Program-made: the position numbers and the translations under genes
Shown: positions 1-64,000 of the stretch, piece by piece
Numbering within the stretch: the first letter of the stretch is position 1
How the letters are laid out: every line of letters starts with the position of its first letter
The notes under the pieces: generated by a model
Told to the model about the DNA's origin: nothing
The model's database searches: none
The model's input: the letters and a program-made list of their open reading frames with translations, nothing else
Source of the DNA: Adineta ricciae
Lineage: Eukaryota; Rotifera; Eurotatoria; Adinetida; Adinetidae
NCBI GenBank assembly: GCA_905250025.1
Contig: CAJNOJ010000006.1
Location: 434,001-498,000, forward strand
Direction of reading: 5' to 3'
Length of the DNA: 64,000 nt

Positions 1-179
1 GAGGTCTAAAATGAAAACCCCAAAAATATTATTAATTCGATTGGAAAACAAGAAAATCTGCATCCTACCAATGGGCATTTGCTCGGATCGCAGGGTTCAC
101 ATGGTTTGGTCTGTTGAGCAAGAATGGCTGAATAGACAAACGTTAAAGTAAGCAATGTAAAGAGACATCGAGTAGCCAT
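1..179 (-). CDS. secreted Cys-rich protein, 5' end only (cut by left edge)
   Basis: Partial gene. On the minus strand an ATG at 179 opens a signal peptide (MATRCLFTLLTLTFVYSAIL) followed by a cysteine-rich start, CEPCDPSKCPL. The coding exon is 69-179; a GTAGGA donor at 68 and a TTTTAG acceptor at 7-6 give a 63-nt intron, so exon 2 begins at position 5 and runs off the window. The C-x2-C-x4-C spacing after the signal peptide resembles the start of insulin-like-growth-factor-binding (IGFBP-type) domains in small secreted invertebrate proteins. Only about 13 residues of the mature chain are visible, so the family is an inference; other Cys-rich secreted domains could start this way. The signal peptide and splice sites are seen directly. 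Confidence 0.55.
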
Positions 180-2725
180 CGTCTTCTAGTGTTGTAAAAA
201 TAAAATGGTAGATATGTTGTTTGCTCTTTCTTCGTTCTTTCTCACTATCGTTGCTTGAGATATTATTTATGTCCGTTTGCGGTTATACAGGCGAGCAGCG
301 CCGACGACGACGACGACGATATATTGACAAGTCCCTTACTAACATAGGGGAAGAGAGAGGGAGAGAAGAGAAAGCTAGTACAAGCAACTAGCGTACAGTT
401 AGATATACAGAGAAGAGAAAAAAATACCAAGCGACATATGGTTGTATTACTACACATCTTCCAGATCTATTCCAATCTAGCATATCTATGTTTACTTATC
501 AATCTGACCAAGGAAACTAGCGTCCTTCTTTTCTACGTTTTCTTTCCTATAGAAAAATTTGCGAGATATACAATTAATTCTTTTATCTATAGACATTTGA
601 TGGTACTGTCTTATTCCTATTGCATAAACTCTACTCCTACTCCTTTTTCTCTCTCTCTCTTTCTCGCTGTTGATATTCTCATGTACACATACACATATAT
701 ATTTGCTTGCATTCAGATTATATAATAGACATATATCAGAGCAGACAGGAAGGAGATTGTGCGATGCATATGCACCAAAGAAAATGGATAGCAACGTCGA
801 TCTTGATGTTGTCCTTCAATCATTTACAGAAAACGAAGGCTAATATGATGTTGTTTAACCGGAATTGTATTCATTAAAATAGCAAAGGTCACATTCTTCT
901 ACTCGTATCCAAGAACTTCGAAAGTATTCAATGCGATTTTTAACGGTGGATTATTTTGATTCTTTCGCCTTAGCAGAACGTTCATTAAATGTTTAATTAT
1001 ATAAAACCTGCGTTGGATAATTGCTTTGAGCGGCATCACCTACGCATGAACTGGAGATGAATCCACAGTTTTCATATTTATCAAAGTCATCAGCTTCATC
1101 GACTTTTGTTCATAGCAACTTTGTTAACCATCGTAATTAGACAGAAAGTATAAAAGTGGATACATCTACTAATTCAACGCTTGCAAGTATTTACTCACTT
1201 TCCTTCTCCATAGTTTTACTATAAATTATGCAAATAGAATATTTATATATTTATAATTTTGCAGTGAAACTTCCGTTTTGAATAGCTAATCCAGGAAAAA
1301 GTCATGAAACTCCTGCTATAGACTATATCATAACTATGAGCCATTTTATAATCATGAATGTTAGAGATACGTGAACAAGGTATATATATATAAACTATAA
1401 TTATTCAGCTATGAATTTAAAAGGTCAGTGTTTTGAATTAGCATATACTAATTCACCGACAAACAGAAGTACTCTGCTTATTCTTCCAGGTAAAGAGTAA
1501 TTCGTTCTAAACTTAACGGAATTAGTTAAACAGTGTGTTTTACATGAAATTTTCTTGAATGGCAAGATAACTTAGTCGTGATCGAGCAGGATAGACTTAC
1601 TCGTTTTTACATGTCGCTGTCTGCTGTCAAGGACTTGAACAGAGAATAGTCACGAGAACTCTGACGCCATAAACAATATTTATGCTCATAATCGTTGCCT
1701 AAGCGGTTTTCGTTTATATATAATCCTTATTTAACGTTAATTGAGGATTTATTTTATTTTTTATCTGATGTATAAAAAAGACGTACATGAAGGGAAAGCA
1801 CATTAGTTTCCTTTAGATCTAACCTCTGGTTGAGCTTCGTTCTTAAAGCACACATCGATGTAGGCTGACTTTCGCATTCCTTTGCCAATAATCATCACAA
1901 AACCTGATCTTTCTAGGTCTTAATTAGCATAGTGAATTTTTATTCGAGTTGTGCGAGATACATAGTTAATCAAGAGTTTTTATCGACCGCCTGGGAGAGG
2001 GAAATATTGTGCCACATATTTGATGAGAATATTTCACAAGTTTCGATTGAATACTCGCCTAAGGACTACTCACTTGTATCTATAGAGTTATTTAACCTTT
2101 GAGTTCATCATTTCATCAAACAAAGTTACAAGTTTATGACTATCATTTCATTCGTAATTGAGTTATGAATTACCTTTGTTACCGGAGTTTCGATCGGTCA
2201 GTTTTGCTTTGAATGCTCTGTGGAAATGTTCTTCGAATAAACTGATTAGAGTAGATTATATATTGATATAGAAAAAAACGCCTAATTGACAATTAAAATC
2301 GAGATATCGAATAGAAACAAAAACGCTATCTCTTCTCCTACGTTCATTAAATATTTCATATTAGGAAAAATTACTCTAGTGGGAAATCATCCAACATGTA
2401 TGAGTGTTAGAAAAAAACGAGTCATCCTTCAATTCTTGATAAGTTCATTGAATAAAAATATGGAGACGAGTCTTGCGAGGAAAAAAACGTGAAACTCATT
2501 TTCATCGTTTACCAATATGTCAAAATCTCACTTTATCGCATCAATGATTACATAGTTTTGAATTAATACTACATATCTATATATATACGGTAAGATGACA
2601 ACGACACAGCATTCTATTAAACAGAATAATAGATCCGCATATATTAGCAATTAGTTTTCACAAAGTTTTGCTCTTTGTAATGTCTTGTGGAATAGAAGAT
2701 ATATCATTTCTTTTCTTTTATTAAG
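180..2725. other. intergenic, no gene seen
   Basis: About 2.5 kb with no ORF that has a protein-like composition on either strand. A short GAC trinucleotide run lies at 301-319, and CT- and A-rich tracts occur throughout. It should contain the promoters of the secreted gene to the left (minus) and the peptide gene to the right (plus), but I can place no site with confidence. Confidence 0.6.
301..319. repeat. GAC trinucleotide run
   Basis: About six GAC units in the first intergenic region; not inside a supported exon. Confidence 0.7.
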
Positions 2726-3046
2726 ATGTCAACTACGTATATGGTTTCGTTCGGCCTTCTAATTTCATTGCTCGTCATTCTCTCGATTTCATCAATCACT
2801 CGTCCAGCTTGTGCTGTTTCCCATTTTAATCGCGAGAACCCAAATTATGATAGCAGCGAAGATAAGGATATTCGATTGATGATTTATCCTAAATACATGA
2901 ATTTACCACGTCTTCAACGCTCATCTATCTATGGTCCTCGCACCATTCGTAATTCCTGGTTTCGTGCATCGACTTATCAACATATGAAGCCCAGTGGTTC
3001 AATCGATGAAAAACCTGCTGGAGATAATCTTTTACGATGGGGATGA
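2726..3046 (+). CDS. putative secreted peptide / neuropeptide precursor ending in RWG
   Basis: A single open exon of 106 residues. Residues 1-30 form a clear signal peptide with a hydrophobic core and an A-x-A-like end (RPACAVS). The rest is small, hydrophilic and Tyr/Pro/Arg-rich with no folded-domain signature. The chain ends LLRWG immediately before the stop, and a C-terminal Gly is the standard donor for peptide alpha-amidation, giving a possible -LLRW-amide. Monobasic Arg sites and a GPR site could be cleavage points; there is no strong dibasic site. Lower-case-like AT-rich flanks and a nearby AATAAA-like stretch after 3090 fit a short mRNA. The next gene downstream has the same architecture. 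I do not recognise the family; precursor status is inference from signal peptide, size and the Gly end. Confidence 0.5.
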   Translation: MSTTYMVSFGLLISLLVILSISSITRPACAVSHFNRENPNYDSSEDKDIRLMIYPKYMNLPRLQRSSIYGPRTIRNSWFRASTYQHMKPSGSIDEKPAGDNLLRWG

Positions 3047-3322
3047 CTTTGATTAACGTTTAAAGGAAATATTCAATTTTTCTCTTGCTTTTTAATAAAC
3101 ATAAGTGACATCCAGATTGAGTCCATGTCGTGTAAGAAGGAACACGAAATTTAATAAAGAGTATATATATTTAGTCGTATATCGAAATAATGAACATATG
3201 TCATCTCAATCAATTTTGAGTTGCTCCATCACATCAACCCCCACACACTAAGCTATACTCTATTTATATGTGTATATATAATTAGAAATTAGCGTCACTA
3301 TGCATGGAATAGTATTTAGTAA

Positions 3323-3681
3323 TTGGGGGTAACAATGAATATCTATTGTACAGCAATCTTATTTCTTGCCACTTTCATGCAATTGAGTATGAGAAGAGTA
3401 ACATCTTCGCCATTGGAACGCCATGCAATCGATCATAAACCAAAGAACGAAGAAACTGAGAATATCAAACAGAATCTTGTTCCATGGATATTACGACGCA
3501 ATCCACCTCTATGCGATTACCGGTTACAATTTCGGCCACTCCCACTAACAACAGCTCTTTGTGGATACGGTTAGTATTGCTTCTATTCTTTCAAAGCGAT
3601 CGTCGCAGCATCCTGATTTGTTTAGGACACTACGGTAAGAGTGAACAAGTAAACCATGTACATCCATTCAAATACGGTTAA
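3323..3681 (+). CDS. putative amidated-peptide precursor, two exons
   Basis: Exon 1 is 3323-3569 and exon 2 is 3626-3681, joined by a 56-nt GTTAGT...TTTAG intron in the correct phase, giving 100 residues. A second Met at 3335 may be the real start. A hydrophobic signal segment lies at residues 6-20. A dibasic RR near residue 59 precedes NPPLCDYRLQFRPLPL, a second Cys 14 residues after the first, then HYGK (amidation plus cleavage signal) and a last segment ending HPFKYG at the stop. The product could therefore be a Cys-looped Tyr-amide peptide and a second Tyr-amide peptide. If the intron is retained the chain stops earlier, at CGYG, again a Tyr-Gly end. Family not recognised. Signal peptide, RR, GK and terminal Gly are seen; processing is inferred. 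Confidence 0.5.
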
Positions 3682-4314
3682 GATGGGTTGGTCAATCTTT
3701 TTCCTACAAGTCGTACGAAAATAAAAATGTAGCCAAAGACTTTATTTAAATAAACAAAGACGATTCTGTCTAGTATAAATTCAATGTTGACATCAACGTT
3801 CTGAGCAGATTCTCTCGAAATCTTTGAATATTTATTCATATCTCGATTATTCGAATGCTTTCAATTTCAATATGGGTCCACTGAAAAACAAAACGAATTA
3901 AAATCTATTAAACATCAACAAAAGTTAAATAAAGAAAAAGCTGAAAGCAAAACAGAACAAAAGAAAATGTTTATCTAGGATTAAGTATATCTAAAGGAAT
4001 CTTTTCATCTCGAGAGATTTTGCCGGATTTTCTATGTATAACAATGGAGATACATAGCAAAGAAAAAGGAAATCGAACAAGAAAGAACATAAATAGCCAC
4101 TAAATCAGGAGAAACGAAAGTATACAAATGATTTCAGGGACGTTTGTTTTTCTTCGTAAGCATATACATACACACATACATGTATAGAAGCACTGACAAA
4201 CAAAAAAAAACAAGAATGTGAGTACAACATTTGCTGAAATGAATCAGAAAAAAAGAAACAAGAAAATATGTTTTTTAGCGATCAGATCATTTCGAGATGT
4301 TGTTTTGTAGTTTT
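3682..4314. other. intergenic, 3' flanks
   Basis: A-rich spacer between the plus-strand peptide gene and the 3' end of the minus-strand CHD4 gene. AATAAA occurs near 3718 and 3749 for the upstream gene. No coding signal seen. Confidence 0.5.
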
Positions 4315-10732
<6,418 letters not shown>

Positions 10733-12779
10733 AGTGATAATCAATCTTATCCGCTTCTGTTTATTAGTTGACTATCATCTAAAGTAATTTTTAGAGAAAT
10801 GAAAATAATCAACAAAAACAAAAGTACAACACCACCCACACACGAAAAATTTGTCCTCCCATCTTGCTTTTTTTTCCGTTCTTTCCTCTATACTGCCGTC
10901 TGTTTATTAATGATGATGAGTTAACTGACATTAATTGAACTCCTTCTATCGTGGCAGAAATACTACTAGCCAAAGATGTCATCAGTAAAGCGCGACATGT
11001 CGACGATTTTTCTCGATGCATGTAGCGACAGTTGGACATACAATTTAATACGTCCAATGAATGTTTGACATGACAATCGCAATAGATAGCGCTCGAATAC
11101 TAGTTAAGATATTGATTTTAATTTGGAGAAAAGTCTAGAGAAAGTATTTTTTGTTATCTTACGTCATATCTCATTTGAATCATTCGAACGTGTTTTCATT
11201 CGACCGTTGTTTAATTATTAGAGATATTCAAAAAGAAATATGTTAACGCCTAAATGCATGCACTTCACTACTCTATCGACCCTTAGTTATATTTGTATCA
11301 TGGTAATGATAAAAAATCTAATAGAAACAGAAGAGAGAAGAAAGAAAGAAAGATTAACAATACCTATTAGAAATTTGTTACTGCTACATGCCCGAAAGCT
11401 GTTTATCACCTAGAACAGCAAACTATGCGAAAGAATGTGCATTTGAAATTTTTGGCAAGGAATCAGACCGAATTCTCTCAATGACTTATCGTACGAACAA
11501 TCAGAATTGCGTTCTACGATGGTCAAACTTGAAAGCAATTGAATTTCAACATTTGATTGCAATCATGCAAGTGAAAATGATTTTTTTCTCGAAAGTTACT
11601 TTACTTTGCGCTTTCATTAATTATTCATGAACTCTGAAATCGGATTCTCTTTTGAATTACAAGAGCTTTGTAAAGAAACTTTTGTTTCTTTGTTTGCGGA
11701 TCAAACTACTGAAGCTTACCATAGATAATTTCATTTTTTCATTTGCCTTTTGATCTCATCCCTTTCAAATAATCTCTCATGAGAAAGGTGTTTCAGTTTG
11801 CTTTGATAAAACCTTTGAAATCAAAATTCTGTACGTAGCACTTGTGTCGTCGTATGTCATCGCTAGAGTAGTGGTTCAAACAACTATTAACAAAAGAATC
11901 ATTTGATAAAGTTCGGATATCTTACGGCATATGTGAGAAGCAAACGAAACTATCGTTAGCAAGGACAGGAGATAAACTGCACTTGATCAGAGTATAATAC
12001 CATTCTCATTCGACTTATCTATCCTTCAATATATTTGAATTGTTTTCTAGAAGGTCTGCTCTGAGTACCATATTGACAGTCGCAGATGCAATGATAACGT
12101 GATCCTTCAGTATACTGTTTCGAACATTCCACTATCGTTGTCATGTTCTTTTTTTTTATTTCCGTCAGAGACAACCCAACAGAACGGAGTCATTTAGCCT
12201 GACCGAAACTAAATACATATTCGCGTTCTTTGACAGTTACCAAGAACGACATAATTTAAATAGTTTTTCTTTCTATTAGTCATCTGAAACTGACTGACAG
12301 AAGTAGAAGATAAATAATTCCTTCAGTGGCATGCCACATTAGTTTACTTCTATAGATTATATGCACTATTAATCATCATTAATGCAGATGCTCATCATCG
12401 GAGTTACTACTCTGAGGTTCTTCGATATGAGTATGATCCAGTACTCTCTGAACAGGGAAATTGTTGGCTTCCTCAACAAATAATTTGAAACGCACTGCTA
12501 ATGTACTTGTTGCTCTCATAGATCACTGCCAATACGCATCAATGTCAAAAATGTTTGCTTCTGCAAACTATTTCCGTTTCAGATATCAAGTCAATTGACA
12601 TTTTTCATTTGAGTCTTGTGTCATCTTTGGTCTATGGGTGCATGAGTTATCAAGCTGACCTTAATCGAGACTTTTATTAATGTGCAGTGATAGAAACATC
12701 ACAATATGTTCATTCATTCGTCCTTCCTAGCAAGATGAGGAATATCTATTAACAAAAATTTTTAGGCTGAAAACATCTA
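10733..12779. other. intergenic, CHD4 upstream / GPCR downstream
   Basis: About 2 kb without a convincing coding exon. The region next to 10733 must hold the CHD4 promoter on the minus strand. A GA-rich run lies near 11330-11353. Short ORFs here have no domain-like content. Confidence 0.5.
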
Positions 12780-14301
12780 TTAGACAGTACTCTCCATTCG
12801 ATCAAGGGCTTCGTCTTGATCGCCTCCTTGAGAATTAATTAGTTTTTGTTTTTGTGATAGTTCAATGTAACTATTTCCGGTTGACATTGTTGTTGAGGTT
12901 ATATCGAGACAGTTTTCTTGATGATTATCATCGATAGTTGTTGCCTGCTGCGATTGTTGGTATTGTTTTTCCAAATCGGTTTTCGTGATTCGCCGATGAT
13001 TTGTACCGTTCGTTGTTGAACGTGCAAATTTGAAGTATTTTCGAAATGGTGTTTGCTGAAGAATCTCGCTAATCACTTGATAGACTTCTTGACGGAATTT
13101 CTTTCCCGTTAGAAAATAAATATAGAATTCCAGAACTGTGTCGATCAGTGTTAGCATACGCAGAATCAGGTAAACGTTCGAAGTTTTGATATCTTCGCTA
13201 AAACCGGGACGGTTGATACGATAACTGGATTTCACATAAACATAAGTACTTGCGATGCTATTGGTCGTTAGAAACACACAGCTGGTTGTTAAAGTAATCG
13301 TTGTTTCATAACTAACATCCTTCTTTGTTATGTGTGCTGGTCTCGGAGTTGATGCGTCTGAAGATGGAACATCCTTCGATGAAGATAATTGTTTGCGCTC
13401 ACGAATCGAATTGATTTGAGTTAAACGGTCAGGTGATGGGCTTTTTAGTACGCGAACGATAATAATGATGTTGGTTAAAGCGACAATCCCAAACGGAATC
13501 AATGATGTGACAATAAAGTTAACTACTGGAGCATTGTATGATAATTCTCCCATGGATTGAAAGCCACCATAAGAAAAATAGCCCATTTGCCGTCCAAATA
13601 TAATATTACAATAGGTAAATGTACTATTTTTATAGTCAGTATTTGTAGTATCTACAAGATCAGGATAATAGAAAAGATGCCAATTGTACAAAACGCCACA
13701 TAACATCATTAGTAGGATAATCGCAGAAACATGACGAGGTGTGGGTTGTGGTAAGAATCTTGAATGTACAATCGTGCAAAGACGTATGACACCAGCAAGG
13801 ATGACGAAGCCGACTGACCAGGAGACGAAGATATCGCTGCTCCGGGATAGGATGCATATAACTCTTGATGCATTCAATTGTTCGTCTTGAACGAATAGTT
13901 TAGTTTCGAATATAAATGCCCAGAGCAAAGGAACAAAGTCGAAGATTGTCTTCAATAGTAATAATAAACCAGTCGATGTACCCCGAAGCTAAAACAAGAA
14001 AAGAGAATCATTTATCTCGATCAAGAAGAGAAAGAAAGTAGGTTCAGACCGGTTTTCGTAGAAAGATAATACAATTGAAGACTTTGCCAAACAAACCAAA
14101 TGTGATGAGAACAATAGATATGGTTTGAACTATTTGTGCGTATCTAATAAAGCGAAGAATAGTTCTTGTCAATCATATTTACATTGTGAATGAATCTTAT
14201 TCTTTCGCTGTTCAGTTTCGTGAGAAGGGGCAAATCTTTTGATTACAATTGTACTTAGTTTTCATTATCATCAAGTAAGAAAATCGTCTCTCGTTAGTCA
14301 T
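12780..14301 (-). CDS. rhodopsin-class G-protein-coupled receptor (peptide-receptor-like)
   Basis: The main exon, 12780-13988, holds TM2 to TM7 and a long Gln/Ser/Thr-rich cytoplasmic tail ending MESTV. An upstream exon at 14050-14164 encodes TM1 (IVQTISIVLITFGLFGKVFN) and joins in phase through a weak GTCTGA donor. A first exon at 14255-14301 (MTNERRF...) also joins in phase, but this start is tentative. TM5 (NFIVTSLIPFGIVALTNIII) and TM7 (LTLIDTVLEFYIYFLTGKKF) match the pattern of FMRFamide-type invertebrate peptide receptors. The DRY site after TM3 reads IRLC and the TM7 NPxxY site is replaced, so the receptor is divergent. Predicted length about 456. The ligand cannot be told from sequence; the subclass is inference. 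Confidence 0.75.
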
Positions 14302-17300
14302 TAGAATTGAATGTCGTGCGACAGCTGTAATAGTATTATGTCCGATCGCGTGTTTATGCGCATATAAATGATCTAGATATGTTTCTATCAAAAACAAATT
14401 CCATTGAAACAAAAGATTTGTCTTAGTTCTTCTTTAGCTTAATGTTTATTCGATCTAATTCGTATATGATTAAGTCAATACTCAAATATCTTGATATCAT
14501 TCCCCGTTGGTTTCCTTCTGTTTCTGCTTTTTTTCATCGCCTAGACCGTTTTATGTGAGAAACATTTGTGACCTGAGAAAATATGTTGTTTATGTATCAG
14601 TGCGATTCGAGGTGTCAGATGTATATTTCTCAATCACTAAGCCTACGTCAATCTCTACCGAACATATAAATACATAAGTGAAAAATCCAATCTCTGTTAA
14701 TACATTTATCAATCGTCAAACAAATCTAAACAATAGCTTTCTCCCCTTTTATTCCCATAAGACGATCTAATCTGATTGATGATCAATATTTTATTTTATA
14801 TATACTTCTCTGCTGTGTTTTGAAGAAAGATTGTTTGTCTTTGAGAGCATTGGTTTATACATCCAATATCATACAAATCGTTTCCAACGCGTGCGCCACT
14901 TGTATTCGCATTTTGACATGATGCAAGACAACGAACAATATCCTCACTCATTTAGTCAATCAAGTTCATCGTAGAAGAAAATGCCGAGTAATAATCTAGA
15001 AAACGAAACGTAGCAGCATGAGAATATTTAGATCTAAACTTCTAAAGAAGGATAAAGCAAAACCAAATCTGAAGATTTTACTTTTCATAAAAGAAGATTT
15101 ATCTCTATGACGTATGCATACTTATTAATAATCGTGTTTCAAATCCAACAATTCTTCTTTTTCTCCTTTCTCTCTCTTGTGCTCTCTACAAATGGATAAA
15201 AAGGAAACATTGACTTACAAGAAACAAACAAGACTATGAAAGAGAAAGAGAAGAGAGCAAAAGAAGAAGAAATCGTTCTCGAATGTAGGGCTTTCATTTA
15301 CCCCATAATCATAATGACAAAAATCAATATAATCTGTTGTTAAAGATCAGTTGTAACTAATTTGTTAACTAGCACGTTTCAAAGCTAATTTTGACGTAGT
15401 GACAAACGCTAATGCAAAGATGACTATAATGATTGATGTCGATTTTTGGGCAACAATGCACTCGGTGAGAGTCTATGGTACTACTATTTTAACGAATCTC
15501 TTTTTTGTATATGAAAAAGTAGAAAGAGAAAACGGAAATACGTTTGAATAACTTTTCCAGAGTTGTTGGTAGTTAACAGCAAGATCTTTCAGTAAGTTTT
15601 GTTATTATTTCTAACATATCGCTGGTAAACAACAATAGTACTGACGATAAAGAAGAAAAATGACTTCTTCCTATTACTGACTGATTATAAAGTCATGTCA
15701 ATGTTAGAAGAAATGCTTACAACGTGTGAAGAGAGATCACTAATACACATATAAAGATGTCAGACACAAGTCACTTTCGATCTAACCTGATTAAACACAA
15801 AATGATTCAATTATCCATCATCAACATATTTGCCTATAGAAACAGAATAATCAACAAATTCATTTTCACTCACTTAGAACTCTAGTAAGAAGAAACTCAG
15901 ACGATCTTGTTTTTCTCTCGGATCTTCTAATCATATTCTTAGATCTGATCTTGAAAAGTATCTGTCATTTTCAAAATATGCTCTTATGTCGGCTGAGATT
16001 TTGGTTCAGTTTCTATGAACAAATGCAACATTCACTACATAAACCATCAGAAAAACAAGCGAGATGTCATGTGTCATTGATTGAAGATTCGTCTGATAAA
16101 GAAGAAGTTGATTAGTCTCGTGAAGCATACTAAACTATTTTTCCTGAAGGATGAAAAGAAGAGCTGTTCATACATATTCATACGATCAACTTCGACAACA
16201 ATGATGAAGAACTACCTGCGCCAGTTCTACTTGATCCTGGAAGTTCAATCAGGAAAGATTTGCCTGAGACAAACTAGAATATCAAAATACATCGCAGGCG
16301 TTTGCTTTTCGTCGTACTATCTAGTAAGTAAATCAATGTTGCAGACGCAGAGAGGAAGATAGAGAGAGAAAAGCTTCGGATGAATGACTTGTTTTCTCTT
16401 CTTTTATCTTCGGTGGAAAAAGTTTTTTTTTTTATAATTAATGAAAACTCACCTTCTCAAACTATTTTTGATGAATAGATTATGTTAAGCTTTGTGTAAT
16501 CTCACTGATTCTCTGCTCTTCTGAACAGAAACATTTATAATATAATCTGTGCTTTTCCTGTTTTATTATGATTCGAGAAAATGAAAAGGAAATTCTATTA
16601 ATAATGGTTTTTTCTTTTTTCGTAGGAGAAGTTTCTCACTTCATTCACAAAGAAAAACCAATTGTCTAATGTAACCGAGTGAAGACACTTATAATCAGTC
16701 GTTTATCAAGGTCTTCTGTTTCTTCATTTTGTTTAATCTATTCTCTTACAAGTCTAACTCGAGAATAAGGGAGCAGTAAATCTCAATAAAAGATTCCCTT
16801 CACTATTTTGGTTAAGTGCATTCTATCGCAGTCGTGTATAGTCCTACAAACAACAGTGACTAGGAAGAAAAGAGAGAAGAGAGGGAGAGAGGAAAAAATG
16901 TCGCATTTTTCTATCTCTGCATAGAATTGTTTTCGGTCGTCATCTATTATAATTATTACTATTGTTGTATTGCCGTGAGAGAATCTCTCTGTCTTGTTTC
17001 TAATAATAGGGTAAACAGATAATAATTCATCATTATTTCAATTGTTGATAATCGTTGCATGAAAAGAAGCCGTTGAATACAATGGAATATATTCAGATTT
17101 ATGTTTTATTCAAATAAATATTGTTGATTGATGTGTGCACGAATACGACATAAAAACGTCAATTACAAAACAAGGTTGACTAGAATTTTCGTTAAGTCTG
17201 AGCGAGAAAAGATATACAGAAATAAGAATTGAGAGAAAAAGAAAAGAGAACGAAAGAAAGATTCTAATCCGTAGATGAGTACTGTTCATTGTCAGTTGAC

Positions 17301-17334
17301 GATGAAACTGAAAATACGCAGATCGCATTCACAA
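14302..17334. other. intergenic, no gene seen
   Basis: About 3 kb of AT-rich sequence with purine-rich runs such as 15239-15275 and 16865-16900. It lies upstream of the GPCR and downstream of GNB5, both on the minus strand. ORFs of up to about 90 codons are low-complexity or lack any recognisable motif. No tRNA-like or repeat structure was noticed. Confidence 0.5.
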
Positions 17335-18933
17335 TTAAGCCCACACCTAAACGCATGATAAATAGGATTTTGATGATGATAGACAGAGAATCTCACTCGA
17401 ATTGTACAATCCCAAGAGCCAGTCCCAAGTGCGGTACCATCCGGCGACACTTTCAATGAACTCACACGATTTTCATGTCCATATAATGTTGCTACTCGTG
17501 ATCCTTTCAACGTATCCCAAACGTTAACGCAGTAATCACTGTAACCGCCAAAGAGAAGTCGTCCTACATGCAATTAAGAAATGTAGTTATAACCGAATAG
17601 AATATTCATTGAACCTCTGTTTACCACTCAACGAAAAATCGACCGCATTGCACGAGAAAATAATTGATTCTTTTTTAAATATAGCTACTTGTCGATCAGC
17701 TCGTAAATCGAATAAACGACACTAGTCGAACGAAAAAACAAAAGAATGGTAATGTGGAGAAAAACAAATCTATTTTCTTCTTTTCATTACGGTGGCATCA
17801 TCTGATGCTGAAACAAATGCGTCGCCACTGGGATAGAATCGAACGGCATTCACGTCTGATTCATGACCTTCGAATGTCTGAACATAGGCACCAGTTCGAA
17901 TATCCCAGACCATTGCTATATGATCAGAGCTCTACAAAAACAGACAATAAAAACAAAAGAAAGGCATATAAACATTCACATTACTCCTGATACGAAAATA
18001 TTTCCGGCCTCAGATGGCGATATATCAATACCCATGACATCAGCTTGGTGGCCTTGGAATGTTTGAATGGCGACGCTACTTTCAATATCCCATAATTTCG
18101 CTGTGCTATCGCCACTTGCTGTTAAAAGCTAAAATAGAACATAGGTTGACATTTTTCTTTTCAAAACTTCTCCGGGGATGTCTGGGTCAAACATATAAGT
18201 TGCTACATCAAAAACTTGAGGGTGCATAACATCATCTATGTGAAACGTTTCGACAACGATTACCTGCTGATCTGAATGCATGAATTTGCATGATGATATG
18301 TAGTTCGCATGTGTTGCCACCACCTTCTTGTGTTTATTGGAGTCATCATCAGCCGATAGTGGATACAATGTTAATTTATTATCCAGTCCTCTACAAATTC
18401 AATCAGATAGTGACCTAGTTCTGTCTAAGACATTCTATTCTTGATGAAGTTTACCCGCAAGCAACCGTAGTTGCTGAAGGAGAATAGGCACAAGCTAATA
18501 CCCATGTCGTTGGCATCGTAATGGCATGCTACAAGGAAAATGATCAGCAAAAAGCAACTTTTGAATTTTTGATATGCACTTCTTTATTCGTTGTGAATGC
18601 GTCCCAGACAATCAATTTGCCGTCTTGAGATGTACTAACCATGTGTCGTTTGTCATTGGACCAATCTAATGCTAAAACTTTGCCTTGATGACCTTTTAAA
18701 ATTCGTCGTGATTTGGTCGCAAACGGCGGTAGAGCATCAAGTTTTTCAGCAATGGTCGTTACTAAGACGGAATTAACATAAGAACAAATTAAAAATAATT
18801 AACAAGGTAATTATTTACATTCCATATCATTAAATTTCGCTCGCTCTTCTTCGAGCCGAGACTTTAATGAATCGGCTTCACGAACAAGATCATCAATTGA
18901 TTCAGTTGCGTTACGTTCAATAACCATGGCCAT
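17335..18933 (-). CDS. GNB5: G-protein subunit beta-5 (WD40 propeller)
   Basis: Seven-bladed WD40 beta subunit of the G-beta-5 class, which in animals pairs with R7-RGS proteins to regulate G-alpha signalling. Nine exons: 18819-18933, 18580-18761, 18455-18528, 18264-18390, 17985-18128, 17791-17931, 17625-17721, 17397-17563 and 17335-17346; 352 residues, the same as the short vertebrate form. The N-terminal helix ([17 protein letters not shown]) and blades with [45 protein letters not shown] and [17 protein letters not shown] follow G-beta-5 rather than G-beta-1-4. The last exon is only 12 nt and supplies VWA plus stop. The gene lies head to head with DNAAF10, 175 bp apart. Confidence 0.96.
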
Positions 18934-19108
18934 GATTTGTGAAGAATAATCTAATGAGAAGAAAAACAACTGATCTTCTTCACGATTCCATACTTTATTC
19001 TATGGAATCTGACAGCGAACCGACATAAGCGTTGTCAAGTATGGCGATAACAACATGCAATAGAGAACAGAATAGAATCGAATCAACTATTCATTCTATC
19101 TATCCACT
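18934..19108. promoter_or_regulatory. short divergent promoter region GNB5 / DNAAF10
   Basis: Only 175 bp separate the two start codons on opposite strands, so both promoters and both 5' leaders must lie here or overlap. No TATA box is obvious. Shared regulation is possible but not shown. Confidence 0.5.
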
Positions 19109-20483
19109 ATGGACAAGCCACAGATTATTTTACACAGCCAAAAATCAGTCAATTATACTGTATTCGATGTGAAATGGATTCCAACATCGGCTAAATTCAT
19201 CTCTCTAGGCAATCATGCACGTGGAACAGGTGCTTTGGATATATTTGAAATTACACATGGCGATATTGCTGTCGTTTCACAAGTAAACAAAACGAAGGCG
19301 ACAGCAAATCTGAGTTCAAATTGTCATGTTTATTTAGTATGAAAAACCGTCAGCTTTCAAATGTGGAACGTTTGGAGCATCACCAACACGTGAAAAACGA
19401 CATTTAGCGACGGGAAATTTCGATGGTTATATTCAAGTTTGGTAAAACAAGCGTACGAATGTAATTTTATTCTTACTACTATCACATATTTCTAGGGATT
19501 TAGAAAAAATTGAAAGTCCGATTTATTCGGTCAAAGGTCATAAAGAAATCATCAATGCAATCGATGCTGTCGGTGGATTAGGAATTGGTCAAGGTGCACC
19601 AGAAATTGCGACTGCTAGCCGAGATGGTAAGATATTCATTGATCGATTTTTGTATGCGCGAATATTTTAATAGGAAGTGTCCATATCTGGGATACAAGAC
19701 AAGCACATGCGGCTGTCGCTAGTATGGAACCAGCCGAAGGTGAAACCAAACGTGATTGTTGGGCAGTTTGTTTTGGCAATGCGTTCAGTTCCAGTGAACG
19801 TGTTGTCTGCGCTGGTTATGATAATGGGGATGTAAAATTATTCGACTTGAGATCGATGTCTCTTCGATGGGAAACAAATATAAAAAATGGAGTACAGTTA
19901 TTAATGATTCGAAAAAGAAACCACTATTTTTTGACTGATTTAGGTATGTTGCTTAGAGTTTGATCGAAAAGACATCGAAATGAATAAATTGGTTGCAACA
20001 ACGTTGGAAAGTAAAATTCATGTATTCGATATGAGAACACAACACCAAGAAAAGGGTTTTGCATCTGTAGTAGAAAAAGTAAATCACTCGAATTGAAATT
20101 TTTGTTCTAATCGTTTGTATCTTCAAGGCTCATAACTCGACTGTCTGGATTGGTCGACATTTACCACAAAATCGCGATGTATTCATGACATGTGGTGGTT
20201 CAGGATCTTACTATCTATGGAAATAGTGCGTAGAAACTATTCAGATCTCAACATGAGTCTCTTTTTTCTATTTAGTAATTATCCAGAGAAACGAACAATG
20301 ACTGAAACTGATAAAACGGAAGTTGGTGTTGCGGGTACACTGACACTGCTACAGAATATTGGCTTATCCAGTCAACCGGCGAGCGCATTCGATTGGAGTT
20401 TAGATAAGACAGGTTTAGCTTGCACATCAGCATTTGACCAAACTGTTCGTGTGTTGATCACGACTAAACTCAACTCTATTTAA
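19109..20483 (+). CDS. DNAAF10: dynein axonemal assembly factor 10 (WDR92/Monad)
   Basis: WD40 protein that works with R2TP-type co-chaperones in cytoplasmic preassembly of axonemal dynein arms. Seven exons: 19109-19282, 19338-19441, 19496-19626, 19674-19891, 19944-20078, 20128-20225 and 20276-20483; 355 residues against 357 in human. Family-specific stretches are clear: [13 protein letters not shown] with [88 protein letters not shown], and the C-terminal [16 protein letters not shown]. All introns are about 46-55 nt. It implies a ciliated animal. Confidence 0.97.
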
Positions 20484-21097
20484 TCGTGTATCTTCTGTGT
20501 ATTTTCGCCTTATTACGCTTTATTACTTTCTCACGTATGATGAACATCACCTTCTCTTCTGGTTGTTTTCATTTATTCACATGGTTAGTTTTTATAATGT
20601 TTTCCGTTTTTTTTTTGTTTTATTTCAAACGAGACAAAAGAAAAAGAACGAATAAAGAAAAAGAGAAAAACAAAACGAAAATCCTTAGTTGTTTTACGCG
20701 ATTCTGATCAATCTTATTACCAATATGTAGAATTAGAATAAAATCTTCTCAGTCATAGAATGAAGATGGTTAAACATATACACATGAAATCGGACACAAA
20801 AGAAAACACACGCACACTCATACATATATATAGAAATCATATGAGCGAGTTTAATACTGTCTACGGATGATGGCAGACAATAAAATAAACAGATACACAG
20901 CAAGAAAAGAAAAAGAAAAGTTAAAACATAACACCGGAAAGAAAAACAAAGTCTTTTTTTCTAGTTTGAATGATAGAGATGAATACAAGAACAACGTCAG
21001 TAAAAGAAACAAGGCTTTATTCTCAAATGCAAGACAAGAAAGATGAAGTTTAGGAAAATGGGAAACGAAAGAAAAAGAAACAAGAAACAAAACTCGT
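20484..21097. other. convergent 3' spacer
   Basis: About 600 bp between the ends of DNAAF10 (plus) and the RGG gene (minus), A- and T-rich, with AATAAA-like signals near 20650 and 20738. No gene seen. Confidence 0.5.
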
Positions 21098-23138
21098 CTA
21101 TTGTTGTCTAGAATCACCAGTTGCTGATGACTGATTTGTTTGTTCGTCTACTGTTGGTTTGTTTTGTTGACGTTGAGTATCACCGGCTGCATTTGATTCT
21201 TCGTTTTTACCTTCTTCACTGTTATTTTGTTGATCATCCTGAGGCTGTTGATTTTCTTTGTTGCCTCCTAGAGAAACAAGGAAAAAAGAGCGATCAGGAT
21301 AACTTCATCTATATATGTATTTACCTCGTTGACGGAAGCGTCCTCGACCACGTCCACCACGGCCGCGACCTTCAAAGTACAAAACGACAGTTAACATTCA
21401 TCGTTGCTTTTGAACAAACTTACCACGACCGCGAAATCCTCGTCCACCGTAACCGTAGTAATTTCCATAGTAATATGGTGTCATACCATATGGATCAAGA
21501 TAGCCTAATAGAAACTCGAAGTTGAGGAATGAGAAGTATATTGAGCATGTATTTTACCTGGTTCTATGAAGTAACCACCAGTGGAATAACCACCGCGGCG
21601 ATTTCGGCCACGTCGTGTGAAGTGTGTTTGTGATTGATCGACATTGCCATTATCTTGATTATCTTGTTGATTATCATTGTTTGCACCGCCTTCTTTGTTG
21701 TTAGTTCGACTGCGTCGACGATTTCTTGGTGCTAGACGACGAGCGACTTTGATAACCATTTTACGAACAACACTTTTCACTATGGCTTCGTCATCTTTTG
21801 GTTTTGGAGGTTGTCCTGAATAGATACAAATCTCAAAATGTGTGCAAAGCAAGATCTTGTAAGTTACATACGTTCTTCATTTTCTGCTCCACTATGACTA
21901 GCATTTGTATTGCGACGTCGCCTATGAACGGAAAATAAAGAAATGACGAACGACACAGATTAGTCTGGTAGACTTGCCGACGATCAGATCGTTTGCTTTG
22001 TTGACGGCCAGATCCTTTATTTTCATCTTGCTGTTGATCATCAGTGGCAGCGCTAGAGATTAACCGTTTAGTATGTCAAATTTAACACCGACGCGAACAA
22101 ATGTTTTACCCATCATGTTGCTGTTCGGCACCAGAATTTTCGTCATTATTCTGTCTACGACGTTGTCGACGATTGGAATTTCGTCGTCGTCTGTTATTAT
22201 TTTCACTATTTCCACCATGTTGTTGTTGATCAGTATTATTTTCATCTTGATTATTATTATCAGCACTATAACGAAAGGAACAGAGTAAGCTTAATCAAAC
22301 TGTCTTTCGAGTAGAAAAAAAGCAAACTTTTCGTCATTTGGATCTTGTCTTCGTGCTGAACCACGAGGTCGACCACGGCCGCGGCCACGGCCACGGCCAC
22401 GTCGAGAACCTCGAAAATTGCGTACTGGAAAATCATTCAAAACGTCTTGTTCTGAGTAATCACCGCCCGATGGGCCGAACCCACGCCGATGCATTGGTGG
22501 ACCGTAGTATCCTGTTGTAATCGAGCAATGTTAGTTTCTTTTTCAAATACGGAATACTCGATACCTACCGCCTGATTGTGGTGGTCCATAGTTTCCTCCT
22601 TGTCCATTCATATAATTTGAATAAGGTGAGTAAGCTCCACCGAAATTGCCATAAAATGGTCTACCACGCATGAAGCGTCCTCGGCCTATATTCAAAAGAA
22701 TATCCTTGAATCAAACAATCAGTAACAACAGTCTACGCTTGTTTACCTCGGCCACGTCGAAAACCACCTCTCCGTCCACCGTATCCACGACCTATAAAGC
22801 AATAAACTGATAATGAACTTTGCTTTCGATGTTTCATACCACGAAAATTGTTCATGTAATCATTATCTTGGTTGTTATTATCATCAGAATTATTTGATCG
22901 TTGTGTGTCATCGTCATTCGATTGACGATTTTCGTCTTCACCTAGATCTTGATTTTGACGTCCACTACCTATCAGAAAATCAATTTATGCACATGCCCGA
23001 GAAAACAGAAGAGTTCGTACCACCCGGTCGTTTACGATAGAAATGTCGTGCACGGTGCTGATAGGGCTGTTGAGGGTGTTGTACTGGCCCTCGGCTGTCA
23101 TCATCCGCTTGAGCATCAGGATTTCGTTGACTATACAT
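21098..23138 (-). CDS. RGG/RG-rich disordered RNA-binding-like protein
   Basis: Twelve small exons: 23021-23138, 22840-22968, 22747-22791, 22569-22685, 22328-22511, 22110-22265, 21978-22052, 21872-21921, 21558-21815, 21424-21504, 21325-21369 and 21098-21267, all phase-consistent; 475 residues from MYSQRNPDAQ. The chain is disordered: Gly/Arg/Tyr blocks (RGYGGRRGGFRRGRG; SRRGRGRGRGRGRPRG; GRGRGGRGRGRF) alternate with Asn/Gln/Asp-rich and arginine blocks, plus one helical basic stretch (AIVKSVVRKMVIKVARRLAP). The composition resembles the tail of Y-box proteins, but no cold-shock domain is encoded here or just upstream. One intron (21922-... side: 21978 to 21921) uses a GC donor, GCAAGT. RNA binding or granule function is inference from RGG content. 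Confidence 0.75.
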
Positions 23139-23357
23139 GGAATATATCTAGAATAGAGTTGCTTGAAGAATATTTTTCTGCTTCTATCAAGACAAAGGAA
23201 CATGATTATAGCAAAAAATGTTTGGCGCGATAAATCGAGTCGTGCGTAGATTGTCTGGTGAATATGTACGCGTGCGAACAAATGAAAGGAAAACATATAT
23301 AGATCTTGGTTGCCTCCACTTGTCCATATTAAGCGAACCGGTTATATAACGAGGGAT

Positions 23358-23392
<35 letters not shown>

Positions 23393-23752
23393 CCTTCTTT
23401 CTTCGTTTCTACAAGTGTTCAGAGAAAAACGTGGACGGGAGAAATGGATAAATACGGATTTTTCTTATGCGTCCCGTCATGTATCTGTCGATGTATCGTT
23501 CTTTATATGTGTATCTGTCGGTGGAGAAAAAGAAGAGAAGAAAAGGAAAAGAATCGATGAAATCCGATATTCTGCTCTTTGACTGTTGTTTATAGTTAGG
23601 AATGATAAACCGATATTCAAAGAAAACAAAAGATCGTCTTTTAGAAATTTTATGTTCATTAACAAGCCAAACATAAACATGAGAAACTTTAAAAGAAAAC
23701 AAACACAGCACCGGTATGTATAGTAAACAAATACGAAGTGCAAATGATCGTG
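23139..23752. other. spacer with TA microsatellite
   Basis: Region upstream of the RGG gene and downstream of ELP3, both on the minus strand. It holds a TA dinucleotide tract and purine-rich sequence near 23525-23555. No coding signal; in particular no cold-shock-domain exon. Confidence 0.55.
23361..23389. repeat. TA dinucleotide microsatellite
   Basis: About 14 uninterrupted TA units in the spacer between ELP3 and the RGG gene. Likely length-variable between alleles. Confidence 0.9.
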
Positions 23753-26016
23753 TCAAACCGGTTCAGGACCAATAATTTTAGACATATATGGTCCATCAAG
23801 CTCATAACCCAGTTTACGATAGTAGTTTCTTGTTCCAACACCTGATATAACACTTATTTTCCACGAACCGTGCTCTTCCAAAGCGATTCGTTCTGCTTCT
23901 TCCATTAACAACATACCATAACCCTATAAGTAGAAGAATTCATTGCAAAAGAGACTGTCAGATTTCAGAAATATTTCGTTTTTCATACTTGATGCTGGAA
24001 TTTTGATGGATCTTTCGCATGTACAGGCACGACACTACCGTACACATGTAATTCTCTAACAATCGAAACTTGTCCTCGTTTCAATTCAGGACGGAACGTT
24101 TCGTTGGTACATTTTCTTAAACGTAATAGTCCAATCAAAATATCCTGTTCAGGATCTTCGTACGCTAAGAATGTTTCCCATCCGTCATTGGCAACGTAGT
24201 CTCGTCGGATGAGCTCAACTTGTTCAGGTTTGATTCTATTATGAATCTCTTGTATACCGACTTCACGTGTGCGAACATCCCGACATTCCAAATTCAGGTC
24301 ACGCATACGCGCAAGAGCATGTTCACGTAAGTTACCATGCTCGACACCGGATGTTACTAATGGCATTGGTATGTCACGTTGAACACGATAAACACGAGTC
24401 CATGGAGGAACAAGTGCGAGAATACGAGCAACTAAATCAACAAGCACTGAGGGAGAATAACTTGCGTAACGATTGGTTCGCCATAATTCATATAGACCTT
24501 AAGTAACAGCAAAGTGATGGAAGAATTCATTAATAATACAATGAAAGTTTACCAGTGCCTCGAATGACAAGTGTAGGATAGAGTTTTAAACCATCTGGAC
24601 GAAACTCGGGATTTTCGAAAAATTCCTTAATAGAGTTCGAGATGAACGAAACATGAAAAATAGATGATCATAGAAATTACTTTGAATTGAGCAAGATCAC
24701 GTTCGAGATCAACGTTCGGTAGATTAGGCATCATATGTGAAACAACTTTGAATCCAGAATCTTTCGCCATTCGAAATGATTCAGTCACTGCTTTAACTGT
24801 ATGTCCTCTGAAAATTATAAGATCATGAAAGAGATGCTCGGTGAAGTAGAATAAAAAAAAACAAACCTATTCGTATCTCTGGCAACATCTTCATAAACAC
24901 TCTGAACACCAACTTCAAGACGTGTGCATCCGTATGCTAACATATCACTGTAAAATCAACAAATGAACAACTATACTTTCAAACGACTGTCATTTCGTAC
25001 CTTAGATGAACTTTGAGGCAATAATCTGGTCGAGTTTCAATTGTAATACCAATGCATTTCGTTTTACTACATTCGGAATATCTATTCAAAGTTCAAAACG
25101 CATATTTTCTTCATCGAAAATGTTCAGAAAACGCCTTACTTAACAGCTTCGGTTACATTACTACTCGTATGACCTGAACAAGCATCATGCAAACTACGAA
25201 TAAAGTAGTCTCTATACGTTTCTGGTAACGACATGAATGTTCCACCCATGACTATGAATTCTATTTTGTCAATATTATGTCCGAGTTGTTTTAACTAAAA
25301 ATATTCAATTGATCTCCTTGAACACAAACTATAACTATTTCGTACTTGTTCCAGTCGATGCTTAGTTTGTAGATACGGATTATATCTAGCTCGGATTGCA
25401 CGCATTGATGTCGGCTAGAAAGAAAAAGCAAGATGAAACTTTCTTCGACGTTTCTCGAAAAACATACTTCATATCCAGTATAGGACTGTGTTGAATACTC
25501 AAAATCCGAATCTGGTCCGCCAGGACAATACACACAAATATTACCAGTCATAGCAATATGTGGACATCGATGTGGTTTGCACATGACAGCGACGACAACA
25601 ATCTATTTATGGATAAAATTGTAAAGAACGATCGTAAATTCAATATTGAATTGTTCTTACGCCACTAGCTGTCCTGACAGGTTTTGCTTTGATTTTCGGC
25701 AGAAGAATCTTCTTGTGTGATTCTGGTATTGCAGCAATAATATCAACTAAACGCGGTTGTAAACTGAGTCCATATTTAGCTGATGCTTTACATTTAACTC
25801 TAACAGAAACGGCATGGTTTTGTTTTTATTTCATACGAGACTTACTTGTTCAAATCGATTTCCTTTCCTTGCTCATTAGCTTCAATTAATTGTTTGACAA
25901 CATCAGATATGGTCGTTAACATCAACTCATGTGTTGATGTCGCTTTGCCTAGAACAGATCAACGAATTCGTATTCGATTCGGACGGGATTTTCCAGCTAC
26001 CTTTGTGCTTGCCCAT
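23753..26016 (-). CDS. ELP3: elongator complex protein 3, radical SAM / acetyltransferase
   Basis: Catalytic subunit of Elongator, which starts the cm5/ncm5/mcm5 modification of wobble uridine in cytosolic tRNAs. Twelve exons: 26001-26016, 25846-25948, 25661-25799, 25468-25602, 25346-25414, 25140-25294, 25001-25081, 24867-24947, 24681-24807, 24553-24625, 23989-24497 and 23753-23923; 552 residues (human 547). Radical-SAM iron-sulphur cysteines sit in [38 protein letters not shown] and [15 protein letters not shown] follow. The C-terminal GNAT domain carries [18 protein letters not shown] and [19 protein letters not shown]. All hallmark residues are present. The first exon is only 16 nt. It lies head to head with MVB12. 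Confidence 0.97.
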
Positions 26017-26380
26017 TCTAGATTCGTTGACTGAATTTTATGAGAGATAATCACTATATTTTTTAGAATATTTGTTTATTTGTTGGGAAAGTGCACCTAT
26101 GAATTTGATTGGTCAGAATTGATGTCAACGTCAATATTCGGATGTAAAATAAAATGTAATGAAAGTGCAAAATTTGTGAAAATTATGCAAGATGATTTCT
26201 AAAAATCTGATGAAATTCAGCTAACGAATCATTGATGGATAGTTATCGACCAATCAGAAGTCATGTGATGCGTCATCAAATTCTGACAAAAGGAAAACAG
26301 AATTGAATGTGATCAAGGTGGGGTTTTTTTCAACTATACGATTGTAAATATTTGAAAAAGAATCGAATCGCTTAATCTCA
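26017..26380. promoter_or_regulatory. divergent promoter region ELP3 / MVB12
   Basis: 364 bp between the ELP3 start (minus) and the MVB12 start (plus). AT-rich, no coding signal; must contain both promoters. Confidence 0.5.
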
Positions 26381-27434
26381 ATGAGTGAAACGCATTTACC
26401 GATAACCGGAATTTGCTTAGTTGCGAAACCAAGCAACGTTCCCACAGGTTATCATTGTATCCGAAAAGGTAAATAAAAGATTTGTTAAACATCATTCAAA
26501 ACTGAATACAATTCTAAAAGAAATACTATAATGAAACATCTCTATTAAAAATCACTGAAAATAAAACGAACTCGATTGCGAGACGGTTTACATTGATCGT
26601 GAAGTTATTCGCAGTACGGATTCGATTTGTTGTATTTCTTCTACTTGTATTCACATTTTTCGCATTTAAACTCACAGATTATTCGAAACTGTTAACTCTG
26701 ATTACTGTCTTTTAGCTTTTGATGACACAAATCGCGATGCTGATCTTATGCAAGATTCGCTACTTGAACGTAAAGATCGTTTTCTTTGTATAACACGTGC
26801 ATGGCCATTAACAGACATGCGTACACTCGGTAGCGATTGTGCACGTGTTCTTGAAGACGTGAAAATTATCAATGAACGTGATAATCCGCCCGCAAATTAT
26901 ACAGGTTTGACATATACATCCGACACACGTGAGAAAGGGACGGTGAAAAAGTTAATCTGTGTCAAAATAGTCGAGAGACAAGGAGGCATGAAATGTATAT
27001 GTGATATTATTTTTCTTTATCGTACAAAACGTCCACCTCAATTCTATACTCTCATTGGCGACATCAATGGTTTGCAAATGTGTGTGAAAGAAGGAACTGT
27101 TCCAGCTCTACGTCCTGCACCAACTGTACCATCTCAAGTTCAGTCGAATCTCTATCCGAACCCAACAGTTGATCAACCATTTCAAGCAGCGCAGCAATCG
27201 GCACCATACCCAACGAATGACTATTCGAATACGAATACACTTACGAAGAAAAGTGATGAAAAAGAAATTCTGGATTGTATCCCATTTCAAATCAATCCGA
27301 AATATTTGGATGCAATGAGAAAAACCGGCAGCGGAAATGATTTATCCACTTTCGAAACATTTCGAATTTTATCATCCTACGAAATCGAGCAACATTTTAA
27401 CTATGATTTTCATATCGAACGATCATCTCTTTGA
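26381..27434 (+). CDS. MVB12: ESCRT-I subunit MVB12 (MABP domain)
   Basis: Two exons, 26381-26468 and 26716-27434, separated by a 247-nt intron; 268 residues. The first exon, MSETHLPITGICLVAKPSN, matches the LPITAVGVVAS start of the MABP domain of MVB12A/B. The domain continues with LLERKDRFLCITRAWPL, ARVLEDVKIIN, KLICVKIVERQGG and RPPQFYTLIGDING. A Pro/Gln/Ser linker follows, then a C-terminal segment (LDCIPFQINPKYL ... FETFRILSSYEIEQHFNYDF) that fits the ESCRT-I anchor helix region (YEF/YNY-type end). Role known for the family: ESCRT-I stabilisation and cargo sorting into multivesicular bodies. Vertebrates have A and B copies; this cannot be assigned to either. Confidence 0.9.
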
Positions 27435-27783
27435 AATTAATCTCATTCAACATTAGAATTCAGTCATATGGAACACATATTATCAATCTTGGGTTTTCTC
27501 ATGTTCAAAACATATACTATTTGTATTATTCATTCTTGTCTTGTTTCTTTTCAAAAATATATATGTAAACAAAACCTCACTTCATTTCATCTGCTTTCCT
27601 AAGCATTATTTTTCAATTTCCGACTCATTTTATTCGAAGATATTCTGTCGAACATAATTAACTTCCGAAATACAAGTGTAAACAATTTATTTTTAGTATT
27701 TTCTTCACAATAAGGCAGTTTTCTTTGCCTACTTGAGTTTTGGCGCTTGAATGAATCATCAACAAACTCGATCCTACTGTCTG
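27435..27783. other. convergent 3' spacer
   Basis: AT-rich gap between the ends of MVB12 (plus) and the unrecognised minus-strand gene. No gene seen. Confidence 0.5.
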
Positions 27784-29001
27784 CTAATATGCTTTCATCG
27801 ATACTAAATAACGTTGTAGTCGATCAGCATATTCACTTGCCCATGAGCTCAGTTCCGGTGCAGTTGATTCAACTAATTGATCAATCGTTTTGAAAATATT
27901 TTTCAATTTAGCATCATCCATAAGATAATTCTTCATTTCAATCGGAAATGGCATTGGCAACTGATTATTTTGTTCCTTGTAGATGATAGCATGACGCGTA
28001 ATATAGAGAATTACCGATGATAATAATCGAATATTCAACCATTGTGTACGATTGAGTTGACCACGTATTAATCGGTATTTGACGGGCTTCAACAGTAGAG
28101 TTTTAATCAATCCACGATAGATGAATACTGAAATGACAAGAAATTTCGTCGTGAAATGATCTAATTGTTTGAAACCACGTTCTCTCATTTTAGCGTAACT
28201 TAATGATAAAAGGTGCTTTTCGATCGACCAAAAGTAACCCGTTGGATATTGTTCAAGTGAACAGTCGAGTAAGTAGATGAAAACAGATTCTCTACTACTC
28301 GTACCGATAAGACCATCTTTTGGTATGAGATTTGTTATTTGATCGAGAATGACTTGAACACAATGAAATAGAATTGTTTGATCGAGTAGTTGTGTTGAGT
28401 TTCTAACAACATGGGATAGAGTTTGATAGATCGAACAGTTCGGATCGAGATAAACACGATGCACAACAGTTAAGAGTTCCAGAAATCGAATGCGATGATA
28501 ATCATATTCGTAATAATTCGCGTTCTTCTTTGCTATACGTAACTTTCTTTTCAGCATAAAATAGAAGATGAAAATCATTCCATAAATTTTCCATCGTTGC
28601 TTATAATTGAATCGTCTTTTCAAGTAAGGTTTCTGCGAATAGTATAATTCATAATTCAGCTGTAAATGATAATCTTGCTGAGCAGAAGGAATTGTAGATG
28701 GTTGGTATCTTGTTGAAGTCAAATTTTGATGACAACTGCTGCAATAGAATGATGCTTGTCTATCAGCTATGGTTCTAACCGATTTCGCTTGCATTTGGCT
28801 ATTCGAACTTGTCGAATGTTGAATAGTTATTCTTGGTAACGGTCGTAATGGTCTGTATTTTGCTGTTAGACAATATACATCAGATGCTAATAGATGTTGC
28901 CTATGCGCTCGTTTGGTTACAAGTTCTTGTACCGCCAATCTTTCAATTTCAGTATCAATATCGAACGAGTGTATAGATTTGTTGCCGAGATGAGTAGTCA
29001 T
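27784..29001 (-). CDS. unrecognised 405-residue protein, single exon
   Basis: One uninterrupted ORF from ATG to stop, 405 codons, unusual here because its neighbours are intron-rich or belong to the single-exon B-box family. The N-terminal third is polar, with a CSSCHQNL pair near residue 90 that is too short to be a metal site by itself. Near residues 135-165 there is a basic/aromatic-hydrophobic stretch (KIYGMIFIFYFMLKRKLR) that could be a membrane or amphipathic helix. The rest looks alpha-helical with many Leu, Ile, Tyr and Arg, and repeated amphipathic helices, ending WASEYADRLQRYLVSMKAY. I recognise no family or catalytic motif. ORF length and composition make it a credible gene; function unknown. 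Confidence 0.7.
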   Translation of the reverse strand: MTTHLGNKSIHSFDIDTEIERLAVQELVTKRAHRQHLLASDVYCLTAKYRPLRPLPRITIQHSTSSNSQMQAKSVRTIADRQASFYCSSCHQNLTSTRYQPSTIPSAQQDYHLQLNYELYYSQKPYLKRRFNYKQRWKIYGMIFIFYFMLKRKLRIAKKNANYYEYDYHRIRFLELLTVVHRVYLDPNCSIYQTLSHVVRNSTQLLDQTILFHCVQVILDQITNLIPKDGLIGTSSRESVFIYLLDCSLEQYPTGYFWSIEKHLLSLSYAKMRERGFKQLDHFTTKFLVISVFIYRGLIKTLLLKPVKYRLIRGQLNRTQWLNIRLLSSVILYITRHAIIYKEQNNQLPMPFPIEMKNYLMDDAKLKNIFKTIDQLVESTAPELSSWASEYADRLQRYLVSMKAY

Positions 29002-29203
29002 ACTTATTATGTTTCACTGTATGTCGTTTCTTTCTTTTCTTTTGCAACAAAAAAACTAAATTTCACATTCCTGCTGTTCTCATTAAAACACCGAGGCAAT
29101 AGACAGAAGAAAAATAATAATAATGAGAAGTCCTTCAAAGCACACGAAACAAACAATACAAGACAACAATCTGTGAAGACAAATATTGATAATTTCTTCG
29201 TAA

Positions 29204-30033
29204 TTAAACATGTGGAAAAGGATTCATGAGACTTTGAAGAAATGGATCGCGTATTAAACCTTGAATGAATTCTTCTTTTGATATACATTGATCTTCATTC
29301 ACATCGAGATTTTTCATAATCGTATCCGCACATTGATTATATGAGAATTTGTGCGCTTTTTCCTCGCTCATTCCTAATAATTCGAACATGGCATGTAGAA
29401 TAAAGAGAATTTCGGCTCGATCAATTGAACTATTGCGATCAATATCGTAAACATTGAATGCGTAACGAAGTTTATCTTCTAGTGGTGCTTCAGTTGTTGA
29501 AACATAGGCCACAAGAAACTGAAAAAAAACAAAACATTTTGGTAATTAATCTTTGTTAGGAACAGAGAAATTTTCTTGAGATATTCACAAGAGTCCTCCT
29601 TAGCAAATTTCAAGTAGGTTTTTTTCTTTCTAAGAACAAAAAACATCGACAGAACGACCTTCTTAAGCATGTGATATATATTTGATTGACGGAGAAATTC
29701 CATCAATCAAACCTGGGTACTAAAACTAATGAAATTTCTTGTTTTGTACTGTGGAAAAAGGAAGGAGGAACTTGCCTCGGAAAAAGTAATGCCATGGTCG
29801 CCGTTTAGATCAAAAGCACGAAAAATATTTTCACTGAGAAGTTTCACATTTTCATTTGGACGAAGTTCTTGGTAAAATTTACAAAACTGCTCTTTAGTCA
29901 TAGTCGTCGAACCAGGATCGCAGTTTTGATGAAAACGTTGTTGCCAAGCAAGAATATCATCGCGCTTCAATTGAGTGTGCTTACCAATTACTGCGTACAC
30001 ATAATCATCGATTTTAGCTTGATTTGAACCCAT
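29204..30033 (-). CDS. neuronal calcium sensor family EF-hand protein
   Basis: Two exons, 29776-30033 and 29204-29518, giving 190 residues, the usual NCS length. It starts MGSNQAK; the Gly2 context fits N-myristoylation. EF1 is degenerate (RFHQNCDPGSTTMTKEQF, with the typical Cys-Pro-like loop disruption), EF2 is FRAFDLNGDHGITFSEF, EF3 is FNVYDIDRNSSIDRAEI and EF4 is LDVNEDQCISKEEF; the last three look calcium-competent. The exon join ITFSE-FLVAY needs a GC donor (GAG|GCAAGT, intron 29519-29775), because any GT alternative breaks the frame. Related to recoverin, visinin and frequenin; exact subgroup not decided. A paralogue is nested in FAM184 at 36-37 kb. Confidence 0.9.
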
Positions 30034-30585
30034 TTGCAAAATACCGATTTGTTGCTTAACCTAACTGTTAACTTTATGTCGTCTCCGTTGATTCTGTTCT
30101 TGTTTTGCTCGTCTGATGAATAATCTGCGTATATATACACACGGCTAGGTCTTTTTCTTCTCTTTTCTCTCTCTCTTGCTCGCTCCTCGGTGATACGAGA
30201 CAAATACAGAGAAGAGAGAAAAAGTAATTGAGATTTCTGTGCCTGCTCAAAAGTATTCTATCTGATCTAGTTCTTCAAGAAGAAGCTCTCTCTCTCTCAG
30301 GAACTTTTCTTGGAGCATGAAAACAACAGACAAGTTTAGATTGGTTTGTTTCTGTATTTTCATCTACTATCGAGACTTTCGAAGTCGAAGGATAATTGAG
30401 AAGAACGCAGTCACCGTACGAAATTAAAGACATCGACCTGGTGTTTACATTGCTATCTTGATTGTGCCAAGACATATGATTCAAGAAAGCAGAAATCTTC
30501 ATCAGATAAATATATCTGCGAGAATAAAACAAGAAAACATGTTTATTTATGGAAACAGAAAACGGCGAATGTTTTGTTGATACAT
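30034..30585. other. spacer upstream of the NCS gene
   Basis: About 550 bp with CT-rich tracts (30150-30185, 30285-30300). It contains the NCS promoter on the minus strand. No gene seen. Confidence 0.45.
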
Positions 30586-31028
30586 TCAATGAATATCGGC
30601 AAGCGTTAGATTCGTCTTTTGAATGTTATCTTCGTTGGTCAAGATGGTATCGTTTAATCGTTGAATGAGATGCTGACGATGGTCGGCAGGTTGTTTAAGA
30701 GCGATGAAGAATCCGCCGTTGATTCGAAAACGTATGACAAATTTGAGAATCAACTCATCCAATGCGTCATTCTTTTTCGTTCTATAAAGACAAAATCTCT
30801 TTTATAGATAAACATCGACGGATCAGAAAAAAAAGCAAATAATTACGAGGGATATTTATTACACAATTTATCGAGTATATCGAAACATTGCACCGGATTG
30901 AGTGAGTCAAGTTTTGACGACAGTTCAGCGAAATTAATATCAATGATCTCATTATCAGCTAATCGATTGCACTCAGCGACATTTTCTTCATTCATGGCGG
31001 TTAAACCTCTCGCGATACCTAATTCCAT
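30586..31028 (-). CDS. small unrecognised protein, two exons
   Basis: Exons 30847-31028 and 30586-30781, joined by a 65-nt GTAATT...ATAG intron in correct phase; 125 residues. The start MELGIARGLTAMNEENVAEC is the first Met, but a TTTAG just upstream (near 31040) means another 5' exon is possible. The chain is mostly charged and helical (DINFAELSSKLDSLNPVQCF ... DELILKFVIRFRINGGFFIA), without Cys/His clusters or membrane segments. I do not recognise the family. The splice agreement and codon content support a real gene; function unknown. Confidence 0.5.
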
Positions 31029-31535
31029 TGAATTACTAAATCAAACGGCAAGTTCATCTTACTACACTTACTCCCTGAACAATATGGGCACAAGCATTTC
31101 CCCGAGTTATTCACCTGATGATTGCGTTCGCACATTTGTTTTTCTTGTTGCTTTTAAGTCAAAAGAAAACAATGAAAGTAAAACCTCTTGTTTTTCACCT
31201 GTGCATGCTCTCTCGAAGTACTCGATAAGAAAAAAAATAATCAAGTTTTCTTTGCTTAATCTCATAATCGTTAAACGCGAATGTTTGTCTAAAAAGCAGA
31301 AATTCGATAACTTATTCATTAATCTTTAATCAAAAACTAGTATTTATATATTTATTACTTTTTTCTCTGCATATTCTCATTATTAGTCTCGTCTCTAGAT
31401 GGCATAATATATCAGATCGAAGAATGAGAAAGACTTTCTGCTTGGCTTTTGTTTTTCTTTTTTGTATATGTATAAAACAGACATATATATTTATGAACAT
31501 GAAGAAGAGCGAACGATTTGTTTCCATGTTGAAGA
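31029..31535. other. spacer
   Basis: AT-rich spacer between the small minus-strand gene and the 3' end of the first B-box gene. ORFs here have no domain content. Confidence 0.45.
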
Positions 31536-32855
31536 CTAGAGTTTATGTAAGTTCACACCTCGTGCAGTTGATATGGCTAGCATATTCTGATCGAAGATTG
31601 TTGCGCAGAACGGAGGTGGATTGTATGCGGTAGATGATTTGATTTTACCATCTTTAGTGATGTGAAAGATTCGGGAAGTATTTCGATCCACCACTAGCCA
31701 TTCATTGTGAGTGATTAGACAACAACGCGTACGGATATTTTGACTATAAGGAATATTTAATCGAACGGACCAAAGTCGATCTAATGTCGCTGCTGATCTC
31801 ATTTCGATGTGAATCGTTTTCTCCGAGGGATTTTTAATCATCATACATATTCTTCCATTACTATAAACAATTCCGTTAATGACTTCATCACGTGTACAAG
31901 TATCTGGTGATTGCCATTGTTTGATCAGTTCAATTGTGGGCGATAAGCTGAATTCCATTATCGACGACCCCCAAACTTTTGTCGATAAGAATAGAGATGT
32001 TTCAGATGTTGTGCACGACAGCCATTTACTTTTCTGTAGCGTTTGAATGTTTTCAATGGCCATCGTGTCTTCGTCGACAAGAAAAACATCACTACCGTTA
32101 ATAACAATGAAACGATTCAATGCCACTGACCAGCACATATCATATATGGTTCCATAGATCCACGAGTTGTGTTTGACGATGTTTAATTCTCGATCGACGA
32201 GACAAAGATTCGGTTCTTGATGAATTAATAGGTAACGTTCATTACATGCTAACGGTGCCCAATTTTCGCGCGGATAGTTAATTGATTTCGCTGGCGTTGT
32301 CAATGATGATAAATCGAAACGATTACTATCTGAATCTTCTATTTGGATTAAACTATCGTCGAGAACCAAGGATTTGGTTTCTACACGAACTGACGTTTGC
32401 TCAATTTTACTCATCTCTTGTTCAAGATCGCGTACGGTAGATTTTAAAGCATCGATGTCTCGATGTGTTGCTTCTTGTTCTTGAATTAATTCCGATAATT
32501 TCGTACGCATTTGACTGATTTCTTGCCGTTGCTTCTCGGTTTTCTTTGCCACGTATCGTTCGAGTTCGCGGCATTTCTGATCAAAGAAATGATCAATTGT
32601 TTTGTGACAATCGCCGCGCCACTTCTCCAATTTCTGACGTGAATCGCTGCTCGAATTCTTCAGATTGAGCGATTTCAACCGATCACCAAGCGCATTGATC
32701 TCATCCGATAGAGGATTCAATTGCGAATTCAACGATGAATCATGTTCACGCATATGTTCACGACAAAAGTTTTGATTACATCCATAACATAAAGTTCGCG
32801 ATATTCGTCGACACGATTGGATTGCGCATGGTTGAGACATTGCTTGTTGATTCAA
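31536..32855 (-). CDS. B-box zinc finger / coiled-coil / propeller-like protein, copy 1
   Basis: Single exon, 439 residues. The N-terminal zinc-binding motif CAIQSCRRISRTLCYGC, then FCREHMREH, gives C-x4-C-x7-C-x2-C-x4-C-x2-H-x3-H, a B-box-like finger. A coiled coil covers about residues 45-160 (LQE/LEQE-rich). The C-terminal 250 residues are beta-rich with short repeated units (IYGTIYDMCWSVALNRFIVI; WLVVDRNTSRIFHITKDGKI) that look like propeller blades of NHL/TRIM type. There is no RING finger, so ligase activity is not predicted. It has a tandem paralogue at 33923-35215 with the same architecture. Function unknown; such genes are commonly expanded in bdelloids (knowledge, not seen here). 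Confidence 0.8.
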   Translation of the reverse strand: MNQQAMSQPCAIQSCRRISRTLCYGCNQNFCREHMREHDSSLNSQLNPLSDEINALGDRLKSLNLKNSSSDSRQKLEKWRGDCHKTIDHFFDQKCRELERYVAKKTEKQRQEISQMRTKLSELIQEQEATHRDIDALKSTVRDLEQEMSKIEQTSVRVETKSLVLDDSLIQIEDSDSNRFDLSSLTTPAKSINYPRENWAPLACNERYLLIHQEPNLCLVDRELNIVKHNSWIYGTIYDMCWSVALNRFIVINGSDVFLVDEDTMAIENIQTLQKSKWLSCTTSETSLFLSTKVWGSSIMEFSLSPTIELIKQWQSPDTCTRDEVINGIVYSNGRICMMIKNPSEKTIHIEMRSAATLDRLWSVRLNIPYSQNIRTRCCLITHNEWLVVDRNTSRIFHITKDGKIKSSTAYNPPPFCATIFDQNMLAISTARGVNLHKL

Positions 32856-33400
32856 ATCGAAAAATTGCTACCTTTTTTCTTATAGGCAATTGTTTGAAAG
32901 ACATTTCGAAAGAGAGAAAAACAACAGAACTTTTTTCGTACTCGATAAATAAACTCAACTGTTTGTTTGAAGAGAAAGGCAACCGTTGCTCTACACTCTC
33001 AAGTGAGCAGGGTGAAAGTGCACTTGTGAATGAAATATGAAAAAACAATGTTTAGAAAGAGAGAGAGAAAAATTCAGTTTGGGCGGAGAATGAAATGCTA
33101 GACTTTGTTTGTGCAAAATCGGAAAACAAAAATAAAGGCATCTAGCCGTGATTTGACAACAAATTATCAACAGCTGGAATTTCTCGAAAAGAACGTGTGT
33201 TTTTCTTTCTTGCATTCACTTTTACATTCAGAAGACTTTGAAAATGTTCTGATTGATATGCTCGAGAAATAAAAAAAAATGATGTTTGTTTAAAGCGGAG
33301 ACCTGACGTTTACCTCAATTTGACTTATTTTGATTTTCAGAACATTTTATTGAGTTCACCTATACGATGACTATTTTTCGGAAGTACTCAACTATCATCT
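32856..33400. other. spacer upstream of B-box copy 1
   Basis: A-rich, GA-rich spacer with no convincing coding exon; holds the promoter of the minus-strand B-box copy 1. Confidence 0.45.
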
Positions 33401-33918
33401 TCTGTCATTACACCGAAGCTTTCAATTGCAATTTGATGAATGTCATCGGATGACATTTGCGATCTATCCCAGAGGTATCTCATTCGAGGAGAAAACAATC
33501 AGTTATTGTTTGTTATCAGTCAAACTAGCTAGAGGCGAAAGAAACACAATGTTAACAGATTAAGGCCATATTCGTCTAGCAATCAATCATGACGTGAATG
33601 TCTTTGATGTTTTCGAAAAAAAAGAAACCTATGAAAAACTTTCTTCTGTTTTCTCTCTTCGCTGAATAAACTTCAAGTACCAGTAAACAACGTAGAATGA
33701 AATCGGGTAGAATACTAGATTCGTGTTGATACAATGGGTGCGTTGATAAGTTGTCATTGCGCAAATACAGTGAAACTATATATCTGCCGATAAATGCGAA
33801 ATATTTATTCAATGTTACTGATAAGTTTGGTTCGATTTGTAGGGATTGATAGAAAAATGTTAGCAAATGTTCTTTCTCTAATAGCAATCTTTGAGTAGGT
33901 ATTTGTTTATGAAATCGT
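33400..33918 (-). other. possible coding fragment between the B-box paralogues
   Basis: Two protein-like minus-strand stretches: about 33640-33918 (ERFHKQIPTQRLLLEKEHLL ... ILPDFILRCLL) and about 33400-33470 (YLWDRSQMSSDDIHQIAIES ... MTEDDS then stop). A TTTTAG acceptor-like site lies directly after the stop of B-box copy 2, and the two pieces can be joined in phase with an AAA|GTTTTT donor, but no start codon or 5' exon was found. It may be the tail of a gene whose upstream part lies beyond copy 2, or a decayed remnant. Helical content only; family not recognised. Coding status is uncertain. Confidence 0.3.
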
Positions 33919-33922
33919 TCGG

Positions 33923-35215
33923 CTAAAATTTATGCAACTGAACAGCTGATTTTGTTGAAACAGCTAATATATTGTTTCCCATTTTCATTGCACAGCATGG
34001 TGTTGGATGATATTCACATATAGCTTTCATTTTGCCATCATTCGTGATATGTATAAGTTTTGAATTGGCATGATCAGCAACAAGCCATTCATCTCGGTTG
34101 ATCAAACAGAATCGGTATGCTTGTTTTTCACTATAAATTATTTCTAATGCCATCGACCAGATTCGAGTCAATGTCGTTGCTGCTCGTAGTTCCAATCGAG
34201 CAAATCTCTGCTGATCATTGCTAATCATAATCGCTAGTTTATCATTGTTGTAGAATATTCCATCAATAGCTTCCTCTCTCGAACATGTATCCGGAGATTC
34301 CCATCTTTTAATAAACGACATCGAACGTAAAAGATTAAATTCAACAATGGATGAACTATAAACTTTTGTCGAGAGATACAGCGTCGTCGATGAGCACGTA
34401 CAGGAAAACCATTCTTGATAAGGAATCGAACGGACTTTACATATGACCATTGTGTTGCTTTCTAACACAAAAACTTCGTGTTCAGTGATTATAATAAACT
34501 GTTTGAGAACAGACGAGTAACACATGTCGTAAATCGGTCCAAATTTCCATGGTGCAAGTTTTAATGTTGCCAATGATTCATCGGTGACTACTAACGAATC
34601 TTGACGATGTAATAACAACACTTGATTATCAGTCGCCAATGGTGTATAGCTTTTCCCACTTCGTTCAATTGCTCGATGGACAGATAGAATATTTGTGAGA
34701 TTGAAAACTTGTTCGTAGTTGATTGTATTTTTATCAATGACTAATGGGTTCGTTTGAAGGTGAAAATCGTTTTGTGTGAGTCGATCAATGTCACGTTGAA
34801 GTGATTGGATTTTGAATGTTAATAAATGTATTAATTCGTGTGTTGTATCTTGCTCGTTCATAGACGTTATGATTCTCGTTCGAATTTCCAGTAGTTCTTC
34901 TTCATGTTGTTTCATCTGTTCCATTGCATACGCGTCTAACTCTTGAATTTTTTCCGTAAAATAAGCATCAACGGCAAGATGCGCCTTTTGTCGCCATTCT
35001 TCTAATTGTTGGAACGATTTTTGCAAGATAACCATTTTATCCAAACCTTTCAGTTGATCTTGTATTTGATTAACTTGATCAATCAATGGATTTAGTTGTA
35101 AATGAGTAGCGAGAGAGTGTTGGAACATGTGTTCGCGACAGAAATTTGATTTACAACCATGGCAGAGTGCATGTGGAACGCGTTCACATGCTTCGAATGA
35201 GCACTTGTTCGACAT
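33923..35215 (-). CDS. B-box zinc finger / coiled-coil / propeller-like protein, copy 2
   Basis: Single exon, 430 residues, same layout as copy 1: finger CSFEACERVPHALCHGC then FCREHMFQH with identical spacing, coiled coil about residues 40-150, and a beta-rich C-terminal half with matching units (PIYDMCYSSVLKQFIIIT; WLVADHANSKLIHITNDGKM). Many positions match copy 1 (LYLSTKV, SSIVEF, SPDTC, ending VQLHKF against VNLHKL), so the two are clearly paralogous but well diverged, not a recent duplication. Both are on the minus strand. No RING. Role unknown. Confidence 0.8.
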   Translation of the reverse strand: MSNKCSFEACERVPHALCHGCKSNFCREHMFQHSLATHLQLNPLIDQVNQIQDQLKGLDKMVILQKSFQQLEEWRQKAHLAVDAYFTEKIQELDAYAMEQMKQHEEELLEIRTRIITSMNEQDTTHELIHLLTFKIQSLQRDIDRLTQNDFHLQTNPLVIDKNTINYEQVFNLTNILSVHRAIERSGKSYTPLATDNQVLLLHRQDSLVVTDESLATLKLAPWKFGPIYDMCYSSVLKQFIIITEHEVFVLESNTMVICKVRSIPYQEWFSCTCSSTTLYLSTKVYSSSIVEFNLLRSMSFIKRWESPDTCSREEAIDGIFYNNDKLAIMISNDQQRFARLELRAATTLTRIWSMALEIIYSEKQAYRFCLINRDEWLVADHANSKLIHITNDGKMKAICEYHPTPCCAMKMGNNILAVSTKSAVQLHKF

Positions 35216-35786
35216 GGCGATGAAAAATTTGGAAACAAATATCTGTTTTCTAAAAAACGCAAAAGCAGTTTGCTGATTGATTCGTCAACAATTATCGATC
35301 GACGTAATGCACATGGCTTTTACTTTTTTTCGTTGTCGATGCAAACAAATTCTGTAGAAAGAAGAAAAGTTTTGAGAAGAGAGTTTATTTTCGGGTGGAA
35401 AACTCGGTAGATTTCGACTATAGTATCTGCAGATCGAGACATCAACTTTTAATCTTCATACAGTCGACAATTGAACAGTACAAATGTTTCTTTTGCAGAG
35501 TTATTCTGCGGCGCTGTCAGATGTCGCACATGGGCAGTAGACGTCATCATATTCCAATCAAAATTCTCGACATAATTTCAATTCTATTCTTAAAAAATCT
35601 ATTTTTTGATCATTTTATTCTCATCCATTGTATATTGACTGAATCTGTCATCGGATACTTTCTTGAAACTACGCAACAGTAGCTAAAAGTGGCTGCTCGA
35701 ATGGCTTCTTACGGATCGATTGATTTTGTTAATTTATGCACTTATCTGTCAACATTCCTGTTCTTATTTTCAGATAATATTCCACC
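35216..35786. other. divergent spacer, B-box copy 2 / FAM184
   Basis: About 570 bp between the start of B-box copy 2 (minus) and the FAM184 ATG (plus). A TTTTCAG just before 35775 could end a 5'-UTR intron of FAM184. No coding signal. Confidence 0.45.
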
Positions 35787-38700
35787 ATGGCTAGTACGAA
35801 GATGTTCACGAAGAATCATCATTCGTCCAATACATCTTATTTTCAACAGCAGCAGCAAGCAGCACCGTCATCGACAGCGAATTCGAATTTCGACGAAGAA
35901 ACGACATTGACACAAGAGATGCATGTTAAAATGGCAAAAAAGATCGCTCAATTAACTAAAGTATGTATTTGACAAGTGAACTTCGTCGTTTGTTATCTTT
36001 GTCTTATCTATTATTTGCAAATATGAGAAGGAGAAACGAAACAAGAGAGTGAGAGAGAAAGAAAAAGCACCATGTCTTTGACAAACAATATACACTGTGT
36101 AATAAAAACACGAATTTTGTGTCAAGAGCAAAATTGTTCGTCAAATGTGAACGATTAAACATCGGCACCCGTTTCGGTGGATATTGAATTTACTGGAACG
36201 TTCGTTGATGTCGTCGTCGTCGTCGTCTTCGATGTCTGTCCGCCTGGTAGAATTGCAGTGTTCGGTGCCAGAATTTTACGTAGAAATTCATCTCGAAGGC
36301 AACCTTGAACAAATTCATTTCGAAGAACAACATCTACACAGAAAAACAAACGAAAATGAGTTTTTTCGCTTATCTATCAACGACAATAACTGACCATCTT
36401 TCTCCTTATTCAAACGTTGCATAATCAAATCAACACGTTTATCGGGTGATTTATCACCACTACGGTCTTCTTCATTAGCTAAATCGTACATAGCTTCGAT
36501 GATTTTTGTCATATCTTTTCGATTAATTCGGCCGTCTTTATTTTGATCTGAAATGAGAAAGCAAATCATCAGCGCAACTCAGGTCACTTCATCGCATCTG
36601 TTACCATAAATGTCAAATGCCATTTTCAGTTTTTCTTCGAGATTTCCATGTTGAGACACTCCGACAGCAAGTCTACAACGAAACTGTATTATTCATGCGA
36701 TCGATGAGAAATCACTTACAAAAATTCCGTAAAATCAATCCAATTATTATTGTCCGTATCGAATGCTTTGAATACAAAATTACAATATTTATCCGCTTTC
36801 CCTTCGGGATAGAATTTCTACGAAAAATAGAACAAGAAAATGTTCAGTTTCATTCAATTGTCTACATACCTTATAGACGTTTAGAAATTGTTTCTTATCG
36901 AGTTTACCCGACGGACAATCTTTGAGAAAACCTGTGTGCCATGCTTGAATCTCTTCTTCAGTATATTGAGTATTTAATTTTAATTCTTTAATATCATCAT
37001 CGCTTAATATCGTAGGATCTTTTTTTCCTTTACCACCAGCTTTATTTCCCATGCTTGTTTATTAAAAAGAAATTTTTATCTAAAAAATACGCTTTTTGTC
37101 TTTTCTCCCTGTTTTTTCGTCTCCTTTTCTCGTTTACAAAGAAGAAAACGCACATGTACACTGGATTAGTGAGTATAGGCATAAGATAAACAAACAAGAC
37201 ATACGTTTTGGAAGTTTCAATTTCTTATTTTTTCAAATCGGACGTTTGTTAGGACGTCAAATTGTGTGCAAGTCATTTACAGGCTGAAATGGCTATGCAT
37301 AAAGTGTGCGACAAAAAAAATGATTACATGGAGAGTCTCGTGCGCAACACATGAAGACGAAGAAAAGAAAAGAGCGTAGAAGAAGCGCACACATATACAC
37401 GGAAAGAGGGACAGAGAGAAGAGAAAAAAAGAAACAAGCGAGCGAGCACGTAACGAACAAGTAAAAAGAGAAATGTTGAAACCTTGTACATGTATTCAGC
37501 GTGGCAATAGTTGTGTTCTATGTATATGAAGACTGTGCTTTGGTATGCGAGAGATTGTACGTTGTACATATGTATTGCGCTCTGTTCTATTCTTACTTCG
37601 TTTTTCTTCTCCCTTTACAGCAGCAATGGATGAACATATCATAAGAATAAAAATAAGACGAATCAAAACGAAAAAAAAAACATTACTTCCTCTTGCATAT
37701 CGATCGAGAAAGATTATGTGTCAATATAAGGATTTTTTACTCGTTTTCTTTCTTCTTCTTGTTGTTTCATATCAAATAGCTTGACCTTCTTGAGAATACT
37801 GATCATACTTGAGTAAAAAAGATGCTGCCCTTTTCATTTCTTAGCTATTCTTCCCAGAGTCAGTTACACTAACAAAAAATGTTGTTATACTTCGTATAAA
37901 CATTATATATAACAATGTACATTATGTTTTTCTTCTCTTTCAATCGTACTCAAGTATTTATTTGATCGGTATTTGCATTAACACGTCATCAATAGTTGAA
38001 GGCTCGAGTATTAACCATTCCAGTTCGAGACATCCTTTCTGACGAGTTGATAATTATCAAACATAGTCGTTAGGACGAGGACAATCAAACTGACACGAGC
38101 TAGTATGATAATTATCGATTTTATTTGATGTATAGAACATCCTAATCGAATTACATCCTACATGGAATTTCTTCGATGTTTGACATTGGCGACTATATGA
38201 AGAACTATTCGTAAATGATAATGATTTTCGGAAGGAAATTGAGAGAAAACAGGTGTTTGTCTTCGTGTATCTGTCAATATAACTCATATGGAGATGATGT
38301 CGGAGTCAAAAACTGATCGGATTACAAGGTTTAATTAGTTTCATCTCACATTAATACATGTTTCGCTCGAATTGAACAACAATGGCGACGAATTTCTTCT
38401 ATTTAGGTGATCTATACATTGAATACGAAAGTTGACGAACATGAAACTTATGTATCGAATTTAAAACAAGCGTTTGAACAGGAAAAAGCCGCTTTGGCAA
38501 CAAACGCTTCAGCTCGCATCGATGATTTACTTCAACGTGTCGAGAAACTTTCTTCAATTAAAACAACACAGAATTCTCTGTATGAAAACAAGATTCATAT
38601 GCTTGAATCCGAGAGGTAATTGCTTTCCTTGATCTCTTGCACGCTTCCATATGAATATTCTTCTAGACAAAATCAAGCTAACGAACTCCTGCGTGTTCAA

Positions 38701-41700
38701 CAGTCAGCAGTTGAACATGAACACGAATTAGCGGAAGATTTCCGAGCAAAAATTTCTACACTCAAACAAGAGATAAATCGTATAAAACAGATCTACGATG
38801 ATCAGTTAACAAATCTGAAATGTGGACACAAACAAGCATTAGATCAACTTCACGAGAAACATCAGCTGGAAGTGGAGAAATTAAAAGTTGAAATGAAACA
38901 TCTATTCGATGTGGAAAGCGAAGCTCAGACGAAGTTCTTTTCTCAAACTATTGAAGATCTTAAACGCGAACATAATGATCTGCTGACGAAACAACGAGAT
39001 CAACAATTGACACAGAATGAATTAGGACAGGAGTATATGAAGGAGAAGCAACAATTAGAAAAACGAATTCAGATGTTCGAAGACCAAATCGAGCAGATTC
39101 AAAGTAAATTTCAATTAGAATTTACTGAGCAAAAGCATCAATTGGAAACAAAAATGAACGATTACACAAAACTACAAAGTGAATTCGACGAATACAAGTT
39201 GCATTATAAAACGAATTCAAGCAATCTTACCGAAATCCACGAACAAGTAACTAATGACGACGACTCATCGAAATCAACTCGCGTTTTTTTCATTTTCTTT
39301 CTAGTTCATTAAACAAAAAGATGAATGTGAACAATTGAAGCAAAAATTAGACAAAACCTATGGCGAGATGAACTCAGTCAAGGAGAAACTTCATAAACAA
39401 TCAACTGAATTGGATGAGAAATCAAGTAAGGCCTACTGAACCTTTGCAATCCGAATGCATAGAGATATGTCAAGAACAGACACAGGATAAGATCGTCTTA
39501 TTCTATCAGATTAACTGACAAAACTGAGCTATATTTTGAATTGTAGAAGTAAAGAACTAAACACGCTCGAAGCTACTTTGCTTACTTGATTATACACACA
39601 TAAGTACGCAAACAAACACTTGAATCATATCCGGAAGGACATAGGAGACTTTCGAGGATAACTCTAATGAAACACTAAAGCATATTCATGTTGGGTTTGC
39701 CATTGTAGAATTGATTAAAGAGAAAGAAGCGTTCGGTCGTCAATTAGAAGGAGATTTAACAAGTTGTCGGAAAGAGCTACAACTAGCATCAGATCGTTTA
39801 CGGCACATGCAGGAAGATCAACACACACAACTGACACAATCGGAATCAACAACAAACTATCTTGAACGACGGATACACGAATTGGATAAAGTAGAATTTT
39901 GCTCTTGTTATGATTAACCCTCAGTCGACTTTTCAATTAGACAATCCATGAATTGACATTAGAAAAGCAGCAGATAATGGTTAAATACGATCGGGAACTA
40001 ACAGACCTGCGTGAAACTTATGAAAATCAAGTGGAATTATGCAAGAAGGAAATGCAAAACGAACTTCATCGTCTAACTGAACATCAGCAACAGTTAATAA
40101 CTGACGAACAGACGCGAGGACGAACAAATTTACAAGCAAAAGAACAAGTACAAGAGAGATTTGTCGAATTGACTGAATCCTTCATTTTTCTTTTGTTCAT
40201 TAGGAACTTCGTCAACAATTCGAAACGGAGAAAAATGATCTTCTCGCTCAATGGAAAGCGGAAATCAATCTAAATAAATCTGAACAGAATGAGATTAATC
40301 AACAATTGAATCAAATCAAAGATTCGTATATGAAACAAGTAATTCGATTTAGTCCTTCTTACAGTATCGAAACAAGCTCTTCTTCCTTCAATTAGATCGA
40401 TCAATTGAAAGCACGTTTAGAAGATACTGAAAATAAATTTTCGAATATTGATAAAGAACTTGCCGAAAGTCAAGTATCGAATAAAGAATACAAGAAACAA
40501 ATTGACAAACTTCAAGCCGATCTCGAAAAGCAATTGAAAAGCGCACAACAATTTCAAGTACGTATGAATTCTTGGTCAGAAGACAAACCTGACTGAATAA
40601 TTTCCCTTTAGATAGAATGCGATCATTTGAAAAAACACTGTAAAGAATTGGAAATACATTCGACCACAGAGTTGAAAGATAAAATCGATAAGTTAGCCAT
40701 GGAATTAAACGATAAATGGTCAAAGAAATTGAAGTATGAAACGTGTGATCTCCGTTTTGTTGACTTTGAATTGTTCATTTATGTAGAACGGATTGCGAGA
40801 AGATTCGTAAAGAAATAACTCAACAAAAAGATGAAGAAAAACAGAAGGCATTAGAAGAGTTACAACGACAAAAGCAAAACGAATTATTATCCACACAGAA
40901 TCGAATTGAAGAACTCGAACAACAAGTGAATAATTAAACACTAAAAAAAACGACTTTGTTCCAAAAATCAAGTTCATTATAGATTTACCAGATGAAGAAT
41001 GAAGCGTTGACTGAGCAGCAAAAGTCGAAAGAAGACGCTTTGGTTGCATTACAAAATGCCAATGAAGATAAACGTCGTGCGATCAATGAGTTTCAAATGC
41101 GTATACAAGATCTGACAACACAAATTCAACGACTAGAAGCGAAGACCAAAGAAGATTCCCTCGAACAGAAACTGCAATTGGAAAAAGAACATCTCGTAAA
41201 ATCAATCAAATCTTTCCTCTGTTCGACTCACAAAAGAAAATCTCCGTCGTTCTGTTTCAGAATCAAATCAATGAATTGAAGAATCGTCAATTGGAAGATA
41301 TTCGAGGACAACAATTGGCTTACAATACACATTTGGAAACAGTACGTGCTGACCACGAACGTGTATTGACGTTAGAAATTGAAAAAATTAACGTTCAGCA
41401 CCAGTCGAATCTCGGTGGGTGAACCGTTTGGAAACGAAATATTCTGATATATGCATTCGAATATGTAGATCAACAACGAAAAGAATTGGCTAAATTACAT
41501 TCGAGTGAATTAGAGGAGAAAGAACGAGGTCATGTCAAGGAATTAGCAGCTGTGCGTTTACAACTGGATCGGGCGTTGGAAATCGCGAAAATCAAGGTGG
41601 AACATCAGATATTTAATGTATTTTCATATGTTTCAGAAAATCGTTTATTTTTAGGAACGTGAAGCTGACTTACGTATTGAAGATTTGACAAGTGATCTTA

Positions 41701-42598
41701 CTACGAAAAAAAATCGTATCGATAGTTGTCTACGAGATATACGTGAGCTGGAAAGTCAAATAGAACAGTTGCATAGCGAAGCAAATTTACGTAGTAAAGA
41801 ACTTCAACGTGTTCGAAATGAAGTTCAAAAAGAAATGAAGTATATTATCACTAAATTCTATTTTCGATCACACGTTTTTCTATTTAGACACCGGGAAGAG
41901 AAATTACGCAACCAGAACGATGAGAAAATTCGTGACCTTATCAAAGCACATGAAACTGAAGAGAAACAACTGTTAGAAGAATTCACCAAAGCGCACGATC
42001 TACTCAAAGCACGCATAACAGAACTTCAAATGAAGTAAAACCTTTGAACAAATGTCCTATCAGTGAACTATACTTTCATTTTTTCAATAGTTATAACGAA
42101 GCGGAAGAACGCTATCGTAGGCGTGAATCTCGTGCTGAAGATCTCGAGTTAATCTCGACACTTCAGCAAACGATTGCTTCATATCAAGAACAACTGAAAA
42201 AGATTCATGTAAATCGGCAAATACGTGTATATTGAAAGTTGAAAGATTCGTTTTCTTTTGTTTAGGACGAAAAGAAACTTCTTCAGATGGAATTAGTCAA
42301 TCGAGAGACGAACTTTAACAAAGTTTTCACTAACGCTCCATCTTCCAGTGTGGGTGTTCTCAATCCTTTAGCATTTAATACAAAATTTGTAAGTTCCATA
42401 CTCTCTCCAATCCATACCTTTGCATTTGTTAATTTCCTGCAGGTGCCACGTAGTTCTGACGGAAGTGTACCATCCCGTCTAAAATCTCAATCACCTCGTC
42501 CAACTAAACTCGAGCCATTAGTTCCGAACGGCGAAGCTCCACCTGATTTGACATTGAAATCGAATAAGCCGTTATTACCTAAGCGTTTCGTGAAATAG
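35787..42598 (+). CDS. FAM184A: FAM184-family coiled-coil protein
   Basis: Eighteen exons from 35787-35960 and 38407-38615 to 42443-42598; 1084 residues, all phases consistent. The conserved N-terminal block (TQEMHVKMAKKIAQLTKVIY then LNTKVDEHE) and C-terminal block (LQMELVNRETNFNKVF ... SSVGVLNPLA) match vertebrate FAM184A/B, with a very long Glu/Lys/Gln-rich coiled coil between them. A short Pro/Ser tail ends LLPKRFVK. Function of the family is poorly defined; human copies are secreted/cytoplasmic in databases, so I assign none. Intron 1 (35961-38406, 2446 nt) is far longer than the other introns and contains an EF-hand gene on the opposite strand. The symbol marks family, as A and B cannot be separated. 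Confidence 0.9.
36155..37052 (-). CDS. NCS-type EF-hand protein nested in FAM184 intron 1
   Basis: Five exons: 36870-37052, 36720-36817, 36605-36672, 36395-36547 and 36155-36333; 226 residues. It starts MGNKAGGKGKKD (Gly2, possible myristoylation, basic patch). EF1 is degenerate (GFLKDCPSGKLDKKQF), EF2 is FKAFDTDNNNWIDFTEF, EF3 is FDIYDQNKDGRINRKDM and EF4 is LNKEKDGDVVLRNEF. The family core is followed by a tail rich in Thr/Ser (SKTTTTTTSTN) encoded by an ACG/GTC trinucleotide run at about 36209-36227, absent from the paralogue at 29-30 kb. Intron 4 uses a weak GTCAGT donor. The gene lies wholly inside FAM184 intron 1, in antisense orientation. NCS subgroup not decided. Confidence 0.88.
37053..38406. 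other. rest of FAM184 intron 1
   Basis: About 1.35 kb upstream of the nested gene and inside FAM184 intron 1. It must hold the nested gene's promoter. Purine-rich stretch 37360-37440. No further exon recognised. Confidence 0.5.
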
Positions 42599-42739
42599 AA
42601 ATTTACATTACGTTGCCAAATAAACTCAACGTTTCTCCATGGTTTTATGTAAAGTTTTCTTTGCCTTTATTTCTGTTTTCGAAAAGCAAAATATCCGTTA
42701 TTGTAAATGTTATTTTACAATAAAAAAAAGATATATTTC

Positions 42740-45700
42740 TTATGAATGTAGTTGTCGCTGTCGAATGCGGATCATTATATCTTCACATGCACGAGCAATG
42801 TCCTTCAAAAAAGATAAATAAAACAAAACACAAACGCATTCGTACTAATCGCCTAGTCAACTCACATCATTATCCGAATGGAAACGCTTGATTTGATAGA
42901 GGAGATTTGCATCGATTTTAGTTGAAATCATTTCATCAATTGCATCATCTAAACAATTTCGATAAATATTATTAAGAAACGATGATTTTCTTACCATAAG
43001 GTGACATTGACTTCAACAAAGTGATAATTCCACGTGCAATGTCCGTGTGATTTTTAAATTGATCGAAAATTTTGTTTAAGGTTTGCATTGAATCGAGAAG
43101 TTCTCCATCGTCCGTACGACTGCATAGAAAACGCATAACACATCGTTCTACAACAACAAATCAAATAGTCTTCCGGCAGTATTCGAGCAATAAATTACCA
43201 TCGAGTTTGAATAACTCAGATAAAACCGCCAATCCTAAAAGTGACTTTATCATTGACATGGATGATCCCTATACGCAATACGAACCCGCTTTAACTGCAT
43301 TACGATTGCTATAGTGTTTTCGTAGACCAATCGAAAAACAACGCACTAAATTGAATTGTACTAAATGCTCAATTGTTGATTCTAAGAAGGAAGAGATGAA
43401 TTTTGCATTCGAAGGAGAAATGGAGATTTACTTTCGAATATGAATGGTAAAAATGCGAAGCACACTTTCGTGAAGAGATCGACGTTATTCGGATGTTTTT
43501 GTAGAATATTTAACAGAGTGCTTAGAAGTGAGATTTGATTATCACGAAGATCTTTACCTACAACGAATTGATTGAATAGTGATAATGTTCGTTTCACTTA
43601 CTAATTGAATCTTTGGCCATGAGCCAGATGAGTGTACAACACTTTGCACTGATATCACCATGATTTGTATGTTTTGTCATTACTTGTACTAAATTCGAAT
43701 TGAGTCGCGCATTGTTTACAAGTTTTGCATCTAAAAGATTTCGATTCGAACTGAGAAAATATCATTTCGATTTACTATGCGTTGCAAGTTTGATAAGAAC
43801 ATCAGCAATTTTTTCGGTTAAATGCTCATCATTCTCAAAGATCTAAAGTATCAAATCAAGTACGAGTACAATCATCGAATGGAATCATGTAAATCATACA
43901 AGTATGAACTTTGCCGTCAATGCTACCACTTCTGCGGTAATTATTGTTTCATTGTGGATGATCTTTTTGAGAAGTTCAAGTGTTTCTTCGACGATGATGG
44001 AGTTGGACAGAAAGTGTTCTACAACAGGAAGAATATCTCCTTGGAAGCTATTGGCTAATGCTGATAAATCAATCTAGATTAAAAATAGGACAAAAACAGA
44101 GACAATTGCTGTCGATAAAATGGAGAGCAATTGGAAACTACCGATTTCGATTGATTGCATAGTTTGAGGGCGTGTTCAATCCGACTTTCTGCATTACGAT
44201 GTTGTTTTAAATAATTTATGTAATATTCTAGTTTTTCATTTTTTGCTAAACCTATTAGAAAAACATTTAGTTTAGCAAATCCTTGGCTTTAGAGCAAGTG
44301 TAAACCGTTATACCATCACGAGCCCACTTTTTATCGCGCTCAGCTGGGTATTTGACTTGATCAGAATCGATGTTGTGCATACTTTCAATGACATAATCAT
44401 CACGTCGTAGATCTCTGGAGAAAAGAGGCAATCAACTGACGAATTTCAATGATTTAACTTACACTTCAGTCAAACGTTTCTGTCGATTGGGATGCATCAT
44501 GTTTTCGATCAATGCTGCGATTACTTTATGTGTCTGAAGGTCGAACAAACAATAAAAATCTCATCAAAATCCATATTGATTTACTTTGCGTAGAGTTTGC
44601 AAAGTTTGCGACAACGTATTCGAATCATGACGTGCACAAATACATAATTGTAACGTTTCTTCATCCTACACATAGAAATCTCAGGTATACACACAAAAGA
44701 TCTAGTTCTATACTTACATTCAACATATCACAGGTAATCATATCCAAAAGTACATGACCATACGAATAGATATCCGATTGAATTGTGTACTCTCCTGATT
44801 GGAAGATTTCCGGAGCTGTATATGACAATGCACCTAAACGAAAGATTTGATTGTATTCAGAATATTCTCTCAGTTGACAACAAAAATTAGCAAATAGCAA
44901 AATGCAATCGTTTTCTCTGCTCTGTCCGTCTGTCTTACTATGACATTTCATACAACTATCTTCATCAATTATAAAACCTAAATCTGATCTAAGAGAACGA
45001 GTTCTATTCTAATCGATTTCAATACACATACGACGAGGTAATCGTGTTCGCATACGAACATCGTATGCGACTGATGGTGGAATCATATCGCCGACAACCA
45101 ATGAACAGTTTTCAGCATGGCTTTCACCGCGTAAATAAATCGAATCTGGTTTTAAATTTCTGCAAAATATCGAAGAAAGCATTCGAAATCGAATATTTCT
45201 TAATTCTGTTTACCGGTGAATGATTTTTTGATTCCATAAATACATCAATCCATCTAAGATTTGTGCACTCCACTTATCGATTAACTTGGAAAACAACGAG
45301 AGAATTTCTTGCTGATGAATGTTACTACTTAATTATCTTACTTGATTATTCAACGGAATCTTGTCCTGTCGCAACTTTCGTAAATATTTGTCGAGATTTC
45401 CCATTGGAAAATATTCCGATACCAGGTTGATGTATGTTGCACTGATCTAAAATTCAATCGTTTCAACTAAACTTCAAAACATCAATATCTCAAATACTTT
45501 ATGTTCAACCGATGTGAATATATCGGCATATGCTGCTACTTTTTCAGTTGATAACTTCATTAACGGTAAGTACTTAATTATAACAGAAGTAAAGTGCAAT
45601 TTTACGAAATTAAGCATAAAACAACATCGTACTTACTTCTTGATACGCTACCGCTGCTGTTGTCATATCCATTAATTCCATCTACAGAAAAAAAGTGACT

Positions 45701-45948
45701 TACACGAATGTAAGCAGATCAACTAGCAGACTTTGGATAGTATATAAGATTCATCAGAATCCTTTCGGTGGACAATGATGCGTTCGGCAAGTGTATCCAA
45801 GCCAAGGTTTTCATCGATCTTAACAGTAGTGTCACTTATAACTATGGAAGTCTTTTCATATTGAATACTTACCGTATATTTCTCCATGGGAAAGGGATTT
45901 CTGTCTGTACGACTTCGAAACTATAACAGATTGATTCTTAGCCGCCAT
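42740..45948 (-). CDS. STKLD1: STKLD1-like divergent protein kinase with helical C-terminus
   Basis: Multi-exon gene from MAAKNQSVIVS (ATG at 45948) to a stop at 42740; first exon 45873-45948, second 45732-45841. The kinase domain is recognisable: EYFPMGNLDKYLRKLRQDKI hinge region, WNQKIIHRNLKPDSIYL (Asn in place of the catalytic Asp of HRD), GD-M in place of DFG, then LSYTAPEIFQSGEYTIQSDI and YSYGHVLLDMITC. After it come helical ARM/HEAT-like segments (ILPVVEHFLSNS, EETLELLKKIIHNE, LSTLLNILQKHPNNVDLF). This order and the HRNLKP motif match STKLD1. Probably catalytically dead. Not every exon of the C-terminal third was placed, so boundaries around 43000-43350 are uncertain. Convergent with FAM184, head to head with TOMM22. 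Confidence 0.75.
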
Positions 45949-46228
45949 TGATAACCAAGAAACTTTAGTTACAACCTCCGTATAATTCCTCAATAAATCT
46001 CATGATTTCAATCATTATATTTCAAAGGAGACGTGCTTATTCTAATCATGAACTGTCCTATTCAAAAATCAATACACTCTTTCCTCACATGCGACATCTA
46101 CTAAATCAAATTCATCGTTTGATTGTTTTGGTAGAACGTATTAGCCAGTCAAAGAAAAGCTCTGGTAAATCTTGGAAAACTAAAGTCTCAGTACTTACCT
46201 AATATAATCAAAAGATAGATTACTCCCG
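45949..46228. promoter_or_regulatory. divergent promoter region STKLD1-like / TOMM22
   Basis: 280 bp between two start codons on opposite strands; both promoters must be here. No specific element identified. Confidence 0.45.
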
Positions 46229-46834
46229 ATGACTGAAGAAGATTTATCAGCGTTGGTCACTTCGATTGACGAGAATGATATTGAAATAATTTCATCAAAT
46301 GGTGCAGATTTCACTGATCAATTGCATTTCATGCACGATCATTTCGCACCCACTAGTCGACAAATGGAAGCTTCGTTGGCACCAACGATTTCAATGATAA
46401 ACACAACAACTGGAAGTTCACAACATGAAGATTTGGAGGTTTCAGTTATTCGATGTTTTGTACTAGTTGAAATTTGTTTTTAACAGGAATTCGAAGATGA
46501 AACATTCATGGAACGAATTTATGGTTTAACCGAAATGTTTCCAGATTGGTTGCATCGATTTGCTCACAAATCTTATCAATATTCAAAATATGCCGGTGCT
46601 TTTATGAAAAAGTCCATTTGGTTTTGTAGTTCATCCTTTCTTGTCTTAATCCTTCCAATTCTTGTTCAAATGGAATTTTCACAAGTTGCAGATATGCAAG
46701 CAGCACAGACACGAGAAGTAAACGTACAATGAATATTTCGAATTCGATCTTTCTTTTTTCTTTTCCTTGTTGATTAGATTCTTCTTGGACCATCCGCTCA
46801 AATCGGTTCACAAAGTGTTCTTGGCCTAAAATAA
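46229..46834 (+). CDS. TOMM22: mitochondrial import receptor subunit TOM22
   Basis: Three exons, 46229-46438, 46487-46717 and 46778-46834; 165 residues. Central receptor and organiser of the TOM complex in the outer mitochondrial membrane. The acidic N-terminal cytosolic part leads into FMERIYGLTEMFPDWLHRF (family: RLWGLTEMFPE), a single membrane segment (SIWFCSSSFLVLILPILVQM) and a short intermembrane-space tail with ILLGP, the conserved end motif. Length and order match metazoan Tom22. The acidic receptor region is longer than in human. Confidence 0.93.
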
Positions 46835-47190
46835 GTTCCCTGTGATATATACATATGCAAAACGTTCTCGTTCTCTTTTGCTTTTCCATGGGTTTCTACT
46901 TGCGTGTTGTACAGCCCTTCTGCCGATTTTCTAGTTGTTGTTTACTTTTCCTTCTCACGAATCGAACTTTCCGTGTGTTTCTTTTAACTTTCGTGACAAA
47001 TCCTCGAGAACAGAACCTTAACTGATGCATTTTCGTCTTTCAATCGCTTATTTTCTAAACATAAAGAAAAAAAAACCTAATCCTCAATAACAAAATCAAA
47101 AGAAGACACTCGTGTTATTCTTTGGATAATATTTGTTATGATTGTAATTGTAGATTTGAAAATCAAAAGTTTAACAACAACGAAATAATC
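46835..47190. other. spacer TOMM22 / EIF3L
   Basis: About 355 bp; TOMM22 3' end and EIF3L promoter, same strand. A-rich run near 47065-47080. No gene seen. Confidence 0.5.
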
Positions 47191-50100
47191 ATGATGGATC
47201 TCGAAGTAAGATGTCGACTTTTCTCAATTAACTTTTTTGTTTGAATCAATCATCACTTTGTAGTATCCCCCATATGGAGGTGGTTCAGCGCAATCAACAT
47301 CAAATCAACAAGGTTGGCTCATATGTTTTGCTGAAACTCATCCTTGTCGTATTTGTTGATAGATTTCGATCATTACTATGGAGGATCGTATGGTGGTGGT
47401 GCCAGCATTAGTCGACGGGAAATTATCGAACATTTCGCCGATTTCCGTCGAGCCATTCACGAAGGACCTGTTTCATTGGTTCAACATTACTATAATTCCA
47501 AGTAATACTTCCATTTGTTATTGATTTAATCTACATTTTGTTTGATTAGTTATGAAACCATGATACAGAACTACAATACAGATTGGCCATCGGCTGAAGC
47601 ATTGAAGGAACACGTTGGAGGTTTGTTTTGCTACTGAATTGAGCATTTTTTCCAATAGACTATTTCTTTGCAATACAGATGATCAATTGTTTCTGACGTT
47701 ATACAAGGAAATGTATTTCCGACATATTTACGCATCAAAACCCGTAAGAGCATCATGTTCTTATTCATATATTCATCTATATCCTTCTACAGGGTGGTGT
47801 TTCGCTCGAGGAACGACAAGAATCTTACATGAATTACATTGATCTATTCAATTTGGTTCTAGCAAAAGATCATCCGTTGAAAATTGAATTGCCCGATCAA
47901 TGGCTGTGGGATATCATTGAAGAATTCATCTATCAATTTCAATCATTTTGCAATTTCCGTACGAAATTAGCCAAACGATCTGATGATGATATCGAACAAT
48001 TGAAACGAAATATGAAAATTTGGAATGTTCACGCTGTACTTAACGTCATGCACAGTCTCGTCGATAAATCGCGCATCGTTGAACAACTAGAAGCAGTAAA
48101 GAAAGGAGGTAATACATTTTCATTGAAATGTTGAAAGAAATTGTTGGTTATCGCCTCTCTCCATAGTACCTTTTCATTCTGGTGGTGATTCTTTCTGTCA
48201 AACAAATCTTTACAAAATGTTTGGCTACTTCAGTTTAATTGGTTTATTGAAATTACATACCTTAACAAGTGATTATTATATGGCGTTGAAAACGATCGAA
48301 TGCATCGATTTAGACGTGACAAAACAAGTAAAACTTACATGAACATGCTGCAAATTTAATCAGAACGATTGCCTTGATTTCAGAATGATGTTTGTCAAGT
48401 CTTTCACTGTATCGTTGCGACAAACTATCATGCAGGTTTCTGTTACACAATGATGAGGAACTACGAAGACGCTATTCGTGTCTTTGTTGATACATTAATC
48501 TATGTTCAACGCAGTAAACCAATAATGGTTGCTCAAACATTTCAAAATGATGCCGTAAGTGACCTGTGCATTGATCGAACGTGAGAAGTCAAGTTGATTT
48601 GTGTAGGTTAACAAAACAGCTGACCAAATGATGACCTTATTAGCTATTTGCTTGACATTGAATCCAATGCGTATCGATGAAACAATTTATTTACACTTAA
48701 AAGAGAAATTTATAGATAAATTGCCCAAACCATTACTTTCAGTTGGGTATGTCTTGCTTTTCTTCTCATTTCATCGTTATTTATAGCTTTCGTTGGATTT
48801 AGAGCCGATGGAAAATTACCATTTCGAGATAATTTCGCATACGGTAAGTATTTCATAGAGTATCAATAGGAAACCATCAGTTTCAGATGGGCACTTATGC
48901 TCGTATTTGAATTTCGGTTTCCCACAGGAAAAATTATGGGCGCAGATGATATTATTCATACGCATTAAAACTTAAAATATCCTTTCATACGATTATTAAT
49001 TATCCTGATGTGAAATAATAGTTTTCTCGAGGGCAAAATATTCGGATAGTTTTATGTTTATAGCAGCAATTCTTTCCTTCATAAAGTACTTTGTTATATT
49101 TAACAAAGCACGTGAAGCTATTCGACTTAAGTTCATGTTTCTGTTTTTATTTGCGATAATGAGAAAAATGTGTCACGCCAAAAGACGACATCGTCAGTGA
49201 ATTCATTGATACTATTTATATCGTAGCTTGTCCAAAATTCATTAGTCCTGCGCCGACAATCTTTGAACAACGTAACGATTCACAATGGGCTGTAAGAGTT
49301 TCAATCAGATCTTTAGAGAGCAAGCAAATCACCATTATCATTTCAGGAACCATTCAATAGACAAATTGAAGTTTTCACGGAAGAACTTCAAGAACAAGCA
49401 TACATTCCCGATGTTCGAAGGTAATTTACAAAGTCTATCGATTCAATTCGATCTTATACTTTTCATAGCTATTTGAAATTGTATACGACCATGAGTATTG
49501 ATAAGTTAGCAACATTCATGGAAAAGGTAACATCAAATGACAATTCTCCGCTAGAATTCAACATTCTCTGTCTAGACTCCGCAAGAAGTTAAGCCATTAT
49601 TATTAACATTCAAAGTAAGTCGGAAGATTCCGGTAATTTTGATAAACAATGCTTTATTTAGCATAAATTAAGTGGCACGGACACAGCAAACAAAACTGAA
49701 GAAGATTTTCAATCCTCTGCTGATATCGATTTTTATGTTGATAAAGTAAAATACATTCGAACTGCATTCACTTTGACTTTTCATATTCTACTAGAATATC
49801 ATCTACATCGCTGACACGAAGATTACTCGACGTTATAGTGACTATCTTGTTAAGCAAATCCTCAAATACGAAGAGGTAAGCTTTGAAAAAGCAACTTGTA
49901 CACAACTGAAGCATTACTGTATTAGTCAATAATCAAATAAGAAAATATTTGATGTTATAACTTTCAATAGAGTATTTGAAACTAATCAAAGTTAAATACA
50001 GAACTTTGTCTATATGAAATGATTAGTTACGAAGGCGAAAACAACATCGAGTAATTGCCGGTTGAAGTTTAGTTTGATTTGTAGCATCCGGAATGGAAAT

Positions 50101-50202
50101 CAGTTTCTTTTCGTCACTCGTGATTATTATTATATTCTTTCTTTTTAGTTAACACGATCACTCAGTGAAGGTCTCAATATACGTCATGCCGGTAACAAAT
50201 AG
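47191..50202 (+). CDS. EIF3L: translation initiation factor eIF3 subunit L
   Basis: Seventeen exons from 47191-47205 to 50149-50202; 561 residues (human 564). Non-core PCI-domain subunit of eIF3, binding the 40S ribosome. Conserved stretches: FLTLYKEMYFRHIYASKPGG, ELPDQWLWDIIEEFIYQFQS, KIWNVHAVLNVMHSLVDKS, LYKMFGYFSLIGLLKLH, HAGFCYTMMRNYEDAIRVF, ALNPMRIDE-type LTLNPMRIDETIYLHLKEKF, and the PCI end SYLKLYTTMSIDKLATFM ... IIYIADTKITRRYSDYLVKQ. Exon 11 starts at an AATGAG acceptor after a 320-nt intron (48844-49163), the only long one. A very small exon of 39 nt lies at 49576-49614. Confidence 0.96.
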
Positions 50203-51389
50203 AGAAGCACGTCAACGAGAAGAACAAGAAATTATATCACTCATCATACATTTCTCGCCTTGTTGTTATTATTCTAATTATTTTATTTCTTCACTAGAAA
50301 AAAAACCAAACATATCTATCTGCGTATATGATGATGAGCAATGAAATAAAAACGTGAATTAGAAAAAAAAACAAGTCAAAATGTATCTTGTTGACTGTCG
50401 GAATGATTTCATTAAGAGAAAGTAATTAGCGGAAAGCATTTGCTTAATTACATTTATATACCTGTTAAAATATTTATTTCAATTGGATTCTCTTGTCTAT
50501 TTTGCGCACATACACACATTTATCAGGAAGGGCGGATAATAAAATTCCGTCGGTTGATTTAAAAAAAGAAAGGAGAGAAAACGACTTGGCATAATTCCCA
50601 TTTTGACATGACAACGTTGAAGGAAGAAAAAAGAAACTGCGTGAGTTTGTAAATATCGTGATTTTTCGACGGTGCGTCATCGGTAAAAGAATCAACAAGG
50701 TATAGAGTGCAAAGTAAAGAAGAAGAGAAAAAAAAATGGAGAGAAAGAAAAACATACGTCTGGCGACGAACATCTAGTTCAAAAGGAGAAAAAAGAAATA
50801 TATGGTTCGATGTCTTCCTCGTTATTGATTGGTCGTGCACATTTATTCATGTATAAGGCAAAGAAAGAAAAGCATGAATAATAGTTGGCACAGCTGATGA
50901 TGAGACCATAATAAGTAAAACAAAATGCAAAACGTTGTTTTTTGTCAATTGATGTATTCTATGCCTATACGATCAGTTTATATCAATGTTTCTTCATCAT
51001 CTTTTATTTCTACATATTGATATCGATCATCATCATCAAATTTAGATACGGTGTATACATTTGCTCTACTTGAATATCTACCGACACATATTTCATATAA
51101 ATATATATTTACAACAAAATATTCCAACTATTTGTCTTTGTTATCATAATGAATTGCTGTTCCACCTGATTTAAGAAACGAAAAAGAAGAGGAGAATAAA
51201 CATACATACGCAACAGACACAAACATTTCTTCCAATTTTCATCGTTTCGACGACAACGACGAAACATAACAGTCAGGTAAAAAGAGAGTAGAAACAACCT
51301 CAAAGAAGCTCTCTATTTATTATTCGCGATACTGCGACAAACCACGAATAACGAAATATTGATTTGTTTTTCTCTTATTCTAGAGCATC
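50203..51389. other. spacer EIF3L / NPC1
   Basis: About 1.2 kb, AT-rich. AATAAA occurs at about 50345 for EIF3L. Minus-strand ORFs here are Leu/Phe/Ser low-complexity translations of AG-rich DNA and are not supported. NPC1 promoter expected near 51200-51380. Confidence 0.5.
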
Positions 51390-54300
51390 ATGTTACGACT
51401 ACTATTATCAGCGATTTGTATCTCAATTTGTGTAAGATCGAATTGATGATTTAACTAATCAATTTCTCTTTTAATTGGATAGATCGAATCTACTTCATCG
51501 AAGTGTATTTGGTACGAAGGTATCCGTGATGGATTCAATCAAGCTTATCCCAACGGTGAACCCAGACCTTTACCATTAGAAGATATGAGTTTATTAAATG
51601 AAATGTGTCCACATATTGTCACACGAGAAGGTAGAATTTGATTTCAAATCGATCGTCATACGTTTTTGCTTTCAAGGTGTTTCGCCGAATTTATGTTGTG
51701 AACGTAAACAGCTAGCAGAGATGCAGAAATTTAAATATATTATTGACAATCTAATTGGTCGATGTCCTTCATGCTATTTTAATTTCTTACGAATATTTTG
51801 CGAAATGTCATGTAATCCTGATCAAGATCAGTTTATTTGGCCGTTAGAATATGCAGATATCGTTCGACCTACTGAGCAAGTAGGTTCAAGAAAAGACGAC
51901 AATGATGACGGTGCTCGACACGAATGGGCTCTAGCGGATTATGTCGACCCCGAAGAAGAAGACGAAGAAGAAAAAGTGACACCCAAAGCGGTTGTCAAAG
52001 CACCCGAAACAGTTCGGGTCATAACAAAAATCCGTTATTTCATATCCGAACAGCAAGCCAATGATTTTATTGCTTCTTGCTGGTAACCATCACCGAAATT
52101 TGTCTTATCAATTCTCTTTTTCTCTTTACAGGAGTGTTCGTATTAACTTTCAATATGCAGTCGATGTTCTCTGTGGATCTTTAAATCGAGCTTGTGATGT
52201 GAAGAAATTATTTCAATACATAGGCTTGCAGAATACTCAATCACCTATCAAAATCGATTTCGTTTTCGTTAACAACACTTATCATGATCGCGAACTTCAA
52301 CGGACATTTCAACCATCGAATGCAACGATGTTTGCATGTGATCAACCAGTTATCTTACCACATGCATCTCGACAAAAGTGCACTTGTATGGATTGTAATG
52401 CGATGTGTCCGAAGATTCCGGAGATCAAGTCGAAACATTTAATCTCGACAAATGCATCGTTGGTTGAGAGAGTGAAAGGAAAATTATATAGTCTTCCTCG
52501 TATTACCGTTATTGCCATCGGAATCTATGCTATCTTCGTGCTTACGTTCATATTTTCCAATATTTTGTTATCTCTTTGGAATTTCACAAGTCAGAAGAAG
52601 AAAGAATTCTTGAAAAGTAAGTGTATTTGAATTGAAGAAGATTGTTTTTATTGATTTGTTCATGTTAGATATTCGAAGTGAGAAACCTGTCGAAGGCGAA
52701 GATGAAAAAATGAATGCGAACAGTGCTCAACAAAGTGAAGATGAAGCTGAATTAGAAATATCGCTTAGTGGAGGACGACCTGGATGTTTCGATCGACTCG
52801 GAGTCATTATTGACGATACACTACATCGAATATTTACAGTGTACGTGCGAAAACGATTTCAACTATCAATCATTGTGTAAACTATTCTTATTGCTTTAGT
52901 ATCGGCCAATTTTGTGCGTATAATCCAAAATATACAATCATACCGGTGATGGTGATTTTGTTTTTGCTATGTTTTGGTAGCCGATACTATACAGTTACAA
53001 CTGATCCAGTTGATCTGTGGGTTGCATCTAATTCTCGTGCACGATTAGAAAAAGCTTATTTTGATGAAAAATTCGGGTAGGGATAGATTTTAGATTTTCT
53101 TTTGGAAACTCCTCATCCATTTAATTAGACCATTTTATCGTATTGCACATCTGATACTTGTGCCAAAAGTTAAGAAAAATGTTACACTTCGATACAAAAC
53201 ACCATTGGAAGCCGAAGAAAAGTATACGTTTGGGCCTGTTTTCGAACGCAATTTTCTCCTTGATGCATTGCGTCTGCAATTATTCGTAGAAAACTTCAAT
53301 GTTACAACAGAATTGGGTAAAACAATCCATTTAAATGATACCTGTTACAAACCACTCGAGCCTGATAACAATCATTGTGCTGTATTCTCTTTATTTCAAT
53401 ACCATCAAAATAATCTCACTTTTCTTCTCAACGAACCGCTTTATCCATCACAATATCTCGAATGTATGCAAGCACCGTTAACACAACAAACGAAATCATT
53501 CCATCAGACATGTATGGGTAAATTCGGTGGTCCTATTGATCCATACATGGTACTCGGTGCATTTCCGACACACGATGGTGTACCGGACTATGCTAAAGCT
53601 CAAGCTCTGATCATAACAATTACGATTAACAATCAACGTAAGACAAACGAAAATGACAATCAACAATTGAAAAATGCACTTTTGTGGGAAAAATATTTCT
53701 TGGAATACATGACGACATACCGTTCGAAATGGTTTGATGTCAAATACCGTGCAGAAAGATCAATTGAAGATGAAATCGAACGAGAATCAAAATCAGATAT
53801 CAAAACAGTGCTTATATCGTATTTAATTATGTTCTTATACATAGCTATAGCATTGGGTCGTATAAGAAATTTTCGATATCTTTTGGTGGATATGAAAGTC
53901 TCATTAGGTATTGCTGGCGTTGCATTGGTTACGCTTAGTGTTTGGGCAAGTGTGGGAATTTTCTCCTATATGAGAATACCAACGACATTGATTATATTTG
54001 AAGTTATTCCATTTCTTGTTTTGGCTGTCGGTGTTGGTAAGTGAATAAGTTTCGTGTAGATAGGCTATAAGATTTCATATTTAAAAAAGAATATGTCTTT
54101 TGAGATAATTACAATAAACAGAGAAGGTTAGAGGATAGGATTTTATCAAAACTTAGATGAGTTAAGAAATAATGGAGAGTGTTTATTATACCTTAAGGTT
54201 TATTTAGTGTAGAAAAGAATAGAAGATCAACCTTGAAAGATGGCATAGTTACGCTTTACTTATAAATATATATATATATATATATGAACGTGAGATTTAT

Positions 54301-56625
54301 AACATTGTTGCGAAAGACAAAGTTTTCTTTGCAATAAAATGTTTAATGACAAATATCAACTGATCGAGAAAATAGAATCGATTTGTGATAAACTAAAATC
54401 TTCTTTGTCTATTAGATAATATATTCATTTTGACTCAATCAATTCAACGTGATCAACGTAATCCTGATGAAGATGTTGAAACTCAAATTGGTCGTATTGT
54501 CGGTCGTGTTGGTCCGGCAATGTTACTAACATCTGTATCCGAAAGTATCGCATTTTTTCTTGGTGCATTAACACCGATGCCTGCCGTTCGTTTATTCAGT
54601 TTGTATGCAGCTGTATCTGTACTTATTGATTTTCTTCTTCAAATAACAGTCTTTGTTACATTCATAACACTCGATCATAAACGAACGCTTGAAAATCGTG
54701 TTGATGTTCTCTGTTGTCTACAAATATCTCGTGAACCAAATGAACAAGAAGAATCCGGTATATTCCCGAAATTGAAATGGTTTCGTCGAAAATCCGTTGA
54801 TGAAACAGAACCGGAAATTGTTATTACACAACAAACACCTTCAACGCCAAGAAAATCGAATGCAGGCAGTATTCTTCGGCAAGCATCAGCTATAGAACCG
54901 TGTGAAGAACATCTCATGGAAATGGATGGATTCTTATTTGGTATATTCAAACATTACTATGCGCCATTCATTATGAATCAGCATGTGCGACCAACGGTCA
55001 TTTTCTTGTTTTTTACTTGGCTTGCAGCAAGTGTCGCGCTTTTGCCGTTTGTTAAAGTTGGTCTAGAGCAAAACATCACTATGCCAAAGGATTCGTACAT
55101 GATTGATTATTTTTCTGCTTTGAAAGAATATTTCGCTGTTGGACCACCTGTCTATTTCGTCATTAAGCCAGGTAAATCAACGAAACTTCCTAAAGACGAT
55201 TGATTGGATTTTGTTATTTTATTGTAGGAATAAATTACGGAAACATCAATGCAAGTAATATGATTTGTTCTAGCTCAGGCTGTTCATCACAATCCATGGC
55301 CAACCAATTAGGTATCGCATCGTTGCGTCCAACTGAAACTCGCATTGCCCAAATAGGCACAACATGGTTAGATGATTATTATGATTGGTTACGTCATCGT
55401 GGTTCAACACCATGCTGTCGCTTACATAATAATACTGGTCAATTTTGTTCAACAAACGCTGCATCGGGTAGCAAATGTCATCCTTGTACAAGCAGTACAA
55501 CGCGTGAAAGTTTGACAGAAAGCGAATTTCGTCAATTTTTGCCATACTTTCTCAAAGACAATCCAAATTTTAAATGCGCTAAAGGTGGTCATGCTGCCCA
55601 TGGAAACAGTGTGGCACTATTTGGAAAGAACAAATCAGTGGAAGCAAGTCTTATCATGGGTTATCATAGTGTATTAATCACTTCAAATGATTTCATCGAA
55701 GCAATGCAACAAGCGTATATCCTAACCGATAATATTACGAAAACCTTAAAATCGTCCGGTTACAACGTTGAAGTTTTTCCGTACAGGTATGAAAAAAGAA
55801 AGATTCTTATGATTGGTTTCATTCCGTTTCCCTTTCTTCTAGCATCTTCTATGTCTTCTACGAACAATATCTAACTATTTGGCACGATGTTTTCATGAAT
55901 TTGACAATATCAGCTGCAGCTATCTTTGTGGTGGCGTTTGTATTGCTTGGCTTCGACATTATTTCTGCATTCATAATCACATTAACCATCGCTATGTAAG
56001 TTCATCTATAGAAAAAAGAAACACATTCATCTTTTGATTCTTTGATTACATAGGATCACTTGTGATATGATTGCTATGATGTATATATGGAATATTGAAA
56101 TGAATGCTATTTCGTTAGTTAATCTCGTCATGTCAGTTGGTATATCACTTGAGTTTTGCGCTCATATATGTCGTGATTTTATCCTATCAGCCAAAGGTTC
56201 ACGTTTGAAACGTGCCGAACAAGCACTCGCCTATATGGGCAGTTCGGTACGTTAAATTGTGACGAAAGAAATAATGGCATTGTTCGAGATTTTCTTTTCT
56301 AGGTCTTCAGTGGTATCACTTTAACTAAAATTGGCGGTATCGTAGTACTCGGCTTCTCACATTCCCAACTTTTCCACATATTCTATTTTCGAATGTTTAT
56401 CTGTATCGTTTCATTTGGTGCCGCACATGGCTTGATCTTCTTACCTGTTCTTCTCAGTTATATTGGTAAGAAAGGTGTTCAAAGACAGCAATTTCTGGAT
56501 GTTATGCACTTGTCGATTTAGGTCCCAGCCCAAATGATATTCGCAGAACTCGAATACAGCATAAACGATCGTCAAAAATAACAGTTCCTTTACAAACAAA
56601 GCCGTCATCAACTGAAATATCTTAG
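51390..56625 (+). CDS. NPC1: NPC intracellular cholesterol transporter 1
   Basis: Thirteen exons: 51390-51431, 51484-51630, 51677-52082, 52132-52616, 52669-52840, 52900-53076, 53129-54036, 54416-55171, 55228-55786, 55843-55995, 56054-56247, 56303-56465 and 56522-56625; about 1421 residues (human 1278). Late-endosome/lysosome sterol exporter. Signal peptide ([17 protein letters not shown]), Cys-rich luminal sterol-binding N-terminal domain ([27 protein letters not shown]), Cys-rich end ([11 protein letters not shown]), sterol-sensing domain with [40 protein letters not shown], second and third luminal loops, and C-terminal RND half ([40 protein letters not shown]). Extra length comes from an acidic insert in the N-terminal domain and a longer cytosolic loop with FRRKS and TPSTPRKS. 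No obvious C-terminal dileucine motif. Confidence 0.96.
54267..54285. repeat. TA microsatellite in NPC1 intron 7
   Basis: Short alternating TA tract inside the 379-nt intron 54037-54415, the longest intron of the gene. Confidence 0.8.
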
Positions 56626-57611
56626 ATTAGGCATTTGTCTCAGTAAGGATGATCTGTTTGTAACTTACACATACATCAAATCTCATTCTGCTATCCGAGA
56701 GAATCTCTAAACCGGTCCATTCTTTCTTTTGTTGCTATTCTAGTACGTATATTTTTTTCTCCTCTACTGTCCCATGTCCGTCTCGCCGTCCATTTTGGTC
56801 TATGTACAGTTCCTGTTTTTTTTCCCATTTTCTTTGTGATTTCTCTTTTTTTTTGGCCTTCACATGTCAAAAACATCGGAAAACGAATAGGAAATTTTTT
56901 TATATGAGTCTTTGTCAGTTGTGTTTTTTTCGAAAAAGCAAGAAATATGTTTGTATCTAATCACCATCCAATGACATGTATGTCAATGACAAGTCAGATG
57001 ATGATATTTTCTCCGCTTTCTATGTATGATCGTAATCGCTTTTTTTCTCTCAAAGCTTTCCTCTAGCGACCCATTTTATTTTCCGTTTGTTTATAGTCGA
57101 TTTATGTTATTTATTTGTCTTTGTTCTTTTTACTCTGCCAGAAACACAAAACACACTCGCTCTCTTCGTGATCCGTTTGTTTTATCTCATTTTTTTCAAC
57201 TTTTTTGTTGTTATTTATTTTCTGTTCACATTGCGGACATTTGATTTCAAAAATGTATACATCAACATTACCTGAATGATTGCTATCGCGACAAAATCGA
57301 AAAGATATCGAGGACCGACGGGTCATGTTTACAGGTACATACATTACTATTACTTCGATTAATTATTCAGATTGATATGCATAATAGACGATTTTATTAT
57401 TCCGCAATGGATAATTTCTTTTCCTTCTTCAATTAAGCAACGTGTACACTTCACTATTATCAAGCACAGAGAGAAAAAAACACATAAAAATGAAAACTGA
57501 CATACAAAGTTTTTTGATTAAATTCTTAAAAAAAACAAAAATCGTTCTGCTTTTTGAAATATGAGAACAGATTTACATATTTTTATATACAAAATAGAGG
57601 ATGAAACCTAC
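56626..57611. other. convergent 3' spacer NPC1 / NCK
   Basis: About 1 kb, T-rich on plus strand, holding the 3' regions of two convergent genes. ORFs are Phe/Leu-rich translations of T-runs and are not supported. Confidence 0.5.
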
Positions 57612-59372
57612 TCACTGATGATCGATATCGGTTACAATCAATGGTTTATTCAGATAGAGTTTATTACTTTGATCAGCATCATAAACCGGATGAGTTTTAT
57701 AATGATCGATCAATTCGTAGAGAGATTTAAACAAACGTTTGCCAATAAGATATCGATTTCCATCGTTGGACAATTCGATGCGAAAATGACGAATCACATC
57801 GACATCATCACGAATACTTAACGAATAATTTCCAATCTAAAAGAAATCACATACACATTTCTATTGAAATATTTGTCAACGTACTCGCCGTTCACTGTCT
57901 CGTATAAGGAAATCTCCCTTTTCATTTCCATATACTCTTAAATATCTTTCCGCTTCATCACGACTTAATAAACCATAATACCAACATTGATTTCTATATG
58001 GAGATTGATTCAATGTTAAATTTTGTAATGTTTCATTGATAATCGGCGACGACGGATAAATTCGATGCTGTAATAAGGTCGAAGGGCAATTCAATTTTTG
58101 TTCATCGTTCAAATTACTACATGTATCAAGTCTTCCATCTGAATGCGCAAATTTCGATGGTTTAATAACAAATGCATAATCATCATTCGATTTCGGAATA
58201 TGTAATGGGTGGGAATTGTGACGCATTTGCTGGTGATTTTCATTTACATTCGAATTAGCGCTACTCGACGACGAAAGGCCATTGGAGGAGGAAGACGATG
58301 GGCAATTAAATTGATTATTGATTTGATTTAACAAACTGAGAGAGTTTAAACTATCTGTGGTTTTCTAAAAACGAACAAATGTGTTTTTCGAGGAAAATTT
58401 TGCGTTTAAAATTCTTTACTTCGATAAGATAATTCGATGGATACCATCCGCGTTGTTTTTCATATTGTACCAACCACCATCCGTCTGCTTTCTTCTGTAA
58501 AACATTCACCCATAAGCCAACATTCAGGCTGATTTCGTCTTCACTGAAATATCCAAATCAGATTTTGAGAATTTCGAGAAGAAAACGAAAACATGTCACT
58601 TTACCTTTCAGCATCATAACGAAATTTCACAAGCGCGGAGGAAATGAACCGATCGTTCGAACAAACGTTACTTAGGACTTGCTTTTTACCAAGACGCTTC
58701 GATATTATTTTATCCAATAGAGAACGTTTTTCACGTCGTGCGAAATTTGATGGAATGTATCTACGAAATTCAAATCAGAATAAGATTCTATCTCTACATA
58801 GATTACGTGTGCGCAAAAGATTTGCATAACAACATCGAATGTCTATTGGATATATACATATATATATTTATATGAAAGATGAAAGATGAGACAGTTGTGT
58901 ACACTTTCAAAATGACAGAAAGATGAACTCTTTAAGTTACTGTTATATGATCAAGGATAATCAGTCGTTCTTTGTTTCCCTGCTGAATAGTATTGATCAT
59001 TCGATTAACTAATTATTCGTTGACGACAAATGAAACAAGGGATTTCTCTCACTCTATTTCGATACATATGGATCCGACCAATTTGATCGCGTTCTCTCGG
59101 AATAAAATGCAAACTGTTTCATCCTTGAATAGCCTTACCCTGTATCATCCGAATCGACACGTTTTACTTTCCACCAGAGACATGTGTCATCAAGTAAGAC
59201 AAGACGTTCATTTTTACTAATCGTTAATTCATGACTTTCTTGTGCATTGTAATTAAATTTTGCAATTACAATCTCGCCAGCATCTAATTGCAGAGCAAAG
59301 AGAAAAAAAGTGACAACGATCAGTCGGCATTAATTAATTCAACTTACTAATACTACTATTATTTTCTTGCAT
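57612..59372 (-). CDS. NCK: NCK-type SH3-SH3-SH2 adaptor
   Basis: Six exons: 59348-59372, 59139-59283, 58605-58760, 58420-58543, 57885-58364 and 57612-57836; 384 residues from MQENNSSINAGE. SH3-1 is EIVIAKFNYNAQESHELTIS ... LWWKVKRVDSDDTG, then YIPSNFARREKRS. SH3-2 is ALVKFRYDAESEDEISLN ... GWWLVQYEKQRGWYPSNYL. A linker rich in Ser/Asn/His/Pro follows where NCK normally has SH3-3; no third SH3 is found. The SH2 domain is CWYYGLLSRDEAERYL ... GDFLIRDSERR, YSLSIRDD, RYLIGKRLFKSLYELIDHYK and ends KLYLNKPL; the phosphotyrosine-binding Arg in FLIRDS is present. NCK links phosphotyrosine receptors to actin regulators. A TAG acceptor just before the start suggests a 5'-UTR intron. Confidence 0.88.
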
Positions 59373-61039
59373 ATTGCTTGAAATATCGACGGCATTCGAT
59401 CTACAATAAATATCAAGTGTAGACGTCGCGTTTCTTCTCCATAAACGTATATGTATCGAGAAGAAACAGAGCGAGAATGAAAGAGGAGAGAAAAAAAAAG
59501 AAACTGGCACTGTCAGTTTACTTTTTATATATAAAATCGATTTTTCCTCTTATCTACATTGACGAAAAAACGAATGAAGATTTTTCTTTTTCAAATACTC
59601 TTCAACAATCAAGAAAAAAAATAACATCTAATATACGCTCCGTTTATAGTCTAATGGATGATGTCACTCAAAAAAAAACCGAGTTGGTTTGACGGGTGCC
59701 CAGGCTGCTTCTTGCCCCCCTTCATATATACATACAAAGAAGCGATGCAGTTGCGTGCCGATGCACTGTCGTTCGTTTTTTTTCTCTATTTGCCTTGATA
59801 CAATGTACAATGGATCAAATTTTTCCTCTCTTCCCTTAATCGAATGTTCATATGAGAAAAAACGAAAAGAAAAACCTTGACAAAACACTCAGGATAGTTG
59901 ACTATCGCAAGTCATAAAGAAGTTTTATAAATACGCAAGGAATACAAAAGAAAGAATTTATGAATTCTTGTGAAATGATAATAAGATATTGAGAAGAGAA
60001 GATTGAACGTGTAAATACAAAGAGTTTGATCTTTATCATATTGAATAATGAAAAAGAAAACCCATGTGTCCTATTACTATTATCATCTTCATGATGAAGA
60101 CATATAATTATAATGAAAATACGGGTGAGAATGAGGAAGAAAGCGAAAACAAATAGATAAAAACGACGAGACATCTCAGTAACTATTTGAACAAGTCTGT
60201 TGTCTTTGTCTTTCTCTCTTTCTATAGCTACACATATATTTATAGAGCGATAATTGTAATGTGAAAATGCATGATCTCTCATGAGAGCACCTTACTGACT
60301 AAATATAAAGATCTATTTGTAGACATCAAGCACAACTTAACTTACATGCTACTATCTTCTTGTCGTTGACAAGATAGATAAAAACACATGAATGGACAAA
60401 AATAACAATAGGAGAAAAGTATCAGGCGAATAAAACTGTACGACTTGTCAACAATTGATTCACTTCAATTATATTATCTGTCTTATCAAAATAAACGATA
60501 ATAACAAAAGGAGACAACGACAAATATCAATGTTTATTTCATCGAACTAACAGACAAAAACCGGATCTCAATGTCTCCTTATATCGAGAAAATCTTCTGC
60601 ACAATCATTAAAAGTGACAGTTGGAGAATACAGAATGTCAATGGAAAAAAAAAGTAAACAAGAGACAGCAATTTAGAAGAATGCTTACCAGATTTGATGA
60701 GTTTTTCCTCGACCTCGATTAATCCAATTAGTACAAGCTGATAGAAATAACAAAAACATTTGATATCTGTTCCGGTGCTGTAGAAGGAAGAAATAAACAC
60801 ATTACCCTATTCAATAGAACATACGAATACAGGGTCAAATAGATATGTGTTACCAGCAATTCGATCTTTCATGTTGCTTGTAGCGACAGATGGATTGATG
60901 TTTTCATTGGCAGATTTTGTTGATCAATTAAAAAACGACGAAATTAAAAATAGAGTAGAGTTCTTTGTCTATTCGGACGGCTACTATTTATTATTTATTC
61001 TTAGAACATTTCCATTCTTCGATTTACATTACCTTCAAC
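59373..61039. other. divergent spacer NCK / SLBP
   Basis: About 1.7 kb, AT-rich with A-runs; probably holds NCK 5'-UTR exon(s) and the SLBP promoter. No protein-like ORF on either strand. Confidence 0.45.
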
Positions 61040-62757
61040 ATGTCAGCATCGAATACTCCAAGGTAAATTAACTAATCCGTCATAATTACGTTCGTAGAGA
61101 TGAGTAATTATCTTGTTTATCTAGTCGTATACGTCATACACCGAAAACAACTCGATCATACGATTCGAGTGACGGTGGAACGCCAAGTCCGGCACGTTTT
61201 CGATCGAAACGAAATTGTAACAATGAAACCAACGAAAAGTAAGAAGGGAAAAACAAGATTAGTGGTCCAAAGAAAACATCGCTTCCTAGCTCACAACGAC
61301 GGAATAAATATCATCCGTATCAAGCACCCGCGTGTTTTGATGAGAATGCTAACGATCAATTCCACGACGAAAATCATCGGTAAACGAAGGCAATATGATA
61401 GTGTTTTCTTTCCAATGGCTGCCATTCGTAATTTAGATTACCAAGTAAACCATCAACACCGAGCAATCGACCTAATAAATTGAATCTTAGAAATGATGAC
61501 AAACCAAGAACACCAAAGCCAAGGTGATAATGACGTTTTGTTTTGGTTTTCTCACGAAAGACTGTTTGCTTCAGTTTTGAAGAAGAACAACAAGAACTTC
61601 AAAAATCCTTGTCGAAAGATTGGTGTGACAAGATGGATAATGAAGAGGCAGAGGAAAAAAAATTACACAGGTAGATTTTCATCAGCAGTACGTTACTTTT
61701 CCTCAACGATATCTTTTATACGTTTAGTTTTATACTTTATCTGAAACAATTTTCTGTTCATGCAAATAAAACAACAGAAGAGATTCTTAGCTCAATCGAA
61801 TGTTGTCCGAAAGGTCAGCTAAATTAGATTTAGGAAACCTTTTTCATCTTGACTTTTCCTTCTAGAACTTCTACGACGTCAGAAGGAGATCAGTAAAGGC
61901 AAACTGTCGAAAGCGTATGAAGCGTATCTATCAGCTGTTCCTCGGTAAATATTCACAATGATATTTTTCGCCTGAAAATTGATTTTCTTCTTTTTTTCTT
62001 GCAGAAAATCTCGCATGCGACAACATCCACGTACACCATGCAAATATGCGAAAATGTCTCGACGTGGATTCGATGGTGCGATCAAAGCCTGGCGTCGAAA
62101 ACTGCATGAATTCGGTGCAGATAAGTATGTATTATGCAGTGAAATACGTTCAAAGAACGATCATAGTAGTTATACACATACTGGTGCCAAGCTGGCAACT
62201 ATAATTAACATGATCTGTTTCTATTAGGTAATGGTAGTGTGTTTGAGATAATGGAAACTGTAAATAATTCTATTTTCGGACTGGTAGTTAAATGATTGGA
62301 TGAGATTGAGAGTGTTTTGGGTTTCAAAGAATTGTGGACAGCTTTCACATTTAACGTGACCCTCGAATAAATCATTCCGGATGCCTTCACGGAACATCCA
62401 AAGCCATCTGTTAGTTATATTGGAAATGCTGTATTTGGTTGGATTTATGCTGTTGGAATCTGAATATTTCGCCTGTTTAGAACAAAAGAGAATGGTGGTC
62501 ATGATGACGATTCGATTTCATTGTCATCCTCATCACAACGTAGTGATGGCTGTTCAACGCCGTCATCTGCATCGATGAGCATGGATGATATCGATGAAAA
62601 CTTCTTACCAGATTTGTATGATTTTGAAGAATCACTCGTCGTTCAGTCTAACAACGATCAAGACATTGAACTCAAGTTTGGTGCAATTATTGATGCCGAT
62701 TCGATGGACACTATTGTTAATAATATGGATTCGCGTTCGGCGATGGCATTTGATTAA
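61040..62757 (+). CDS. SLBP: histone RNA stem-loop binding protein, with frame anomalies
   Basis: Binds the 3' stem-loop of replication-dependent histone mRNAs. Proposed exons: 61040-61062, 61125-61238, 61263-61379, 61437-61523, 61575-61670, 61778-61813, 61866-61944, 62005-62124 and 62481-62757. The RNA-binding domain is clear: LLRRQKEISKGKLSKAYEAY, then KSRMRQHPRTPCKYAKMSRR and GFDGAIKAWRRKLHEFGAD. The tail is Ser/Asp-rich and ends RSAMAFD. The N-terminal part (MSASNTPSRIRHTPKTTRSY ...) is disordered with TPSP sites, possible CDK targets. Two oddities: an in-frame TAA at 61240 is avoided only by a 24-nt GTAAG...TTAG intron, and the exon 5-6 join is off by one base next to an A8 run at 61655-61662. 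The gene may be fine with a sequence error, or one decaying copy. Confidence 0.85.
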
Positions 62758-63192
62758 TGATGAAATAATGGTAGAGGAAAAGCGTGAACGGAAATAAAAG
62801 AAAGAATATCAATGAACATGATGATTATTTTGTTACCTGCTATTTTCATATATTTACTCTTGTTCATTCGCATCGAATGGTAAATCAAGTCTTTAACGTC
62901 GTCAGATTCTTTTTCTCCATTTGTTCCCAAATATATATATTTTTGTGTCTATCTGATATACGTACGTTGTTTGGAATGTTCTTTTCTTTATATTTGTGTG
63001 CTGATATTTGCCTTTGTATATTTTTCTTCCCTGTCTCTTTCATTTAGCTGGTAGATATTGAAAAAAACAAAGAGAAAAAAAAATCAAGATCAGCGATGCT
63101 TATCTGCATTGACTTATGAGATCCATATATCCTTTCACGAAAATATCAACTACTTTTTTCTCGTTTGATTTGCAGATTGAATTGCCAAAAGA
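62758..63192. other. spacer SLBP / AP3M
   Basis: 435 bp between two plus-strand genes, T-rich, with an AATAAA-like signal at about 62794 (GAAATAAAAG). No gene seen. Confidence 0.5.
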
Positions 63193-64000
63193 ATGATCCA
63201 TAGTCTTTTTATCATTAATGGAGCTGGGTAAATATTAAAGCTTGACTAGTCCATCACGTTTTTGTCTGCTTTCCATAATAGGGATGTGTTTATGGAGAAG
63301 CATTGGAAAACAGTGGTCGGAAAATCAATCTGCGACTATTTTTTTGAAGCACAATCTAAGGTTATTATACGATAATCCTTGAATTCAGATTTTAAAAAAA
63401 CAACGTGTGTTCTGTTAGTGTGCTAATTCTGAAGATGTTCCACCAGTGATTGCTACACCACATCATTATTTAGTGAACATATTTCGTAATAATCTTTATT
63501 TCGTCGCTGTACTCACCAATGAAGGTCAGTTGTTTTAAATAGTTAAAACGATTCTGAACAAGTTTCGAACATTTTAGTTGCGCCATTGTTCGTCATTGAA
63601 TTTCTTCATCGAATAATGGACGTATTCGAGTACTATTTCGGAGAATGCACAGAAACATCATTAAAAGATAACTATGTCGTAGTTTATGAAGTAGGAGTAG
63701 CTCAATCGAACTGATTTCGTAATACATATATTTTAGTTACTGGATGAAATGCTGGATTCAGGATTGCCATTGGCAACTGAAACGAATATTTTGGAAGAGT
63801 TGATCAAACGACCAAATATTATTCTCAAGATGACAAAACTTATTACTGGAGATGATACAAAGTACGTCATATGGATTAAATGTAAAACTCTTTTTTCTTT
63901 TAGAATTCTTAACTAAAGACATAGGAGCGATAAAAAGGAACAATATAAGCTTAAATATCTTCTTCTAGCTTTGGTAATACACTTCCATCTAGTCAGTTAT
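63193..64000 (+). CDS. AP3M1: AP-3 complex subunit mu, N-terminal part (cut by right edge)
   Basis: Medium chain of the AP-3 adaptor for endosome-to-lysosome-related-organelle transport. Exons 63193-63227, 63282-63360, 63419-63524, 63578-63690, 63737-63861 and 63969 onward. The start is MIHSLFIINGAGDVFMEKHW, followed by VGKSICDYFFEAQSK, VPPVIATPHHYLVNIFRNN, PLFVIEFLHRIMDVFEYYFG, VVYELLDEMLDSGLPLATET and NILEELIKRP, then NFGNTLPSSQL at the edge. This is the longin-like sigma-type domain; the mu-homology domain lies beyond the window. Vertebrates have M1 and M2; the symbol marks the family. Confidence 0.95.

Follow-up and report, generated by a model that had tools for sequence, protein, structure and literature searches.

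Two tandem precursor-like genes

The window analysed here is a 64,000-nt stretch of the 130-Mb Adineta ricciae assembly (C6:434001-498000). It holds two tandem genes with the look of peptide precursors, called here gene 1 and gene 2. The ATG of gene 2 lies at 3335, and the start coordinate given in a preliminary description of this DNA, 3323, is 12 nt 5' of it. Coordinates refer to the window unless C43, the contig that carries the second copy of both genes, is named.

2726..3046, + strand: gene 1, precursor-like, 106 aa, ending GDNLLRWG-stop; in tandem with gene 2 and conserved on C43 in the same order and orientation
3199..3213, + strand (C43:226708-226722, - strand): 15-mer TGTCATCTCAATCAA, a candidate cis-element, exact in both copies, 136 nt before the gene 2 ATG in the window and 105 nt before it in the C43 copy
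3335-3569 and 3626-3681, + strand: gene 2 coding sequence, from translation
3335..3569, + strand: gene 2 exon 1, with hydrophobic N-terminus, spacer, RR and the first 23 predicted mature residues up to the split Gly codon, from translation and the C43 copy
3494..3499, + strand: dibasic cleavage site RR before NPPLC, from the alignment; KR in the C43 copy
3500..3675, + strand: predicted mature peptide NPPLCDYRLQFRPLPLTTALCGYGHYGKSEQVNHVHPFKY-amide (residues 56-95, 40 aa; Gly96 as amide donor), interrupted by the intron; both copies keep the dibasic site and the terminal Gly, ring and amide predicted
3570..3625, + strand: intron, 56 nt, GT-AG, phase 1, starting GTTAGT and ending TTTAG, with an in-frame TAG in the donor; the C43 copy has a 57-nt intron of equal position and phase
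3626..3681, + strand: gene 2 exon 2, ending HPFKYG-stop, an amidation-competent C-terminus; the C43 copy ends INPFKYG-stop
3720..3725, + strand: AATAAA, a possible poly(A) signal, with a second at 3749-3754

Translation reproduced the gene structure that the preliminary description had claimed, a 56-nt intron at 3570-3625 with HPFKYG and CGYG as the two possible ends. The spliced product has 96 aa and the C-terminus VHPFKYG; the intron-retained product has 79 aa and ends ALCGYG, at a TAG (3572-3574) within the donor. RR is found twice in the gene 2 product (residues 20-21 and 54-55) and HYGK once, and the window has a single occurrence of the nonamer TACGGTTAG, where 0.20 would be expected by chance. 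The N-terminus is hydrophobic, with a best 12-residue hydropathy of 2.13 in the window and 2.63 in the C43 copy, and the same is true of all four precursors (genes 1 and 2 in both copies), as judged by hydropathy alone and without a control.

Gene 1 looks like a second peptide precursor, with an RW-amide end. Its C43 copy (C43:227241-226933, - strand) ends GDNLMRWGR-stop, and the 40 C-terminal codons give dN 0.266 and dS 1.16. A strong acceptor-like site abuts its ATG in both copies (2712-2726 in the window; scores 8.6 and 10.4) and would fit trans-splicing or an intron in the 5' UTR. Only weaker acceptor-like sites are present upstream of gene 2, the best scoring 3.7 and 4.4.

A duplicate block conserves the mature part of gene 2

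Protein searches of the whole genome placed a second copy of gene 2 at C43:226617-226255 (- strand; E 5.8e-12), by which gene 2 is more than a chance open reading frame, and a second copy of gene 1 on the same contig (E 9.9e-14), with gene order and orientation unchanged. Both blocks are adjoined by a CHD/Mi-2-like gene, which in the window lies downstream on the opposite strand and matches the PHD, chromo and CHDII SANT-like families of Pfam. Because three tested pieces of this gene match between the window and C43 (78, 77 and 91% identity) and gene 1 keeps its place, we regard the C43 block as a true duplicate. No third copy of gene 2 was found in the genome, where the C43 mature peptide as query matched the two known places alone (E up to 10). 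In bdelloids, genes seem as a rule to be present in several divergent copies (PMC1925144), and duplicate genes in one bdelloid genome provide a built-in check on readings of sequence; the statements on conservation made here refer to two copies in one genome.

Conservation is concentrated in the part that would form the mature peptide. Alignment of the spliced products (RNPPLCDYRLQFRPLPLTTALCGYGHYGKSEQVNHVHPFKYG and RNPALCDYRLQLRPLPLTNALCAYGQTKDNSHHINPFKYG) showed that the copies share the dibasic site, both cysteines, the core NPxLCDYRLQxRPLPLTxALCxYG and the spliced end PFKYG-stop. Counted from the final basic R through the terminal Gly, the copies agree at 27 of 40 aligned residues, and 12 of these 27 codons carry silent changes. 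Little of the N-terminal half is conserved (10 of 54 aligned residues identical), and nucleotide identity is 0.70 in the mature part versus 0.36 before it. By the NG86 method, dN and dS are 0.129 and 1.624 for the 25 codons of the exon-1 mature part; the part before the mature peptide is saturated (1.283 and 4.8).

Exon 2 is weakly constrained apart from its end. Here 6 of 15 aligned residues are identical (NG86 dN 0.433, dS 0.791); the final 9 residues of the protein agree at 6 (0.149 and 0.602). The LWL85 method returned an estimate for five of seven stretches, among them the whole mature part (0.215 and 1.273), exon 2 (0.318 and 0.526) and the last nine codons (0.152 and 0.256). Support for constraint acting on this exon by itself is thus modest. 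Between the introns (56 and 57 nt), 27 of 56 aligned positions agree, or 0.48, as compared with a mean of 0.47 and a maximum of 0.66 in 100 shuffles. The spliced C-terminus PFKYG has thus been maintained during a time in which the intron lost all resemblance beyond that of shuffled sequence.

Predicted processing and mature peptide

Gene 2 probably encodes a single-peptide neurohormone precursor of a bdelloid rotifer, in which the 56-nt intron is constitutively spliced and from which one 40-residue, ring-shaped Tyr-amide peptide would be made. After constitutive removal of the intron, the signal peptide would be cleaved and the precursor secreted; a convertase would cut behind the dibasic site that both copies share (RR in the window, KR in the duplicate) to yield the Gly-extended 41-residue peptide NPPLCDYRLQFRPLPLTTALCGYGHYGKSEQVNHVHPFKYG; a bond between Cys5 and Cys21 would close a ring of 17 residues; and PHM/PAL would use the terminal Gly to leave 40 residues with a Tyr-amide end, as the conserved PFKYG-stop and a PHM-like sequence in the genome suggest. 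The product would presumably have a signalling role.

Several traits agree with this reading. A basic site precedes NP(P/A)LC, conservation is higher in the predicted peptide than elsewhere in the precursor, and a PHM-like sequence in the genome accompanies the terminal Gly. The reading as a peptide precursor, already put forward in the preliminary description, thus gains from the C43 copy, in which the dibasic site and the amidation-competent PFKYG end are both kept. Taken together, the hydrophobic N-terminus, the conserved dibasic site and Gly, the better-conserved mature part and the enzyme sequences lead us to infer an amidated peptide with a 41-residue Gly-extended precursor form.

As to the enzymes, a PHM-like exon on contig C98 matches PAM structures at E 3e-16. 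It is one of 16 PF03712 matches in the genome, the identity of two of which (C18 and C98) was examined; the C18 match was rejected as PHM, being closest to dopamine beta-hydroxylase. Sequences of the P_proprotein family (the P-domain, convertase-type) are present in the genome; this family also matches 1 of 14 control genomes and is not specific to PC1/PC2. The genome contains 7B2-type sequences too, for which none of the 14 control genomes had a match.

The reading frame could instead be that of a small secreted protein, antimicrobial or structural, or of a pseudogene. That no Pfam family matched gene 1 or either form of gene 2 (spliced or retained), and that the one match among PDB sequences was weak and attributable to chance (E 0.89), would suit such a product, as would the poorly conserved N-terminal half. 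We consider it unlikely, given that purifying selection on the mature part and the conserved dibasic site and terminal Gly are traits of a precursor.

Somewhat more doubtful is a precursor that yields more than one peptide, for example by a cut at HYGK, which in the window copy could be taken as a Gly-Lys site for amidation and cleavage and would release a Tyr-amide peptide plus SEQVNHVHPFKY-amide. The corresponding stretch on C43 is YGQTKDN, in which HYGK is replaced by QTK and Gly-Lys is missing, and a single Lys is a weak convertase site. The internal RR and HYGK had both been offered as signs of a precursor; RR holds, being kept as dibasic KR on C43, but HYGK does not. We thus retain a single-peptide precursor as the preferred reading.

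Intron retention as a proposed switch

Retention of the intron had been proposed to switch gene 2 between two amidated ends. In the window, both CGYG-stop and HPFKYG can be read as amidation substrates, as claimed. The C43 copy with its intron retained ends CAYGS-stop; as the terminal Gly is absent, this form is not an amidation substrate, and of the two ends only the spliced one is shared as such by both copies. With CAYGS-stop and QTK on C43, both extra ends belong to the window copy alone, to the extent that two copies can show.

We assessed how unusual the intron is by a survey with a home-made gene finder run on 252 kb. With a filter of 5 bits for exons and at most 120 nt for introns, 201 introns were obtained (313 before the exon filter), some of which must be false, because 109 of the 201 have a length divisible by three. 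The window intron is outside these sets, in which its Gly-ending product would have shown up. At 56 nt it is close to the median of short predicted introns (54 nt). Read-through of a retained intron gives a Gly-ending product in 6 of 201 cases (9 of 313 unfiltered), and in 4 of 129 and 2 of 56 under stricter filters. The exact form in the window, phase 1 with G/GT (exon/intron) followed by a stop, is rarer than these looser counts, being seen in 0 of 201 and, unfiltered, in 2 of 313, a point that counts against a mere coincidence. Its components are more frequent: among the 201 introns, 41 are phase 1 after G, two have the donor GTTAG, and three have a stop at donor positions 3-5.

The Gly-stop on read-through follows from a phase-1 intron after an exon-final G, as G/GT always encodes Gly, combined with a GTTAG donor that supplies the stop. 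Such an arrangement is uncommon yet arises without function, to judge from the predicted introns, and a stop in a donor, however eye-catching, may result by chance from the phase of the intron and the sequence of the donor. Nor do the splice sites give any sign of a weak, regulated intron: relative to the 201, the donor and acceptor of the window intron are at percentiles 0.70 and 0.87, and those of the C43 intron at 0.32 and 0.48.

The gene finder by itself placed introns exactly at 3570-3625 and at C43:226305-226361. It did not return gene 2 as such but embedded it in dubious models, one with 30 introns at window 3125-6456 and one with 34 at C43 225958-229887. At 3635, within exon 2, a donor-like TACG/GTAAGAG scores 9.2, above the 7.2 of the real intron donor; the dubious window model uses it for a further intron at 3635-3682, and the matching codons are missing in the C43 copy.

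A regulated switch in the window copy would mean that retained mRNA encodes a short ring peptide of 23 residues, NPPLCDYRLQFRPLPLTTALCGY-amide, and spliced mRNA the longer PFKY-amide peptide. The retained frame does end Tyr-Gly-stop through a donor form seldom found among predicted introns, both copies keep C-x-Y-G immediately ahead of the junction, and the ring core, the best-conserved part, lies wholly in exon 1; the shared C-x-Y-G and exon-1 core are why we leave a small probability for a copy-specific switch. Against this stand the CAYGS-stop of the retained C43 form, splice sites that are not weak, and intron conservation no better than chance. A switch between two amidated ends is accordingly unsupported: it is the spliced end that is conserved instead, and intron length and splice sites are ordinary. 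We hold regulated retention in the window copy to be very improbable. That the duplicates divide the work, the window copy alone making a second, shorter ring-shaped Tyr-amide peptide by retention and the other the long one only, we would barely credit.

Comparison with known peptide families

By published descriptions, as far as these were available, genes 1 and 2 appear to match no named peptide family, and for gene 2 NKY, EP/CCHamide and elevenin each fail in at least one feature. Contigs of other genomes gave 47 pattern matches, with no relative among them. One locus matched in viral contigs and was taken as chance; it consists of a short stretch around TALCGYGH, the frame of which soon meets a stop. 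Vertebrate natriuretic peptides have a 17-residue ring, and the equal ring size was likewise set aside as chance.

The mature peptide of the arthropod CHH/ITP family has six cysteines, as against two in the mature part of gene 2. Among the systems compared, CHH/ITP is nonetheless the nearest analogue of a splice switch that acts on amidation: in the available account, alternative splicing changes the C-terminus, the short form being amidated and the long form never (PMC7560641). That switch uses alternative exons and leaves the long form without an amide, whereas intron retention was proposed here, and the absence of a Pfam match gives no sequence relation between the two.

Likeness to the NKY peptides of spiralians lies in a length of 38 to 43 residues and a C-terminal Tyr, gene 2 having PFKY-Gly in both copies (PMC6425005, PMC8557429, PMC4200219). 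In the descriptions available, NKY has an N-terminal Lys and a central FW[RQ]P[LM]G[YG] or G[YF]WIWMPAQG (same sources). The gene 2 peptide differs in that it would start with Asn after RR or KR rather than with Lys, has QFRPLPL or QLRPLPL in place of the central motif, and carries two cysteines.

EP/CCHamide, which is found in rotifers, shares with gene 2 two cysteines and a predicted amidated C-terminus (PMC6617912). Its peptide directly follows the signal peptide in nearly all precursors, with exceptions named in the accessible text; in the window copy of gene 2, 55 residues including a spacer and the dibasic site precede NPPLC. The nemertean EP/CCHamide has two splice variants, which differ at the N-terminus (PMC6617912). 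Elevenin, as described, has one Cys pair like gene 2, with the conserved cysteines at positions 5 and 14 (PMC4200219) versus 5 and 21 in gene 2.

Among the papers listed on rotifer and bdelloid neuropeptides, NKY and neuropeptide splicing, and in the text covered, there was no description of gene 2 or of such a switch, and FKYamide had no match. According to a 2021 survey, work on three Rotaria species turned up very few neuropeptide precursors, and an in-depth gnathiferan survey is the next frontier (PMC8557429). Few neuropeptide precursors have been reported for bdelloid rotifers, and the locus described here adds two tandem precursor-like genes, both duplicated and with clear predicted peptides.

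Surroundings of the genes and genome-wide observations

The intergenic DNA between genes 1 and 2 has largely diverged between the copies outside the 15-mer TGTCATCTCAATCAA, which is the longest common block of the two stretches (longest in 200 single-base shuffles, 13). Five exact copies occur in the genome, against none of a control. The 15-mer was rejected as an element of a gene battery, as the other three copies, inspected by eye, do not precede any obvious ORF for a small secreted product. In window positions 1-12000, no Rfam family matched at gathering scores. In the extract of the C43 block (L007), an ORF at 5543-5875 (- strand), upstream of gene 1, reads like the C-terminal part of a protein kinase; tblastn found no counterpart of it in the window or the preceding 20 kb.

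Matches resembling ligand-gated glutamate receptors were seen on C286, C267, C536, C202, C124, C256 and other contigs. Two of 67 such matches were compared and had AMPA-type receptors among the best 60 matches listed, which is uninformative for kinship. Many of them are within open frames of 700-1000 aa, as though they lacked introns and had multiplied locally.

A 23-nt spliced leader is common to bdelloids of two families, and B. plicatilis shows none (PMC1925144). With a 23-nt bdelloid leader sequence as query, we found no exact occurrence in the genome and 46 places with at most three mismatches (reversed control, 0), of which 41 have a single mismatch, at the first base. On this evidence a bdelloid source of the DNA is very likely. 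These 23-mers are clustered (C6:235175-251415, C8:239425-343228 and others), many of them arranged as divergent pairs whose starts are separated by about 153 nt.
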